This document shows positions 1-64,000 of a DNA stretch of 64,000 nucleotides, piece after piece (positions within the stretch are counted from its first letter, which is position 1; every line of letters begins with the position of its first letter). The notes beneath the pieces were generated by a model. The model did not search any database, was not told the origin of the DNA, and saw nothing but the letters and a program-made list of their open reading frames with translations. The position numbers and the translations under genes are program-made. Source of the stretch: Cognatishimia sp. WU-CL00825 (GTDB lineage: Bacteria; Pseudomonadota; Alphaproteobacteria; Rhodobacterales; Rhodobacteraceae). The stretch spans positions 1,426,001 to 1,490,000 of the forward strand of contig NZ_BAABWX010000001.1 of the NCBI RefSeq assembly GCF_040364665.1, written 5' to 3'.

Positions 1-375
1 GTGGTTGGCGTCCAAAGTCACGGCTTCATCCGTGATATTCATCACCTTTACCGGGATAACTTGGCCATCCGGGCCCTGCATTTGCAGCATCAGACCCACT
101 TCCAACGGGATTTCTGCTGGGATCTGTTCGCGTGGCACATCTTGGATCATTCCCTCGTGGGATGGGCCATATGCGTCGGCACAAGGGATGTTGACGGTTT
201 TCTTTTCTCCAACCGTCATACCGGTCACACCATCGTCAAAGCCCTTGATAACTTGGCCAGATCCCAAAGTGAACGCCAATGGATCACGCCCTTCAGAGCT
301 GTCAAAAACACTTCCGTCGCTCAATGTGCCAGTGTAGTGAATTTGAACGTTATCGCCAGACTTTGCAGCCGTCAT
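1..375 (-). CDS. FKBP-type peptidyl-prolyl cis-trans isomerase, SlyD-like (partial, C-terminus outside window)
   Basis: Reading leftward from an ATG at 373-375, 125 codons stay open to the window edge, so the 3' end is missing. The protein begins MTAAKSGDNVQIHYTGTLSD and contains GSVFDSSEGRDPLAFTLGSG followed by QVIKGFDDGVTGMTVGE. This is the FKBP fold start, the substrate-binding core, and a SlyD-type insert-in-flap segment rich in acidic residues. The family catalyses prolyl isomerisation and acts as a folding chaperone in the cytoplasm. No signal peptide is seen. It is divergent from the dehalogenase gene that starts at 511. The family assignment is firm; the SlyD-versus-other-FKBP subtype is inferred from the visible part only. 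Confidence 0.88.
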   Translation of the reverse strand, partial: MTAAKSGDNVQIHYTGTLSDGSVFDSSEGRDPLAFTLGSGQVIKGFDDGVTGMTVGEKKTVNIPCADAYGPSHEGMIQDVPREQIPAEIPLEVGLMLQMQGPDGQVIPVKVMNITDEAVTLDANH

Positions 376-510
376 GAATTTTCCAATCTTAGTTTTCGCC
401 CTGATCGTCAAAGCGGTCGCTTGGCAACTTAGAGTTTGACGTTAGGAATGGCAAACCGATCAATTGACTTTACCCGATGCCTGCGCATTCTGGTCGCGTG
501 GAGGACACCG

Positions 511-1197
511 ATGTCGATTACAACCTGCATTTTTGACGCCTATGGAACGCTGTTTGATGTTTCCGCCGCCGCCCGCCAAGCCGCTGCAGAGCCAGAGCAC
601 GCTGCCTTTGCAACCCATTGGGACAAGGTTTCAGCCGACTGGCGCAACAAGCAGCTTCAGTACACCTGGCTGCGGGCCATCACCCACAATCACACGGATT
701 TTTGGCAGGTGACACAAGAGGCTCTGGATTGGTCACTGCAAGCCTCTGGGCTTGAAAACGACACAGATTTGCGCCGCCGCCTGTTGCAGCTTTATTGGGA
801 GTTATCCGCATATCCGGAAGTGCCGGAAATGCTAAAAACTCTTAAATCTCAAGGACTTAATACCGGAATTCTGTCCAATGGATCACCCGATATGTTGGAT
901 GGTGCCGTGAAAAGCGCGGGCCTTTCTACTTGGTTGGATGACGTTCTAAGCGTTGAATCCGTGGGCGTGTTTAAGCCCGACAGCCGGGTTTATGATTTGG
1001 TCCTCAAGCGTTTCAACTGTACTGCGGACGAGGTGCTGTTTGTGTCTTCCAATGGCTGGGATGTTGCTGGCGCATCTGGGTTTGGTTTCCAAACTGTCTG
1101 GGTTAATCGTGCCGCCGAACCGGTGGACTGCCTGCCCCATGGCCCGGACCATCAACTGAAAAACTTGACTGAAATAACTAAAATTGCAGGTATTTAA
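511..1197 (+). CDS. Haloacid dehalogenase type II (HAD superfamily)
   Basis: A 228-residue HAD-family hydrolase, probably an (S)-2-haloacid dehalogenase that hydrolyses 2-haloalkanoates to 2-hydroxyacids in the cytosol. The nucleophile Asp lies in the N-terminal FDAYGTLFD motif. Later landmarks are ILSNGSPDML (motif II Ser), KPDSRVYDL (motif III Lys) and FVSSNGWDVAGA (the dehalogenase-type C-terminal motif). The ATG at 511 is chosen because GGAGG lies at 500-504; a reading frame upstream of it has no good ribosome site. Its TAA shares one base with the ATG of the next gene (TAATG at 1195-1199), so the two are probably translationally coupled. Substrate is inferred from family only. Confidence 0.85.
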   Translation: MSITTCIFDAYGTLFDVSAAARQAAAEPEHAAFATHWDKVSADWRNKQLQYTWLRAITHNHTDFWQVTQEALDWSLQASGLENDTDLRRRLLQLYWELSAYPEVPEMLKTLKSQGLNTGILSNGSPDMLDGAVKSAGLSTWLDDVLSVESVGVFKPDSRVYDLVLKRFNCTADEVLFVSSNGWDVAGASGFGFQTVWVNRAAEPVDCLPHGPDHQLKNLTEITKIAGI

Positions 1198-2045
1198 TGC
1201 CCCATTTTGAAACATCCGACGGCCTGACGCTTTATTATTCTGACGAAGGCCAGGGAATTCCCATTCTTTGCCTTGCCGGATTAACCAGAAACTCTAGTGA
1301 TTTCAGTTATATAAATGGAAAACTGGGCGAAGTCCGTTTGTTAAAAATGGATTATCGTGGCCGTGGAAAATCTGATTGGGCCAAAGATTTCACCACCTAT
1401 AACATCCCACGCGAAAGCCAAGATGCGCTGGAGCTTATGGATTTTCTGGGAATAAAGAAATTCGCAATTATCGGTACCTCCCGCGGCGGCCTCTGCGCCA
1501 TCACCATCGGGGCCATGGCCCCGGATCGCCTGCTTGGCGTGGCGTTTAATGACATCGGCCCTGATCTAAATCTGGAGGGCTTAAAAGTCATCATGAATTA
1601 CATCGGCCAAAACCCACCTTGGCAAACCATGGCGCAAGCCACAGAGGCAAGACACAGCGTCATGGCCGGTTTTGAAAACGTGCCGCAAAGTCGCTGGCGC
1701 GAAGAAGTCGAGAAGTTTTATCACCAAACAGAGAAAGGATTGGTGATCAACTATGACCCCAAATTGCGCGATAGCGTGCTGGCTGTACCTTTAGACTCTG
1801 CTCCAGATTTATGGCCTTTTTTCAAGGCACTATCGAACCTTCCTCTTGCGGTTTTACGCGGTGAAAATTCTGATTTGCTTGCGGCAGATACATTCCAAAA
1901 GATGCGCATTGCCTTGCCTCAAGCGATTATGGCCACCGTTAAAGATCGGGGTCACGTCCCGTTTTTGGACGAACCGGAATCCTTAGAAACCCTGCAAAAC
2001 TGGGTCACACAGCTTGAGCAGGCCCCTCAAAATCAAGGCGCTTGA
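1197..2045 (+). CDS. Alpha/beta hydrolase
   Basis: A 282-residue single-domain alpha/beta hydrolase. The nucleophile elbow GTSRGG places the catalytic Ser at about residue 95. The oxyanion region is CLAGLTRNSSDF and the C-terminal catalytic His lies in DRGHVPFLDEP. MDYRGRGKSD before the elbow is the usual DxRGxGxS motif. No signal peptide, so it is cytosolic. Overlap with the dehalogenase gene suggests one transcript, and a small-molecule ester, lactone or C-C hydrolase is the likely class. The exact substrate cannot be read from the sequence. Confidence 0.82.
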   Translation: MPHFETSDGLTLYYSDEGQGIPILCLAGLTRNSSDFSYINGKLGEVRLLKMDYRGRGKSDWAKDFTTYNIPRESQDALELMDFLGIKKFAIIGTSRGGLCAITIGAMAPDRLLGVAFNDIGPDLNLEGLKVIMNYIGQNPPWQTMAQATEARHSVMAGFENVPQSRWREEVEKFYHQTEKGLVINYDPKLRDSVLAVPLDSAPDLWPFFKALSNLPLAVLRGENSDLLAADTFQKMRIALPQAIMATVKDRGHVPFLDEPESLETLQNWVTQLEQAPQNQGA

Positions 2046-2087
2046 TCAGAAGGTTGGGTTTGAAATACTTGGAAATACGGGGGCTCT

Positions 2088-3290
2088 ATGACACGTTTCA
2101 CCATCGCATCATTTAATGTCAAAAACCTGATTGGCGCAGACAAAGAATACTACAAATTTCAGTCTTACACCCCAGAGGAATACGCTTGGAAAGTGGACTG
2201 GATGGCCGATCAATTGTTGGCGATGGATGCCGATGTGATCGGATTTCAAGAAGTTTTTGAAGAAAAAGCGTTGCGCGAGGTGTTGCGCGAAGCCGAAACC
2301 CGAGGCAACGAGCTAAACGCCGCAGTCATCCCCCCAAAAAATAAACGATATCATCGGAAAGCCATCTTCAAAAAGCTTGGGTTTTCAGGCTACAAAGACG
2401 CCGCTTTGGCCTTTGCTGCAAACACCAATGATACGGCAACACCCGGCCAACGGCGACCCGGAGTGGCGATCCTGAGCCGCTATGGGTTTTCTGGGGCACC
2501 CGAAATCATTCAAGACCTTGATGAACCAGTGAAAATTCCACTTAAGGAACTAGGTGGGGAAAGCGCCGGATACTTTGAAATCAAAAGGCTTTCGCGCCCC
2601 ATCCTAAAGGCGAAGGTGCCAATTGATGGCCAAGACATTACGGTTTTTACCTGCCATCTGAAATCAAAACTCGGAGAATTTATCACGCCTGCGGGTGCCG
2701 CGTTTGCTGTCGAAGCGGACCTGAACAAATATGACCCCATGGGCCGCGCAATGGGTGCCATGCGCGCTGCAATTCGGCGTATGGCCGAAGCTTGGGTGTT
2801 GCGCCGCGAGATTGTTGCAGAGTTGCGGGCCGGCAATCCCGTGATCGTGACTGGCGATTTTAATGACGGAGAACATGCGGTTAGCTCTGAAATCATTTCT
2901 GGGGAAGTACCCTTTAAGAACTATGCTTGGATGCTGCGCCATGATGCCCAATCCCCGCGCGACCGGTATAGCGCTGAACAGGATCTCGCCATTCGGAAAA
3001 ATATGCAGGAGATGCGCCTTACATCGGCGGAAAAGCTGTTTGTTCGTAAAAGTTTACGTGATGTCGTATATACAACGGCTTTTGGCGGTGTGTATGAAAG
3101 CATTGATCAAATTTATTTGTCTCATCATTTTCATCCAGACAATTCCAAAAAACTTGGAGAAATGGAATATTTCAGCGTTCTCAACGACCATTTGACAGAC
3201 GGCAGCCACCCCGAAGCACCTTACAACAAACTGGCCAGCGACCATGGACAGATCATGGCACATTTGCGTTTGGGGTTGGAGAATGACTGA
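2088..3290 (+). CDS. Endonuclease/exonuclease/phosphatase (EEP) family protein
   Basis: A 400-residue protein of the EEP superfamily (DNase I-like phosphoesterases). Visible catalytic landmarks in order are SFNVKNL near the N-terminus, GFQEVFE (metal-binding Glu), TCHLKSK (His), TGDFNDGE (Asp/Asn pair) and SDHGQIMAHL at the C-terminus (Asp-His). The set is complete, so it should be active on a phosphodiester or phosphomonoester. No signal peptide is visible, which argues against a secreted nuclease. The last 8 bases overlap the next gene. The natural substrate is unknown. Confidence 0.82.
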   Translation: MTRFTIASFNVKNLIGADKEYYKFQSYTPEEYAWKVDWMADQLLAMDADVIGFQEVFEEKALREVLREAETRGNELNAAVIPPKNKRYHRKAIFKKLGFSGYKDAALAFAANTNDTATPGQRRPGVAILSRYGFSGAPEIIQDLDEPVKIPLKELGGESAGYFEIKRLSRPILKAKVPIDGQDITVFTCHLKSKLGEFITPAGAAFAVEADLNKYDPMGRAMGAMRAAIRRMAEAWVLRREIVAELRAGNPVIVTGDFNDGEHAVSSEIISGEVPFKNYAWMLRHDAQSPRDRYSAEQDLAIRKNMQEMRLTSAEKLFVRKSLRDVVYTTAFGGVYESIDQIYLSHHFHPDNSKKLGEMEYFSVLNDHLTDGSHPEAPYNKLASDHGQIMAHLRLGLEND

Positions 3291-4068
3291 CGCAAAGAAT
3301 TTCGTGATGTTGAATGCGACGATGCGCGGGCCAGATGACGCGCCACCAATTGTTTTTCTACACACCATCGGTACTGATGCTGGCATTTGGTCTGATGTTT
3401 TAGATTTGTTGCCAACAGAATTGCGTTTGATATGCCTTGATCTTCGGGGACATGGCCAGACCGATTGCCCTCCCCCACCCTATGGCATGGGTGCTCTCAT
3501 CAAAGATGTCGAAGTAATGCTAGATCATCTAAATATCAAAGACTGCATTCTTGTTGGTCTGGGATTGGGCGGATTGATCGCGCAGGGATTGGCGATCAAA
3601 AGACTTGATCAAGTGCGCGCTTTGGTTCTGTCTGGAAGCGCTGTAAAAATTGGTTTTGCCCCACATTGGGAGGCCGACATAGCAGAAACGATGGACAACG
3701 GTACCATGCATATTTGTGAAAAAATGATGCGCGCGTGGTTCAGCCGCAAAGCACATGAAACAGACGCCCGCCTCGCGCACCAATCTCTGTTTCTTGCAAC
3801 CCCCACAAATGCCTTGCTAGGCGCAATGCACGCGATCAAGGGGGCCGACTTTTATACACCAACCAGCGGCCTGCGATTGCCAACACTAGGAATTTCCGGC
3901 AGCGAAGATGGTATGGTTCCGCCTGATCTTATGCGCGAAACTCTGGCGCTTATTCCGGCCTCGGAATTCAAAATTATCCGCAAGGCCGGACATCTAAGCT
4001 GTGTTGATCAACCCGAAATCTTTGCGCATCACATCACTGAATTTGCCCAACGCATTGGCCACGCTTGA
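3283..4068 (+). CDS. PcaD-like alpha/beta hydrolase (3-oxoadipate enol-lactonase homologue) lacking the nucleophile Ser
   Basis: A 261-residue homologue of 3-oxoadipate enol-lactonase, the beta-ketoadipate pathway enzyme. The resemblance is clear through FLHTIGTDAGIWSDV, CLDLRGHGQTDCP, the segment after the elbow (LIAQGLAIKRLDQVRALVLS) and KAGHLSCVDQP with the catalytic His. The acid residue also looks present in GSEDGMVPPDL. The nucleophile elbow, however, reads GLGLGG instead of the family GLSLGG: the codon at 3562-3564 is GGA (Gly, residue 94). Normal lactonase chemistry is therefore unlikely. The start at 3283 (preceded by TTGGAG) overlaps the upstream EEP gene by 8 bases. A degenerate pathway remnant or a pseudoenzyme are both possible. 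Confidence 0.8.
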   Translation: MTDAKNFVMLNATMRGPDDAPPIVFLHTIGTDAGIWSDVLDLLPTELRLICLDLRGHGQTDCPPPPYGMGALIKDVEVMLDHLNIKDCILVGLGLGGLIAQGLAIKRLDQVRALVLSGSAVKIGFAPHWEADIAETMDNGTMHICEKMMRAWFSRKAHETDARLAHQSLFLATPTNALLGAMHAIKGADFYTPTSGLRLPTLGISGSEDGMVPPDLMRETLALIPASEFKIIRKAGHLSCVDQPEIFAHHITEFAQRIGHA

Positions 4069-4131
4069 TATACGCTTTGCCTAGGCTACGACTTGCGTTA
4101 TCCGGATTGGGAAAAACTCTCTGAGGACACA

Positions 4132-4905
4132 ATGGCCGCATCAATTTTTGAAAGTCCACTCCTTTCCAAGCGCTATCCGACGGGCGAAACAGGACGTCTC
4201 TTTACCGACGCAGCAGAGGTTCGCGCCTTGCTTTTGGTCGCTGGGACGCTCGCCAAGGTACAAGGAAAATTGGGGCATATCCCTGAAGATTCAGCCTTTT
4301 TTATCCATCGGGCTGCGATGGAAGTGCAAATAGATCCAGCCGGATTGGCCGTAGACATCGCAAAATCTGGGGAAATCGTCACTGCGCTGCGTGATGCCTT
4401 TGCCAGGGCTTTGGAGGCACCTGAACATAGCGGTTATATCCTAAACGGGATGGCATCACAGAACGTGATAGATACGGCGATTGCACTTCGATTGCGTCAG
4501 TTTCTTAGCATCAGTGAAAAGGCGCTTACAAATCACATGTTGCCCGAGGCAGACGTCTTGCTTGCAGAGCTCATGGAAGTTCGCAAAAACGTGGTTTCCA
4601 TTGCTTTTGACGCCAAAGGCCCAGAGCAAAATGCGACCAGATCTGCATTGGCCAAAGCGCTGCGTTTGGGTACGGTCGAAATTGCAGATAGATCTGGCGT
4701 GCTAAGCTGCGCCAACTGGGCCGTACGAGTTTGCGGCTTGCTGGCCAAGCAAAAGGGTGCAGAATTCGCGCAACTTGCGCAACTGACAGCGCTTGCATCT
4801 GCGTTATATGACGCTTTGGAGACTGATCATGCGAAAATGGTTTCGCCTTGCCTCGCACAAATTTGCCTATGTGCTGCTGCTGCCTTAGAAATTTCAAAAC
4901 CATAG
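4132..4905 (+). CDS. PcaB-like protein (3-carboxy-cis,cis-muconate cycloisomerase homologue), shortened and lacking the superfamily signature
   Basis: A 257-residue protein whose first 130 or so residues match PcaB of roseobacters closely (FESPLLSKRY, TDAAEVRALLLV, LAKVQGKLGHIPE, FIHRAAMEVQIDPAGLA, APEHSGYI). PcaB is normally about 350-450 residues. Here the family HWGATSQD region is altered to NGMASQNV, an internal stretch is missing, and the GSSxMPxKxNP fumarase/aspartase signature loop is absent. The frame is open to TAG at 4903-4905, so this is a shortened, intact reading frame rather than a frameshift. The ATG at 4132 follows GAGGA. It lies 63 bases after the PcaD-like gene; pcaC, pcaH and pcaG are not beside it. 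Catalysis is doubtful. Confidence 0.72.
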   Translation: MAASIFESPLLSKRYPTGETGRLFTDAAEVRALLLVAGTLAKVQGKLGHIPEDSAFFIHRAAMEVQIDPAGLAVDIAKSGEIVTALRDAFARALEAPEHSGYILNGMASQNVIDTAIALRLRQFLSISEKALTNHMLPEADVLLAELMEVRKNVVSIAFDAKGPEQNATRSALAKALRLGTVEIADRSGVLSCANWAVRVCGLLAKQKGAEFAQLAQLTALASALYDALETDHAKMVSPCLAQICLCAAAALEISKP

Positions 4906-4980
4906 ACATTTCTGTTCCATTGTTACCGCAGTTCCTCAGCGATGACTGCATTGCTGAATTACCAGTTCGGGAAAAGCCAA

Positions 4981-6198
4981 ATGACCTCGCGCTTGCCAAT
5001 TGTATTTATTATTTTGACAGTCGTGATCGATGCGATGGGGATCGGCTTGATCATGCCGGTGATGCCTGACCTTATTGGCGAAGTCCAAGGCGGTGACATC
5101 GCAAATGCCGCGATCTGGGGGGGACTACTGACCACCGCTTTTGCTGCGATGCAATTTCTATTCAGCCCATTGATTGGCAATCTGTCAGACCGCTATGGGC
5201 GTCGACCAATCTTGTTGACTTCTTTGGTCATAATGACAGCAGATTACTTGGTCATGGCGACAGCTGGTACGATCTGGTTATTGCTAGCCGGGCGGATTGT
5301 TGGGGGCATAACTGCAGCGACGCATTCCACGGCTTCGGCCTTTATGGCAGATATCAGCGCCCCAGAAGAAAAGGCAAAAAACTTTGGCTTGATAGGCGCG
5401 GGATTTGGCATCGGATTTGTTTTGGGCCCCGTCATTGGCGGCCTTTTGGCCAGCTATGGAACACGCGCCCCATTTTATGCTGCCGCCGCATTGGCTGCGA
5501 TGAACGGTTTCTTGGGATGGTTGGTGTTAAAAGAAACGGTAACCGACCAAATACGGCGCCCTTTCACCTGGGCACGCGCTAATCCGCTTGGCGCATTTTC
5601 TGCAGTGACTAAAATGCCGGGCTTGACCGCGCTTTTGCTGGTTTTCTTTTTCTATCAGGTTTCAAGTTTCGTGTACCCGGTCACCTGGCCGTATTTCACC
5701 ACAGAGCGTTTTGGTTGGGGGCCTGGCATGATCGGCGTGTCACTTGCCGTTTTTGGCGTTTTCTTTGCGATTGTTCAGGGCGTTTTGGTGCAGCCATCCA
5801 TCAAGCATTTGGGCCACCGAGGAACGGTGATTGCAGGGCTTTCGATCGAAGTGATCATGTTGATATTTATGGGGTTTGTATCGTCTGGCATGTTTGCGCT
5901 TGGTTTTACGCCATTCGCTGCATTGGCCGCCATCGGCGTTCCTGCATTGCAAGGCATCATGTCGCGGCGCATCCCAGATGACGCACAGGGTGAATTGCAG
6001 GGCGTTTTGGCATCAGTAACCTCTGTGGCGATGATATTCTCACCCTTGCTGATGACGCAAACCTTTGCTTATTTTTCCGCTCCAAACGCGCCAATCTACT
6101 TGCCTGGTGCTGCTTTTTTGCTGTCTGCAATCTTGATGGTCGTCTCACTGATGATTTTTATTGGGCGCAAACGCAAGCCTGCAGCAAAGGTGTACTAA
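4981..6198 (+). CDS. TetA-like major facilitator superfamily drug/proton antiporter
   Basis: A 405-residue inner-membrane protein with about 12 hydrophobic segments. It begins MTSRLPIVFIILTVVIDAMG and continues GIGLIMPVMPDL, the typical opening of TetA-type DHA1 exporters. The loop 2-3 motif A is present (LSDRYGRRPILL), and motif C-like glycines occur in GAGFGIGFVLGPVIGG. It should exchange a small compound for protons. The ATG at 4981 is preferred over one at 4942 because it follows GGGAAAAG and matches the family start. True tetracycline transport cannot be claimed; many environmental relatives have unknown substrates. Confidence 0.82.
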   Translation: MTSRLPIVFIILTVVIDAMGIGLIMPVMPDLIGEVQGGDIANAAIWGGLLTTAFAAMQFLFSPLIGNLSDRYGRRPILLTSLVIMTADYLVMATAGTIWLLLAGRIVGGITAATHSTASAFMADISAPEEKAKNFGLIGAGFGIGFVLGPVIGGLLASYGTRAPFYAAAALAAMNGFLGWLVLKETVTDQIRRPFTWARANPLGAFSAVTKMPGLTALLLVFFFYQVSSFVYPVTWPYFTTERFGWGPGMIGVSLAVFGVFFAIVQGVLVQPSIKHLGHRGTVIAGLSIEVIMLIFMGFVSSGMFALGFTPFAALAAIGVPALQGIMSRRIPDDAQGELQGVLASVTSVAMIFSPLLMTQTFAYFSAPNAPIYLPGAAFLLSAILMVVSLMIFIGRKRKPAAKVY

Positions 6199-6273
6199 CG
6201 CCTGTCATGGATCTCGCACTTAGAGATTTGACGTGTTAATAAATACCAAAATAACAAGGCTCCGTCACAGATC

Positions 6274-6594
6274 ATGCAGAATGCAGCAATTTCCACAGAG
6301 GCTATGGCAAGCAACGCAGAGGCCGCCGCCGCTTATTTGAAAACCTTGGCGCATGGCGGTCGCTTGATGATACTTTGCCACCTAAGTTCAGGCGAAAAAT
6401 CGGTTAGTGAGCTCGAAGCACTCTTGGATGTGCGACAAGCCGCGGTCAGTCAGATGCTCGCGCGATTGCGTGAAGACGGACTTGTGGCGACGCGGCGCGA
6501 TGGCAAGGCAGTCTTTTATACGCTTGCGGACCCAAATACAGCCCAAGTCATTGGTTTACTTTATCAATTGTTTTGTGCGCCTGCCCAGGACTAA
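6274..6594 (+). CDS. ArsR/SmtB-family repressor with a BigR/SqrR-type cysteine pair
   Basis: A 106-residue winged-helix repressor. The recognition region is DVRQAAVSQMLARLREDGLV, followed by the wing TRRDGKAVFYTL. The only two cysteines are C35 (MILCHL) and C101 (QLFCAP), 66 residues apart. From established knowledge, SqrR of Rhodobacter capsulatus (C41/C107) and BigR of Xylella (C42/C108) sense persulfides through two cysteines with the same 66-residue spacing. It carries no obvious alpha-3 metal-site cysteines, so a thiol or persulfide sensor is likelier than an arsenic sensor. The helicase gene begins 9 bases after its stop, so the two are probably co-transcribed. Its operator was not identified. 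Confidence 0.85.
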   Translation: MQNAAISTEAMASNAEAAAAYLKTLAHGGRLMILCHLSSGEKSVSELEALLDVRQAAVSQMLARLREDGLVATRRDGKAVFYTLADPNTAQVIGLLYQLFCAPAQD

Positions 6595-6603
6595 CAACAG
6601 CTT

Positions 6604-9015
6604 ATGAGCGACTTCCCGCAGCAATTCCAAAACTGGTTTCGCTCTAAAGGCTGGGAAATACACCCGCATCAACGTGAGATGTTGCAAAGGCACAATGACC
6701 CTGCCCTTTTGTTGATCGCGCCAACCGGAGGGGGCAAAACACTTGCAGGCTTTTTGCCAACACTTGTTGATCTATCGGCAACCCCGCATGCCGGAATGCA
6801 CACGCTGTATGTCTCGCCATTAAAAGCCCTCGCGACCGATATTAAACGAAATCTGCGCAAACCTGTCGAAGAAATGGGGCTTGATGTGCGCATAGAGGAT
6901 CGCACCGGTGATACGTCAAATTTTCACAAGAAAAGACAGCGCGCCGACCCACCTCATATCTTGCTGACAACACCTGAAAGCCTGGCACTATTGATCAGCT
7001 ATCCTGATGCAGCCCGAACATTTGCAGGGCTTAAGCGGGTGATTGTTGACGAAATACATGCACTTGCAGAAAGCAAACGTGGCGATCAACTGATGTTGGC
7101 ACTTTCGCGCCTTCAAAGTCTTTGCCCCGAGCTGAAGCGCGTTGGCTTGTCCGCCACCGTAGATGATCCCGAAGAGATCGCGTATTTGCTCGCAAAAAAC
7201 CCCGATCCCTGCCCCATCTTGCACGCAGACCCCGGGCCTGCGCCCGACATTCAGATGTTGACGACTTTAGAGGCACCGCCTTGGTCAGGAGGCGGTGCAG
7301 CCTATGCGATTCCAGCGGTTTTGGAACAGATCAAGAAACACAAAACGACATTGGTGTTTCACAACACACGCGCGCAGGCGGAAATATTTTTTCACAAGCT
7401 TTGGTTGGCAAATGATGAAAGCTTACCCATTGGCATCCATCACGGCAGCCTAGACCGCACACAACGCGAACGGGTTGAAGCCGCAATGGTACGCGGTGAG
7501 CTGCGGGCTATTGTCTGCACTGGCAGCCTTGATCTTGGCATCGACTGGGGCGACGTTGATTTGGTTATCCAGATTGGCGCACCAAAGAACGTAAAGCGGC
7601 TGGTTCAGCGGATCGGGCGCGCCAATCACCGCTATAACGCCCCGTCCAAGGCGCTGCTGGTGCCCGCGAACCGATTTGAAGTTGTTGAGTGTGTGGCAGC
7701 GCTAGGGGCCGTCTATGCCCACGACCTTGACGGGGAAACCCGAGCGGCTGGACCGCGTGATGTGTTGTGCCAGCATATTCTGCTTTGCGCATCCTCTGGA
7801 CCGTTTGATGCTGATGCACTGTTTCTTGAAGTGACCTCCGCTGGAGCCTTTCGCACATTAACGCGCGATGAATTTGACGCATGTTTGCAATTCTGTGCAA
7901 CAGGTGGCTACGCGTTAAAGGCCTATGATCAATGGCAACGATTGCAATTGCAATCTGGCGGAAGTTGGCAACTGCGAGATCCACGTCTCGCGGCGAAAAT
8001 CAGGATGAATGCGGGAACTATTCAGGACAGTGACCTATTAAAAGTGCGTATGAAACGTGCCCGCGGGGGCAAGCTCCTTGGCGAAATTGAAGAGAATTTT
8101 GCAGCTTCATTGACCCAAGGAGACACTTTTTTGATTGGTGGCCAAATCGTTCGGTATGAAGGGTTGCGGGAGCTGACAGTTGAAGTTTCAAAAACACCCG
8201 GACGAAAACCGAAAATTGCGGTTTTTTCCGGCACCAAATTTGCTACATCTACGCAACTATCAAACCGGATTTTGCAGCTGTTTCAAAACAAAACATGGCC
8301 CGGCTTGCCACAGCACACCGTGGATTGGTTGGAGCTGCAGCGTAAGACCTCTCAGCTGCCGCAACCAAATCGCCTGCTCATTGAAAGCTTCCCCCATGAT
8401 GGGCGTCATCATATTTGTGTATACGGGTTTGCCGGCCGCAATGCCCAACAAACACTTGGACTTTTGCTGACCAAGCGCATGGAAGAGCTGGGGCTGGCCC
8501 CAATGGGGTTTGTCGCCACCGACTATGCCACGTTGATCTGGGGACTGGACGCTGTCACCGACCCTACGCCCCTCTTTGAAAGGCAGTATTTGCGCGATGG
8601 GCTGGATGGCTGGCTGTCACAAAATGCGCTTATGAAACGCAGCTTTCGCGGAGCAGCGACCATTGCCGGTCTGATCGAGCGAAACAACCTGGGAAAGCGT
8701 AAATCAGGCAGGCAAGCGACGTTCTCTAGTGACATATTGTATGACACCTTACTCAAATATGATCCCGATCATCTGTTGATGCAGATCACACGTGACGAAG
8801 CAATGCGCGGGTTGGTGGACTTTTCTCGTATCGAGGAAATGCTGGATCGTGTTGAGGGGCGCATTGACTTGGTGTTATTGGACAGAGTTTCCCCCTTGGC
8901 TGCGCCCCTATTTTTGGAAATGGGCAAAGTGTCGGTGTCCGGCGGGGCCGAGGAACGCTTGTTGCAGGAAGAAGAGGCCGCGATTATGCAAGCTGCCGGT
9001 TTGGAACAAAGCTGA
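6604..9015 (+). CDS. Lhr-type (ligase-associated) DEXH-box DNA helicase
   Basis: An 803-residue superfamily 2 helicase. Motifs in order: Walker A APTGGGKTLAGF near residue 40, TTPESLALL, DEIH box in VDEIHALAESKRGDQ, LSATV (motif III), FHNTRAQAEIFF, CTGSLDLGIDWGDVD and motif VI QRIGRANHR. The Lhr core follows with a winged helix and C-terminal domain. The length fits the short ligase-associated Lhr class. In other bacteria this protein sits in a four-gene DNA-repair set with an ATP-dependent ligase, a metallo-beta-lactamase exonuclease and PdeM; here only PdeM is adjacent (ATG 45 bases after this stop). It is expected to unwind DNA or DNA-RNA hybrids during damage repair. Confidence 0.88.
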   Translation: MSDFPQQFQNWFRSKGWEIHPHQREMLQRHNDPALLLIAPTGGGKTLAGFLPTLVDLSATPHAGMHTLYVSPLKALATDIKRNLRKPVEEMGLDVRIEDRTGDTSNFHKKRQRADPPHILLTTPESLALLISYPDAARTFAGLKRVIVDEIHALAESKRGDQLMLALSRLQSLCPELKRVGLSATVDDPEEIAYLLAKNPDPCPILHADPGPAPDIQMLTTLEAPPWSGGGAAYAIPAVLEQIKKHKTTLVFHNTRAQAEIFFHKLWLANDESLPIGIHHGSLDRTQRERVEAAMVRGELRAIVCTGSLDLGIDWGDVDLVIQIGAPKNVKRLVQRIGRANHRYNAPSKALLVPANRFEVVECVAALGAVYAHDLDGETRAAGPRDVLCQHILLCASSGPFDADALFLEVTSAGAFRTLTRDEFDACLQFCATGGYALKAYDQWQRLQLQSGGSWQLRDPRLAAKIRMNAGTIQDSDLLKVRMKRARGGKLLGEIEENFAASLTQGDTFLIGGQIVRYEGLRELTVEVSKTPGRKPKIAVFSGTKFATSTQLSNRILQLFQNKTWPGLPQHTVDWLELQRKTSQLPQPNRLLIESFPHDGRHHICVYGFAGRNAQQTLGLLLTKRMEELGLAPMGFVATDYATLIWGLDAVTDPTPLFERQYLRDGLDGWLSQNALMKRSFRGAATIAGLIERNNLGKRKSGRQATFSSDILYDTLLKYDPDHLLMQITRDEAMRGLVDFSRIEEMLDRVEGRIDLVLLDRVSPLAAPLFLEMGKVSVSGGAEERLLQEEEAAIMQAAGLEQS

Positions 9016-9060
9016 CATTTAGCGGTTGATTGGCCTTTAGAATCACGCCACCAATTGGCT

Positions 9061-9723
9061 ATGAACTTTTTGGATTTCACCCTAGCCGGTACCCAGCTTA
9101 CAGCGCTTGGATCTGGTGCGCTTTGGTGGCGCGCAAAGAATTTGCTCTGTGTCTCTGATTTGCATCTTGGTAAGTCCGAAAGGATCGCACGCAATGGCGG
9201 TTCTATTTTGCCCCCATATGACACGCGCGACACGTTAATTCGGCTGGAAAATGACATCCGACAAACCGCTGCAGAAACCGTAATTTGTTTGGGTGATAGC
9301 TTTGATGACTTACAGGTGCTGGATGCCCTGCCAGAGGCCGAAAGCAATTGGATCAATCGCATGCAGGCTGGTCTGCGTTGGGTTTGGATCGAAGGCAACC
9401 ATGATCCTGGACCTATCGAATTGCCGGGGGCGCATTTAGCAGAGTTGCCTTTACCACCCTTAGCGTTTCGCCATATTGCAGACCCGCGACAAAGCGGCGA
9501 AATCTCTGGGCACTATCACCCCAAAGTACGGGTACAAACGCGTCTACGCGGCATTTCGCGACCGGCATTTTTGTTTGATTCTGACCGTGTCATTATGCCT
9601 GCATATGGCACCTACACCGGCGGATTGCGCAGCACTGACAAGGCGCTCAGAGCGTTGATGCGCCCCGAAGCCATGGCAATTGTCACAGGGCAAACACCCC
9701 GAGTGGTCGCACTTCCCGGTTAA
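9061..9723 (+). CDS. pdeM: Ligase-associated metallophosphoesterase PdeM
   Basis: A 220-residue calcineurin-like phosphoesterase. Metal-binding motifs are all present: SDLHLGKSERIARNG (D-x-H), GDSFDD, EGNHD and GHYHPK. SDLHLGKxER(I/M)ARxG is characteristic of the PdeM family found beside Lhr helicases. It likely acts with the upstream helicase in DNA repair or nucleic-acid end processing. An in-frame TTG at 9055 precedes the ATG at 9061; the ATG is preferred although neither has a strong ribosome site. It ends convergently with folD. Confidence 0.87.
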   Translation: MNFLDFTLAGTQLTALGSGALWWRAKNLLCVSDLHLGKSERIARNGGSILPPYDTRDTLIRLENDIRQTAAETVICLGDSFDDLQVLDALPEAESNWINRMQAGLRWVWIEGNHDPGPIELPGAHLAELPLPPLAFRHIADPRQSGEISGHYHPKVRVQTRLRGISRPAFLFDSDRVIMPAYGTYTGGLRSTDKALRALMRPEAMAIVTGQTPRVVALPG

Positions 9724-9734
9724 GGGAATTGACC

Positions 9735-9760
9735 ATCGGCGCGAGGTGCCTCGCGACGAT
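9735..9760. terminator. Hairpin between convergent pdeM and folD
   Basis: ATCG/CGAT and CGCGAG/CTCGCG arms surround a GTGC tetraloop, with one mismatch between the two stem parts. It sits in the 66-bp gap between genes that converge from both sides, where a bidirectional terminator is expected. It lacks a clear run of T on either side, so terminator function is uncertain. Confidence 0.4.
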
Positions 9761-9789
9761 AAGGTTTGCCTGATTGGAACGCCCTAAGA

Positions 9790-10680
9790 TCAGGCTGTCA
9801 GCCCTTCTGGCTCTGCAAGCCCATTGGCCCGGCTACAGGCCGTGACGGTATTTGCCAGCAAGCACGCGATTGTCATCGGACCCACGCCACCTGGAACTGG
9901 TGTAATAGCGCCAGCGTTTTCAGAAGCAGAAGCAAAATCCACATCGCCAACCAGCTTGTTCTTGCCATCGCGTTCAATTCGGTTGATGCCAACGTCAATA
10001 ACCGTCGCACCTTCTTTGATCCAATCGCCTGGCACCATTTCAGGCCGGCCGACTGCGGCCACTACAATATCTGCACGACGCACGACATCAGGCAGATCTT
10101 TGGTGCGGCTATGAGCGATTGTTACCGTGCAGCTATCACCAAGCAACAACTGCGCCATTGGCTTGCCCACAATGTTTGAACGGCCAACGACAACCGCATT
10201 TAGGCCCGACAAAGAGCCATGGTAATTGCGCAGCATCATAAGGCAGCCAAGAGGCGTACAGGGCACCATGGATTTCTGGCCCGTGCCCAGCAACCCAACG
10301 TTGGAAATATGAAAGCCATCAACGTCTTTCTCTGGCGAGATCGAATTTATAATCAAATCCTCGTTCAGATGACCGGGCAAAGGCAGCTGCACAAGAATTC
10401 CGTGCACTGCAGGATCGTTGTTTAGCTTGTCCACAACGTCAAGCAAATCGGCCTCTGATGTGTCCGCGTCAAGCTTGTGTTCAAAAGAATTCATGCCGAC
10501 TTCAACAGTCTGCTTTCCTTTCGATCGGACATATACTTGGCTTGCAGGGTCTTCGCCCACCAGCACAACGGCCAAGCCAGGCGTAATACCGTTTTCTTCT
10601 TTCAGGCGCGTCACATGCAGCGCGACCTTTTCGCGTACCGTTGCCGCAAAGGCCTTACCGTCAATAATTTCCGCCGCCAT
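9790..10680 (-). CDS. folD: Bifunctional methylenetetrahydrofolate dehydrogenase / methenyltetrahydrofolate cyclohydrolase
   Basis: A 296-residue FolD. It interconverts 5,10-methylene-, methenyl- and 10-formyl-tetrahydrofolate with NADP. Signatures: VYVRSKGK (catalytic Tyr and Lys), [44 protein letters not shown] (NADP-binding loop) and [12 protein letters not shown] near the C-terminus. The start at 10680 is an ATG with GGAG upstream; a TTG 15 bases further upstream is less likely. It sits with chorismate mutase and fhs on the same strand and works with Fhs in one-carbon metabolism, which in roseobacters is also used to oxidise methyl groups. Confidence 0.95.
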
Positions 10681-10713
10681 GTTTTTCTCCAGCAAATATC
10701 AAAGGGGTCACAA

Positions 10714-11019
10714 CTATTCTTGTGAAAGCCCCTGCTCTTCTCGATCTATGGACCACTCAATCAATTGTCGCCAAAGGCAATCTACAAGATTCGGGTCCAG
10801 CCCCTGTCGCGCCGCTTCGGCGCGCACATTTTCAACAACTTCTTCAACACGATCCGGAATTCGCGCCGGCCAACCATTGCCCTTTTTGAGTTCGAGCGCA
10901 CGGTCAATAAAGCCCGCGCGCTGGACCAAAAGGGTCACAAGTTCCTGGTCGACTGCATCAATGCCATGCCGCACAGCGGTCATGTCGTGACAATTCTCGG
11001 GTCGTCGTGTTGCGGTCAT
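10714..11019 (-). CDS. Chorismate mutase, AroQ class
   Basis: A 101-residue helical protein that should convert chorismate to prephenate in Phe/Tyr biosynthesis. The AroQ pattern is visible: HGIDAVDQELVTLLVQRAGF (R residues), ELKKGNG (Lys), the IPDRVEEVVENVR helix and WRQLIEWSI (Gln). It is monofunctional, without a prephenate dehydratase domain or signal peptide. It lies between fhs and folD in the same direction with short gaps (33 bases to folD), so it may share their transcript. The active-site residues look complete. Confidence 0.88.
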   Translation of the reverse strand: MTATRRPENCHDMTAVRHGIDAVDQELVTLLVQRAGFIDRALELKKGNGWPARIPDRVEEVVENVRAEAARQGLDPNLVDCLWRQLIEWSIDREEQGLSQE

Positions 11020-11074
11020 CTCTACTCTCCTGCGGCCCTTGGGCTTCAGGAATGCAGAAACCCTATTTTTGAGG

Positions 11075-12751
11075 TTAGAACAACCCTTCTATCTGCCCTT
11101 CTTCGTTAAGCTTGATGAATTCCGCCGAGGGTGCGCGTGGCAGACCCGGCATTGTCATAATCTCTCCGCATACAACAACGATGAAACCTGCACCGGCAGA
11201 CAATCGTACTTCTCGAACCGGAACTGAATGGCCGGTTGGTGCACCGCGCAGATTCGGGTCGGTAGAAAATGAGTATTGGGTTTTAGCCATACACACTGGC
11301 AGGTTGCCATATCCGGCGTCTTCCCATTCCCGCAGCTGATTGCGGATTTTTTTGTCGGCAAGTACTTCGTCGGCTCGGTAAATGCGCTTTGCCACTGTTT
11401 CAATCTTCTCAAACAAAGGCATATCATCGGCGTAGATCGGCGCAAAATGCGCGGAACCAGACTCGGCCAGATCAACAACCTTTTTGGCAAGGTCTTCTGA
11501 GCCTTCCGATCCCAGCTCCCAGTGGCGGGACAAGATGGCCTCGCATCCGTGAGTTGCGACAAACGCTTTGATGGCGTCTACTTCGGCGTCCGTATCGGTT
11601 ACAAAGTGGTTAATTGCCACGACAACCGGCACACCAAACGACTTTACGTTTTCGATGTGACGTCCAAGGTTTGCACAGCCTTTTTCAACGGCTTCAACAC
11701 TTTCGGTTCCTAGGTCCGCTTTGGCCACGCCACCGTTCATTTTCATCGCCCGCACAGTAGCAACCAGAACAACCGCAGAAGGTGCAATGCCAGCTTTGCG
11801 GCATTTGATGTTCATGAATTTTTCTGCGCCTAAATCGGCCCCAAACCCGGCTTCGGTCACAACATAGTCAGACACTTTTAAGGCTGTCTTGGTCGCGATC
11901 ACAGAGTTACAGCCATGGGCGATGTTTGCGAAAGGCCCGCCGTGTACAAAGGCTGGGTTATTTTCCAGCGTTTGAACAAGGTTTGGCTGCATCGCATCTT
12001 TCAAGAGCACTGTCATTGCACCCTCGGCTTTGATGTCGCGGCAATAAACCGGACTTTTGTCACGACGGTAGGCAACGATTATATCACCAAGGCGTTTCTC
12101 AAGATCTTTCAAATCTGTCGCCAAGCACAAAATCGCCATGACTTCAGAGGCTACCGTAATATCAAACCCAGCTTCGCGTGGGAAACCGTTGGAAACCCCA
12201 CCCAAAGACGCGGTGATTTGGCGTAAGGCACGGTCATTCATGTCAACAACACGTCGCCAAGTGACACGCCGTGTGTCGATGTCTAGTTTGTTGCCCCAAT
12301 AGATGTGATTGTCGACCATTGCAGAGAGCAAGGAATGCGCGGATGTGATCGCGTGAAAGTCACCGGTAAAGTGCAGGTTCATTTCTTCCATGGGCACGAT
12401 CTGTGCATAGCCGCCACCTGCTGCTCCACCCTTCATACCGAAGTTTGGCCCAAGAGACGCCTCGCGAATACAAATCGTGGCATTTTTCCCGATGCGGTTC
12501 AGACCATCGCCCAAACCAACTGTTGTCGTCGTTTTGCCCTCACCAGCAGGTGTTGGGTTGATCGCTGTGACCAGAATCAGTTTACCGTCATCATTTGACT
12601 GAACAGAGTTGATATAGTCTTGGCCAACCTTTGCCTTGTCGTGGCCATAAGGCAAAAGATCTTCTGCGCTCATGCCAAGCTTGGCGCCTATTTCCTGAAT
12701 TGGACGCTTTTTGGCTTCGCGCGCAATATCAATGTCAGACTTATAACCCAT
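11075..12751 (-). CDS. fhs: Formate--tetrahydrofolate ligase
   Basis: A 558-residue Fhs that makes 10-formyl-THF from formate, ATP and THF. The P-loop-like [18 protein letters not shown] lies near residue 67. [20 protein letters not shown] and the [19 protein letters not shown] segment are family signatures. The length is normal for the family. The start is an ATG at 12751. It is probably co-directional in expression with chorismate mutase and folD, linking formate assimilation or dissimilation to the FolD steps. Confidence 0.95.
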
Positions 12752-12903
12752 GGCGAATTCTCTCCGATCGCAAGCATTTCATGGCTAAATCTTACATAAA
12801 GTTGCCCACCCACAGCGCGTATTTCCGACATATTCCCCCTTAGGAGCGTCGCTCGAGCATGTAAGGCCATTCAGTGAACGCTAATTTCAGGGTAAGTGAT
12901 CCC

Positions 12904-12938
12904 ACAAAAAAAACCCAGCGCCACTTTGTAGCGCTGGG
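12904..12938 (-). terminator. Rho-independent terminator of ftsH
   Basis: An 8-bp stem CCCAGCGC/GCGCTGGG (12914-12921 and 12931-12938, 9-nt loop) is followed, in the minus direction, by a run of A on the plus strand at 12906-12913, that is U in the transcript. It lies immediately beyond the ftsH stop codon. Confidence 0.85.
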
Positions 12939-12959
12939 GTTCAATTTTAAACAAGTCAA

Positions 12960-14888
12960 TTATGCTGAGGGTTCTGGTTCTAAATCACTGTCACCAGAGG
13001 GCTTTGTCCGTGGCTTGGTTTTTGGAACCGCCGTCAGACTTGGCGCATTGCCTTCGTCCTTGTTATCTTCGTCATCATCATCAGACGCATGTGGAGGCTC
13101 CCCTCTGATAACGCGGTTAATCTCTTCGCCCGTCAGCGTTTCATATTCCAACAAGCCTTGTGCAAGCCGCTCAAATTCATCGCTTTTTTCGGTTAGAATT
13201 TCTGCCGCGCGCTTATAGCCTTCGTCAATCAAGCGTTTTACTTCCGACTCGATCATCTCTTTGGTTGCCGCAGACACAGAGAACCCACCGGCCCCACCGT
13301 TAGCTTGATACCCGGCAGCAGCCTCTTGGTAATCGATGTTGCCAACTTTGTCGGACATGCCCCACTGCATAACCATCGCGCGTGCCAGGCCAGAGGCTTG
13401 CTGAATGTCGCCCGCCGGACCGTTAGACACTTCGTCCTCACCATATTTGATGATTTCGGCTGCTTTACCAGCCATCGCCATTGCCAAGCGCTGATGACAT
13501 TCTTCTTTGAACATATTCAGACGATCCATTTCTGGAAGGCTCATAACCATGCCCAATGCGCCGCCGCGTGGAATGATGGTTGCCTTATAAACAGGATCAC
13601 ATTTTGGCAGAGTGATGCCGACAATCGCGTGGCCTGCTTCGTGATAAGCGGTCATTTCTTTTTGCTCTTGGGTCATAACCATGCTGCGGCGCTCTGCACC
13701 CATCATGATTTTATCTTTCGCAAATTCAAAATCGACCATTGTCACAAACCGGCGTCCAACACGGGCCGCCGTCAATGCAGCTTCGTTTACGAGGTTCGCA
13801 AGATCGGCACCAGAGAAACCAGGTGTACCACGAGCAATAATGCGCAGATCAACATCTGGGCCAAGCGGTGTCTTGCGCGCATGCACGCCCAAAATCTTTT
13901 CACGACCTTTGATGTCCGGGTTACCCACGGTCACGTTCCGGTCAAAACGACCTGGACGCAACAATGCTGGGTCCAGCACGTCCTTGCGGTTTGTCGCCGC
14001 CAGAATGATCACACCTTCGTTGGCTTCAAAACCATCCATCTCAACCAGCAATTGGTTCAATGTTTGTTCGCGTTCGTCGTTGCCACCGCCGTAGCCGGCA
14101 CCACGATGACGACCGACTGCGTCGATTTCATCGATGAATACAATGCAAGGTGCGTTCTTTTTGGCTTGTTCAAACATGTCACGCACACGGGATGCACCGA
14201 CACCTACGAACATTTCGACAAAGTCAGAACCAGAGATTGTAAAGAATGGAACGCCAGCTTCACCTGCGATGGCGCGGGCAAGCAGTGTTTTACCAGTGCC
14301 CGGAGGCCCGACCAACAAAGCGCCTTTTGGAATTTTACCGCCGAGACGCGAGAACTTTTGCGGGTTGCGCAGAAATTCTACAATTTCCTCAAGCTCTTCC
14401 TTGGCTTCGTCGATGCCAGCGACATCATCAAATGTAACGCGGCCATGCTTTTCTGTTAGCATTTTGGCTTTGGATTTCCCAAAACCCATCGCGCCGCCTT
14501 TGCCGCCCCCTTGCATACGGTTCATGAAATAAATCCAAACACCGATCAAAAGCGCAAATGGCAAAAGGCTTAGCAAAAAGGACTGAAGTCCTGACTGCTC
14601 TTGAGCTTCGGCCTGTACAGGCACGTTCTTTGCCAGCAAAAGCTCTGTTACTTTTGCGTCGTCTGGCGCGATGGTCACATAGTCTTTACCATCGGCTCCT
14701 CGATAAATAACCTTTTCGCCGTCCAGCGTTACGCTGGTCACCGCGCCGTCATCAACAGCTGCTACGAAATCTGAATACCCAATTTCGCGGCTCTGTAGCG
14801 CGCTGCTGTTGCCACTGAATAAATTAAACAGGGCGACAACCAGCAGGAAGGCCACCAACCAAAAAGCAATATTGCGTGCGTTGCCCAA
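12960..14888 (-). CDS. ftsH: ATP-dependent zinc metalloprotease FtsH
   Basis: A 642-residue membrane-anchored AAA+ protease that degrades membrane and regulatory proteins. Two N-terminal membrane segments are seen (residues about 7-24 and 104-122). Walker A GPPGTGKT is at 194-201, Walker B is [12 protein letters not shown], and the second region of homology includes [11 protein letters not shown]. The zinc site is HEAGH near residue 417. The C-terminal tail is acidic and proline-rich. The start codon is TTG at 14886-14888 with AGGAG upstream; no in-frame ATG exists nearby and the N-terminus matches the family. Downstream of tilS in the same direction. Confidence 0.95.
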
Positions 14889-14982
14889 AGCAAGTCTCCT
14901 AAAAGTCGATTGGAGCTGTCTCTAACACAGCTGCCATCTGTGTTAAATAGACATCAATCACTAAGGTTCAATCCACAAAAGA

Positions 14983-16230
14983 TTATTCTGGCGAATTTGC
15001 GTCATGAAAAGAACCGTTTATCAGATTTGCCTGCCAACCTTGGCCAAATTGCGCCAATGGAGCCGCTAAAAGTTTGTCTTTTTGCCAGACAGAGGGCGAC
15101 GCCATTAAAGTTTGTCTTGGAATCTGCAGCGCTCTCCAGTCTTCTAGTATTGCTAGCGATGGTTCACCCAATGCACGCACGGCCATGCCAACCCGCCAAG
15201 GTCCCTCTATGGCCCAGCGATCCCACATGGGTGAGTATTCTACAAGATCGCGAACCGCATTGTATTCCCGTGCAATGCGAATTTCCTTAGAACCCACAAA
15301 CACCATACACCCCCCAAGCGAAAAATTCCGCTGTTCTTGGATAGAAACCATCAGGTCAGCAATCGGCGCGCGGCGGACAGGGTAAGCGCGGTTTGAAATC
15401 CAACTCAGAATATCGTTAAGAAGACGGCGTTGGATCTCTGGGTTTTCTGCAAGAAACCCAGCGCGTTGCACAATGAGATCTCCATGGCGTTGCGCCACAA
15501 GACTCGAGCTTACACAATGGGTCACTGCCCGCAATGCATCTCGGGCTTGAGACATATTGCGCGAAACAGCGGCCAATGCGCTGATAGAAATGCCGCTATT
15601 GTCTAAAGCTTTCAACGCGCGCCGTGCGCGCACACGCTCAAAAGCCTCGTTTCTATTAGAAGGATCTTCACACCAATCGATGTTTTGGTGCCTTAAGAAG
15701 GATCGCAACTCACTTCGAGAAACATCAAGCAATGGGCGTAGAAAGTGCATCCCAGATTTCTGAAAGTCCGCAGACATCCGTGACAATCCATCGACCCCGC
15801 TTTCACGGGCAACGCGCATTAGAAAAGTCTCTGCAACATCGTTTTCCGTGTGACCCAAGCACACAAAGGATAGTTGTCGCGAAATTGCCCAGTCAGCGAT
15901 CAGTCGATACCTTGCACGCCGCGCCTCGTTTTGTAGGTTTCCATCCCCTTTCCAGCCCGCCCAGAGCACCGACGCATGCCGCACACCAATGCTGTTGCAC
16001 ATTGTTTTGACAAATTCGGCCTCTGCAGCTGAACCATCCCTTAGGCCATGATCAACGGTTATGGCCTCTATGGTTTTGCCGGAATTTCTGCAAATCTGGT
16101 GCAGCAAATGCAGCAAACCGACAGAGTCCCCGCCACCCGAAACCGCAACGCCAATTTTTTCGCCTTTATGAAGCGCTAGTGCGGTAGAAACCGCACTAAA
16201 GATTTTCACTTCGTCCTTGCCTAAGAGCAT
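14983..16230 (-). CDS. tilS: tRNA(Ile)-lysidine synthase
   Basis: A 415-residue TilS that modifies C34 of tRNA-Ile(CAU) to lysidine, essential for AUA decoding. The N-terminal PP-loop AVSGGGDSVGLLHLL lies near residue 30. TVDHGLRDGS and LGHTENDVAETFLMR are further N-type ATP pyrophosphatase motifs. Its first 10 bases overlap the end of cpoB. The order cpoB-tilS-ftsH is common in alphaproteobacteria. The C-terminal domain is less conserved. Confidence 0.92.
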   Translation of the reverse strand: MLLGKDEVKIFSAVSTALALHKGEKIGVAVSGGGDSVGLLHLLHQICRNSGKTIEAITVDHGLRDGSAAEAEFVKTMCNSIGVRHASVLWAGWKGDGNLQNEARRARYRLIADWAISRQLSFVCLGHTENDVAETFLMRVARESGVDGLSRMSADFQKSGMHFLRPLLDVSRSELRSFLRHQNIDWCEDPSNRNEAFERVRARRALKALDNSGISISALAAVSRNMSQARDALRAVTHCVSSSLVAQRHGDLIVQRAGFLAENPEIQRRLLNDILSWISNRAYPVRRAPIADLMVSIQEQRNFSLGGCMVFVGSKEIRIAREYNAVRDLVEYSPMWDRWAIEGPWRVGMAVRALGEPSLAILEDWRALQIPRQTLMASPSVWQKDKLLAAPLAQFGQGWQANLINGSFHDANSPE

Positions 16231-17036
16231 CCCAGGCTCTGCATCTCTGCCTTGGCTTGTCCTGCAAAAACATGCCCTGGGTGGCGAATTTCGACTTCAC
16301 TAAGGGTAACACAAGCTTCGTTAACCTGCCCCAGCTTTCCAAGAGAAGAACCCAGACGAAACAATGCTTCGGGTGCAACAAAGCTTTGTGAATACCCGGA
16401 ATAGCTTTCCAAATAGGCACGCGCGGCATCCGTCATGACACCGGCACCTTCCAGTGCTTGCCCTCTACGCAAATGCGCCTCAGCTTCAAGCGGGCTTCCA
16501 GGGTAGGCCTGCGTGAACGCGGAAAACTGTTCAGCCGCAGCTCTGAATTGCTGTGCCTCCAGCGCATCTTTCGCACGCTGAAAATCTGTCTCCTCACCTA
16601 TGGCAAGCTCACTTTGAGAAGATTCGATCCGGGTTTTAACGGTTGATGTATCTAGGTTCCCACCCAATGTGGTCGTTTCACCAAGTTGACTCAGATCGCC
16701 ACCCTCTAGTTCGACCAGGCGAAATTCGAGATCGCCTATCCTGTTAGTCCCATCAGCGACGATCTGTTCGATGCGAAACTCGATTTGCTCGCTCTTACCG
16801 GTCAGGCTTTGTAGTTCGCGTTCGATTGCATCCATTCGAGATAAAACAGAACCACCCGAAACAGAGTTTTGCGGAGCGCCTGTGGTTGAAAGTTCGCGTT
16901 TCAGTCGTTGTACATCGACATAGAGGATGGACAATTGCTGGCGTATATCTGCCAGGGTCTCTTCTTTTGTCTGTGCGACGGTTGCCAACGGTGAAACGCC
17001 AGCCAATAAAAACACAGTAACTGCAAGCGCGCGCAT
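16221..17036 (-). CDS. cpoB: Tol-Pal system protein CpoB (YbgF)
   Basis: A 271-residue periplasmic protein. A signal peptide ends near residue 20 (MRALAVTVFLLAGVSPLATV, then AQT). A coiled-coil segment follows (IRQQLSILYVDVQRLKRELS, ERELQSLTGKSEQIEFRIEQ), then TPR repeats from about residue 150 (FQRAKDALEAQQFRAAAEQF, GSPLEAEAHLRRGQALEGAG). CpoB coordinates Tol-Pal function with peptidoglycan synthesis at division. The ATG at 17036 follows GGAGG. A longer reading frame upstream is not needed. Confidence 0.92.
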   Translation of the reverse strand: MRALAVTVFLLAGVSPLATVAQTKEETLADIRQQLSILYVDVQRLKRELSTTGAPQNSVSGGSVLSRMDAIERELQSLTGKSEQIEFRIEQIVADGTNRIGDLEFRLVELEGGDLSQLGETTTLGGNLDTSTVKTRIESSQSELAIGEETDFQRAKDALEAQQFRAAAEQFSAFTQAYPGSPLEAEAHLRRGQALEGAGVMTDAARAYLESYSGYSQSFVAPEALFRLGSSLGKLGQVNEACVTLSEVEIRHPGHVFAGQAKAEMQSLGCS

Positions 17037-17050
17037 CGCAATTTCCTCCT

Positions 17051-17572
17051 TTAGCTCGTGAGTCCGCCTGAAATAATTGTTACGGCTCGCCGGTTCTGCG
17101 CATAGCAATCTTCCGCAGAACAAATTTCAATTGGTCTCTCTTTTCCATAGCTTAGAGTTTTCAAGCGCACCCCGGCCACACCCTGAGAAACAAGAAACTC
17201 GCGTACCGCATTGGCACGGCGCGCGCCTAAGGCCAAATTGTATTCACGCGTGCCCTGTTCGTCTGCATGTCCCTCAATAATCGCGACATAATCGCCGTTT
17301 GCCGCAAGCCAAGCGGCTTGAGCCCGAAGCGTGGCGCGCCCTGCATCAGTCAATGTGGCTTGATCAACCAAGAATAACACACGGTCGCCCACCGTCTGCT
17401 GAAAATATGCAGGGCTGGTCGGATCACTTGCGCTCCCGCTTTCAAAGGTTTGTCCGCTGCCGTTGTTGCTTCCGCCCCCAAACAAACCGCCATTGCCGAC
17501 GCCGTTTGGATTGGTGCATGCGCCCAAAGCGACAACCGCTAAAACTGCTGTGGCCATTTTAAAATTCAGCAT
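17051..17572 (-). CDS. pal: Peptidoglycan-associated lipoprotein Pal
   Basis: A 173-residue outer-membrane lipoprotein. The signal peptide ends at lipobox LGAC with the lipidated Cys at residue 19. A Gly/Asn/Ser-rich linker precedes the OmpA-like peptidoglycan-binding domain, whose signatures are IIEGHADEQGTREYNLALGA and RANAVREFLVSQGV. It anchors the outer membrane to peptidoglycan and binds TolB. The start ATG at 17572 follows GGAG. Encoded between tolB and cpoB. Confidence 0.95.
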   Translation of the reverse strand: MLNFKMATAVLAVVALGACTNPNGVGNGGLFGGGSNNGSGQTFESGSASDPTSPAYFQQTVGDRVLFLVDQATLTDAGRATLRAQAAWLAANGDYVAIIEGHADEQGTREYNLALGARRANAVREFLVSQGVAGVRLKTLSYGKERPIEICSAEDCYAQNRRAVTIISGGLTS

Positions 17573-17651
17573 TATTAATTCTCCGCCTGATCCGCATTTA
17601 TACGTGTTGTTTAATTTGCAAATTACCATAGGGCTGCCTGATTTGATATCG

Positions 17652-18983
17652 CTACTGTTGCAAGGGTGACCAACTAGGATCAGATCCACCACCTTGGGTA
17701 CGCACCGGTTTTAAATTCCGCCCAGAGACATCCACAGAATACAGCGATGCAGATCCTTTGGCTCCCTGCGTTTCTCGGGTAAACATAATGACACGGCCGT
17801 TTGGCGACCACGTGGGGCCTTCATCCAGAAAGCTGGCTGTTAACAGGCGCTCTTCACTGCCATCTATCCGCATTACGCCGATATGAAACCGACCTTTATT
17901 CTGTTTAGTAAATGCAATCAAATCACCCCGCGGGCTCCAGACCGGTGTCCCATAACGACCTTGACCAAAACTAATGCGTTGTGCTTGCCCGCCAGTCGCC
18001 GACATAACATACAGTTGCTGAGTCCCGGATCGGTCGCTTTCAAATACGATTTTATTACCGTCAGGGCTGAAACTTGGGGCTGTCTCGATTGAAGGTGCAG
18101 AGGTCAAGCGCGCGCGCCGTCCACTTGCGATATTCATGCGATAGATATCAGAATTACCGCCTTCGGTGATCGAAAAGACAACATCATTGCCGTCGGGGGA
18201 AAATCTAGGGGCAAAGCTCATTGTGCCAGCTTGGTCCTCTAACGCTCTGCGTGTCACGCTGCCGACGTCCAAAACAAATACGCGTGGAAAGCCTGTTTCA
18301 TAAGAGGTGTAGAGTACTCGATCACCAGTCGGCGAGAAGCGCGGCGCAAGCACAATACTGTTGCTGTCTGTCAAAAACTTTAAACCTGCACCATCATAAT
18401 CCATGATCGCGAGACGTTTTTTCCGATCATTCTTGGGACCAGTCTCGCTGACATAGACCACGCGGCTGTCAAAATAGCCGCTTTCGCCGGTGATGCGGCT
18501 ATAAACGGCATCTGCCACTTTGTGCGCCATCCTGCGCCACCCGTCGCGCGTGCCTCGAAACCGCAAGCCATTGCCAAGTTCCTGTCCTGAAAACACATCA
18601 TATACGCGGAATTTAACCGAGATGTTGCCACCTCCGTCGACGCTTACAGCACCAGAAATCAATGCCTGCGCATTTATCGCCTTCCAATCCGCGAACTGCA
18701 CCGGCGACGCAAAATTTGTAATCGTACTGATAAACGCATCTTTTGGAATCTGGCGAAACAATCCAGTTCCGCTAAGATCGGCAGCCACAACATCAGAAAT
18801 ATCCTGCGCAAGTTGTCCTGCGCCGCTGGTTTCCGCAATGAATGCCGGAACTGCATAAGGAATGGGTTCAATGACGCCCTTAGTGATCTCAATACGCAGA
18901 GGACCGCTTTGGGCAATGGCCAAACCTGCAAATTGCAAAGATCCTAAAAGCCCGATTAAGAGCGTCGCAATAATTTTTTTCAT
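17652..18983 (-). CDS. tolB: Tol-Pal system beta-propeller protein TolB
   Basis: A 443-residue periplasmic protein with a signal peptide ([20 protein letters not shown], cleaved near AIAQ). An N-terminal alpha/beta domain is followed by a six-bladed propeller with repeated FSPDG/WSPRG motifs between about residues 200 and 440. It links Pal and TolA. Its ATG overlaps the tolA stop by 4 bases (ATGA), so translation is coupled. Confidence 0.95.
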
Positions 18984-20074
18984 CTGCGCCTCATATTCTC
19001 CGGATTAAACGTTAATTCAATTTCGCGCCAACTGTCATATTTTTCAGCTGGCAAATTAAAACCACCACGCTGGCAGCGTAAAACGGCGCGACGCACAGCT
19101 TCAAATGCTGCACGCGCTGAAGCCTCATCTCCGCCATGTGTACTGATGCGTCTGATTGAGTTTCCGACGATGCTGCCGTCGCGATCAAGTGACATCCCAA
19201 CCACGACAACGACGTTCGCTGATAGACTGCCAGGATCGATCACCCAACATTGTTCGACCGACACGCGAAGCGCATCTTTTTCACCTTGAGCTAACGGTGG
19301 ACCGCTTGGTGTTGCGGGTAGATCGGCCATTGCCGCAGCCATCGCTGCGTTTACCGCTGCATCAGTATTGGTTGTTGCACCAGGTTCGCTGGAGACATCA
19401 GCTTGGCTTGTACGAGTAGCCGCAGGACGCGCAGCGGGGCGTAGTTTTGGTCGGATTGACTTTATAGGAGCCGAAGCAACCTCGGTTGGCTCAGTGGGTA
19501 TTTCTGTTGCTGTCTCAGGTCTTGCGGTCGCGTCTTTCTCTTCGACGACCTCTGCGGGCGTGTCCGCAGGCGTTGTCGACACCTGATCCAGCTCTGACAA
19601 CTGCGCATCAGGTTCGGGTGCGGCCACAGGTTCGGGTGCAATGCGCCGGACTGGTCGCGCAACGGGCCGCACAGAAGAGACCGGCGCGGATGGCTCCGGC
19701 TCAATGACTGGATTTTCAACTTCAGGCGGCGTTGCTTCAGGAATAAACACCGGGCTTGGCGCAGAAATGTTTGGTGTCTGATCCGGAAGCGAGGGTGTAG
19801 CTTCGTCAGGTTGTTGCAGCTTTGCTGGGGGCACTATCGGCAAAGGATCTTGCGGGGGTTGCGCATCCACTTCGGGAGCCACTGGTTCGTCAACGCTGGT
19901 CTTTGCAGAGGGCGGACGTTGTACCGCCTGGATCGCATCAAATTGCTCGGTCGTGATGATATCCACACCAGTCACCTTTGCCGGCTCGGGTTCTGACCGA
20001 AAAACACCGCCAAACAGCACCCAACCGATTAAAACCGTGTGGGCGCCAGCTGATATGTAGTGACCGAAATGCAA
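18980..20074 (-). CDS. tolA: TolA-like energy-transducing protein
   Basis: A 364-residue protein with one N-terminal membrane segment (residues about 11-26), a long Pro/Ala/Glu-rich periplasmic region (about 40-240) and a C-terminal TonB/TolA-like domain with [13 protein letters not shown] and [15 protein letters not shown]. It transmits proton-motive energy from TolQR to TolB and Pal. The start appears to be TTG at 20072-20074, after GCAGGG, because no in-frame ATG occurs before the membrane segment. Position between tolR and tolB supports the assignment although the sequence is poorly conserved. Confidence 0.88.
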
Positions 20075-20083
20075 TGGCCCTGC

Positions 20084-20551
20084 CTACCCGCCCGAGCCGT
20101 CAAAAGCAGGCCCACCAATATCAGTCACCAATCCGATATCGGAAAAGCCTCCAGCATTGAGCGCGCCCATGACTTGGACAACAGTTTCATAGGGAATGGA
20201 CCCGTCAGCGCGCAGATAAACCCGGTCTGACGATCTTTCTGTCGCAATCGCGCGCAGTTTAGGAATCAATTCGTCAAATGGCGTTTGTGTGGTCTGGATT
20301 AGCACGCTACCCTCTGCAGTCACCGTGACCGTCAGGGGCTCTTCTTGCTCTCCTGGCAAAGCACTTGCCGCAGTCTTGGGTAGTTCAACAGGCACACCAA
20401 CCGTAAGCAAAGGTGCTGCCACCATGAAGATAATCAGCAAGACCAACATCACGTCCACAAAAGGTGTTACGTTGATTTCAGCCATTGGCTTAGAGCGTGT
20501 TCGGCGGCTTTTTCGCCCCCGGCCCTGTTTTCTAACAACCCCGGCCCCCAT
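20084..20551 (-). CDS. tolR: Tol-Pal system protein TolR (ExbD family)
   Basis: A 155-residue inner-membrane protein. It has a basic N-terminus, then MAEINVTPFVDVMLVLLIIF with the membrane Asp needed for proton flow, followed by a periplasmic domain ending in LNAGGFSDIGLVTD. It forms the TolQ-TolR motor. Starts 3 bases after the tolQ stop, in the same operon. Confidence 0.94.
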   Translation of the reverse strand: MGAGVVRKQGRGRKSRRTRSKPMAEINVTPFVDVMLVLLIIFMVAAPLLTVGVPVELPKTAASALPGEQEEPLTVTVTAEGSVLIQTTQTPFDELIPKLRAIATERSSDRVYLRADGSIPYETVVQVMGALNAGGFSDIGLVTDIGGPAFDGSGG

Positions 20552-20554
20552 GAT

Positions 20555-21229
20555 CTAACTGTCCAATTGGCGGCTAAGAATCGTACCAAATTCATCCGCA
20601 AATGCTTCGTATCCCGCGACAATGCGGTCGCTGTCAGCGCTTAGCTTATTGTAAAAAATTACTGCGGGAATCGCCGCCAGCAAGCCCAGCCCAGTCGCCA
20701 ATAGCGCCTCTGCAATACCCGGTGCGACAACTGCTAGATTGGTATTCTGTTGTTCTGCAATTTCAATAAACGCATTCATGATGCCCCAGACCGTACCAAA
20801 TAAGCCCACAAAAGGCGCTGTAGAGCCAATCGTAGCAAGCACCGGCAGGCCTTTTTCAAGCTCTTCAGATTCCTTGGCAACCGCCACATCCATGGATCGG
20901 TCAATTCGGCTTGTGGCGTTTGCAATCAAACCGCCGTCTTGTCGATGACTGCGCCGCCACTCCATCATTCCAGCAGAAAAAATACGCTCGGCACGCCCAT
21001 CTGGTTCTGGCCCCAATTCGTCAAACAAACCATCCAAGGGTTCACCCGACCAAAAGGACCGGTCAAATTCGTCTGCCTCTTTTCGGGTTTTCCGATACAG
21101 AATGAGTTTTTGTATGATGACAGACCATGACCAAAACGATGCGATAAGTAATACCACCATCACAAGTTTCACGGTCAAAGTGGCGCGCGCAAAAAGCGCC
21201 CACATCGAGAAATCGACTGCTGCTTCCAT
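20555..21229 (-). CDS. tolQ: Tol-Pal system protein TolQ (ExbB family)
   Basis: A 224-residue inner-membrane proton-channel subunit with three membrane segments. These are near the N-terminus (VKLVMVVLLIASFWSWSVII), in ATIGSTAPFVGLFGTVWGIM, and in GIAEALLATGLGLLAAIPAV. The GLFGTVWGIM motif is diagnostic. The ATG at 21229 is chosen over an upstream start because the residues before it are basic and not conserved in the family. It follows ybgC in the usual order. Confidence 0.93.
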   Translation of the reverse strand: MEAAVDFSMWALFARATLTVKLVMVVLLIASFWSWSVIIQKLILYRKTRKEADEFDRSFWSGEPLDGLFDELGPEPDGRAERIFSAGMMEWRRSHRQDGGLIANATSRIDRSMDVAVAKESEELEKGLPVLATIGSTAPFVGLFGTVWGIMNAFIEIAEQQNTNLAVVAPGIAEALLATGLGLLAAIPAVIFYNKLSADSDRIVAGYEAFADEFGTILSRQLDS

Positions 21230-21339
21230 AATGCCTGCTCGTATGTTGCGGCCTTTTCGTGGCCTCTTTTGCGACAAAACTATAGAAGATCCACGGGGAA
21301 AGCCATAAGATCTCTCTCAGAAACGCGTTTTTGCCTAGA

Positions 21340-21729
21340 TCAATGCAGCATTAAGCGAATATTCGCCGGAAGTCGCACAGGCTGGCCAGCTTCGTTAATG
21401 CAAACCAATGTAACGACAGCTTGAAACAGCAACTCAGCATCACGCTTGACGATCTGCTCCATGACCAATCTTGCAGCGGTTACTGTTATTGGGCGTGTCT
21501 CAACCACAAGCTCTTCATCAAATCTTGCGGGTGCCAGATAGTCAGCTTCGACGCGACGCACCGCAAATACCAAGCCTTCTTGCGCCTTTAGGTCCGCCTG
21601 ATTTATCCCCTTGCCACGCACCCAATCACTGCGCGCACGCTCAATATACTTTAGGTAATTGGCATAAAAGACGATACCAGCCATATCAGTGTCTTCATAA
21701 TATACCCGCACCGGAAACGAATGCTGCAT
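21340..21729 (-). CDS. ybgC: Tol-Pal-associated acyl-CoA thioesterase YbgC
   Basis: A 129-residue hot-dog-fold thioesterase. YYEDTDMAGIVFYANYLKY contains the catalytic Asp and the 4-hydroxybenzoyl-CoA thioesterase motif; ERARSDWVRGKG follows. It hydrolyses short or medium acyl-CoA. The start ATG at 21729 follows AGGAGGGG. Heads the tolQRAB-pal-cpoB group. Confidence 0.93.
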   Translation of the reverse strand: MQHSFPVRVYYEDTDMAGIVFYANYLKYIERARSDWVRGKGINQADLKAQEGLVFAVRRVEADYLAPARFDEELVVETRPITVTAARLVMEQIVKRDAELLFQAVVTLVCINEAGQPVRLPANIRLMLH

Positions 21730-21844
21730 CTGCCCCTCCTAGGATGTTCCCCTTGGGTTACGAAACCGATTGACCAAATTCAACAGGCATTACTTTCCGG
21801 CGACAACCAGATTTTCGGGATTTCCCGCCAGTAACGAGCTTGTT

Positions 21845-22483
21845 TTAAGCGCCCTGCAATCGTGCAAAAAGCCTATGCGCATGACTGGCATCATCCGAAA
21901 ACAATGGCATCATGCGATCATATCCAGCCGCAATAACTGCCGAAATCTCTGGCCTTAATATCGTTGCTCCGCTTTCGGGGATCACAGCCAATGGAGATGT
22001 TTTTGCAAAGGCGCTGTCGCCCCAAACGACAATTGTTTGCGCTGCTTCCGTCAGTGCAATGGTTTCCGCGGGCATATCGCCCAATGGACCTGACATGCGC
22101 AAAAATACAAATGCAGCTTGAATGGCACCATGCTCATCAAATCTAAAGGCACGGTACTGATTGGCATCTGATGCTTTTAAACGCGCCACAATTGCGGGCA
22201 AATCCGGAATCAGTTTTTCAAGGTCTGGCACTGCCAACAGCTCGTCCCACTCTTGAAAGAAAAAGAGCATTTGGTTGGCACCCAGCTCTGGGTCTGTCTC
22301 TGCCATACGATGACCAGCAAGAGTTACAATTGCCTCGATCGCACCCTTCACGGTCTTTAGGGTGTTTTCTTCGACGCCAAAAACAACCGGAACAATCGGG
22401 CGTCCCCAACGGGCAAATCGATATGATCCATCAGAATTAGTAAACAGTTTTTCGATGTGATCTGGCGAGGCGAACAAGCCCAT
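21845..22483 (-). CDS. Conserved hypothetical protein between ruvB and ybgC
   Basis: A 212-residue protein that I do not recognise by name. It has no signal peptide or membrane segments and is rich in Ala and acidic residues. Features include RWGRPIVPVVFGVEENTLKT and MLFFFQEWDELLAVPDLEK. The ATG at 22483 follows GGAG. It lies 105 bases downstream of ruvB in the same direction; a link to DNA repair or envelope function is only positional. Confidence 0.75.
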   Translation of the reverse strand: MGLFASPDHIEKLFTNSDGSYRFARWGRPIVPVVFGVEENTLKTVKGAIEAIVTLAGHRMAETDPELGANQMLFFFQEWDELLAVPDLEKLIPDLPAIVARLKASDANQYRAFRFDEHGAIQAAFVFLRMSGPLGDMPAETIALTEAAQTIVVWGDSAFAKTSPLAVIPESGATILRPEISAVIAAGYDRMMPLFSDDASHAHRLFARLQGA

Positions 22484-22588
22484 CTATGAAACTCCGATTG
22501 GTTATTGTGTGGTTCAAAAAAATCAGAATGCTAATGCCTTGCAATGCTTACTTCTGCAAGCGCAAGAACAGCATCAGGCGCAATTTCT

Positions 22589-23617
22589 TTAATCAAACAT
22601 TTTTGCCTGGATGTCGCCAACATCAGGCACGGCAAAACCGAGATGCTTCCAAGCTTTGCGCGCAAGCATTCTGCCCCTTGGTGTACGCTGAATCAGGCCT
22701 TGCTGTAACAAAAACGGCTCAATGACCTCCTCGATGGCGTCGCGGCTTTCGCTTAGCGCAGCAGAAATGGTTTCCACACCTACCGGACCACCCGCATAGT
22801 TTTCAGCAATAAACAGCAGGTAGCGCCGATCAGCGCCATCTAGCCCCAAATTATCAACACCCAACCGCGTCAGCGCGCTGTCAGCCAAAGCCGTGGTGAT
22901 CCGCCCGTCCCCCTCAACCAAAGCAAAGTCAACAACGCGGCGCAGCAACCGACCCGCTATGCGCGGCGTTCCTCGCGAGCGGCGCGCAATTTCTCTCGCC
23001 CCTCCCTCATCGTCCGGCACCCCAAGTTTGCGCGCGTTGCGCGTTACAATCTCATTCAATTCGTCTTCTGTATAAAACTGTAAACGAGTTGGAATGCCGA
23101 AACGGTCCCGCAGCGGCGTTGTTAACAAGCCAAGTCGAGTGGTGGCTCCAACCAGCGTAAAAGGCTGCAGCTCGATCCGAACGGTTCGGGCAGCGGGTCC
23201 TTCGCCAATTACAAGATCCAGCTCGAAGTCTTCCATTGCTGGATAAAGCACCTCTTCAACGGCTGGGTTCAATCGATGTATTTCGTCAATGAACAATACA
23301 TCGCGCGCTTCAAGATTTGTGAGGATTGCAGCCAAGTCACCAGCTTTGGCCAATACTGGCCCAGATGTCAGTCGAAAATTTACACCCAGCTCTCGCGCCA
23401 TAATCTGGGCAAGAGTGGTTTTTCCCAAACCTGGCGGGCCGTGAAACAATGTATGATCCATTGCCTGACCGCGCTGTTTCGCGGATTCAATGAAGACTCG
23501 AAGATTTGCGCGCGCCTCAGCTTGACCGATGAATTCACCAAGACCCTGAGGTCGGAGCGCGCGATCTGCGTCTTCTGGTTGTGGTTCAGGTCGCAAGGTA
23601 GGGTCTGGTGTTTGCAT
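22589..23617 (-). CDS. ruvB: Holliday junction branch migration helicase RuvB
   Basis: A 342-residue AAA+ motor. Walker [17 protein letters not shown] is near residue 60, Walker B/DEIH is [18 protein letters not shown], and sensor 1 lies in [20 protein letters not shown]. The C-terminal winged helix ends [18 protein letters not shown]. It drives branch migration with RuvA. Starts 3 bases after ruvA. Confidence 0.96.
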
Positions 23618-23620
23618 CTC

Positions 23621-24307
23621 TTACCCCTTTGGTGCGAGCAATTGCAAAGCAGCTTTAATCAAAGCAAGCGTATCAAGCTCATTCTCCCCGCTGGCGGCCT
23701 CGGCCACCGCTGCGGCTGCATCGCTTGGCCCATACCCTAAATTAGACAAGGCAGAAAGAGCCTCGGCTTGTGCAGCCGCACTAGAAGATGCAACTGAAGT
23801 CGTCGCATTTGACTTTGCTGGCTTGGCGATTGATTCAATCACATCTATATCTTGAGCAATGTCTTCTCCGGCCGCTTGTTGCAGCGTGCCGCCAAGTGCC
23901 ATTACTGCAGGTGCCTTGTCCTTCAACTCAAGCACAACACGCTGGGCGGTTTTAGGGCCAATTCCTTTGGCTACCTTGATCGCAGCAACATCTCCCAGCG
24001 TTATTGCCCGACCAACACCTTCTGGACCCAATGCACCTAAAATGGACAGTGACGCCTTGGCCCCAATTCCCTGCACCGATGTGAGCAACCGATGCCATTC
24101 TTTTTCCAGCAAAGTCGGAAAGCCAAACAGCTGCAGCAAATCTTCGCGGACAAGCATTTCGGTATAAAGCGCTGCTATTTCACCATTTCCTGGCAGCCCC
24201 ATCAGCGTGCGCTCCGAACAATAAACAATATAGCCAACGCCGCGCACATCGATCAAAATATGATCAGCGGTGCGATACTCTATCCGGCCCGATAACTTAC
24301 CGATCAT
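23621..24307 (-). CDS. ruvA: Holliday junction branch migration protein RuvA
   Basis: A 228-residue Ruv[21 protein letters not shown] opens the OB-fold domain; [16 protein letters not shown] and [20 protein letters not shown] are the two helix-hairpin-helix DNA-binding motifs. A Thr/Ser/Ala-rich linker leads to domain III ([20 protein letters not shown]), which contacts RuvB. The start overlaps the ruvC stop by 4 bases. Confidence 0.96.
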
Positions 24308-24810
24308 GAATTCGCCTTCCTTAAAGCCCGCTCAAGGCTGTTTGATGCTTTGGCATAATGCGCATGACAAATTGCAATCGCCAACGCATCTGCTGCGTCA
24401 GCCCCTTTTATTTGAACCCCCGGCAATTGAAGTTTTACCATATGCTCCACCTGGTGTTTCTCAGCGTGACCGACACCAACAACGGTCTTTTTAACTTTGT
24501 TTGGTGCGTATTCACCAATGGAAAGGCCTGCTTGGGCTGGCACCAACAATGCAATGCCGCGTGCTTGCCCCAATTTCAATGTTCCAGCACCATCCTTGTT
24601 AACAAATGTTTGTTCGATTGCCGCGTGATCGGGCTGATGCAGGGCCACAACATCGGTAAGCTGCTCATGAAGCGACAACAAGCGCGCAGCAAGATCTTTT
24701 CCTGTTGAATGACATATGCCGTTGGCTACGTGGCTAATTCGGCTTCCGCTTACGTCAATGACCCCCCAGCCCATATTTCGAAGCCCGGGGTCAATTCCCA
24801 ATACACGCAT
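24304..24810 (-). CDS. ruvC: Crossover junction endodeoxyribonuclease RuvC
   Basis: A 168-residue Holliday junction resolvase. [19 protein letters not shown] has the first catalytic Asp, [10 protein letters not shown] the Glu, and [12 protein letters not shown] the C-terminal Asp. The ATG at 24810 is chosen because it begins the family N-terminus and follows GCAGGAG; a 58-codon in-frame extension upstream is not conserved-looking. First gene of the ruvCAB operon. Confidence 0.95.
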
Positions 24811-25140
24811 ATAAACTGCTCCTGCCTTTATCTGGCTTTTTTCATCGATAGCACAAAACAAGAACGAAGGCCAAGCCACCTTTCGAGCTGATGAGTCGCG
24901 ATCTACACGCTGAAGTGATATTTTTAAGACGACAATTTCGGCTATCGGCCCGATGCCAAGCATAGCCGAAGCAAACATCCTCAAGTATTTTCTTTTACTT
25001 TCAATAGCTTAAATCAAAAGCAAGCTATGCAATGCAGTCATAGCCGACATGTTCTAATTATGCTTGCGAATTAAGCAACCCGCTACTAAATCAGGCTCAA
25101 GACACACACAGACCATAACTCAGACAAAAGGAAAAATGAT
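24811..25140. promoter_or_regulatory. Divergent intergenic region between ruvC and the DUF1127 gene
   Basis: 330 bases with no supported gene. It must hold promoters in both directions. An inverted repeat TTCGGCTAT (24937-24945) / ATAGCCGAA (24962-24970) and a third ATAGCCGA at 25040-25047 are the only clear sequence structure. No LexA-type site was recognised by eye. Confidence 0.4.
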
Positions 25141-25332
25141 ATGGCCGCTATTGAAAATACTTACGCACCTTCCGCTTTCGCTGGCCGTTTCGGAAAAACG
25201 TTTGTCTCTATCGTCTCCCGCTTTTTCGCATGGAACGAAACACGTAAAACACGTGCAGTTTTGGCTCAGCTGACTGACCGTGAGCTTGCAGACATTGGCT
25301 TGTCTCGCTCTGCGATCATCGAAATCCAATAA
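25141..25332 (+). CDS. DUF1127 small protein
   Basis: A 63-residue basic protein. The C-terminal half has the DUF1127 pattern: LAQLTDRELADIGLSRSAI. In other alphaproteobacteria DUF1127 proteins have been linked to RNA turnover, phosphate or carbon responses, and are often strongly expressed. The ATG at 25141 follows AAGGA. A strong terminator follows 19 bases after its stop, so it is monocistronic. Confidence 0.87.
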   Translation: MAAIENTYAPSAFAGRFGKTFVSIVSRFFAWNETRKTRAVLAQLTDRELADIGLSRSAIIEIQ

Positions 25333-25351
25333 GCCTATTCAAAAAAACAAA

Positions 25352-25387
25352 AAAAAGCCGCGGTCGAGATTTCGACCGCGGCTTTTT
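25352..25387. terminator. Strong bidirectional rho-independent terminator
   Basis: A perfect 16-bp stem: five A, then GCCGCGGTCGA at 25357-25367, a GATT loop, and TCGACCGCGGC at 25372-25382 followed by five T. Runs of A and T on both sides allow termination from both strands. It separates the DUF1127 gene (plus) from the convergent gene at 25400-25747 (minus). Confidence 0.93.
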
Positions 25388-25399
25388 GTACTTATTACC

Positions 25400-25747
25400 C
25401 TAGAAAAGCCCGCGAAGGCTTTGCGCAATCGTTAATGAAATTCGGTCAGGTTGCATGGTCCATCCGCCAACCGTTGCGACCAGCGAGTTTGAAGCTGATA
25501 GCTCCTCTATCTTCGCTGAATAATTGCTGGTTCCAATCTCTGCAATCATAAGCCCTTTAAGGCCAAAGAACCCGATTGCAATCAACAACATTCCGATCAT
25601 TGGAAAACCACGACGCCGTCGATATCCACGCACTATCACATAGCCGTCCGTATCAATAAATGCCGAACGGGGCACGCTAGATGCTTTGTTACGCTGCTTG
25701 GAAAGGCGGCGGAGGCGGAGATCAAAATCAACTTGTTGATCGGTCAT
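25400..25747 (-). CDS. Hypothetical single-pass membrane protein
   Basis: A 115-residue protein, not recognised by name. It has a basic, charged N-terminus (LRLRRLSKQRNK; GYRRRRG), one hydrophobic segment (FPMIGMLLIAIGFFGLKGLM, about residues 48-68) and a polar C-terminal part ending SLTIAQSLRGLF. Positive residues before the segment predict an inside N-terminus. It is bounded by terminators on both sides. Confidence 0.7.
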   Translation of the reverse strand: MTDQQVDFDLRLRRLSKQRNKASSVPRSAFIDTDGYVIVRGYRRRRGFPMIGMLLIAIGFFGLKGLMIAEIGTSNYSAKIEELSASNSLVATVGGWTMQPDRISLTIAQSLRGLF

Positions 25748-25885
25748 GGCAATTCACTTCGTTTGGCCCCCACCAAACAAGGCCACAATCCCTCTAAAAT
25801 GTGGCGAAACTATGGCACTTTGGGAAAATCTTCACAAAACCGCCCGATTTCCACCGCGATGCAGTCTGATTTCAAACCCTTGAAA

Positions 25886-25913
25886 CAAAAAAAGGCGACC
25901 CTTTGGTCGCCTT
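25886..25913 (-). terminator. Rho-independent terminator of prmA
   Basis: A 9-bp stem AAGGCGACC (25892-25900) / GGTCGCCTT (25905-25913) with loop CTTT, and a run of A at 25886-25893 that reads as U in the minus-strand transcript. It lies 21 bases past the prmA stop. Confidence 0.9.
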
Positions 25914-25934
25914 GGGAAGGGCCTAGGTGCCAAA

Positions 25935-26804
25935 TTAATGACGGCGCAGGGTTAATGTTGTCCATTCGCCAATTTCTTCACGCACATGCACTTCAAATCC
26001 TTGCTCAAGATATGCGGCGACCACATCCTCGGCTTGCTCATTCAAGATTCCTGACAATATCGCGAAACCGTCTTTCATTATGTTGCGCCCCATGTCCGGG
26101 GCAAGCATCACAAGAGGTGCCTTCAGGATATTTGCAAAAACCAGATCAAACGGCGCTTTCTGCAATAGTTCGGGATGATCAAATCCTGCAGCCTCATAGC
26201 AAATAACGCGGCGCTGCAAATTGTTAGCTCTAACATTGGCCTTGGCCACGTCGACCGCGACCTCGTCGATATCACTCACAAAAACGGTATTCGGCCAGAC
26301 GCGTGCAGCCGCCATGCCAAGGACCGCTGTTCCGCATCCAATATCGGCCACCTTTGTGCCTTCAAAGCCTTGGCCTATCAAACGATCCACAGCTTTTAAA
26401 CAGCCAAGAGTGGTACCGTGGTGCCCTGTGCCAAAAGCCATAGCAGCCTCAATCAAGAGAGGCTCACACTCTGCGGGCACTTTGTCGGCATCATGGCTAC
26501 CATAAACAAAGAACCTTCCTGCCTGAACCGGCGAGAGTTCGCGCTTCACTTTGGCAACCCAATCCTCGTCAGGCAGCTCTGAAATTGCAAAGGGCTTCGC
26601 ACCCAAAGCAACTTGCAATAGTGTTAGCGATGTTTCATCAGGACGCTCGGTGAAATAGCCGCCAACTTCCCAAAGCCCTGATCCATCTTCGATCTCAAAT
26701 ACCCCGACCCCGGTGGGCTCTGGGTCAAGGTTTTCCATTGCAGAAGCCAGGCGGTCGGCACTTTCTTTGCCTGTCACAGTGGTCAAAGCGGTGAAAGTTG
26801 GCAT
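25935..26804 (-). CDS. prmA: Ribosomal protein L11 methyltransferase
   Basis: A 289-residue SAM-dependent methyltransferase. The AFGTGHHGTTLGCLK segment before motif I is a PrmA signature. Motif I is DIGCGTAVLGMAAA, SDIDEVAVDVA carries the SAM-ribose acid, and FANILKAPLVMLAP is the NPPY-like catalytic segment. It trimethylates L11 in family members. Monocistronic by its own terminator. Confidence 0.9.
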   Translation of the reverse strand: MPTFTALTTVTGKESADRLASAMENLDPEPTGVGVFEIEDGSGLWEVGGYFTERPDETSLTLLQVALGAKPFAISELPDEDWVAKVKRELSPVQAGRFFVYGSHDADKVPAECEPLLIEAAMAFGTGHHGTTLGCLKAVDRLIGQGFEGTKVADIGCGTAVLGMAAARVWPNTVFVSDIDEVAVDVAKANVRANNLQRRVICYEAAGFDHPELLQKAPFDLVFANILKAPLVMLAPDMGRNIMKDGFAILSGILNEQAEDVVAAYLEQGFEVHVREEIGEWTTLTLRRH

Positions 26805-26882
26805 TGTCCGTCTCCTATTGGGTTTAATGCGGCCTAGTCACCCATGCCCTAAAGGTCAAGCAGAGGCAGGTAACCGTGCGTA

Positions 26883-28115
26883 TTATTCTGCGGCAACCCC
26901 AGCAAACCATGACATACGCGTTTCGTTGCCTTTTTCAGGGTGACGCGGGATCAAAAGAGCCAGCGCAAACGATACAAACGCCATACCGGCGGCAAGGACG
27001 AAGACCGCCCCGGGTGAGAACAGCCAAAGCAAACCAAGCAATGCCGGCAAGAAAACCGCTGCAATATGATTGATGGTAAAAGCTACTGCCGCAGTGGGCG
27101 CTATATCTTGTGGATCGGCAATTTTCTGAAAATAGGTTTTAAGCGCTAGAGCCATCGAAAACAAAAGGTGGTCTACGACATAAAGACCCATCGCCAACAC
27201 AATGCCCCAACCAAAATAGTAAAGCCCGCCATACGCTAGGAACACGGCGACAAGCCCTGCATACTCCACTAGCAAAGTGCGCTGTTCACCAAAGCGCGAT
27301 ACGACGCCACCAACGAGAGGCGCAAATGCCATATTAGCCACCAAATTGATCAGATATAACCCTGTCAACTCATGCACATCAAAGCCGAATTTCTCGACCA
27401 TCATAAAGCCCGCAAAGACAACAAATATTTGGCGGCGCGCACCAGCCATAAACTGCAACGCATAATACAGCCAGTATCTGCGTTTAAGGACAATTTCTTT
27501 GACTTGAATCGTTGGGTTTTCAAATTGCGGAAAGACCAATAACGCCACTAATGCGATTAAGGCTGTCACACCACCGGAAGCCAAGAATACAAAATTGTAG
27601 CTAAGTCCAAGGCTTTCCCAGGTCATAACAATCAAGACATAAACAACCAAGGTGCTCGCAGAAGCGGTCGCTGTGATCCACCCTAACATCTTGGGTGCGC
27701 GTTTTTTATCCAACCATTGTAGCTGAAGGGACTGATTGACGGTCTCGTAGTAGTGAAAGCCAATCGAGCTAAGAAGCGTTATCATCAAGATACCGCCAAA
27801 GGTGGGGAACCAGGCGGTAACCGCCGTTGCGCCGCCCAGCAAGATCAGCGAAACCAATCCGAGTATCTGCTCACGTATTATCAGTATTACAAAAATCACG
27901 CCAAATGCCAAAAACCCTGGAATTTCGCGGACTGTGTGCAACCAGCCAATATCGGCACCATCAAAATTTGCGACTTCGATGACAAAATTATTTAGCAGCG
28001 CAAACCAAGTGGAAAACGCGATTGGCAGGGCTGCGGCAAGGACAAACAGCAAAATTGTCGGCTGTCTCCAGCGGGGCAACTCTGCTACGTCGCTTAGTGA
28101 AATCTTTTCAAACAT
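26883..28115 (-). CDS. Major facilitator superfamily transporter
   Basis: A 410-residue inner-membrane protein with about 12 hydrophobic segments (for example LFVLAAALPIAFSTWFALL, VILIIREQILGLVSLILLGG, LVEYAGLVAVFLAYGGLYYF). It starts MFEKISLSDVAELPRWRQP at the ATG at 28115 rather than at a far upstream start that would overlap priA. The substrate is not apparent. Confidence 0.8.
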   Translation of the reverse strand: MFEKISLSDVAELPRWRQPTILLFVLAAALPIAFSTWFALLNNFVIEVANFDGADIGWLHTVREIPGFLAFGVIFVILIIREQILGLVSLILLGGATAVTAWFPTFGGILMITLLSSIGFHYYETVNQSLQLQWLDKKRAPKMLGWITATASASTLVVYVLIVMTWESLGLSYNFVFLASGGVTALIALVALLVFPQFENPTIQVKEIVLKRRYWLYYALQFMAGARRQIFVVFAGFMMVEKFGFDVHELTGLYLINLVANMAFAPLVGGVVSRFGEQRTLLVEYAGLVAVFLAYGGLYYFGWGIVLAMGLYVVDHLLFSMALALKTYFQKIADPQDIAPTAAVAFTINHIAAVFLPALLGLLWLFSPGAVFVLAAGMAFVSFALALLIPRHPEKGNETRMSWFAGVAAE

Positions 28116-28206
28116 AACCTGCGAGTACGCTTGTTTTTTGCAATTTGCGAGGAAAAACCAACTGCGCAAATGCTGCAAATATGCACAATAAGGTCGCGCT
28201 TTTGTT

Positions 28207-30402
28207 TTAATAAAAGTTTTGCGGGTCAATATCGACGGCTAATCGCAAATCTCCTTTGATCGGAAATTGAGAAAGCCATTTGGTTAGTGCAGGCTGTAGC
28301 TGGGCTGTTTTATCTGCTTTGACCAACAACCGCACACGATGTCGTCCTCGAACACGGGCAATTGGTGCCGGTGCTGGTCCAAAGACTTGAGCCCCAACTT
28401 GCCGAAGGGCTTGATCGTTCCTAGCAAGTGCGTTTCCCAGATCGAACGCTAATTGCGGATCTGGCGATGATAAAATAATGCCCGCCATACGGCCATAGGG
28501 GGGCACAACAGCATGCCTGCGCGCGGCCGCCTCTGCTTTCCAAAATGCCTCTTCGTCGCCTGCAAGAATTGCGCGAATAACCGGATGTTCAGGCTGAAAG
28601 GTCTGCATCATTGCGATGCCCTTGCGCTCAGATCGACCAGCACGCCCAGCAACCTGGCGCATCAACTGAAAGGTGCGCTCTGCTGCACGTAAGTCAGAGC
28701 CTTGTAATCCCAAGTCCGCGTCAATGACCCCAACAAGTGTTAACAGCGGAAAGTTATGTCCCTTGGCAACAAGCTGGGTTCCAATGATGACATCCGCGCC
28801 GCCGTCGGCAATCGCCGCTATGCCCTCTTTTAATGCCCGCGCCGACCCAAAAAGATCAGATGACAATACTGCTAGGCGGGCATCAGGGAATTTCGCTTGC
28901 GCTTCTTCTGCAAGCCGTTCAACGCCCGGTCCAACCGGTGCCAATTTGCCCTCGACATGACAGCTTGGGCACGCTTCGGGCATGGGTTTGCTCTCGCCAC
29001 ATTGATGGCAAAGCAAGCGCTTTTGAAACCGGTGCTCTACCATCCGCGCATCGCAGTGGTCGCACCCGACCTGGTGACCGCACGCCCGACATATTGTCAC
29101 TGGCGCATAGCCGCGCCGGTTGATGAACAACAGCGATTGTTCACCCTTGGCAATACGTGAATTAACCGCGGCTTGGAGGCTTGGTGATATCCAATTGCTA
29201 GACGGCAGTTCCTCGACTCGCATATCGATAGCGGTCATTTCAGGCATGACAGCGGGGCCATAGCGCGATGTCAACTCTATCCGATGATACTTGCCAGCAT
29301 CCGCATTTGCCCAACTTTCCAAACTTGGAGTTGCGGATGCCAATATCACTTGTGCGCCACAAATACTTGCCCGCAAAACCGCCATGTCGCGAGCGTTATA
29401 AAGCACTCCGTCATCTTGTTTATAAGAGGTATCGTGTTCTTCGTCGACAACAATCAATCCAAGATCTTGATAAGGCAGGAACAAAGCTGACCGCGCACCA
29501 ATCACAACCTGTGCGCCGCCTTGGCCCACCATCTTCCAGATACGCCGACGTTCTGTCATCGTAACACCCGAGTGCCATTCAGCAGGTTTTGCCCCGAACC
29601 GTGCTTGAATGCGGGTTAAAAACTCGGCGGTTAGGGCGATTTCAGGCAACAACACCAGAGCTTGCCGCCCCTTTCGTAGGCACTCTGCGACTGCTTCCAG
29701 ATAGACTTCTGTTTTGCCCGAGCCGGTAACACCGCGCAGCAAAGTAGTGCCATAAGTACCTGTTTGGATACGCTCCCGGATGTTTTCTGCAGCAGCCTTT
29801 TGGTCCTTCGTCAATTCCTTGCCGCTATGCTCTGGGTCCATTTTTAGAAAAGCCGTATCGCGGGGCGAATCTTCTTCAAGCACCACGCCTTGCTTGACCA
29901 GCCCTTTGACAACTGATGACGTCACACCCGCCATTTCGGAAAGTTCTTTTAGAGTGAACGAAAGGCCACCATATTCAGTCAAAGTTTCCATAACGCGGCG
30001 ACGCGCATCGGTTTGCCTGTCGGGGGTGCCGGAACCCAATCGAAAAACTTTTCGCATCGAAGGTGGGTCTGAAAGGCCCGGTGCACGAGTCGCCAGTCGC
30101 AACATCGATGGCAATGAAGTCAGAGTGTACTGTGCAGCACGTTCGACAAAGCTCCGCATTTCAGAGCGCATTGGGGCCACTTCAAGAACACGAATCACAG
30201 AGCGCACTTTGGCAGGATCCCAGTCACCACGACCTGCCCCCCAAACCACGCCTAAAACCTTGCGTGGTCCCAGCGGCACCTCGACAAAAGCGCCAAGCCA
30301 AAGCCCACCAGCCGGTGCTTTGTAGTCAAGCACACGGTCCAAGGGCTGAGTTGTCAGTACACCGACAAGCGCCCCTTCATCAAAGAAGTCAACTTCTCCC
30401 AA
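28207..30402 (-). CDS. priA: Primosomal replication restart helicase PriA
   Basis: A 731-residue superfamily 2 helicase. An N-terminal DNA-binding domain (LTTQPLDRVLDYKAP) precedes Walker A GVTGSGKTEVYLEAV near residue 225 and the DEEH box in VVDEEHDTSYKQDD. Eight zinc-ligand cysteines lie in CRACGHQVGCDHCDA, CHQCGES and CPSCHVE. Motif VI is QVAGRAGRSERKG. It reloads the replisome at stalled forks. The start is TTG at 30400-30402, preceded by GAGG; no in-frame ATG is near the conserved N-terminus. Confidence 0.95.
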   Translation of the reverse strand: MGEVDFFDEGALVGVLTTQPLDRVLDYKAPAGGLWLGAFVEVPLGPRKVLGVVWGAGRGDWDPAKVRSVIRVLEVAPMRSEMRSFVERAAQYTLTSLPSMLRLATRAPGLSDPPSMRKVFRLGSGTPDRQTDARRRVMETLTEYGGLSFTLKELSEMAGVTSSVVKGLVKQGVVLEEDSPRDTAFLKMDPEHSGKELTKDQKAAAENIRERIQTGTYGTTLLRGVTGSGKTEVYLEAVAECLRKGRQALVLLPEIALTAEFLTRIQARFGAKPAEWHSGVTMTERRRIWKMVGQGGAQVVIGARSALFLPYQDLGLIVVDEEHDTSYKQDDGVLYNARDMAVLRASICGAQVILASATPSLESWANADAGKYHRIELTSRYGPAVMPEMTAIDMRVEELPSSNWISPSLQAAVNSRIAKGEQSLLFINRRGYAPVTICRACGHQVGCDHCDARMVEHRFQKRLLCHQCGESKPMPEACPSCHVEGKLAPVGPGVERLAEEAQAKFPDARLAVLSSDLFGSARALKEGIAAIADGGADVIIGTQLVAKGHNFPLLTLVGVIDADLGLQGSDLRAAERTFQLMRQVAGRAGRSERKGIAMMQTFQPEHPVIRAILAGDEEAFWKAEAAARRHAVVPPYGRMAGIILSSPDPQLAFDLGNALARNDQALRQVGAQVFGPAPAPIARVRGRHRVRLLVKADKTAQLQPALTKWLSQFPIKGDLRLAVDIDPQNFY

Positions 30403-30490
30403 TTCAACCTCGGCTATAGGGGTTTCAGCACCTCATACAATGAGATAAACGATCTGCAATAGAAGGCTAACCCATCAAAGGATGATGTCC

Positions 30491-31144
30491 ATGAAATTCT
30501 TCGTTGATACTGCGGAAATCGATGCAATCGCTGAGCTTAATGATCTGGGCATGGTGGATGGCGTCACAACCAACCCATCTTTGATCAAGAAATCCGGTCG
30601 CGACATTATCGAAGTGACCAAAGAAATCTGCGCATTGGTCAAAGGGCCTGTATCTGCTGAGGTGACCGCAACCGACGCAGAAACTATGATTGCCGAAGGT
30701 CGCAAACTCGCTGAAATTGCTGAAAACATTGCTGTCAAAGTACCACTGACTTGGGATGGGCTCAAAGCGTGCAAGACGCTGACTGACGAAGGTAAAATGG
30801 TCAATGTGACGCTTTGCTTTTCGGCCAACCAGGCCATTCTTGCGGCCAAAGCCGGTGCCACATTTATCTCGCCATTCATTGGGCGTTTAGATGATATCAA
30901 CTTAGACGGTATGGATCTTATCGCGGATATTCGCAACGTTTATGACAACTATGGATTTGAAACTCAGATCTTGGCCGCATCCATCCGCAGCGCAAACCAT
31001 GTTCTGGAAAGTGCGCGTATTGGGGCAGATGTTATGACAGCACCACCTGCCGTAATCAAAGCCATGGTCAATCATCCGCTAACAGACAAGGGCCTTGCGA
31101 CATTCCTTGACGACATCAAGGCGGCAGATATTAAAATTCTGTAA
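30491..31144 (+). CDS. fsa: Fructose-6-phosphate aldolase / transaldolase (FSA/TalC family)
   Basis: A 217-residue TIM-barrel enzyme of the small transaldolase class. [20 protein letters not shown] and [17 protein letters not shown] open it; the Schiff-base Lys is in [16 protein letters not shown]. Length and motifs fit FSA/TalC proteins, which act either as fructose-6-phosphate aldolases or as transaldolases; the two cannot be separated by eye. The ATG at 30491 is preferred over two in-frame ATGs at 30482 and 30485, as it matches the family start and follows AAAGGATGATG. Confidence 0.9.
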
Positions 31145-31205
31145 TATCGCGCTTCGCCCAAACGATTAATTCATATTTCCAGTTCGGGCGCGGCGATACC
31201 ATGGC

Positions 31206-31224
31206 CGAGGGGCGAAGCCCCTCG
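31206..31224. repeat. Stem-loop CGAGGGGC-GAA-GCCCCTCG in the fsa/DUF484 spacer
   Basis: A perfect 8-bp stem with a GAA loop and no following T run. Its GC-rich, self-complementary form resembles small dispersed intergenic palindromes, but no second copy was noticed in the window. Confidence 0.5.
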
Positions 31225-31236
31225 CCCACCCTCAGA

Positions 31237-31255
31237 AGCGGTTCGCCGCTCTTTT
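31237..31255 (+). terminator. Candidate terminator after fsa
   Basis: A short AGCGG-TTCG-CCGCT stem with a stable TTCG tetraloop followed by CTTTT, 93 bases past the fsa stop. The stem is only 5 bp and the T run is 4 long, so efficiency is uncertain. Confidence 0.5.
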
Positions 31256-31322
31256 GCCAAAAAACTGCAGAAATCCTCGGGGCCTTCTGATAAGGTTTCA
31301 CAAAAGACAGATGGCACGAGCA

Positions 31323-32030
31323 ATGACCAACACCTTAAAAATTGAAGAAACGCTACGCGACAAGATCATTTCCCAACCGGAAGCGATTCTTGATGATCCT
31401 GATCTAATGAACGCGCTGATTGCAGCTAATGAACGCGCGATGGGTGGAAATATTGTGGATCTACGCGGTATCGCCATGGAGCGTCTTGAAGCGCGCCTTG
31501 ATAGGCTCGAGGACACCCATCGGAGTGTGATCGCGGCGGCCTATGAAAACCTAGCGGGCACAAATCAAGTTCACCGCGCGATATTGCGCATGCTGGACCC
31601 TCTCGAATTCGAAGCGTTTCTAACGGATTTGGATGGAGAAGTTGCAGAGATTTTGCGCGTCGACTGCGTGCGACTTGTTTTGGAAACGGAACAAAACGAT
31701 CAAGATGCCGCGTTACGCAAGCTGGGCGACGTTTTGTCCGTCGCCGACCCTGGTTTTGTGGACGCCTATTTGACCTATGGGCGAAACATTCCTGCCAGAC
31801 AAGTCACCTTGCGGCAGGTCGACGCGGGCAGTGACAGTATTTATGGTGAAAAAGCCAGTTTCATGAGGTCCGAAGCCTGCTTAAAGCTTGATTTCGGTGA
31901 AGGCCGGCTTCCGGGTATGTTGGTGATGGCATCCGAGGATCCTCACCATTTTTCACCGCAACAAGGCACAGATCTGCTCACTTTCTTTTCCGGCGTTTTT
32001 GAACGTGCGATGCGACGCTGGTTGTCATGA
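31323..32030 (+). CDS. DUF484 family protein
   Basis: A 235-residue cytosolic protein of the DUF484 family, commonly encoded just before xerC. An N-terminal helix-rich segment (IISQPEAILDDPDLMNALIA) is followed by MERLEARLDRLEDTHRSVI, a coiled coil, and a GAF-like C-terminal domain. ATG at 31311 and 31323 are both possible; 31323 has a GAG just upstream. Its TGA overlaps the xerC ATG (ATGA), so translation is coupled. Function unknown. Confidence 0.85.
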   Translation: MTNTLKIEETLRDKIISQPEAILDDPDLMNALIAANERAMGGNIVDLRGIAMERLEARLDRLEDTHRSVIAAAYENLAGTNQVHRAILRMLDPLEFEAFLTDLDGEVAEILRVDCVRLVLETEQNDQDAALRKLGDVLSVADPGFVDAYLTYGRNIPARQVTLRQVDAGSDSIYGEKASFMRSEACLKLDFGEGRLPGMLVMASEDPHHFSPQQGTDLLTFFSGVFERAMRRWLS

Positions 32031-32941
32031 TATCTGCAGCGGCCTCTGACGCACGCGACACTTGGCTCGCGTCAGAGAAAGCGTTGAAAGGCGCTTCAGA
32101 GAATACACTCAGTGCATATTTTGGTGATGTAACGGAATTCTTGGCCTTTATCACGGAGCATAAGGGAGGCCAGCAAGGACTAGGTCCCCTTTCTCAGCTG
32201 ACCGTGTCTGACATGCGATCTTGGATGGCGCGGATGCGCTCCGCAGACATCGGCCCGCGCTCTTTGGCCCGTAAACTTTCCGCTGTAAAAAGCTTTTTTA
32301 GGTGGCTTGCTGAACGTGAAGGCTTTGATCCTACTGCGGTTTTAAGCACCCGCGCACCTAAATTTCAAAAAAAGCTGCCTAGGCCACTCGCACCTGATGC
32401 GGCGAGAGCCGTGATCGAAAACGCTGAACTCCAATCTGAAAAAGGCTGGATTGGCGCCCGTGATACAGCCGTAATTACGCTTCTTTACGGCTGTGGATTG
32501 CGCATTTCAGAAGCTTTGGGCCTTAACGGCTGCGACGCACCTCTGCCGGAGGTTCTTCGCATTTTGGGTAAAGGTGGCAAAGAACGGATCGTACCTGTCA
32601 TTCCTGCGGCACGCCATGCGGTTCAGTCATATCTTGAGCTTGCGCCGTTTGAGAACGAACCCACTGGACCGCTTTTCCGAGGAGCACGTGGCGGCAGACT
32701 GAATGCCAGGCAGATACAAGGTGTAATGCAAAAAATGCGTGCGCAATTGGGGTTACCCGCCACAGCTACGCCACATGCCATGCGCCACAGTTTCGCCACC
32801 CATTTACTAGAAGCTGGCGGCGATCTACGCGCTATCCAAGAGTTGTTGGGGCACGCGTCACTCTCAACCACGCAAGCTTATACAGCGGTCGACACGGCGC
32901 GATTGATGGAAGTCTATAACAAGGCGCACCCAAAAGCATAG
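32027..32941 (+). CDS. xerC: Tyrosine recombinase XerC
   Basis: A 304-residue tyrosine recombinase that resolves chromosome dimers at dif with XerD. The N-terminal SAM-like domain includes ENTLSAYFGDVTEFLAF. Catalytic residues are all present: Arg in GCGLRISEALG, Lys in GKGGKERIVP, HxxR in PHAMRHSFATHLLE, His in LLGHASLSTTQ and the nucleophile Tyr in the following AYT. XerC rather than XerD is supported by the DUF484 neighbour. Confidence 0.92.
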   Translation: MISAAASDARDTWLASEKALKGASENTLSAYFGDVTEFLAFITEHKGGQQGLGPLSQLTVSDMRSWMARMRSADIGPRSLARKLSAVKSFFRWLAEREGFDPTAVLSTRAPKFQKKLPRPLAPDAARAVIENAELQSEKGWIGARDTAVITLLYGCGLRISEALGLNGCDAPLPEVLRILGKGGKERIVPVIPAARHAVQSYLELAPFENEPTGPLFRGARGGRLNARQIQGVMQKMRAQLGLPATATPHAMRHSFATHLLEAGGDLRAIQELLGHASLSTTQAYTAVDTARLMEVYNKAHPKA

Positions 32942-33085
32942 AGCGCCTAGAATTTCCGCAATATTGCAAATATCCGCACAATAATTAGCCTTTCCGCATC
33001 AAACCCGCACATGTCTAACGCACTAGCTCGCCATTTGCGCACTGGTGCCTAAGGGTCTCTCTGTTCTAGTAAACCGAGACAGCCC

Positions 33086-33670
33086 GTGGCAAAGACCCTG
33101 ACAATAGTGATCGTTGAAAACGATAAAGCCCGCGCGATGGCAATCGTCGACGGATTGCGTGAAACTGGTGATCACAAAATTCATGTTCTTGCAGAACAAA
33201 GTGGGCTCGCCCGCTCAATAGCAAAACTGTCACCAGATGTTGTCCTAATTGATGTAGCCAATCCTTCGCGCGATTCAATCGAGGAGCTGGCGCTAGCCTC
33301 GGGTCCGTTAGACCGCCCAGTTGCTTTCTTTGTCGATCACAGCGACGCGCGTATGACAAAAACCGCTATCGAAGCTGGCGTCTCTGCCTATGTCGTAGAT
33401 GGGTTGCAAAATGATAGAATTAAGCCGGTTCTTGATGCTGCAATCGCTCGGTTTCAACTTTTTCAACGCATGCGAATTGAGCTCGAGACCACAAAACGAG
33501 CCTTAGAAGAGCGCAAAATTATCGATCGAGCCAAAGGCATGCTCATGAAAGCGCGTGGGCTATCGGAAGACGAGGCTTATGCGTTGTTGCGAAAAACGGC
33601 GATGGATCAAGGCAAACGCGTGGCAGATATTGCGGTCGCTTTAGTCACAGCAGCGGATCTACTCTCATGA
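33086..33670 (+). CDS. nasT: NasT-type response regulator / antiterminator (receiver + ANTAR)
   Basis: A 194-residue regulator with an N-terminal receiver-like domain and a C-terminal ANTAR RNA-binding domain (about residues 130-190; ERKIIDRAKGMLMKARGLSE and EAYALLRKTAMDQGKR). The receiver has E11/D13 and a possible phosphoacceptor at D56 (VLIDVAN), but the family is controlled by binding to NasS rather than by a kinase. The start is GTG at 33086. It overlaps nasS by 4 bases. By family knowledge it binds two-hexaloop leader RNAs and prevents terminator formation; such a leader precedes nrtA here. Confidence 0.93.
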   Translation: MAKTLTIVIVENDKARAMAIVDGLRETGDHKIHVLAEQSGLARSIAKLSPDVVLIDVANPSRDSIEELALASGPLDRPVAFFVDHSDARMTKTAIEAGVSAYVVDGLQNDRIKPVLDAAIARFQLFQRMRIELETTKRALEERKIIDRAKGMLMKARGLSEDEAYALLRKTAMDQGKRVADIAVALVTAADLLS

Positions 33671-34836
33671 CACAATATTGTGTCAAAGCTGGCTACATGC
33701 CGTTGGTTGATGCCGCCCCCTTAATCGTTGCTAAGGAGCTTGGTTTTGCGAACGAAGAAGGCCTGCGCTTAGATTTGCAGCCCGCACCAAGTTGGTCGAC
33801 CCTGCGTGACAGATTGCTTTTTGGCCAAATTCAAGCGGCGCATATGCTCGCCCCTGTTCCTATTGCTTCTGCAATCCAAGACAATTCGGGATTGCCAAAA
33901 TTGGTTGTCCTTTCTGGACTTTCATCAAACGGAAATGTTTTTGGCGTCTCGAAAAAATTGCGGACGCGATTGAGGGCCAACGGACTGCTATTTGACTTTG
34001 AAAATGCTAAGCTCGCTGGAGACGCATTGGCAGACCTGCATGTGCCCCTGAAAATCGGTGTGCCCTTTGCACTGTCAATGCACGCAGAACTCGTCACGTT
34101 TTGGCTCACAAAATCAGGCCTGCAACAGGGGCAGGATTTTCAAATTATAGCGGTCCCACCTCCTTTGATGGCGCAAGCAATGCAAGATGGTATATTGGAT
34201 GCCTTTTGCGTCGGCGAGCCTTGGGGCTCGGTGACCGTTGCAACCGCAGATGCAGGATTAATGCTACCTAGTGTGGCCATTTGGTCCAACGCACCTGAGA
34301 AGGTCTTATCAGCGCGCGATGGTTGGGTTGGCGAAAACCCTGAGTGCGTGAAGCGGTTGATGCGCGCCGTCTGGCGCGCTGGCGAATGGCTCGCCAACCC
34401 AGATCATCTTACAACTACAAGTGAAGTTTTGGCGCGTTCCGAATATTTGGGCATCCCTGCGGAAACCATTGATTGCGCACTTTGGGGACGCATGATCATC
34501 AATCAAAACAACGATATACGTACAACGCCGAACTTCCTTAAGTTTAATGGTGTTGACACCTGCTTCCCATGGAAATCCAGAGCCAGCTGGATTGCAGAAA
34601 GACTGGCCAACCGCTTAAACCTTGACCCAACCGCTTCTATTGCGAAATCGCGAGAAATCTACCGCAGCGACTTATACCGTGAAAATCTGGGGGCTTTGGG
34701 GGCTGACCTGCCACTGTCGTCATCCAAAATTGAAGGCGCACTGGATGGACCTGTCGAAGTATCTGGCGTCAGCAAAAGCCTGATTCTCAACCAAGATCAA
34801 TTTTTTGACGGCACAATTTACGACCCCGGTCAGTAA
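33667..34836 (+). CDS. nasS: NasS-type nitrate/nitrite sensor (NrtA paralogue)
   Basis: A 389-residue homologue of periplasmic nitrate-binding proteins with no signal peptide (begins MTQYCVKAGYMPLVDAAPLI), so it is cytosolic. Family knowledge: NasS binds NasT when nitrate and nitrite are absent and releases it when ligand binds. Family motifs PPPLMAQAMQDGILDAFCVG and EPWG (ligand region) are shared with NrtA at 35100. Coupled to nasT by a 4-base overlap (ATGA). Confidence 0.9.
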   Translation: MTQYCVKAGYMPLVDAAPLIVAKELGFANEEGLRLDLQPAPSWSTLRDRLLFGQIQAAHMLAPVPIASAIQDNSGLPKLVVLSGLSSNGNVFGVSKKLRTRLRANGLLFDFENAKLAGDALADLHVPLKIGVPFALSMHAELVTFWLTKSGLQQGQDFQIIAVPPPLMAQAMQDGILDAFCVGEPWGSVTVATADAGLMLPSVAIWSNAPEKVLSARDGWVGENPECVKRLMRAVWRAGEWLANPDHLTTTSEVLARSEYLGIPAETIDCALWGRMIINQNNDIRTTPNFLKFNGVDTCFPWKSRASWIAERLANRLNLDPTASIAKSREIYRSDLYRENLGALGADLPLSSSKIEGALDGPVEVSGVSKSLILNQDQFFDGTIYDPGQ

Positions 34837-34869
34837 TTCTGCCCATTTTTTTTGCATTACAGAGAATTA

Positions 34870-34886
34870 TTGCTGCAATGCAGCAA
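34870..34886. promoter_or_regulatory. Palindrome TTGCTGC-AAT-GCAGCAA upstream of the nrtA leader
   Basis: A perfect 7-bp inverted repeat with a 3-base centre, 57 bases before the first leader hairpin. The position is suited to a promoter-proximal operator for the nitrate operon. It does not match the NtrC consensus as I know it. No -24/-12 sigma-54 element was found nearby. Confidence 0.45.
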
Positions 34887-34942
34887 GGAAAACTCTCCTA
34901 AGGTTCGCATTTCAAAAATATCACAGCATACTCAACTCAGCA

Positions 34943-35011
34943 GCGTGACAACGAAGTCGCGCCAATCTGTGAAATTCCCAATGTTTGGGAACTCCTGAGC
35001 AAAGCCGCTCG
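34943..35011 (+). promoter_or_regulatory. Predicted ANTAR (NasT) target leader RNA: two hexaloop hairpins
   Basis: Hairpin P1 has arms 34943-34949 and 34956-34962 (7 bp, one G-U) and loop AACGAA. Hairpin P2 has stem GAGC (34997-35000) and GCTC (35007-35010), extended by one U-G pair, with loop AAAGCC. Both loops have A at position 1 and G at position 4, the invariant bases of known ANTAR targets. A third small hairpin (34975-34991, TTCCCA/TGGGAA) lies in the linker. P2 shares bases 35005-35010 with the terminator arm, so P2 and the terminator exclude each other. This is prediction from sequence. Confidence 0.82.
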
Positions 35012-35063
35012 ACACCTTGGCCCCTCCTCCTCCCTGGGCCCGGACTGTCGGCGGTTTTTTTTT
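35005..35063 (+). terminator. Leader (attenuator) terminator before nrtA
   Basis: The outer stem CCGC/GCGG and CGACA/TGTCG (35005-35014 with 35046-35054, one bulged T) encloses an inner GGCCC/GGGCC stem (35019-35023 with 35036-35040). Nine T follow at 35055-35063. Transcription would stop 36 bases before the nrtA start unless the overlapping hexaloop hairpin P2 forms. Confidence 0.88.
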
Positions 35064-35099
35064 GCCCATTAACCTGGATGGGCCCAATAAAGGACGAAA

Positions 35100-36467
35100 A
35101 TGATGAAACCTATTGCTTCCTTCCTTGCTGCGACAACGATGATGGTCAGCCCCGCACTTGCCGAATTGGCACTAGAGAAAGACGAGCTAACCTTCGGATT
35201 TATCAAGTTGACTGACATGGCGCCTCTCGCCGTTGCTTATGAGCAAGGTTTTTTTGACGACGAAGGTCTCTTTGTGACGCTCGAAGCACAGGCCAATTGG
35301 AAAGTGTTGCTGGACGGTGTTATTGATGGCCAATTGGCGGGTGCACATATGTTGGCAGGACAGCCGATCGCAGCCACCATTGGTTTCGGCACCAAAGCAC
35401 ACATCATCACACCATTCTCCATGGATCTAAACGGCAATGGCATCACCGTATCCAACAAGATCTGGAGTGAAATGGAACCATTTGTTCCCAAAATGGCAGA
35501 CGGACGTCCACAACATCCAATTTCAGCAAGCGCTCTAAAACCTGTAGTTGAACAATACGCCTCCGAAGGTAAGCCCTTTAATATGGGAATGGTCTTTCCT
35601 GTTTCGACCCATAACTACGAATTGCGCTATTGGCTCGCTGCCGGCGGAATTGAACCTGGCTTTTACAGCCCTGAAAACATCACAGGACAAATTGGTGCAG
35701 ACGTTCTATTGTCAGTGACCCCCCCTCCGCAAATGCCTGCGACAATGGAAGCCGGTACAATTTTGGGCTACAGCGTGGGTGAACCCTGGAACCAACAAGC
35801 AGTTGCCAAAGGCATTGGTGTCCCGGTGATCACCGACTACGAACTTTGGAAAAACAATCCAGAAAAAGTTTTCGGCATTTCTGCTGAATTTGCTCAGGAG
35901 AACCCCAACACCACATTGGCGGTGGTAAAAGCTTTGATCCGCGCCGCCATGTGGCTTGATGAAAACGACAACGCCAACAGAGAAGAAGCTGTGACCCTGC
36001 TGAGCCAGCCAGAATACGTCGGTGCTGATAGAGATGTCATTGCCGCTTCAATGACTGGGACTTTCGAATACGAAAAAGGCGATGTGCGAGCTGTGCCCGA
36101 TTTCAACGTTTTCTTTCGTTATAACGCAACTTATCCATTCTATTCCGATGCGATTTGGTACCTCACGCAAATGCGCCGCTGGGGTCAAATCGCAGAAGCA
36201 AAGCCAGACAGCTGGTATGACGAAGTTGCAAAATCGGTATACAAGCCCGAAATCTACTTAGAGGCAGCAAAGCTATTGGTAGACGAGGGTTTGGCAGACG
36301 CCAAAGACTTTCCGTGGGACAGCGATGGCTACAAAGCTATGACGCCCGCAGAAGATATCATTGATGGTATCCCTTATGATGGTCGCGCGCCCAACGCTTA
36401 CCTTGAAAGCTTGCCTATCGGTTTGAAGGGCAATCAAAAAATCATTGCATCAGAAATCCAAGGCTAA
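35100..36467 (+). CDS. nrtA: Nitrate ABC transporter, periplasmic nitrate-binding protein
   Basis: A 455-residue secreted binding protein. A signal peptide is seen (residues 1 to about 21, ending SPALA before ELALEK), without a lipobox or twin arginine. Family motifs include [20 protein letters not shown] and [11 protein letters not shown] (compare the equivalent region in NasS). It captures nitrate (and possibly nitrite) for NrtB/NrtCD. The RBS AAAGGA lies just upstream of two successive ATGs (35100, 35103). Followed by an intercistronic hairpin. Confidence 0.92.
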
Positions 36468-36477
36468 CCCCTTGTGT

Positions 36478-36509
36478 GACAGCGGACCAACCCTGCGTTG
36501 GCCGCTGTC
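36478..36509 (+). repeat. Intercistronic stem-loop between nrtA and nrtB
   Basis: Stem GACAGCGG/CCGCTGTC (8 bp), a bulged A, then CCAA/TTGG around a 7-nt loop. No T run follows. Hairpins at this point in binding-protein-dependent operons often protect the upstream message or reduce downstream transcription, giving excess binding protein. That role is inferred. Confidence 0.65.
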
Positions 36510-36536
36510 CACACTCTTAATACACAGGATCCCAAA

Positions 36537-37619
36537 ATGACCGCCACCGACCCGCAAGCCGTCGCAAGCCACGAACGCGAAGCAAAGCGCGCGCGCCTCT
36601 TTACTCGAATTAACAAGGCTGATTCATGGTTTCAGGTCTTTGGACTTTCCTGGATTACGCCAATTTTGAAAGCCGCCGCCGGGGATAATCCCAAAGCCCA
36701 GCTAAAAGAAATCTGGAGATTACTATGTGTTCCATTGATCGCGATTGCATTGTTTTTAGCGCTTTGGGCGACGCTGGCCCCTAAGGTTCAAACTTCCTTG
36801 GGTGCGGTTCCCGGCCCTGCTCAGGTCTGGAGCGAGGCTGTTGGTCTGCATGAAGATGCAAAAATCAAAGCGGCAAAAGAAGCGAAGTTCAATGATCGTG
36901 TGGAAGCACGTAATCAAAAGTTCATTGAGAAAGGCGAGCCCGAAAAAGTTAAGCACATCGCTTATACTGGAGCTCCGAGCTATTACGCGCAGATTTGGAC
37001 ATCTATCAAGACGGTCTTTTTTGGCTTCTTAATCGCCACCGCCATCGCTGTGCCTGTCGGAATTATGGCGGGACTGAGCCCAATGGCAAACTCGGCTATC
37101 AATCCAATAATCCAGATTTTCAAACCCGTCTCGCCCCTAGCTTGGTTGCCTATCGTGACCATGGTCGTTTCGGCGACCTATACTGCAGATGACGGACTTT
37201 TCTCAAAATCCTTCCTGAACTCTGCAATCACCGTAACGTTGTGCTCGCTATGGCCAACACTGATCAACACAGCTTTGGGTGTGGCAAGCATCGACAAAGA
37301 CCTGGTGAGCGTTTCTAAAGTATTGAAAATGAACACTTGGACAAAGATCACCAAGCTGGTGCTGCCTTCGTCGCTGCCCCTGATCTTTACAGGGTTGCGC
37401 TTGTCATTGGGCGTGGGTTGGATGGTTTTAATCGCCGCTGAAATGCTCGCACAAAACCCGGGTCTAGGAAAATTCGTTTGGGACGAATTCCAGAATGGAT
37501 CCTCTAGTTCACTCGCGAAAATCATGGTTGCGGTTTTCACAATCGGCATCATCGGCTTTATGCTGGATCGTTTGATGTACGCGGTGCAATCCCTGTTCAC
37601 ATTTAGCGCGAACCGGTGA
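36537..37619 (+). CDS. nrtB: Nitrate ABC transporter permease
   Basis: A 360-residue inner-membrane protein of the NrtB/CmpB/SsuC class. The first membrane segment is [20 protein letters not shown]. Five further segments form the permease core with the EAA-like loop around [18 protein letters not shown]. Between segment 1 and the core a roughly 45-residue charged insert ([19 protein letters not shown] and beyond) is predicted to be periplasmic. The ATG at 36537 follows CAGGAT; an in-frame TTG lies 39 bases upstream. Confidence 0.9.
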
Positions 37620-37624
37620 CCGAC

Positions 37625-39319
37625 ATGAGCATTTTAAAATTCGAAAGCGTAAGCAAAAGCTTTGGTGAGGGAACTGCCCGTACCGACGTGCTCAAAAACA
37701 TCAACCTCGAAGTCGTGGAAGGCGAATTTCTCGTTTTGCTTGGGTTTTCCGGCACAGGTAAATCAACACTCATCAATTTGATGGCAGGCTTGGAGAAACC
37801 GTCAAAAGGGAAAGCTACCTTTAAGGGCAAACCAATCATCGGACCTGGCCCAGAGCGTGGCGTTATTTTCCAAAGCTACTCATTGATGCCGTGGCTGACT
37901 GTGATGGGCAACGTGATGTTAGCGCTCGACTCTGTGTTTCCCAAAATGTCAAAAGCCGACAAAGCTGAAAAGGCCACACACTACATCAAAATGGTGGGGT
38001 TAAGCCACGCCGCAACGCGGCGCCCAGCGGAATTATCAGGTGGTATGCGACAACGAGTGAATGTGGCGCGGGCGTTGGCCATGAATCCTGAGGTGTTGTT
38101 GCTGGACGAGCCATTGTCCGCGCTGGACGCGTTGACGCGGGCAAACCTAGCCGATGAAATCGAGGAAATCTGGCAACACGACAAAAAGACCTGCGTGCTG
38201 ATTACAAACGATGTGGACGAAGCGATTATTCTTGCAGATCGCATTATCGCGCTGAACCCAGACGGCACGCTTGGAAATGAATTCAAAGTCGATATCCCAC
38301 GGCCCCGCGACCGCATCGAAATGAACGACAACGCAGATTTTAAAACACTGCGTGTAGACGTCACTAAATATTTGATGGACGTAGGCATTGAGGGAAAAGT
38401 CGAAAGCACTCGCCAGCTGCCAGATGTTACGCCGATACATGGCACCCCAAAGGCCGTTTCCGATGCGCAAAAGGGACTAATTGAAAAGAACTTTCTGGAT
38501 TTCTCACAACTCCACAAAGTTTACCCAACCCCAAAGGGTCCTTTGACCGTTGTCGAAGATTTCAATTTAAAACTTAACCGCGGAGAATTCATTTCTTTGA
38601 TTGGCCATTCTGGTTGCGGCAAGTCAACGGTTCTAACGATGGCCGCGGGCTTGAACGAAATCTCAAAGGGCGCAATTCGACTTGATGGGCGACATGTTGA
38701 AGGGGCTGACCCAGAACGCGCGGTTGTTTTTCAATCCCCTAACCTATTCCCTTGGCTGACGGCGAAAGAAAATGTCGCGATTGGTGTCGACAAAGTTTTT
38801 CCCAAAGCATCAATGGCAGAGCGACAGGATGTTATTGAATACTATCTTGAACGTGTCGGTCTGGCAGAGGCCATGGATCGCCCGGCCCATTCCATGTCAA
38901 ACGGTATGAAACAGCGCGTCGGTATTGCACGGGCATTTGCCTTGTCGCCAAAACTTCTGTTGCTTGATGAGCCATTTGGAATGCTTGACAGCTTAACCCG
39001 CTGGGAGCTGCAAGAAGTTTTGATGGAAGTTTGGGATCGCACCAAAGTGACAGCTGTCTGCGTCACACACGATGTCGACGAAGCCATCTTGTTAGCAGAC
39101 CGTGTTGTGATGATGACCAACGGACCACAGGCAACAATCGGTAAAATCGTAGACGTTGATCTGCCACGCCCGCGAAGCCGTAAAGCCCTGTTGGCCCATC
39201 CGGACTATTACAAATACCGCCAAGAAGTTCTCGATTTCCTGGAAGAATATGAACATGGCGCAAAACCAAAATCCAAAACGGCTTCTCAGGAAACCAAATC
39301 CGAAGTAGCGGCGGAGTAA
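37625..39319 (+). CDS. nrtC: Nitrate ABC transporter ATPase, two fused ABC domains
   Basis: A 564-residue protein with two complete ATP-binding cassettes. Domain 1 has Walker A FSGTGKST, signature LSGGMRQR and Walker B LLLDEP, but its H-loop is TNDVDEA: Asn (38207-38209) replaces the switch His. Domain 2 has GHSGCGKST, Walker B LLLDEP and a normal THDVDEA, but the signature is MSNGMKQR instead of LSGGxxQR. In cyanobacteria two separate proteins, NrtC and NrtD, do this job. An alternative start is GTG at 37616, which overlaps the nrtB stop (GTGA). The pattern predicts one canonical and one impaired ATP site. Confidence 0.9.
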
Positions 39320-39323
39320 TACA

Positions 39324-41765
39324 ATGAAAAAGAAACTTATCGTCATTGGCGCTGGCATGGCATCTGGCCGCGCGCTTGAACATCTCATTGATGCTGACAA
39401 AGATGCTTATGACATCACATTGTTCAACGCTGAACCGCGCGGCAACTACAATAGAATAATGCTCTCTCCGGTTCTTTCTGGCGACAAAGAATTCCAAGAA
39501 ATCGTGACGCATGACGCTGCTTGGTACGAAGAAAACGGAGTGACCTGCCGGTTTGGAGAGCAAGTTGTCTCGATCGATCGGGACCGCAAAGTTGTTGTAG
39601 GTCAGAATGCCGAAGTTGCTTACGACAAGCTGTTGATTGCAACAGGTTCTGCCCCTTTTATCATTCCAGTCCCCGGCAAGAACTTACCAGGCGTTATTGC
39701 CTATCGTGACCTCGAAGACACCAATGCGATGATCGACGCCAGCGCAGCACCGCAAGCAAAAGCTGTGGTCATCGGTGGCGGGCTTTTGGGATTAGAAGCT
39801 GCCGCCGGATTGAAAGCCCGCGGTATGGATGTGACCGTTGTGCATTTGATGGGGCATCTGATGGAGCGCCAGCTGGATGAAGCTGCTGGTTACCTTCTGC
39901 GCCGCGCCCTTGAAGACAAAGGTATTGAAATCAAATGCAATGCGTCGACATCGGCTATCCTGGGTGAAGACAAGGTCGAAGCAGTTTTGCTTGACGACAA
40001 ATCTGTCATTCCTGCTGATCTTGTTGTGATGGCAGTGGGCATCCGCCCGGAAACGCGCCTTGCAACAGATGCAGCGATCGAAGTTGAGCGCGGTATTACG
40101 GTCAACGACGCAATGCAAACATCTGACCCTGATATTCTGGCTGTTGGCGAATGCGTAGAGCACCGTAAACAATTGTTTGGCCTTGTTGCACCACTGTATG
40201 ATCAGGCAAAAGTTGTCGCCAAGACACTGCTAAAGGAAGACGCTGTCTTTGCTCCAAAAGAAGTTGCCACCAAATTGAAAGTCACCGGATGTGATTTGTT
40301 TAGCACAGGCGACTTTGCAGAGGGTGAAACGCGTGAGGACATCGTTTTCCGCGATCCGGCTCGTGGCGTCTATAAGCGCTTGGTTCTTGAAGGAAATCAG
40401 CTGGTTGGTGCTGTCATGTATGGCGATACAGCGGATGGAAATTGGTTCTTTGGCTTGATCAAGGACAAGACCGATATCTCTGAAATGCGGGAGACTTTGA
40501 TTTTCGGACCTGCCTTCCAAGGGGGGGCCTCTCTGGACCCCATGGCGGCCGTTGCAGCCTTACCGCTTGATGCGGAGATCTGCGGTTGTAACGGTGTATG
40601 CAAAGGGCAGATCGTCGATGCCATTAACGCAGGTGCTACAGATCTTGGTGCAGTGCGCTCCACAACAAAGGCAAGTGCCTCTTGTGGCACTTGCTCAGGG
40701 TTGGTCGAGCAAGTTCTAGCGACAACTTTGGGTGATGACTTTGTGCTGCCAACTGCACAGCCAGTTTGCGGATGCACAGAGCTTACGCATGAAGATGTGA
40801 GGCGTTTGATCAAATCAAAGTCACTCAAATCTCAGCCAGCCGTGTGGCAAGAACTTGGGTGGTCAACCCCAAATGGATGCCATACCTGCAGACCTGCCCT
40901 AAACTACTATCTGTTGGCAGATTGGCCACTCGAATACGCAGATGATCCGCAAAGCCGTTTTGTCAACGAACGGAAGCACGCGAACATTCAAAAAGATGGC
41001 ACTTATTCCGTTGTCCCGCGCATGTGGGGCGGAATGACCACTCCAGACGAATTGCGCGCAATTGCCGATGCAGCTGATAAATTCAATGTGCCAACCGTGC
41101 ATGTCACGGGCGGGCAGCGCATCGACCTGTTGGGCGTAAAGGGCGAAGATTTGCCAGCGATTTGGGCTGATCTCAATCAGGCAGGTATGGTTTCTGGTCA
41201 TGCGTATTCAAAAGGCTTGCGTACTGTCAAAACATGCGTCGGTAAAGATCATTGTCGATTTGGCACGCAAGACAGCACTGGCCTGGGCATCAAATTGGAA
41301 AAACACCTTTGGGGATCTTGGACGCCGCATAAACTGAAACTTGGTGTTTCGGGGTGCCCAAGAAACTGTGCAGAAGCGACATGTAAAGACATCGGCATTG
41401 TCTGTGTTGATTCAGGATACGAAATATCGGTTGCAGGTGCAGCAGGTATGGAAGTCAAGCAAACAGAGTTTCTTTGCAAGGTGACCACCGAAGAGGAAGC
41501 CATCGAGATCATTTCAGCCTTTACACAGCTGTATCGCGAGAATGGCAAATATCTGGATCGTATCTTTAAATGGGTCGCTAAAGTTGGCCTAGAGTGGTGC
41601 ATCGAAAAAGTGGTCGACAATATTGATAACCGTAAGGCACTCGCAGAGCGGTTTGAAATCTCACAAAGCGTTTATCGCGATGATCCTTGGGCAAAACTGT
41701 CAACCGTTAAAGAAGCGCCAAAATTTGGACCTCTTGCAAATCTAACATTGGAGGCCGCAGAATGA
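39324..41765 (+). CDS. nirB: Assimilatory nitrite reductase [NAD(P)H], large subunit
   Basis: An 813-residue cytosolic enzyme reducing nitrite to ammonium with six electrons. FAD-binding GAGMASGRALEHL at the N-terminus, NAD-binding VVIGGGLLGLEAAAG around residue 152, and a BFD-like [2Fe-2S] region (CGCNGVCKG, CGTCSG) near 410-460 are followed by the sulfite/nitrite reductase part. Siroheme-[4Fe-4S] cysteines C638/C644 (CVGKDHC) and C678/C682 (CPRNC) are present. The stop overlaps nirD (ATGA). Confidence 0.95.
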   Translation: MKKKLIVIGAGMASGRALEHLIDADKDAYDITLFNAEPRGNYNRIMLSPVLSGDKEFQEIVTHDAAWYEENGVTCRFGEQVVSIDRDRKVVVGQNAEVAYDKLLIATGSAPFIIPVPGKNLPGVIAYRDLEDTNAMIDASAAPQAKAVVIGGGLLGLEAAAGLKARGMDVTVVHLMGHLMERQLDEAAGYLLRRALEDKGIEIKCNASTSAILGEDKVEAVLLDDKSVIPADLVVMAVGIRPETRLATDAAIEVERGITVNDAMQTSDPDILAVGECVEHRKQLFGLVAPLYDQAKVVAKTLLKEDAVFAPKEVATKLKVTGCDLFSTGDFAEGETREDIVFRDPARGVYKRLVLEGNQLVGAVMYGDTADGNWFFGLIKDKTDISEMRETLIFGPAFQGGASLDPMAAVAALPLDAEICGCNGVCKGQIVDAINAGATDLGAVRSTTKASASCGTCSGLVEQVLATTLGDDFVLPTAQPVCGCTELTHEDVRRLIKSKSLKSQPAVWQELGWSTPNGCHTCRPALNYYLLADWPLEYADDPQSRFVNERKHANIQKDGTYSVVPRMWGGMTTPDELRAIADAADKFNVPTVHVTGGQRIDLLGVKGEDLPAIWADLNQAGMVSGHAYSKGLRTVKTCVGKDHCRFGTQDSTGLGIKLEKHLWGSWTPHKLKLGVSGCPRNCAEATCKDIGIVCVDSGYEISVAGAAGMEVKQTEFLCKVTTEEEAIEIISAFTQLYRENGKYLDRIFKWVAKVGLEWCIEKVVDNIDNRKALAERFEISQSVYRDDPWAKLSTVKEAPKFGPLANLTLEAAE

Positions 41766-42094
41766 GCTGGCTTGATATCGGCACAATCGACGAAATTCCG
41801 GTTCGCGGTGCCCGCATCGTAAAAACAGTTTTGGGATGTGTCGCAATTTTTCGCACGGCAGAAAATGAAGTCTTTGCCACATCCGATCGATGCCCCCACA
41901 AAGGTGGTCCTTTGTCCGAGGGCATTGTACACGGCCGAAAAGTAACATGCCCGTTACACAATTGGGTTTTTTCATTGGAGAACGGAGAAGCACAGGGCGA
42001 CGACGACGGACAAATAGAAACCTATGAGGTCAAAATAGAAGCAGGCCGTTTGTTGTTAAACTCTGAAGAGTTGCAAGCCAGGAGCGCTGCATGA
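41762..42094 (+). CDS. nirD: Nitrite reductase small subunit, Rieske-type
   Basis: A 110-residue protein with the NirD Rieske fold. RCPHKGGPLSEG and TCPLHNWVFSLENG supply the two Cys-His pairs that bind a [2Fe-2S] cluster; in some NirD homologues these residues are lost, here they are intact. It partners NirB in nitrite reduction. Overlaps nirB by 4 bases at its start and nasA by 4 bases at its end. Confidence 0.93.
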   Translation: MSWLDIGTIDEIPVRGARIVKTVLGCVAIFRTAENEVFATSDRCPHKGGPLSEGIVHGRKVTCPLHNWVFSLENGEAQGDDDGQIETYEVKIEAGRLLLNSEELQARSAA

Positions 42095-44703
42095 CCGTCA
42101 AAACAACCTGCGCTTATTGTGGAACGGGCTGCGGGATCTTAGCAGACAAAAACGGCCAGGGTGTTACAATCAAGGGTGATCCAGAGCACCCAGCAAATTT
42201 TGGGCGTTTGTGTTCCAAAGGGTCAGCATTGGGTGATACCCTCGGCACCGAAGGACGGCTCTTGTACCCACAAATCAATGATCGCCGTGTGAATTGGGAA
42301 GAAGCGCTCGATCTTGTCGCGAGCAAGTTTTCAGACACGATTTCGACCTATGGCCCTGATTCAGTTGCATTCTATGTTTCTGGCCAGTTGCTGACCGAAG
42401 ATTATTATGTGGCAAACAAACTGATCAAAGGTTACTTGGGCACAGCAAATATCGACACAAATTCCCGATTGTGCATGGCGTCGACTGTGGCAGGGCACAA
42501 ACGCGCATTTGGAACTGATACAGTTCCTGGCACGTATGAAGACCTTGAAGAAGCCGACCTGATTATCCTCGTTGGCAGCAATCTGGCTTGGTGCCACCCG
42601 GTGCTATACCAACGTATTGCCGCTGCCAAGGCCGAGAAGCCGTGGATGAAAGTCGTCAATGTCGACCCACGCAAGACTGCCACAAGCGACCTGGCCGATT
42701 TGCATCTTCAAATCGCCCCGGGCGGTGATGTCGCCTTGTTTAATTACCTGCTTGCAAACACAGCAAAGCATGGCCAGCAAAACACAGGTTTTGTTAACGC
42801 ACATGTAGACGGCTATCAGAGCGCCTTGGATGCGGCAGCGGCCGACGATGTTAATCTGACGGGTTTAAGCGAACAAGATCTCGCCGACATTCTTGCGCTT
42901 TGGCTAAAGACCGAAAAAACCGTGACTGTTTTCTCTCAAGGTGTGAACCAGTCTTCTAGCGGTACTGATAAAGTTAACGCCATTATCAACTGCCATTTGG
43001 CAACCGGGCGCATAGGTCGCAAGGGTATGGGGCCACTTTCTGTTACCGGGCAACCCAACGCTATGGGCGGTCGTGAAGTCGGTGGCCTGGCCAATATGCT
43101 AGCATGTCACTTGGACATCGAAGATAGCAACCATCGTGATGCGGTCCAATCATATTGGCGCTCGCCAACAATGCCCAAACAGGCTGGTCTCAAAGCCGTC
43201 GACATGTTTGATGCCGTCGAAGATGGTAAAATCAAAGCCATTTGGGTGATGTGTACCAATCCAGCGCAATCCATGCCTGATGCCGACCGCGTTAAGAGCG
43301 CGCTTCAGAACTGCGACTTTGTTGCGGTTTCTGAAATGTACTCCAACACAGAAACTGCCAAGACCGCAGATGTTTTATTGCCAGCGTCGGGTTGGGGCGA
43401 GAAACATGGTTCCGTGACCAACAGTGACCGGATGATAAGCCGCCAGCGTGCGATTGCCCCCCCTCCGGCAGAAGCGCGGCACGATTGGCAGATCATCAGC
43501 GATGTCGCCAAACGCATGGGGTTTGCGGACGGTTTTGACTATGAACACCCGCACGACATATTTATCGAGCACGCGAAATTGTCAGGCATCGCAGCGGCGC
43601 TCGGCAAAGATTTTGATATCTCTGGGCTCGATAGCCTAAGCCGTCAGGAATACGAGGCGCTAGGCCCTACACGTTGGCCATTTCCAAAATCGGGCGGCAA
43701 AGAACGTTTTTTTTCGGACGGGCATTTTTACACTCCCAATCACAAAGCTAAAATGCTTGCCCTCACTCATACAGAACCAAGTGTGCCTCAAAGCGCAGAA
43801 CTCCCCTTCACGCTCAACACCGGGCGGGTTCGCGACCATTGGCACACGATGACACGCACCGGTTTAGCAGCACAGCTTAACCAACATACTGGCGAGCCAT
43901 ATATTGAGATCCACGCGGCTGACGCAGAACTATTGCACCTGCCCCCGGCTTCATTGGCAGAGGTGACCTCACCCAATGGTCGCGCCATCGTTCGGGTTTT
44001 GATTTCTGACAAAGTGGCAAAAGGATCGGTTTTTATGCCCTTGCATTGGACCGAAGAGACCGCAGCGCTCGGTCGGGTTAATGCCTTGATTCCATCGCAT
44101 GTAGATCCGGTGTCTGGCCAACCAGAAAGCAAAGCTGCTAAAGTATGCATTAAGAAGTTTACCGCACAGTGGTTTGGCTATGCGGTGTCTCTTCAGAGCT
44201 TCCAACCAACCAGTGCTTATTGGGCCAAAGCTAAAATAGTCAAAGGATGGCAAGCTGAGTTTGCAGACATATCGGTCCCTTCGGACTGGGAAAGCTATGC
44301 TACGTCGTTATTTGGCCTAGGCGAAACCCAAATCATTTCTGTGACCAGCACGGATAAATCCAGCGCAAGAATTGCACTGATGCAAAACAACAAGTTGGCG
44401 GCAGTGTTTTTCGCATCGCAAAACCCCGTAGCGCTTTCACGCAGTTTTGTAAGCTCGGCGTTGGGTGGCGACAGCCCCGTTTTGGCTGGACACGCTGGAC
44501 AAGGCGTTCCCGACCCCGGCACCACGCTTTGTGCGTGCTTTAACGTTGGTATCAACACAATTCTGAATGCCATACAGTCACAGGAATTGGTATCAGTTGA
44601 ACAAGTCGGAAATGCCTTGCAGGCCGGAACAAACTGCGGGTCATGTCGCCCTGAAATCTCTGCTTTGTTGCACCGAAACATAGTATTGGAGGCGGCGGAA
44701 TAG
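42091..44703 (+). CDS. nasA: Assimilatory nitrate reductase, catalytic subunit
   Basis: An 870-residue cytosolic molybdopterin enzyme reducing nitrate to nitrite. The N-terminal [4Fe-4S] ligands are C7, C10, C14 and C41. The Mo-bisMGD region includes DTNSRLCMAST, where the Cys probably binds Mo. The C-terminus carries an extra BFD-like [2Fe-2S] domain with C814, C816, C849 and C852 (LCACFNV; CGSCRPE), suiting electron transfer from an NAD(P)H or flavodoxin partner. No twin-arginine signal. No separate reductase subunit (nasC) is encoded beside it. Confidence 0.94.
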   Translation: MTVKTTCAYCGTGCGILADKNGQGVTIKGDPEHPANFGRLCSKGSALGDTLGTEGRLLYPQINDRRVNWEEALDLVASKFSDTISTYGPDSVAFYVSGQLLTEDYYVANKLIKGYLGTANIDTNSRLCMASTVAGHKRAFGTDTVPGTYEDLEEADLIILVGSNLAWCHPVLYQRIAAAKAEKPWMKVVNVDPRKTATSDLADLHLQIAPGGDVALFNYLLANTAKHGQQNTGFVNAHVDGYQSALDAAAADDVNLTGLSEQDLADILALWLKTEKTVTVFSQGVNQSSSGTDKVNAIINCHLATGRIGRKGMGPLSVTGQPNAMGGREVGGLANMLACHLDIEDSNHRDAVQSYWRSPTMPKQAGLKAVDMFDAVEDGKIKAIWVMCTNPAQSMPDADRVKSALQNCDFVAVSEMYSNTETAKTADVLLPASGWGEKHGSVTNSDRMISRQRAIAPPPAEARHDWQIISDVAKRMGFADGFDYEHPHDIFIEHAKLSGIAAALGKDFDISGLDSLSRQEYEALGPTRWPFPKSGGKERFFSDGHFYTPNHKAKMLALTHTEPSVPQSAELPFTLNTGRVRDHWHTMTRTGLAAQLNQHTGEPYIEIHAADAELLHLPPASLAEVTSPNGRAIVRVLISDKVAKGSVFMPLHWTEETAALGRVNALIPSHVDPVSGQPESKAAKVCIKKFTAQWFGYAVSLQSFQPTSAYWAKAKIVKGWQAEFADISVPSDWESYATSLFGLGETQIISVTSTDKSSARIALMQNNKLAAVFFASQNPVALSRSFVSSALGGDSPVLAGHAGQGVPDPGTTLCACFNVGINTILNAIQSQELVSVEQVGNALQAGTNCGSCRPEISALLHRNIVLEAAE

Positions 44704-44705
44704 TC

Positions 44706-45728
44706 ATGCAAAGTTTTCCGATGTTCTTTAAAACGTCAGGACGCCGCTTTGTGATCGTCGGGGGTGGAGAGCAAGCCGCGCAAAAATGTCGGCTGCTTTT
44801 GAAAACAGATGTCACAATCGAAGTCATTTCCCGCACTCTAGAAGATGAACTTGCCGCGCTAAAAACCGCTGGCAAGATCCAGCACGACCATGGCCAGATT
44901 TCGCTACAAAGTTTTTCCGAGGCAACATTGGTTTTTGTGGCAACTGGTTGCCCGGCGGTTGATCGCTGTGTTCACGCAATCGCCAAGGATGCCGGAGTTC
45001 TGGTGAATGTTGTCGATCAACCCCACTTGTGTGATGTCACCACCCCCTCGATTGTAGACCGCGATCCCATCGTGGTTGCGATAGGTTCCGAAGGCACTGC
45101 CCCGGTCCTAGCACGCCGGATCAAAAGTCAAATGGAACAGATCCTGAGCCCAAAGATCGGTGGATTTGCGGCCTCTGTTGGGTTGCTTCGCTCAATGGTG
45201 TCGCAATATGTCCCAAAGTCTCAGAGACGTGAGTTCTGGCGGAATGTCTTTACCGGCCAAATCTGGAAGGATTACGAAAGCGGGTTGGAACGAAAGGCAC
45301 TAGCAAACCTAAAGGAATACATCAAAGGCATGCATCAGGGCCTCACGAGCGGCGCGCTCACTATAATTGATACCTCTGCTGGATCGGCCGACCTGATTTC
45401 TCTACGCGCCGTGGAACGCTTGCAAGAAGCGGATGAGATATTCTACGAATCTCTTGACGACAAAGCGATCCTAGAATTGGCGCGCAGAGACGCTGAAAGA
45501 CATATCCTCGCCGCATCTTCAGGTGCCAATCCATGGCCTTCTAAGATGTGTGTTTCATTTGTGAAACGCGCCGCGAGCGATGGTCGCAACGTCGTTTGGT
45601 TAAAAAATATCAACAAAACACCGGACAGTTTTTCATCAATGGCTACCGAGAACTTCAAAGATATTAGTTTTGAAATTCTACACGCTCCGCAATCGCCAAA
45701 TATAGGAATTCAAGCGGTTTACGCCTGA
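44706..45728 (+). CDS. cysG: CysG-like siroheme synthase: intact precorrin-2 dehydrogenase/ferrochelatase part, truncated methyltransferase part
   Basis: A 340-residue protein; full CysG is about 460. Residues 1-150 match the CysG dehydrogenase/chelatase domain (RFVIVGGGEQAAQKCRLLL NAD loop; VDRDPIVVAIGSEGTAPVLA). The remainder to about 210 is the helical dimer region. After that comes only a remnant of the uroporphyrinogen III methyltransferase: SADLISLRAVERLQEADEIF and ELARRDAERHI align with the family but the SAM-binding GAGPGDP is replaced by IDTSAGS and the last half is missing. It should make siroheme from precorrin-2, while SUMT activity must come from elsewhere. It follows nasA by 2 bases. 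Confidence 0.83.
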   Translation: MQSFPMFFKTSGRRFVIVGGGEQAAQKCRLLLKTDVTIEVISRTLEDELAALKTAGKIQHDHGQISLQSFSEATLVFVATGCPAVDRCVHAIAKDAGVLVNVVDQPHLCDVTTPSIVDRDPIVVAIGSEGTAPVLARRIKSQMEQILSPKIGGFAASVGLLRSMVSQYVPKSQRREFWRNVFTGQIWKDYESGLERKALANLKEYIKGMHQGLTSGALTIIDTSAGSADLISLRAVERLQEADEIFYESLDDKAILELARRDAERHILAASSGANPWPSKMCVSFVKRAASDGRNVVWLKNINKTPDSFSSMATENFKDISFEILHAPQSPNIGIQAVYA

Positions 45729-46129
45729 TTTTCAGCCAAACGTAGCGTGAAATCAAACCAGGAAAATAAAAAATTTGAAGAACATTAACCGAAAGTTCTG
45801 ACCTTTCTGTTTCTATTAATCTGAACACATTTTTATGAGCGGTACTGGCAATTTGCCGGTAACACCACAGATTCATATAGAAAGTTCGGAATTTTTGATG
45901 TATCCTACTATCATAACTACCGACGAAAAAGGCAATGCCTTCAATGACTTCCCCTCAATCGGGGAGATAATACACGTCGGACCTAAGTGGCAACATCGAG
46001 CCCATTCTGAACATTCGCGCAGACTGCGGTTGCCATGACTGACTTGAACACTCTGTCGAATTGCGTCTGCGCACAGCCTGAAACCCGAGGAGGACTCTGG
46101 GCTAATTGTCAGTAGGAGGTTTTGACCAG
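45729..46129. promoter_or_regulatory. Intergenic region before prkA
   Basis: About 400 bases with no supported gene. A perfect-to-G-U hairpin TACTGGCA-ATT-TGCCGGTA spans 45843-45861 without a following T run. No clear terminator of the nitrate operon is visible. The prkA ribosome site AGGAGGT is at 46114-46120. The prkA promoter is presumably here but was not recognised. Confidence 0.4.
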
Positions 46130-48064
46130 ATGAAGGACATCGTCGAGCTATTTGCAGAGCAATATTCGCAAACGCAAGAACAGGAAATGTCGTTGCAAGA
46201 GTATCTTCTTGGATGCCGTGACGACCCCAGCATGTACGCCAATGTCGCCGAACGAATGCTAAAAGCCATTGGCACTGAAGAGTTGGTTGATACATCAAAA
46301 GATGCCCAGCTCGGGCCTATTTTCCAGAATCGCACAATCAAACGATACGCCGCATTTCAAGACTTTTTTGGTATGGAAGACACGATCGAGCGTATTGTTG
46401 GCTACTTTCGTTATGCCGCACAGGGTTTAGAAGAACGCAAACAAATCCTATATCTTTTGGGTCCGGTTGGTGGCGGTAAATCTTCGCTTGCTGAACGCCT
46501 AAAGCGCTTGGTCGAAGAAGAACCGATCTATGTGTTGAAAGCTGGTGAGCAGGTCAGCCCCATTTTTGAATCTCCACTAGGGTTATTTGATCCAAGCACC
46601 TTGGGTCCCATGCTGGAGGATGAATACGGCATTGCCCGCCACCGGCTACCAGCTTTGATGTCTCCCTGGGCTGTGCGTCGTCTTGACGAATTTGATGGAG
46701 ATATTTCAAAGTTCTCTGTTGTCAAAATTCACCCCTCGCGATTGCGCCGAATTGGCATCACCAAGGTCGAACCCGGCGACGAAAACAACCAAGATATTTC
46801 CACGCTTGTTGGAAAAGTTGATATTCGAATGCTGGAGCATTTTAGTCAGGATAATCCTGATGCTTACAGTTTTTCGGGTGGTCTAAATCGCGCAAGCCAA
46901 GGCATTTTGGAATTTGTCGAAATGTTCAAAGCCCCGATCAAAATGCTGCATCCCCTGCTCACTGCGACGCAAGAGGGCAACTATATGGGCACCGAAAGCT
47001 TTGGGGCGATCCCATTTGGCGGTTTGATTTTGGCGCATTCCAACGAAAGTGAATGGCAGCAATTTAAGAATAACAAAAACAACGAAGCTTTCATTGACCG
47101 GGTCAGTATCGTCAAAGTGCCCTACTGCTTGCGGGTCTCGGGCGAAGCGCAGATTTATGCCAAACTGCTTGAGAACAGCGAACTGCGTGACGCGCCATGC
47201 GCTCCAGAAACCCTCAAAATCCTAAGCCGGTTCTCTGTACTATCGCGCATCAAACCTCATGAAAACTCTAACCTTTACAGCAAGATGCGGGTTTATGATG
47301 GTGAATCACTAAAGGACACCGACCCAAAAGCAAAAACTGTCCAAGAATACCAAGATGCCGCTGGTGTTGATGAAGGAATGGATGGCGTTTCGACCCGCTT
47401 TGCCTTCAAAGTTCTAAGCAACGTCTTCAATTACGACACCAAAGAGGTCGCAGCAGATCCGGTTCATCTAATGTACATCTTGGAACAAATGATCAAGCGC
47501 GAACAGTTTCCACCGGAAACCGAAACGCAATACCTTGAGTTCATAAAAACCGAATTGGCCCCACGCTACGAAGAGTTTATCGGCAATGAAATTCAAAAGG
47601 CTTATCTAGAAAGCTATTCAGAATACGGCCAAAACGTCTTTGACCGCTATATCTCTTACGCCGATGCTTGGATCGAAGAACAAGACTATAAAGATCCAGA
47701 TACAGGCCAGCTTTATAACCGCGAAGTTTTGGATGCTGAACTAAGTAAGACTGAAAAGCCGTGCGGGATTGCCAACCCAAAAGACTTCCGTAATGAAGTC
47801 GTTAAATTCGCCCTCAGACATCGCGCCAATACCGGCGAAAACCCGGTTTGGAATAGTTATGAAAAGCTACGAGACGTGATTGAAAAGCACATGTTCAGTC
47901 AAGTCGAAGAGCTGTTGCCGGTCATCAGCTTTGGCAGCAAGAAAGACGGTGACACAGAAAGCAAGCACATGGAATTCGTCAAACGGATGAAGGGCCATGG
48001 CTATACCGAGCGACAGGTCCGCCGCTTGGTAGAATGGTATATGCGTGTCAACAAGGCGGGGTAA
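46130..48064 (+). CDS. prkA: PrkA family serine protein kinase (YeaG)
   Basis: A 644-residue PrkA/YeaG. An N-terminal AAA-type region includes LLGPVGGGKSSLAERL near residue 110, then VKIHPSRLRRIGITKVEPGD and NRASQGILEFVEMFKAP, and a C-terminal kinase-related region. Homologues respond to starvation and stress. Start ATG 46130 with an ideal AGGAGGT nine bases before it. First gene of prkA-yeaH-spoVR, in which all three are known to be co-regulated. Confidence 0.94.
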   Translation: MKDIVELFAEQYSQTQEQEMSLQEYLLGCRDDPSMYANVAERMLKAIGTEELVDTSKDAQLGPIFQNRTIKRYAAFQDFFGMEDTIERIVGYFRYAAQGLEERKQILYLLGPVGGGKSSLAERLKRLVEEEPIYVLKAGEQVSPIFESPLGLFDPSTLGPMLEDEYGIARHRLPALMSPWAVRRLDEFDGDISKFSVVKIHPSRLRRIGITKVEPGDENNQDISTLVGKVDIRMLEHFSQDNPDAYSFSGGLNRASQGILEFVEMFKAPIKMLHPLLTATQEGNYMGTESFGAIPFGGLILAHSNESEWQQFKNNKNNEAFIDRVSIVKVPYCLRVSGEAQIYAKLLENSELRDAPCAPETLKILSRFSVLSRIKPHENSNLYSKMRVYDGESLKDTDPKAKTVQEYQDAAGVDEGMDGVSTRFAFKVLSNVFNYDTKEVAADPVHLMYILEQMIKREQFPPETETQYLEFIKTELAPRYEEFIGNEIQKAYLESYSEYGQNVFDRYISYADAWIEEQDYKDPDTGQLYNREVLDAELSKTEKPCGIANPKDFRNEVVKFALRHRANTGENPVWNSYEKLRDVIEKHMFSQVEELLPVISFGSKKDGDTESKHMEFVKRMKGHGYTERQVRRLVEWYMRVNKAG

Positions 48065-48071
48065 ACGCCGG

Positions 48072-49394
48072 ATGCATCACTTTATTGACAGACGACAGAA
48101 CCCAAAGGGCAAGAGCTTGGGAAACCGGCAAAGGTTTCTCAAACGCGCCCGTGAAAACATCAAAGAAATGGTTGATAAATCGGTGCGCGATAAATCCGTT
48201 GCCGGTGCCGACCGAGAGGGTGGCGAGCAAGTGACCATTCCCGCCAAGGGGATCAAAGAACCACAATTTGTGCATTCGTCCAAAGGCGGCCAGCGTGAAC
48301 ATGTGCTGCCTGGAAACAACGATTTTGTGGTCGGCGATAAAATCCCGCGACCCCAGGGTGGTGCTGGTGAGAACGGCAAAAAGGCCTCTGAAGATGGCGA
48401 AGGTGAGGATGGGTTTTCCTTTACTCTAACGCGCGAAGAGTATTTGGAAATCTTGTTTGAAGGATTGGAACTCCCAGACCTTGTTAAAAAGACTGCTGTG
48501 GAAACAGAAACCGTAGGAACGCGCCGCGCGGGGCTGACCACGGCTGGCTCTCCAAATAATTTAAATTTGGTCAGGACCATGCGTAATTCCTTGGGCCGCC
48601 GAATTGCGCTACAGCGACCAACCCAACAGCAAATGAAGGCCTTGCAAGCAGAGCTGGACGAGCTTTCCAATGTGCTGTTACCCAACGATTCTCAGCAAGC
48701 GCGGATTATCGAGCTTGAAGAAAAGCTGGCGCTGCTTGATAGGCGCCGCAAAGTTGTCGGCTATATTGACCCAATCGATTTACGCTATGACACCCATACT
48801 CCCGAAAAGATTAGAAACTCCAAGGCCGTTGTCTTTTGCCTCATGGATGTCTCTGGCTCGATGCAAGAACGCGAGAAAGACTTGGCAAAACGCTTTTTTA
48901 TGCTGCTGCATCTGTTTCTGGAACGCAGCTATGAGCGTACAGAAATCGTCTTTATCCGCCATACCCATCATGCCCAAGAAGTTGACGAGGAAACATTCTT
49001 TTATGCCCGTGAAACGGGCGGAACAATTGTCAGTACGGCACTAACAAAAATGAAAGAAATCATCGAGGAACGTTTTCCGATTGATGAATGGAATATCTAC
49101 GGTGCCCAAGCCTCGGACGGTGAAAACTTTGGCAGTGACAGTAAGAAGTGCAAAGCATTGATGTCAGAGTTTATTGCACCAATTTGCCAGTACTATGCCT
49201 ATGTCGAAATCGTTGGCGAAGAAGACCAAAACCTGTTGTCTGATGATACCGCTGGTGCTGATCTTTGGCAGGAATTCCGCAAGGTACACGAAATCTGCCC
49301 ACAGTTTGAAATGCGCAGAGTAGCGCAAGCCAGTCATATCTACCCAATTTTTCGTGATCTCTTTTCAGCGAGCCATGCCAAGGGGGGCACATGA
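48072..49394 (+). CDS. YeaH/YhbH family (DUF444) protein
   Basis: A 440-residue protein. The start MHHFIDRRQNPKGKSLGNRQRF matches the family; an in-frame GTG at 48045 is less likely because it overlaps prkA. The middle part is charged; from about residue 250 there is a von Willebrand A-like domain with MDVSGSMQ (MIDAS DxSxS). In E. coli the homologue works with the YeaG kinase. Overlaps spoVR by 4 bases. Confidence 0.92.
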   Translation: MHHFIDRRQNPKGKSLGNRQRFLKRARENIKEMVDKSVRDKSVAGADREGGEQVTIPAKGIKEPQFVHSSKGGQREHVLPGNNDFVVGDKIPRPQGGAGENGKKASEDGEGEDGFSFTLTREEYLEILFEGLELPDLVKKTAVETETVGTRRAGLTTAGSPNNLNLVRTMRNSLGRRIALQRPTQQQMKALQAELDELSNVLLPNDSQQARIIELEEKLALLDRRRKVVGYIDPIDLRYDTHTPEKIRNSKAVVFCLMDVSGSMQEREKDLAKRFFMLLHLFLERSYERTEIVFIRHTHHAQEVDEETFFYARETGGTIVSTALTKMKEIIEERFPIDEWNIYGAQASDGENFGSDSKKCKALMSEFIAPICQYYAYVEIVGEEDQNLLSDDTAGADLWQEFRKVHEICPQFEMRRVAQASHIYPIFRDLFSASHAKGGT

Positions 49395-50923
49395 CAAAAA
49401 AACCATTATTGTTTGATGGCCCTGAGTGGTCCTTTGAATTGCTTAGTCAGACGCATGACGCCATTGAAGAAATTGCTTTGGGCGAACTTGGGTTAGATGT
49501 TTACCCAAATCAAATTGAGATCATCAGCTCTGAGCAAATGCTGGATGCATATTCTTGTGTCGGCTTACCCTTGATGTACCAACATTGGTCCTATGGAAAA
49601 CGTTTTGCGCGGGACGAGGCGTTGTACCGAACGGGGCGACAGGGGCTCGCCTATGAAATTGTCATCAATTCCAACCCCTGCATCAGCTATAATATGGAAG
49701 AAAACACCATGGCCATGCAAACCCTGGTGATGGCGCACGCGGCCTTTGGGCATAATCATTTCTTTAAAAACAACTATTTGTTCAAGAACTGGACGGACGC
49801 GTCGGCCATTCATGACTATTTAGCCTTTGCGAAGAATTTTGTCGCAAATTGCGAAGAACGCTATGGATTGGAAGCCGTTGAAACAATTCTTGACGCGGCA
49901 CATGCGCTTCAAACGCAGGGTGTTTTTCGGTATGGCCGCCCTCCCCGGCCCTCAGCCGAAGAATTGCAGGCCATGCAGCGCCAGCGCGATGGGTTTGTCA
50001 GCCAGCAGAGCGTGCTGGACCTGTGGACCGATAATACCATGGGAAATACCCCCGCTGCACACACCAGCGCTGATACAAATGCCCAGGACCGCAAGCAGGC
50101 AATGAACCTTCCACAGGAAAATATTCTGTATTTTCTGGAAAAGCATAGTCCCAGCCTGAAATCATGGGAGCGCGAGCTGATCAGAATTGTGCGCTATCTC
50201 GCCCAATACTTTTACCCTCAAAAACAAACCAAGGTGATGAACGAAGGTTGTGCAACTTTCACGCACTATTTCATCGTCAATCGGCTGTTCGAAAAGGGGT
50301 TGATTTCCGAGGGCGCATTTATGGAAATCATGCACAGCCATACCAATGTTGTTCTGCAACCGGACTTCAACGACCCAAGATATAGCGGCCTAAATCCCTA
50401 CGCTTTGGGCTTTGCGATGATGCAAGACATTCGCCGGATATGTGAGCAGCCTACACAAGAAGACCGTGATTGGTTTCCAGGCCTGGCCGGTGAGCCCGAT
50501 TGGAAAGCCGTGCTGCGTGACGCCTGGGCCAACTTCCGCGATGAGAGCTTCATTTTGCAATTTCTCTCTCCTCATCTGATGCGCAAATTTAAGCTGTTTA
50601 TGTTATCTGATGATGCCAAACAGCCAAATTTCATCGTCAGCGATATCCACAACAGTCGAGGTTATAAAAATATTCGATCGGCGCTGGCTCAATCCTACAA
50701 CCTATCTTACCAAGAGCCCGATATTCAGGTGAGTGATGCAAACTTGCGCGGCGACCGAGAGCTAAAACTGACGCACACAGTGCGCAACGGCATCAATCTG
50801 GACCCGAAGAACCGTGACGCTGTGCTAAAACATGTGCGTCGTCTTTGGGGTTATGACGTTAGCTTGACCGCCAGAGACCAAATCACCGATGCACGCATTT
50901 CCCACACTTCGACTGCGGCCTAA
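49391..50923 (+). CDS. SpoVR family protein (YcgB-like)
   Basis: A 510-residue SpoVR/YcgB homologue. Conserved features: HWSYGKRFARDE, EIVINSNPCISYNMEENTMA, and the NEGCATFTHYFIVNRL metal-binding-like region. Molecular function is unknown; co-occurrence with PrkA and YeaH is characteristic. Translationally coupled to the upstream gene. A 6-base gap separates its stop from the end of the convergent uvrD-like gene. Confidence 0.93.
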   Translation: MTKKPLLFDGPEWSFELLSQTHDAIEEIALGELGLDVYPNQIEIISSEQMLDAYSCVGLPLMYQHWSYGKRFARDEALYRTGRQGLAYEIVINSNPCISYNMEENTMAMQTLVMAHAAFGHNHFFKNNYLFKNWTDASAIHDYLAFAKNFVANCEERYGLEAVETILDAAHALQTQGVFRYGRPPRPSAEELQAMQRQRDGFVSQQSVLDLWTDNTMGNTPAAHTSADTNAQDRKQAMNLPQENILYFLEKHSPSLKSWERELIRIVRYLAQYFYPQKQTKVMNEGCATFTHYFIVNRLFEKGLISEGAFMEIMHSHTNVVLQPDFNDPRYSGLNPYALGFAMMQDIRRICEQPTQEDRDWFPGLAGEPDWKAVLRDAWANFRDESFILQFLSPHLMRKFKLFMLSDDAKQPNFIVSDIHNSRGYKNIRSALAQSYNLSYQEPDIQVSDANLRGDRELKLTHTVRNGINLDPKNRDAVLKHVRRLWGYDVSLTARDQITDARISHTSTAA

Positions 50924-50929
50924 TGGCAG

Positions 50930-53362
50930 CTAGAACGGCACATCAGTTGAAACACTTACGAATTTGGCCACGACCTTTTTTTCACCGGCCTTGTCAAATT
51001 CGATCACGAGCTTATCGCCTTCGATCTCCATAATCTCGCCATAGCCAAATTTTTGATGAAACACCCGATCCCCAATCGAATGGCTCGATACGGCCTCTAG
51101 ATCGATGATCGTGTTTTTGCTTTCCTTTGGCTGGCTGACGCCCCGGACGCCAGATCTGGCTTGCAGCCTTTTCCAACCTGGAGAGTTATAGGTATTGGCT
51201 GCGTGAACTTTGGACTGCACGCCACCGCCAAAATCGCCAGCCGTATTTGCATAGCCACCGCCATACAAACCAGGTGCCGTTAGCACATCAACATTACTTT
51301 CCGGCAATTCATCAATGAAGCGACTTGGCAATTGGGATTGCCATTGCCCAAACACTTGTCGGTTCGCCGCAAATGAAATTGTGCACACTTCTTCAGCACG
51401 GGTGATGCCAACATATGCAAGCCGCCGCTCTTCCTCTAGGCCCTTCATACCGCTTTCGTCCATCGAACGTTGTGAAGGAAACAAACCATCTTCCCAACCC
51501 GGAAGAAAGACAGCTGGAAATTCCAAACCTTTGGCTGCATGCAAAGTCATTATGCTAATTTTCGCGTCTGAATCTTGGCTCTCGTTGTCCATTATCAAAC
51601 TTACATGCTCGAGAAATCCTTGCAAGTTTTCAAATGTTTCCAAAGCCTTGACCAGCTCTTTTAAGTTCTCCAACCTACCGGGGGCCTCGGGTGTTTTGTC
51701 GTTTTGCCACATCGCGGTATAGCCGGATTCGTCCAATATCACTTCTGCCAATTCCATGTGGCTCAATTGGTTCTGCGCCGGCTGCATACGCATCGCCGTT
51801 TGCGTCAACCCAGTGTCAATGACGTCCTCGTCATTGCTGGGCACTTCAGCCATGCGCTGCACCGCAAGCCCGCGCCAGCGATCGATGGCATCCACCAAAA
51901 TGGCCAATTCCTTGGCCCCTTTGCCGCCGATGCCCTTTTCACTTAATAAGATGCGCGCCCCTTCCATAAGCGACACACCATTGGCACGGGCACAGGTTTG
52001 AATTTTTTGTTGCGCCACATTGCCAAGCCCCCTTTTGGGGGTGTTCACAATGCGCTCAAACGCCAAATCGTCATCCGGGCTGGTGACAACGCGAAAATAG
52101 GCCATGGCATCGCGGATCTCTAGGCGTTCGTAAAATCGAGGACCGCCGATGACACGATAGGGAAGACCAATCGTTAAAAACCGGTCCTCAAATGCGCGCA
52201 TCTGATGGGACGCGCGAACCAAAATTGCCATGTCTTCTAGGCTAAACCCACGCATCCCACGGGTACCACTCTGCATGGCTTCGACTTCTTCACCAATCCA
52301 GCGGGCTTCAACCTCGCCATCCCAATGGCCAATCAGCCGCAGCTTTTCGCCATCTTCGCGCTCAGTCCAAAGTGTTTTGCCAAGCCGGGTTTCATTTCCA
52401 GAAATAACCGCAGATGCCGCAGCCAGAATATGCTGCGTAGAACGATAATTCTGCTCTAGCCGCACCACTTTGGCGCCGGGGAAGTCTTTTTCAAACTTAA
52501 GAATATTCCCGACCTCGGCACCACGCCAACCATAGATAGATTGATCGTCATCGCCCACACAGCAAATGTTCTTATGCCCGCCTGCTATCAGACGCAGCCA
52601 AAGATATTGCGCAACATTGGTATCCTGATACTCATCCACAAGCACATACCGGAACCATCGTTGGTATTGCCGCAGCACATCCGGGTGCGTTTGAAAAATC
52701 GTCACGACATGCAGCAACAAATCACCAAAATCAACGGCATTGAGCTCTGACAATCGTTTTTGATACTGCGCGTACAACTCACCACCCCGGTGATTAAACG
52801 ACCCTGCATCTGCAGCAGGCAGCTTCTCCGGCGTAAGCGCCTTATTCTTCCAGGCGTCAATCAAGCCCGCAAGTTGGCGCGCAGGCCAACGCTTTTCGTC
52901 AATGTCAGCCGCTTTCAAAAGTTGTTTCAGCAACCTAATTTGGTCATCCGTATCAAGAATTGTAAAATTTGATTTTAAGCCAACCAGCTCTGCATGACGG
53001 CGCAACAATTTGACACAGATCGCATGGAACGTCCCCAGCCAGGGCATGCCTTCCACCGCGTGCCCAAGCATTTGCCCGACACGGTTTTTCATTTCACGGG
53101 CGGCTTTGTTGGTAAACGTCACCGCAAGCACTTCGTTAGGTTGCGCGCGCCCCGTGTTCAACAAATGCACAATGCGCGATGTCAAAGCTTTCGTTTTACC
53201 AGTGCCGGCCCCCGCCAACATCAAAACCGGCCCATCAAGCGCCTCAACAGCTTCTCGCTGCGCGGGATTCAACGCATCTAAATAGGGAGTCGGTCGCGCC
53301 GCCATGGCACGAGCGGAAAGCGAGGCGCTCTCAAAGGCGTCATTTTCGTCAAAACTGCTCAT
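50930..53362 (-). CDS. UvrD/PcrA-family ATP-dependent DNA helicase
   Basis: An 810-residue superfamily 1 helicase for mismatch and nucleotide excision repair or replication-fork processing. LNPAQREAVEALDGPVLMLA leads to Walker A AGAGTGKTKALTSRI, then VDEYQDTN (motif II), DDQSIYGWRGAEVGN (III) and LEQNYRSTQHIL (IV). MTLHAAKGLEFPAVF and ERRLAYVGITRAEE are motifs V and VI. A C-terminal Tudor-like segment (HQKFGYGEIMEIEGDKLVIE) is PcrA/UvrD-like. The ATG at 53362 begins MSSFDENDAFES; an upstream start is possible. Confidence 0.92.
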   Translation of the reverse strand: MSSFDENDAFESASLSARAMAARPTPYLDALNPAQREAVEALDGPVLMLAGAGTGKTKALTSRIVHLLNTGRAQPNEVLAVTFTNKAAREMKNRVGQMLGHAVEGMPWLGTFHAICVKLLRRHAELVGLKSNFTILDTDDQIRLLKQLLKAADIDEKRWPARQLAGLIDAWKNKALTPEKLPAADAGSFNHRGGELYAQYQKRLSELNAVDFGDLLLHVVTIFQTHPDVLRQYQRWFRYVLVDEYQDTNVAQYLWLRLIAGGHKNICCVGDDDQSIYGWRGAEVGNILKFEKDFPGAKVVRLEQNYRSTQHILAAASAVISGNETRLGKTLWTEREDGEKLRLIGHWDGEVEARWIGEEVEAMQSGTRGMRGFSLEDMAILVRASHQMRAFEDRFLTIGLPYRVIGGPRFYERLEIRDAMAYFRVVTSPDDDLAFERIVNTPKRGLGNVAQQKIQTCARANGVSLMEGARILLSEKGIGGKGAKELAILVDAIDRWRGLAVQRMAEVPSNDEDVIDTGLTQTAMRMQPAQNQLSHMELAEVILDESGYTAMWQNDKTPEAPGRLENLKELVKALETFENLQGFLEHVSLIMDNESQDSDAKISIMTLHAAKGLEFPAVFLPGWEDGLFPSQRSMDESGMKGLEEERRLAYVGITRAEEVCTISFAANRQVFGQWQSQLPSRFIDELPESNVDVLTAPGLYGGGYANTAGDFGGGVQSKVHAANTYNSPGWKRLQARSGVRGVSQPKESKNTIIDLEAVSSHSIGDRVFHQKFGYGEIMEIEGDKLVIEFDKAGEKKVVAKFVSVSTDVPF

Positions 53363-53957
53363 GGCCGACACCGTACCAACTAGGTACACCAATGAAAAGA
53401 CACGTTCTCTTAATGTTCCTCTATTTCCAGCAGGCCAACTCCGCTCATTTAGTATTGCAAAATTGCCATTTGAATATTTAGCAATAACTCATGCATCTTG
53501 AGCTCGGCCTTACTTTACGCCTTGCGCTTAAACGAAAGTCCTATGCATCGGCATCTTCCCAGCTTAGCAAGCTACCCATTTTCAGGCTTAACTTTCAAAT
53601 GTATCGAATTTAAGTCAGGGAAAGGGGACAAATCCAGCGTTCTAGATTCGTAAATTTTATCTGTTAGCGCTACACAGTTTTTGTCATGAATTACCCCCGG
53701 TTTGCAATCCAACACACTTAACTGCTCCCATAACGCGAATGAATGACATTAATACTGACCTATTTTGATCCACTTTCTAACAAATTGTTACCGAAATGAG
53801 CAATTGTCCAAAAAAAATTGACATTTAGGGTGGTAAACGGATCAGATTTTCACGCAAATGCGCGTGACATCCGTATTGCTTGGTATTGATTCAGGCGGTT
53901 TCCATGCCGTAGCCAGTGCACACACAAAAGCAGGTTCTCTAAAGGGGCATCTACCCG
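53363..53957. promoter_or_regulatory. Divergent intergenic region uvrD / pyc
   Basis: 595 bases without a supported gene, AT-rich compared with its neighbours. A possible sigma-70 promoter for pyc is TTGACA (53818-53823), a 17-base spacer and a weak ATCAGA (53841-53846). Nothing else was recognised. Confidence 0.4.
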
Positions 53958-56900
53958 ATGACAGACTTCAAAAAGATTCTTATTGCCAACCGCGGCGAAA
54001 TCGCGATCCGCGTTATGCGCGCAGCCAACGAAATGGGAAAAGCCACGGTTGCGGTCTTTGCCGAGGAAGACAAGTTGAGCTTGCACCGTTTCAAGGCGGA
54101 CGAAGCATATCGAATTGGTGAAGGTATGGGGCCAGTCGCGGCCTATTTGAGTATCGAAGAAATCATTCGTGTAGCACGTGAAAGTGGCGCAGATGCAATC
54201 CACCCGGGCTACGGGCTTTTGTCTGAAAATCCGGATTTTGTGGACGCATGTGCTGCCAACGGTATTACATTTATCGGCCCAAAAGCTGAAACCATGCGCG
54301 CGCTTGGTGATAAAGCAAGCGCACGACGTGTCGCGGTTGAAGCAGGCGTGCCTGTAATTCCGGCCACAGAAGTCCTTGGCGACGATATGACAGCCATTAA
54401 GAAAGAAGCCAAAGAGGTCGGCTACCCATTGATGCTTAAGGCGTCTTGGGGTGGCGGGGGTCGCGGTATGCGCCCTATCTATGGTGAAGATGAGGTTGAA
54501 GAGAAAATCCTGGAAGGTCGTCGCGAAGCAGAGGCTGCTTTTGGCAATGACGAGGGTTACCTGGAAAAGATGATCACGCGGGCGCGTCACGTCGAGGTGC
54601 AGATTTTGGGTGACAAACATGGCGGCATGTATCACCTATATGAGCGCGATTGTTCGGTTCAACGGCGCAACCAAAAAGTTGTTGAACGCGCCCCTGCCCC
54701 CTATTTGACCGAAGCGCAGCGCACCGAGATTTGCGAACTTGGCTATAAGATTTGTAAACACGTCAACTATGAGTGCGCCGGCACAGTTGAATTCCTTATG
54801 GATATGGAAACCGGCAAATTCTATTTCATCGAAGTTAACCCGCGCGTTCAGGTCGAACATACTGTAACTGAAGAAGTCACCGGCATCGATATTGTGCAAT
54901 CACAGATTCTGATTGCTGAAGGCAAAACCATTGCCCAAGCCACAGGCAAAGCAGCACAAAGCGATATCTTCCTGAACGGCCATGCTCTGCAAACACGGGT
55001 CACAACCGAAGATCCAAGCAATAACTTTATTCCAGACTACGGACGTATCACCGCGTATCGCTCTGCGACCGGCATGGGCATCCGTCTAGATGGCGGCACG
55101 GCCTACGCAGGCGGTGTTATCACCCGATTTTATGACAGCCTGTTGACCAAGGTGACTGCCTGGGCCCCCACACCTGAAAAAGCCATCAAACGAATGGATC
55201 GTGCTCTGCGCGAATTCCGTATCCGGGGTGTGTCTACCAATATCGCTTTTGTCGAAAACTTGCTTAAACATCCGACATTCCTCGATTATTCCTATACCAC
55301 GACCTTTATCGACAACACGCCGGAATTGTTTCAATTCCAAAAACGTCGAGATCGCGGCACTAAGGTTTTGACATATATTGCCGACATTTCCGTCAACGGA
55401 CATCCAGAGACCGAAGGCCGCGCAGAACCCTCTGCAGATCTGAAAGCCCCAGTACCTCCACAGAAGCGGGCCGAGCCCGCGATGGGCACGCGAAATCTGT
55501 TGGAACAGAAAGGGCCACAGGCTGTGGCCGACTGGATGAAACAGCAAAAACAACTGCTGCTGACAGATACAACCATGCGGGACGGCCATCAGTCTTTGCT
55601 GGCCACGCGCATGCGGTCTGTAGACATGTTGAAAGTGGCCCCAAGCTATGCCGCGAATTTGCCACAGCTGTTTTCAATGGAATGCTGGGGTGGCGCGACT
55701 TTTGACGTGGCTTATCGGTTCTTGCAGGAATGCCCGTGGCAACGCCTGCGCGATCTTCGCACCCGTATGCCCAACCTGATGACCCAAATGTTGCTGCGCG
55801 CTTCCAACGGCGTCGGTTATACAAATTACCCTGACAATGTGGTTCAGGGCTTTGTAAAACAGGCGGCAACATCTGGCATTGATGTCTTCCGCGTTTTTGA
55901 CAGCCTGAACTGGGTTGAAAATATGCGTGTGGCTATGGACGCGGTGATTGAATCCAACAAGGTTTGCGAAGGCACAATCTGTTATACCGGCGATATTCTT
56001 GATCCAAGCCGCGCCAAATACGACCTAAAATACTATGTGGGCATGGCAAAAGATCTAGAATCCGCCGGTGCACATGTCTTGGGCCTTAAGGACATGTCAG
56101 GTCTGCTGAAACCAGCGGCAGCAAAGGTTTTGATCAGCACGCTGAAACAAGAAACCGGCTTGCCCATTCACTTCCACACGCATGACACGTCAGGAATCGC
56201 TGGCGCAACCATTCTGGCAGCTGCAGATGCCGGTGTTGACGCAGTTGATGCGGCGATGGATTCCTTTAGTGGTGGCACATCGCAGCCTTGCCTTGGCTCT
56301 ATTGTCGAAGCTCTGCGTAACACCGACCGCGACACAGGCATTGATATCAAAGCCGTACGTGAGATCAGCGATTACTGGGAAGGGGTGCGTGCCCAATATG
56401 CCGCCTTTGAAAGCGGTATGGCTGCCCCGGCCTCGGAGGTCTATCTGCACGAAATGCCAGGTGGTCAGTTTACCAACTTGAAAGCCCAAGCCCGCTCACT
56501 GGGGCTTGAGGATCGCTGGCACGAAGTGGCGCAAACCTATGCCGACGTGAACCAGATGTTTGGCGATATTGTCAAAGTTACACCATCCTCCAAAGTGGTC
56601 GGAGATATGGCCTTGATGATGGTTAGCCAAGGATTGAGCCGTGCGGAAGTTGAAAATCCGGAAAAGGATGTCGCCTTCCCAGATTCAGTGGTTGATATGA
56701 TGCGGGGCAACCTGGGACAACCTCCTGGCGGCTTCCCCAAAGACATCCTGAGCAAAGTGCTCAAAGGAGAAGCACCAAATACTCAACGCCCTGGCGCACA
56801 TCTTGAGCCTGTCGATATCGAAGCGTCGCGCGCGGAATTGTCCAAGGAATTGAATGGCTTTACCGTCGATGACGAAGACCTGAACGGCTATCTGATGTAT

Positions 56901-57398
56901 CCCAAAGTCTTTTTGGACTATATGGGGCGTCATCGTCAGTATGGGCCGGTGCGCACCCTGCCCACCCGCACCTTCTTTTATGGCATGGAGCCAGGCGAAG
57001 AAATCACAGCAGAGATTGATCCAGGCAAAACACTGGAAATCCGCTTGCAAGCCATTGGCGAAACCAATGAAGATGGCGAAGTCAAAGTGTTCTTTGAACT
57101 TAACGGTCAGCCTCGGGTGATCCGTGTACCAAACCGCTTGGTCAAAGCGTCGACCGCACAAAGGCCAAAAGCCGAGGTGGGCAACGTTAACCACATTGGG
57201 GCACCTATGCCGGGCGTCGTTGCTTCTGTTGGCGTCAGTGTCGGCCAAAAAGTCAGCGAAGGCGATCTGCTTCTCACCATCGAAGCGATGAAAATGGAAA
57301 CCGGCATCCACGCAGAACGCGATGCGGTTGTCAAAGCCATGCACGTCACACCCGGAGGCCAAATTGACGCCAAGGACTTGCTGATCGAGCTTGAATAA
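53958..57398 (+). CDS. pyc: Pyruvate carboxylase
   Basis: A 1146-residue single-chain enzyme that carboxylates pyruvate to oxaloacetate. The biotin carboxylase domain (about 1-450) has LIANRGEIAIRVMRAANEMG, SWGGGGRGMRPI (ATP-grasp glycine loop) and FIEVNPRVQVEHT. The carboxyltransferase domain (about 530-830) has TDTTMRDGHQSLLATRMR and GLKDMSGLLKP. The biotinyl domain carries EAMKMET with the biotin Lys at 1112. It is the anaplerotic route common in roseobacters. Start ATG at 53958 with AAAGGGG about 11 bases upstream. Confidence 0.96.
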   Translation: MTDFKKILIANRGEIAIRVMRAANEMGKATVAVFAEEDKLSLHRFKADEAYRIGEGMGPVAAYLSIEEIIRVARESGADAIHPGYGLLSENPDFVDACAANGITFIGPKAETMRALGDKASARRVAVEAGVPVIPATEVLGDDMTAIKKEAKEVGYPLMLKASWGGGGRGMRPIYGEDEVEEKILEGRREAEAAFGNDEGYLEKMITRARHVEVQILGDKHGGMYHLYERDCSVQRRNQKVVERAPAPYLTEAQRTEICELGYKICKHVNYECAGTVEFLMDMETGKFYFIEVNPRVQVEHTVTEEVTGIDIVQSQILIAEGKTIAQATGKAAQSDIFLNGHALQTRVTTEDPSNNFIPDYGRITAYRSATGMGIRLDGGTAYAGGVITRFYDSLLTKVTAWAPTPEKAIKRMDRALREFRIRGVSTNIAFVENLLKHPTFLDYSYTTTFIDNTPELFQFQKRRDRGTKVLTYIADISVNGHPETEGRAEPSADLKAPVPPQKRAEPAMGTRNLLEQKGPQAVADWMKQQKQLLLTDTTMRDGHQSLLATRMRSVDMLKVAPSYAANLPQLFSMECWGGATFDVAYRFLQECPWQRLRDLRTRMPNLMTQMLLRASNGVGYTNYPDNVVQGFVKQAATSGIDVFRVFDSLNWVENMRVAMDAVIESNKVCEGTICYTGDILDPSRAKYDLKYYVGMAKDLESAGAHVLGLKDMSGLLKPAAAKVLISTLKQETGLPIHFHTHDTSGIAGATILAAADAGVDAVDAAMDSFSGGTSQPCLGSIVEALRNTDRDTGIDIKAVREISDYWEGVRAQYAAFESGMAAPASEVYLHEMPGGQFTNLKAQARSLGLEDRWHEVAQTYADVNQMFGDIVKVTPSSKVVGDMALMMVSQGLSRAEVENPEKDVAFPDSVVDMMRGNLGQPPGGFPKDILSKVLKGEAPNTQRPGAHLEPVDIEASRAELSKELNGFTVDDEDLNGYLMYPKVFLDYMGRHRQYGPVRTLPTRTFFYGMEPGEEITAEIDPGKTLEIRLQAIGETNEDGEVKVFFELNGQPRVIRVPNRLVKASTAQRPKAEVGNVNHIGAPMPGVVASVGVSVGQKVSEGDLLLTIEAMKMETGIHAERDAVVKAMHVTPGGQIDAKDLLIELE

Positions 57399-57421
57399 TA
57401 ATTCGGCACATCGTGTCGAAG

Positions 57422-57454
57422 AAGAGCCCTCTGAAAATTCAGGGGCTCTTTTTT
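57422..57454 (+). terminator. Rho-independent terminator of pyc
   Basis: AAGAGCCC/GGGCTCTT and CTGA/TCAG arms with one bulged T and an AAAT loop, followed by a T run (six T from 57449). It lies 24 bases beyond the pyc stop. Confidence 0.92.
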
Positions 57455-57666
57455 GTGCAACTTCAAGGGGCTATCACGCACAGATACCGAATTCATTTCG
57501 CAAACTCTATGGGTCGACAAGAAATCTGTGTGCCCATATGACAACGAATTCCAGAAACGCAACGCATTCCAATCGCACCACAAGCAGACGACATTTTTTT
57601 TCAGTTTGGGTCATTTTCCACTTGCGGGAAACCGGCATTGTTTATATCTCCGCCTCACTCAACGGT

Positions 57667-57741
57667 GCGGGCGTAGCTCAGGGGTAGAGCATAACCTTGC
57701 CAAGGTTAGGGTCGGGCGTTCGAATCGCCTCGCCCGCTCCA
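57667..57741 (+). tRNA. tRNA-Gly(GCC), copy 1
   Basis: 75 nt with encoded CCA. Acceptor GCGGGCG/CGCCCGC (7 bp), D arm GCTC/GAGC, anticodon arm TAACC/GGTTA with loop TTGCCAA (anticodon GCC), T arm GGGCG/CGCCT-type with TTCGAAT loop. Identical to the two following copies. Confidence 0.97.
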
Positions 57742-57763
57742 GAGAGTAACTAGAACTGACGGT

Positions 57764-57838
57764 GCGGGCGTAGCTCAGGGGTAGAGCATAACCTTGCCAA
57801 GGTTAGGGTCGGGCGTTCGAATCGCCTCGCCCGCTCCA
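57764..57838 (+). tRNA. tRNA-Gly(GCC), copy 2
   Basis: A perfect 75-nt duplicate of copy 1, including CCA, after a 22-nt spacer. Anticodon GCC. Confidence 0.97.
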
Positions 57839-57860
57839 TCGGTTCCAGACATTTTGAAGC

Positions 57861-57935
57861 GCGGGCGTAGCTCAGGGGTAGAGCATAACCTTGCCAAGGT
57901 TAGGGTCGGGCGTTCGAATCGCCTCGCCCGCTCCA
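57861..57935 (+). tRNA. tRNA-Gly(GCC), copy 3
   Basis: A perfect third copy, including CCA, after another 22-nt spacer of different sequence. The start-to-start distance is 97 nt for both intervals. Confidence 0.97.
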
Positions 57936-58048
57936 AAATGTTGATTTACCTGATAGAAATGCCACGGCCGCGAAGGGCCAATCTTAGGATCTTGGCGTTT
58001 GCGCCCTGCCCGCCTATAAGGGCGCAATCAGATTAAAAGGATACAGGT

Positions 58049-58636
58049 ATGCGGACGGGAAGCGTCAGTCGCCAAACGGCAGAAACTGAAATTTCAGTAG
58101 AAATAAACCTGGATGGCTCAGGGACTTACGACAACCAAACTGGTGTTGGTTTTTTTGACCACATGCTTGATCAATTGTCGCGACATTCCCTGATTGATTT
58201 CACCATTCGCGCCAAAGGTGACTATCACATTGATGATCACCACACCGTTGAGGACACCGGCATCGCCCTTGGGCAGGCATTGGTACAAGCCCTTGGTGAC
58301 AAACGCGGAATCAACAGATACGGCGATTGCCACTTGGCTATGGATGACGCCCAGGTGCGCGCAGCTCTTGATCTTTCTGCTCGGCCGTTTTTGGTTTGGA
58401 ATGTCAACATCCCAACCCAGAAAATCGGGACCTTTGACACCGAGCTGGTGCGGGAGTTCTTTACCGCATTTTCGACCCACGGCGGCATCACATTGCACAT
58501 AGATCAAGTGCATGGGGTCAACAGCCACCATATTGTCGAAGCCGCCTTTAAAGCAGTTGCGCGCGCGCTGCGCACGGCTGTGGAGTCCGATCCGCGCAAA
58601 GCTGGTGAGATCCCCTCGACCAAGGGTGCTCTGTAA
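58049..58636 (+). CDS. hisB: Imidazoleglycerol-phosphate dehydratase
   Basis: A 195-residue HisB for step 6 of histidine synthesis. [13 protein letters not shown] and [17 protein letters not shown] are the metal-binding signatures of the first half; [20 protein letters not shown] is that of the second half. It is monofunctional (no phosphatase domain). The ATG at 58049 follows AAAAGGA. Downstream of the tRNA genes. Confidence 0.96.
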
Positions 58637-58662
58637 AAGGTAGCAACATATGCGAATGTGTT

Positions 58663-58687
58663 AAAGGCCTGCAATGGGGGCCTTTTT
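58663..58687 (+). terminator. Rho-independent terminator of hisB
   Basis: Stem AAAGGCC/GGCCTTT (58663-58669 and 58679-58685) with a 9-nt loop and six T at 58683-58688. It isolates hisB from hisH and overlaps the end of the convergent DUF2306 gene. Confidence 0.8.
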
Positions 58688-59298
58688 TATGCCGCCAAAG
58701 GTTTTGCCCGTCGTCTTATGATCCATTCTATGATCAGCAGATTGGGCACCCAACACAGCCAGGACACAAGACTGTATCCGGTTTCAAACCCAAACGACAT
58801 TGCCAAAAACGGCAAATAGAGCCGCAAAGTCACTGCGGCGAATGTCAGCGCAGCAGAGCGCATCATCCAGACCCGATGCTGGGCAAACTGACCTTGGGTT
58901 GCGAACCAGACGGCATTGGCCGTAACGCAAAGCCATATGACGGCAAGCAGCCCAAATCCCCATGCAGCCACTTGCCCCGCCTGCGTGCCCAAGGCCATGA
59001 CCAATCCGCCTGTTCCAGAGAGCAAAATGGCAACCGCATACAGACGGCCCAACCAGCGGTGTATGAATGGGCGACGCATTCTTAGATCTGACCAGAATTG
59101 AAACGGCAAGATCGCCAAGGCAACAGGTGCAAAGCCCACGTGCAAATAGAATGACAGCGGCCTTTCAAGGGCATGATACAGCATATGCTCCATCATTTCC
59201 TCCACGCCTCCGACCATAAAACGCCATGAAACCAAAGCGATAACCAGCGGAAAGACCCAGATAATCAAAAATCTGGGGAGTTTGGAAATGTGTAGCAT
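58687..59298 (-). CDS. DUF2306 membrane protein
   Basis: A 203-residue inner-membrane protein with about six hydrophobic segments (FLIIWVFPLVIALVSWRFM, FAPVALAILPFQFW, LYAVAILLSGTGGLVMALG and others). RPFIHRWLGRLYAVAI is typical of DUF2306; histidines near the membrane (HVGFAP; FAQHRVWMMRSAAL) suggest haem or metal contacts, which is inference. Transcribed divergently from the TetR gene across a shared operator region. Confidence 0.8.
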   Translation of the reverse strand: MLHISKLPRFLIIWVFPLVIALVSWRFMVGGVEEMMEHMLYHALERPLSFYLHVGFAPVALAILPFQFWSDLRMRRPFIHRWLGRLYAVAILLSGTGGLVMALGTQAGQVAAWGFGLLAVIWLCVTANAVWFATQGQFAQHRVWMMRSAALTFAAVTLRLYLPFLAMSFGFETGYSLVSWLCWVPNLLIIEWIIRRRAKPLAA

Positions 59299-59308
59299 AC
59301 GGGGTCTC

Positions 59309-59358
59309 CAGTGTTAACTTGACACTGTAAAGATACGATTCACTTGACACTGTCAAGT
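59309..59358. promoter_or_regulatory. Putative TetR operator region
   Basis: A perfect palindrome ACTTGACA-C-TGTCAAGT at 59342-59358, and a second partial copy in which ACTTGACACTGT (59317-59328) repeats exactly 25 bases upstream. CAGTGT/ACACTG arms also flank the partial copy (59309-59327). It lies between the divergent DUF2306 and TetR genes, the classical place for an autoregulatory operator. Confidence 0.8.
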
Positions 59359-59377
59359 TCCTAAGTAATGTCGCGAT

Positions 59378-59977
59378 ATGACCCTCGACAAAAAATCACC
59401 TCACCATCACGGCGACCTCAAGAATGCTTTAGTGCGAGCAGGATTGGAGCTGTTGGAAAAGGACGGTATCGACGGGCTGAGTTTGCGGAAATGTGCAGCA
59501 AAAGCAGGGGTTTCGCACGCGGCACCGGCGCATCATTTTGGTAACCTCGCGGGCCTCAAAAGCGCCATCGGTATCGAAGTTTTCACCATATTTTCGAAAT
59601 ATATGCTGGAGGCATCGCAGCGCGAGGGCGAGTCAGATATCGCGCGCCTAAAGGGCATTTGCCGCGGGTATGTACAGTTTGGCATCGACCATAAACCCTG
59701 GCTGGATATGATGTTTGGAGTTGCGCCAATCGAAGTGGCAAAATTGCGTGGAGATCTTGGAGATTCCAATGCATATCAAGTCCTTAGGGATGCTTGCGCA
59801 CCATTCATTCCCATAGGAACCGCGCCAAATATTGTCGAATTTCAGGTTTGGTCTTTGGTGCATGGTTATACACAGCTGTTTCTGTCTGGGCGTCTCAACC
59901 AAGGGACGGTTGCGCAGATTGATGACGGGCCGTTTGATCAAGTGATGTCGATGCTGGACCTGCTTGCCAGCTCTTGA
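59378..59977 (+). CDS. TetR/AcrR family transcriptional regulator
   Basis: A 199-residue regulator. The N-terminal helix-turn-helix is GLSLRKCAAKAGVSHAAPAH, followed by HFGNLAGLKSAIG, the usual TetR segment. The C-terminal ligand domain begins near residue 80 and includes PWLDMMFGVAPIEVA. It likely represses itself and the divergent DUF2306 gene from the adjacent palindrome. The ligand is unknown. Confidence 0.9.
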   Translation: MTLDKKSPHHHGDLKNALVRAGLELLEKDGIDGLSLRKCAAKAGVSHAAPAHHFGNLAGLKSAIGIEVFTIFSKYMLEASQREGESDIARLKGICRGYVQFGIDHKPWLDMMFGVAPIEVAKLRGDLGDSNAYQVLRDACAPFIPIGTAPNIVEFQVWSLVHGYTQLFLSGRLNQGTVAQIDDGPFDQVMSMLDLLASS

Positions 59978-60033
59978 CCCCAGGGCGATTTGGCGTCAGG
60001 TGAAAGGCGTCTTGGAACGACTGGGTAAATAAT

Positions 60034-60672
60034 ATGCTTACAGCCATCATCGATTATGAAAGCGGTAACCTGCACAGTGCGGAAAAAGCCTTTCAGCACA
60101 TGGCCTTAGAGGTTGATGCCGGTGACGTGGTGGTGACCTCGGACGCGGATGTGATTGCCAAGGCCGACCGGCTTGTCTTGCCCGGTGATGGGGCCTTTCC
60201 AGCCTGTGCGGCTGAATTGCGCGGTCACAAGGGTATTTATGACGCCATGGTCGAAGCTGTAGAGCAAAAAGGCCGGCCATTTTTGGGAATTTGCGTTGGC
60301 ATGCAGTTGATGGCCACTGCGGGCCACGAGTACGAAAAAACCGCGGGCCTGAATTGGGTTGCCGGGGATGTTGTTAAAATTTCCCCTAAAGATCAAACTC
60401 TTAAGGTGCCCCACATGGGGTGGAATAACCTGATCATTGATCAGCAACATGCCCTGCTAGACGGTGTGGAAGACGGCCAGCATGTGTATTTTGTCCACGG
60501 TTATAAATTTGATGTTGCCAAGCCCGAAGACCGCATTGCGCATGTGGATTATGGCGGTGATATCACTGCTATTATTGGCCGCGACACCATGGTCGGCATG
60601 CAATTTCACCCGGAAAAGAGCCAACATGTTGGCCTGCGGATGATCGGCAATTTCCTGCGCTGGACGCCCTAA
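60034..60672 (+). CDS. hisH: Imidazole glycerol phosphate synthase, glutamine amidotransferase subunit
   Basis: A 212-residue class I amidotransferase supplying ammonia to HisF. LPGDGAFPACAAEL, the nucleophile Cys in FLGICVGMQLMATAG, and the His-Glu of GMQFHPEKSQHVG complete the triad. No strong ribosome site precedes the ATG at 60034. It follows the TetR gene by 57 bases and lies about 2.4 kb before hisA. Confidence 0.95.
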   Translation: MLTAIIDYESGNLHSAEKAFQHMALEVDAGDVVVTSDADVIAKADRLVLPGDGAFPACAAELRGHKGIYDAMVEAVEQKGRPFLGICVGMQLMATAGHEYEKTAGLNWVAGDVVKISPKDQTLKVPHMGWNNLIIDQQHALLDGVEDGQHVYFVHGYKFDVAKPEDRIAHVDYGGDITAIIGRDTMVGMQFHPEKSQHVGLRMIGNFLRWTP

Positions 60673-60764
60673 GTTGCCTGCCTGGCGCGCGCCAGCTTAA
60701 TCTTGCGTTATTTGTACAATTTGTACGTTTCAAGCCCTGAAACGTACGATTCGTGTGGGCAAAA

Positions 60765-61505
60765 TCATGCAACCGCAGCCCCTAAGTTTCGCAGTGAAAT
60801 CGGCGCGACCGCATAGGCTTTGCGGAAGGCCCGGCTAAAGGCCTCGGCAGAGGAATAGGCGTAGCGCCGGGCAACCGCTTCCACCCGGTCACCTTTGAGT
60901 AAATCTTGATGCGCCAGAATCAATCGCCAGCGGCGCAGGTAACTCATTGGCGTTTCACCAACCTGGCGCGCGAAGAGTTCATTGAATCTTGACAAAGATA
61001 GGCCAGCCTCTTGGGCAAGATCACCATTTGTCCAAAGCCTGCCGGGTGTGTCGTGCATTGCCACAATGGCGCGGCTTAGGCGTTCATCGGCCAGTCCGGC
61101 AATTAGACCCGGTTCGGTAGAACCTTTTTGCAATTGATCCCGCAACAGACGTACCAAAAGCACATCGCCTAGCCGATTCAAAACCCATTGTGCACCGCAA
61201 CGCGGTTCGCCGCTCTCTTGTTGGATCACACTGACCAAAGCCTGGGTTTCGAGGTCTTGGGTCAGATCAAATTCGACCACCGCTGGCAAAGCGGTGCGCA
61301 TTGGGTTGTTGTCCCCGGCCCAGTCGACACTGGCGGACCACAGCTCTGCCCCGGTGGGGGCATGACCGCCTTTGGTGCGGGGGTAAAACAAGATCTGGGA
61401 GGGCTGCCCGCTTGCGTCCCCCATGATCACCAAATCGGCCTCTGACAAGGGGACATGTCGAACGCGACGGTGAAAGCGGTTCATCAGTGTTGTGATGCGA
61501 TCCAT
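60765..61505 (-). CDS. AraC family transcriptional regulator
   Basis: A 246-residue regulator. An N-terminal cupin-like sensor region (VDWAGDNNPMRTALPAVVEF) precedes the DNA-binding domain with two helix-turn-helix motifs (LAQEAGLSLSRFNELFARQV; VARRYAYSSAEAFSRAFRKA). The start MDRITTLMNRF at 61505 is preferred over an upstream start inside the divergent promoter region. It is divergent from the peroxiredoxin gene and is its likely activator. Confidence 0.88.
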   Translation of the reverse strand: MDRITTLMNRFHRRVRHVPLSEADLVIMGDASGQPSQILFYPRTKGGHAPTGAELWSASVDWAGDNNPMRTALPAVVEFDLTQDLETQALVSVIQQESGEPRCGAQWVLNRLGDVLLVRLLRDQLQKGSTEPGLIAGLADERLSRAIVAMHDTPGRLWTNGDLAQEAGLSLSRFNELFARQVGETPMSYLRRWRLILAHQDLLKGDRVEAVARRYAYSSAEAFSRAFRKAYAVAPISLRNLGAAVA

Positions 61506-61606
61506 GCTGCTCGGATGTCTTTCGGCTTTTAAGTTAGGTAAATCGGATTTTTCTGACTTTAGTTTCTGACATACCCCATTGCAAGCACTTAACAGGAGAA
61601 ACCAAA

Positions 61607-62143
61607 ATGCTGATCCCTCGCGAAAAAACCCCTGGATTGTCCCTGCCCCTGGTAGGGGGTGGCACATTTGATCTGAGCACCGAAGCCACAGAACGCGGCA
61701 CCGTGATTTGCTTTTATCGCGGTTTACACTGCCCGATCTGCGCCAACTATCTGAAAGAGTTTGAAAAGCTTGTCACTGACTTTGCTGAACGCGGCGTCAG
61801 CTGCATTGCTGTCAGCTCTGACACCCAAGAACGTGCGGCAGCGATGGCAGAGAAAATCGAGGCCAAGAACCTTCGGTTTGCTTATGACCTGCCATTGAAA
61901 GAGGCAAAGGACTGGGGGCTATATATCTCGACATCGCGGGGGAAAACCTCGATCGGCATCGAGGAGCCAGCGCTGTTTTCCGAACCGGGCCTGTTCATGG
62001 TGACGCCAGAGCAAACATTGTATTACGGCGCAACCCAGACGATGCCGTTTGTGCGACCACATTTCAAAGAATTGGTCGGGGCTTTGGATTTTGCAATTGC
62101 GAACAACTATCCAGCACGCGGTGAATACACCGGAGCCGTATAA
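61607..62143 (+). CDS. Peroxiredoxin-like (AhpC/TSA family) protein
   Basis: A 178-residue thioredoxin-fold protein. FYRGLHCPICANYLKEF holds the peroxidatic Cys (first of CPIC). SDTQERAAAMAEKI and VRPHFKELVGALDFA follow the family fold. It probably reduces peroxides in the cytosol. Strong ribosome site CAGGAGAAACC before the ATG at 61607. Divergent from the AraC regulator, suggesting oxidative or chemical-stress control. Confidence 0.85.
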   Translation: MLIPREKTPGLSLPLVGGGTFDLSTEATERGTVICFYRGLHCPICANYLKEFEKLVTDFAERGVSCIAVSSDTQERAAAMAEKIEAKNLRFAYDLPLKEAKDWGLYISTSRGKTSIGIEEPALFSEPGLFMVTPEQTLYYGATQTMPFVRPHFKELVGALDFAIANNYPARGEYTGAV

Positions 62144-62173
62144 ACGCGCTGTTACCAAATCGCGACGCTGCCC

Positions 62174-62512
62174 ATGTTGCATAAACTGCAGCATGGACAG
62201 CGGGTTACCAGAAAGGCATATGGGCCGGACCTTTGTAAAAACGACGGGCCAGCTGTGCATATCCGCCTTGAGAAAATCAACCACACGCGCAAGCAAAAGC
62301 GCTATTACGCGCTGCGGCTGACCCGCACGCTGTTTGGCGAATGGTGTTTGCAGCGCGAATGGGGAGTGATTGGTGGCACTGGGCAACAAAAATATGACTA
62401 TTTGCCCGCCGCAGAAATGGCTGAAAAAGAGCTTGAGCGGCTAAAATCGCAAAAACTGAAAAGCGGCTATGCGGTGATCCCGGTGCAGCTGGGCATGTTT
62501 GCCGAGGTTTAG
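62174..62512 (+). CDS. WGR-domain protein
   Basis: A 112-residue protein whose core matches the WGR domain: RYYALRLTRTLFGEWCLQRE then WGVIGGTGQQK. Stand-alone WGR proteins are common in Rhodobacteraceae and are thought to bind nucleic acid or protein. The start at 62174 is uncertain; a later Met is not available before the domain. Its stop overlaps the end of the convergent DUF2147 gene by 4 bases. Confidence 0.75.
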   Translation: MLHKLQHGQRVTRKAYGPDLCKNDGPAVHIRLEKINHTRKQKRYYALRLTRTLFGEWCLQREWGVIGGTGQQKYDYLPAAEMAEKELERLKSQKLKSGYAVIPVQLGMFAEV

Positions 62513-62904
62513 GGTGCGCGCCGCCAGGTTTGACTGCGGCAGATCAAGCCGCCCGCAACACAGCCTTTGACCGTCAGCACATTGCCTTTCAAGCTTAGTT
62601 TTGACGCATAGGTTTTGTCTTTGTCCGGGGCCCAGATTTTACCATTGCCATAGCTGCCGGTGCCGGTTGCGCGCATGTCCCAGATCATTTTCTTACCCAG
62701 ATGGGCATAGCCCTTGGATGGCGCACCGCTGGCGTCAAAGGCCTTGGCTATGGTACCGCACAGCGCCGGGCCACAAGCATTTAACGTGACATGGAGATAG
62801 CCGCCGCTGTCACCGGGTTCTGTTTTCCAAGTTCCGTGTACAGGCTCGGCCGATGCGGCGGTGGCCGCAATACAAAGCGACAACGCAAAAATAATAGGTT
62901 TCAT
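62509..62904 (-). CDS. DUF2147 family secreted protein
   Basis: A 131-residue exported protein with a signal peptide (MKPIIFALSLCIAATAASA then EPVHG). The DUF2147 fold is indicated by GTWKTEPGDSGGYLHVTLNA and CGPALCGTIAKAFDA with Cys pairs. The C-terminal part ICRSQTWRRAP completes it. The ATG at 62904 follows GGAGGAGACC. Function unknown; periplasmic lipid or ligand binding is speculation. Confidence 0.85.
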   Translation of the reverse strand: MKPIIFALSLCIAATAASAEPVHGTWKTEPGDSGGYLHVTLNACGPALCGTIAKAFDASGAPSKGYAHLGKKMIWDMRATGTGSYGNGKIWAPDKDKTYASKLSLKGNVLTVKGCVAGGLICRSQTWRRAP

Positions 62905-63042
62905 CAGGTCTCCTCCCAGTGATGTTGCCTTAAATTGGCGTCTGGCGGAGGTTTGGATCAAGATTGACTTGGGGTCACATTGCAATTTGCGTTGCGTCAT
63001 GCATAAGGGCGCTTAAACCACGTCAAGCCAAAGGAATGCGCC

Positions 63043-63765
63043 ATGATCCTCTATCCTGCAATCGATCTGAAAGACGGCCAAGCGGTGCGTTTGCTGCATG
63101 GGGATATGGACAAAACAACGGTGTTTAACGACAACCCGGCCGCTCAGGCGCTGGAGTTTGTGCAGGCGGGGTGTGAGTGGTTGCACCTGGTTGATTTAAA
63201 TGGGGCATTTGCCGGCGAACCGGTGAATGCGGCCCCGGTTGAAGAGATTTTGAAGCAGTGCAATGTGCCCGCGCAACTGGGCGGTGGTATTCGCGATATG
63301 GCCACCATCGAGCGTTGGATTGATCGCGGATTGGCGCGGGTGATTTTGGGCACAGTTGCGGTGGAAAACCCCGATTTGGTACGCCAAGCAGCACGTGAGT
63401 TCCCCGGCAAAGTGGCGGTGGGCATTGATGCCCGTAACGGCAAGGTGGCGACCAAGGGCTGGGCCGAGGAAACCGACGTTATGGTGACCGATTTGGCAAA
63501 ATCCTTTGAAGACGCAGGCGTTGCGGCGATTATCTACACCGACATTCTGCGGGATGGCGCGATGAAGGGACCCAATGTGCAATCCACAGCCGACCTGGCC
63601 AATGCGGTGTCAATTCCAGTCATTGCCTCTGGTGGCGTGTCCTCTTTGGATGATCTGCGAGCGTTAAAATCCTGTGGCGCGGATTTGAACGGCGCGATTT
63701 CTGGCCGTGCACTTTATGACGGAGCAATTGATTTGCGCGAAGCGCTGGACCTGCTGCGCGCCTGA
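63043..63765 (+). CDS. hisA: 1-(5-phosphoribosyl)-5-[(5-phosphoribosylamino)methylideneamino]imidazole-4-carboxamide isomerase
   Basis: A 240-residue TIM barrel for step 4 of histidine synthesis. [20 protein letters not shown] holds the first catalytic Asp, [15 protein letters not shown] a phosphate loop, [18 protein letters not shown] the second Asp, and [15 protein letters not shown] the C-terminal phosphate site. Ribosome site AAAGGA precedes the ATG at 63043. Confidence 0.95.
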
Positions 63766-63962
63766 CCGCGCAGCGCGATGCCTCGCTGGGGGATTTGATC
63801 AGCCTGGCGGCCGCGGGTGATACCGATGTCATACCTAAGCATTTTACAGTCACATTTCTGGCATTCCCGCCCGACGCCCAATCGCGATTTCTGGCGAAGT
63901 TCAACACAAGCCATTGGCGATGCTCTCATAAGCCGCTATGACAGCGCCCAAGAGGTGCCCAA
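63766..63962. other. Spacer between hisA and hisF
   Basis: 197 bases. Several short frames run through but none has a start with a ribosome site and a protein-like product, so no gene is called. One plus frame stays open for about 55 codons to a stop at about 63940 and looks superficially codon-like, which may reflect a decayed gene. Confidence 0.5.
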
Positions 63963-64000
63963 ATGCTAAAAACCCGTCTGATCCCCTGTCTGGATGTTGC
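63963..64000 (+). CDS. hisF: Imidazole glycerol phosphate synthase cyclase subunit (start only)
   Basis: The ATG at 63963 opens MLKTRLIPCLDV, the HisF N-terminus with the first catalytic Asp, 38 bases before the window edge. Ribosome site AAGAGG precedes it. Position after hisA fits the pathway order. Confidence 0.9.
   Translation, partial: MLKTRLIPCLDV

Follow-up and report, generated by a model that had tools for sequence, protein, structure and literature searches.

How could an antitermination protein reach a terminator when the two RNA hairpins expected to carry it there stand far apart? The question is raised by a leader upstream of the nitrate assimilation genes of Cognatishimia sp. 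WU-CL00825, within a stretch of 64,000 nucleotides that we call the window. A sequence-only reading had predicted a NasT-controlled antitermination switch before nrtA and had remarked that the linker between its two hairpins, at 33 nucleotides (nt), was long and contained a small hairpin of its own, which seemed unusual for the motif. ANTAR leaders are described as two-hairpin in the accounts of amiE and nasF (PMC3369936) and of the AmiR, NasR and NasT leaders (PMC7496416), and Bradyrhizobium NasT targets are treated in PMC6759348. The linkers of the E. faecalis eut leaders measure 5–12 nt, and a change to 3 or 14 nt is described as drastically reducing EutV-dependent induction (PMC3369931). 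Lengthening a linker by 20 nt is reported to leave no antitermination in vitro (PMC8934654), and an actinobacterial curated set is given as allowing linkers of 2–25 nt (PMC8164766). Of two models for how the hairpins are used, one lets a dimer hold the two simultaneously (PMC3369931, PMC3369936) and the other, proposed by the authors of the crystal structure, has them contacted in succession (PMC8934654).

The nasT–nasS locus and the leader before nrtA

The leader lies in the 263 bases between the nasS stop (34836) and the nrtA ATG (35100). The features that enter the argument are these, in window coordinates:

33086–33670, + strand: nasT, encoding a receiver-like domain and a C-terminal ANTAR domain, 194 aa
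33667–34836, + strand: nasS, encoding an NrtA-like nitrate-binding sensor (NMT1_2, E 4.9e-53)
34871–34885, no strand assigned: palindrome TGCTGCAATGCAGCA, a possible activator site 5′ of the leader
34926–34932, + strand: GCATACT, possible −10 element, which would put the transcript start just before P1
34943–34962, + strand: hairpin P1, GCGTGAC-AACGAA-GTCGCGC, 7 bp, hexaloop with A at position 1 and G at position 4 (A1/G4), C-G closing
34975–34991, + strand: middle hairpin, TTCCC-AATGTTT-GGGAA (TTCCCAATGTTTGGGAA), 7-nt loop with A1 and G4
34996–35011, + strand: hairpin P2 (antiterminator), TGAGC-AAAGCC-GCTCG, 5 bp, hexaloop with A1 and G4, C-G closing
35001–35063, + strand: intrinsic terminator, overlapping P2, nine T at 35055–35063
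35023–35034, + strand: CCTCCTCCTCCC, apical loop of the terminator, anti-Shine-Dalgarno-like
35100–36467, + strand: nrtA (NMT1_2, E 1.4e-93), first gene of the controlled operon
36537–45728, + strand: likely rest of the operon by Pfam and NCBIfam matches, nrtB to a CysG-like protein

The ANTAR regulator and NasS partner that had been read directly upstream are confirmed by Pfam, by structure matches and by gene order. The nasT product matches Pfam ANTAR at E 6.2e-22 and Response_reg below threshold, indicating a weak receiver-like domain, and a profile search found it to be the one ANTAR match in the genome, adjoining the leader. Its best solved-structure matches are 6wsh/6ww6 (EutV), 1s8n and 4akk (NasR). 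EutV 6wsh aligns with NasT residues 7–187 of 194 (E 5e-19), and NasT Y165 and M173 are the aligned counterparts of the EutV RNA-contact residues Tyr164 and Met172, both reported to be important for loop binding (PMC8934654). In the same account G4 stacks on Tyr164 and A1 makes no specific contact (PMC8934654). The nasT and nasS genes overlap by 4 bases at start and stop, and the pair, a receiver-like and ANTAR protein beside an NrtA-like sensor, stands 5′ of nitrate assimilation genes. After nrtA come nrtB, a fused nrtC/D-type ATPase, nirB, nirD, an assimilatory nitrate reductase and the CysG-like protein, and spacing and strand suggest that nrtA through the CysG-like gene form a single operon. 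In the CysG-like protein at the operon end (44706–45728), the TP_methylase match covers only 8–85 of 212, and the C-terminal methyltransferase domain looks truncated or diverged. Further along the window, three tRNA-Gly(gcc) genes lie in tandem at 57667–57935 with a 97-base period and identical Rfam tRNA scores.

Both A1/G4 hexaloop hairpins of the sequence-only reading, with loops AACGAA and AAAGCC, are present and closed by C-G. C-G-closed A1/G4 hexaloops are likewise described for the ANTAR two-hairpin RNAs (EutV/eut, NasR/nasF, AmiR/amiE; Ramesh 2012 PMC3369931, Walshe 2022 PMC8934654), with which the leader also shares a second hairpin overlapping the terminator left arm, an adjacent ANTAR gene and a target in nitrogen metabolism. 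The overlap is of six bases, as had been read: the left arm of the terminator core at 35005–35014 (CCGC, a bulged T, CGACA) pairs with TGTCGGCGG (35046–35054) and has 35005–35010 in common with P2. P2 and the terminator are mutually exclusive in folding. With P2 enforced the leader folds at −35.5 kcal/mol, against −46.7 kcal/mol with the terminator; the P2 fold is thus 11 kcal/mol less stable, so that termination is the default fold and P2 must be held open. A simple terminator scan of the leader returned none; the scan accepts only loops of 3–8, and here the stem is bulged and the loop longer.

The leader departs from the two-hairpin RNAs in its linker, which is 33 nt long (measured to the 5-bp P2 stem) and harbours a third hairpin of ANTAR-like appearance; this hairpin recurs in relatives, where its loop often has 7 nt. 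Only when the middle hairpin is counted does the spacing come near the published lengths, with a gap of 12 nt between P1 and the middle hairpin and of 4 nt between the middle hairpin and P2. The middle loop of the window could close to a shorter loop, and its position 5 is T. Folding is more stable than in any of 200 shuffles for the whole leader region (z = −3.5), for the terminator half (z = −3.6) and for the three-hairpin stretch (z = −2.7). The linker piece alone is unremarkable in the window sequence (z = −1.4, with 16 of 200 shuffles reaching its stability), and the case for the middle hairpin therefore rests on relatives.

Several further elements surround the hairpins. Motif sampling over the family leaders, upstream of P1, returned TGCnGCAnTGCAGCA; the window holds one exact match, and matches with up to two mismatches are not enriched there (2 found versus 7.9 expected from shuffles). 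The palindrome at 34871–34885 is, we presume, a possible NtrC-type activator site. GCATACT was sighted by eye in relatives, motif sampling giving only a diffuse signal, and a promoter pattern scan of the leader found no sigma-70 match, so a clear −10 element is not established. Between the terminator and the nrtA start lies an extra hairpin, GCCCATTAACCTGGATGGGC (35064–35083); a comparable one appears in the leader L219 (GCCCATC...GGTGGGC). In the terminator loop, CCUCCUCC came to notice through a weak Rfam match to CcsR1. Of 117 family terminator loops, 14 contain CCTCCTCC, versus 0.2 with letters shuffled, and across the whole window this motif is neither rarer than chance nor enriched (2 found, 1.0 expected). 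CTCCTCCC was seen in the leaders L219, L220 and L222; followed by five T within 3–30 bases it occurs 4 times in the genome, versus 1 for the reversed pattern. The small RNA NfeR1 is described as silencing ntrBC, and its anti-Shine-Dalgarno motif matches the terminator-loop motif (PMC10746234), for which reason the terminated leader could itself act as a small RNA.

The outer hairpins and their linker across Rhodobacteraceae

An ANTAR match is present in 197 of 394 Rhodobacteraceae genomes. Our first set comprises 130 leaders, that is, the window and 129 relatives that are the best-scoring places among the 197 and hence a non-random draw; G008 was skipped, the window's own copy (L001) was omitted and L022, whose contig ends in nasS, was dropped. 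Among the 100 relatives with enough downstream sequence, an nrtA homologue follows nasS in 98 (three at only 32–34% identity) and none was found in L081 and L131. The nasS–nrtA gap in relatives spans 204–341 bases, with L094 (143) and L123 (627) as exceptions. L123, with its 627-base gap, and L131, which has no nasS directly after nasT, are NasT loci without a recognisable leader of this type.

By pattern, P2 followed by a T-run is found in 117 of the 130 leaders (116 relatives and the window) and is absent in 13; A1, G4 and the GC closing were required by the pattern, so their presence cannot count as separate evidence. In 113 of the 117, the right arm of the terminator takes up the 3′ half of P2 in an alternative pairing. 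Upstream of P2 stands a P1-like hairpin in 108 and none in 9. Here the pattern fixes G4 and the C-G closing, which likewise carry no independent weight, and A1 is found in 104 of 108 loops, the consensus reading A, A, mixed, G (pattern-fixed), mostly purine, mostly pyrimidine. In the P1 region, 84 of 117 leaders carry an A1/G4 hexaloop whose stem has 4 bp or more, versus 2.8 after shuffling and 2 of 117 in the upstream control. Alignment A2 was built from leaders with the CCC-N7-GGG form of the middle hairpin, so that its middle CCC/GGG pairs are there by construction; 52 were found and 49 aligned, L014, L063 and L105 being left out. Six of the seven P1 pairs change on both sides among these 49, and the whole structure is 88.2% paired, against 24–48% when slid.

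Loop-to-loop distances between P1 and P2 run from 40 to 63 (median 49, 108 leaders), and the linker from 22 to 47 nt (median 33). Linkers longer than 25 nt account for 105 of the 108, and none has 12 nt or fewer. The long linker that had been called unusual does exceed the published ranges of 5–12 and 2–25 nt, but within the family it is the norm. A second set gave the same picture: of 80 loci, 64 named leaders were kept after the removal of 2 whose leader was shorter than 200 bases and of 14 whose start was identical to set 1, and near-identical species may remain among the 64. P1 and P2 are both present in 52 of the 64, with a linker longer than 25 nt in 51 of the 52; P2 is absent in 12.

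Rfam 15 gave no ANTAR-type match and none at gathering in the leader, the only sub-threshold matches there being CcsR1 (12.1 bits versus 65.3) and anti-hemB (11.4 bits), with E up to 5. We therefore built a covariance model of our own (R1) from 49 leaders including the window. The covariance search proposed along with the sequence-only reading thus finds the window site at 62.1 bits, a score that includes the window's own membership of the model, and one convincing site in the genome (E 6.3e-13; next 0.24; 150 of 1446 first-look candidates scored). Further NasT targets were sought in the genome in this way, and no second convincing match emerged among the 150 of 1446 candidates scored. Applied to 15 loci chosen from the 81 named, some of which may be among the model's own members, R1 matched 13 at E below 1e-4; both misses were Paracoccus denitrificans. 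With nasT–nasS upstream, P2 and terminator mutually exclusive and the arrangement recurring family-wide, the leader is best read as a NasT-controlled antitermination switch, and its predicted control by NasT is well supported by homology.

A third hairpin in the linker

Searched for as a stem of 3 bp or more closing a loop of up to 8 nt, a middle hairpin occurs in 87 of 108 set-1 leaders. The small linker hairpin that had been read from the window is there, at 34975–34991; what had been missed is its ANTAR-type look, for G stands fourth in 64 of these 87 loops and a purine comes first as well in 57. The 23 loops without G4 are in part apparent errors of folding choice and in part not. In set 2 the hairpin is found in 47 of 52 leaders, with G4 in 35 of 47 and purine-1 with G4 in 30 of 47. 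Cognatishimia maritima, the best-scoring named relative (NasT 82% identical), has the hexaloop ATTGAT on 6 bp, and the middle loop of Pacificibacter marinus is AGTGAT. Spacing recurs too: the gap from P1 to the middle hairpin has a median of 11 nt in set 1 (10–90% range 5–15) and 13 nt in set 2, and that from the middle hairpin to P2 a median of 5 nt in both (3–14 in set 1).

Comparison with shuffles and control stretches points the same way. The 32 bases before P2 have a mean folding z of −0.99 versus shuffles, against −0.02 and −0.30 for two upstream control stretches. A loop of 6 or 7 nt with purine-1 and G4, on at least 3 pairs with three G-C, occurs in the middle region of 71 of 117 leaders, versus 4.0 after shuffling and 6 of 117 in the control; the loop of the window, AATGTTT, is of this kind, and the feature is not universal. 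When loops are mechanically widened to 6 nt or more, G stands fourth in 89 of 117. The strict A1/G4 hexaloop on at least 4 bp is found in only 14 of 117, versus 1.4 shuffled. The commonest middle form is CCC-N7-GGG (55 of 117, versus 1 of 117 in the control), with 7 nt, not 6, between CCC and GGG. G4 accompanies 64 of 85 fully paired closings, among them CCC/GGG, CCG/CGG, GCC/GGC, CGC/GCG and TTC/GAA. RNAalifold on the unfiltered 117-row alignment predicted P1 and P2 and did not predict the middle hairpin. Among the 49 aligned leaders the three inner pairs of the middle stem show almost no variation, which carries little information as the subset was chosen for them; at the loop-closing position, 22 of the 49 have no pair. 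From loop, place and recurrence, the linker hairpin is probably a third ANTAR-type hairpin.

On balance we lean towards a nitrate-responsive attenuator in which NasT would pass from P1 over the middle hairpin to P2 and so block the terminator. Without nitrate, NasS would hold NasT, the strong terminator would fold and transcription would stop before nrtA. With nitrate, by homology, NasT would be freed from NasS, would dimerise or oligomerise and would grip hairpin loops of the nascent leader. It would dock on P1 as P1 emerges, be passed to, or joined on, the middle hairpin, as spacing and loop conservation suggest, and reach P2 in time to prevent the terminator from forming. The middle hairpin would let NasT cross an otherwise too long linker, because the gaps between neighbours (12 and 4 nt here; medians 11–13 and 5) are near the 5–12 nt of EutV. 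What we observe directly is the sequence, its conservation, the exclusive folding of P2 and terminator, and the spacing. The NasS–NasT chemistry and the antitermination are presumed from relatives in the literature; the contact of NasT with the middle hairpin and the stepwise order we only infer.

Alternatively, the middle hairpin may do no more than fold the linker and bring P1 and P2 close, with NasT contacting those two alone. This would suit L066, the sole relative labelled as the same genus, which keeps a stable 7-bp stem under a loop, TCTTCT, that is not ANTAR-like. It would also suit the many middle loops that have 7 nt or could close to 3–5 nt, and the laxer A1, present in 33 of 55 CCC-N7-GGG loops versus 104 of 108 P1 loops. 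A mere fold, however, has no reason to keep G4 (47 of 55), A5 (39 of 55) and a pyrimidine at position 6 (47 of 55) when positions 3 and 7 are mixed; none of these letters was prescribed by the search pattern. We consider this alternative less likely than passage over three hairpins, though it is a serious contender.

Paracoccus denitrificans, other families and the meaning of a third hairpin

In P. denitrificans, NasT is reported to bind the nasA leader (PMC3795266, PMC5424462), and nitrate binding to NasS is reported to free NasT (PMC3795266). The nasA leader resembles ours in its NasS–NasT pair, in its place between nasS and the first operon gene and in three tandem hairpins: the nasS–nasA stretch of NZ_CP141053 (L132) has hairpin loops AACGGC (5884), AATGAT (5909) and GACGAT (5932), at about −48, −23 and 0. 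It differs in being matched neither by R1 nor by the P2 pattern and in having no run of at least four T after its hairpins, and since R1 finds no match there it is a divergent case. The predicted fold puts the end of the extended first hairpin about 137 bases upstream of the nasA ATG (6039) and the end of the third about 91 bases upstream of it. Both distances agree with those of HI and HII in PMC5424462, which on this mapping would be the first and third hairpins, equivalent to P1 and P2. According to that account, mutation of HI severely reduced nitrate-dependent transcription and a chromosomal HI mutant did not grow on nitrate, and changes in HII had little effect with nitrate and gave a twofold rise with ammonium (PMC5424462). 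The middle hairpin goes unmentioned in the passages of PMC5424462 that we consulted. If our mapping holds, the mutated hairpins are an essential P1 and the P2 equivalent (PMC5424462), which would fit NasT contacting these two alone. The idea that the middle hairpin is the sole true P1 was rejected, as the distal loop is stricter (A1 in 104 of 108) and its apparent P. denitrificans equivalent is essential.

We also compared 60 nasT-like loci outside the family but within its class or phylum; in 41 of them a P2-like hairpin overlaps a terminator. Of these 41, 26 have an A1/G4 hairpin in a proximal position (loop to loop −19 to −36), versus 0.85 shuffled, and 17 have a distal one (−45 to −68), versus 0.84. 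Eight leaders (L161, L174, L175, L181, L198, L200, L203, L218; 0.01 shuffled) have both, and thus A1/G4 hexaloops at all three places. Where a locus offered several candidate P2, we took the one preceded by more hairpins, a choice that somewhat inflates these counts, and the shuffles permuted the letters of the upstream stretch with P2 fixed, without repeating the P2 choice. Short spacing (−19) marks eight of nine leaders (L160, L161, L162, L164, L167, L169, L184, L194) in one of these families, which we take to be Rhizobiales; the ninth, L165, has a distal hairpin instead, and only L161 of the eight has a distal A1/G4 hexaloop too. Like ours, they have nasT–nasS nearby and an A1/G4 hairpin followed by P2 and then the terminator; they differ in having that upstream hairpin at the canonical short spacing. 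Elsewhere, L171 pairs a distal A1/G4 hairpin with a middle one found by eye (loop GATGAC), and L208 and some others have the distal hairpin with no obvious middle one. It seems, then, that the recruiting hairpin can occupy one of two positions and that some leaders have kept both.

Two side observations concern the same leaders. Several of the short-spaced ones (L160, L161, L162, L164, L169, L194) have, roughly at the Rhodobacteraceae P1 place, a distal hairpin whose loop is not of ANTAR type, for example GGCCCTTCGCGGGTC in L162. GAATTC precedes the proximal hairpin in L161, L169 and L194, and GAATT likewise in many Rhodobacteraceae.

These families bear on the alternatives. At a distance from P2 similar to that of our middle hairpin (−19 versus −21 here), the presumed Rhizobiales hairpin is a canonical A1/G4 hairpin in eight of nine leaders, which argues against a linker that is only folded. 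The counts of 26 proximal, 17 distal and 8 both, out of 41, suggest that the recruiting role has moved between positions. They could mean that NasT uses whichever upstream hairpin is best, distal here and proximal in the presumed Rhizobiales and others, the third being a leftover or an affinity booster with no relay. The family-wide recurrence of the middle hairpin speaks against a leftover, not against a booster, and we regard this explanation as quite improbable. A role apart from NasT, for instance in pausing RNA polymerase or in binding a different protein, would agree with the rather uniform stem (CCC/GGG in 49 of 85), as in a sequence-specific element, but is highly improbable given a loop that resembles the NasT type and a spacing like that between ANTAR hairpins.

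Passage of NasT along all three hairpins, the reading that we prefer, would make the leader a variant of the ANTAR leader that is new in its third hairpin. No three-hairpin ANTAR leader was described in the largely open-access literature searched. One likeness is EutX, in which an extra single G4 hexaloop beyond the two-hairpin motif amounts to a third ANTAR-type loop; EutX differs in that it sequesters EutV as a small RNA and is no leader, and in the passages describing it the extra loop is remarked on, not presented as a conserved architecture (PMC8934654). Tentatively, and as a possibility that falls just short of even, the NasT leaders of Rhodobacteraceae and of scattered Pseudomonadota may share a triple-hairpin ANTAR architecture of recruitment, relay and antitermination. 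The two-hairpin rule would then be a special case of a longer array, and in that array only the spacing between neighbours would matter.

Two consequences follow. Searches limited to linkers of up to 25 nt would miss nearly all leaders of the family, those that are longer making up 105 of 108 in set 1 and 51 of 52 in set 2. Leaders with a natural third hairpin may separate simultaneous from sequential models of how ANTAR proteins use two hairpins, because a relay needs the middle loop and simultaneous gripping of P1 and P2 does not.
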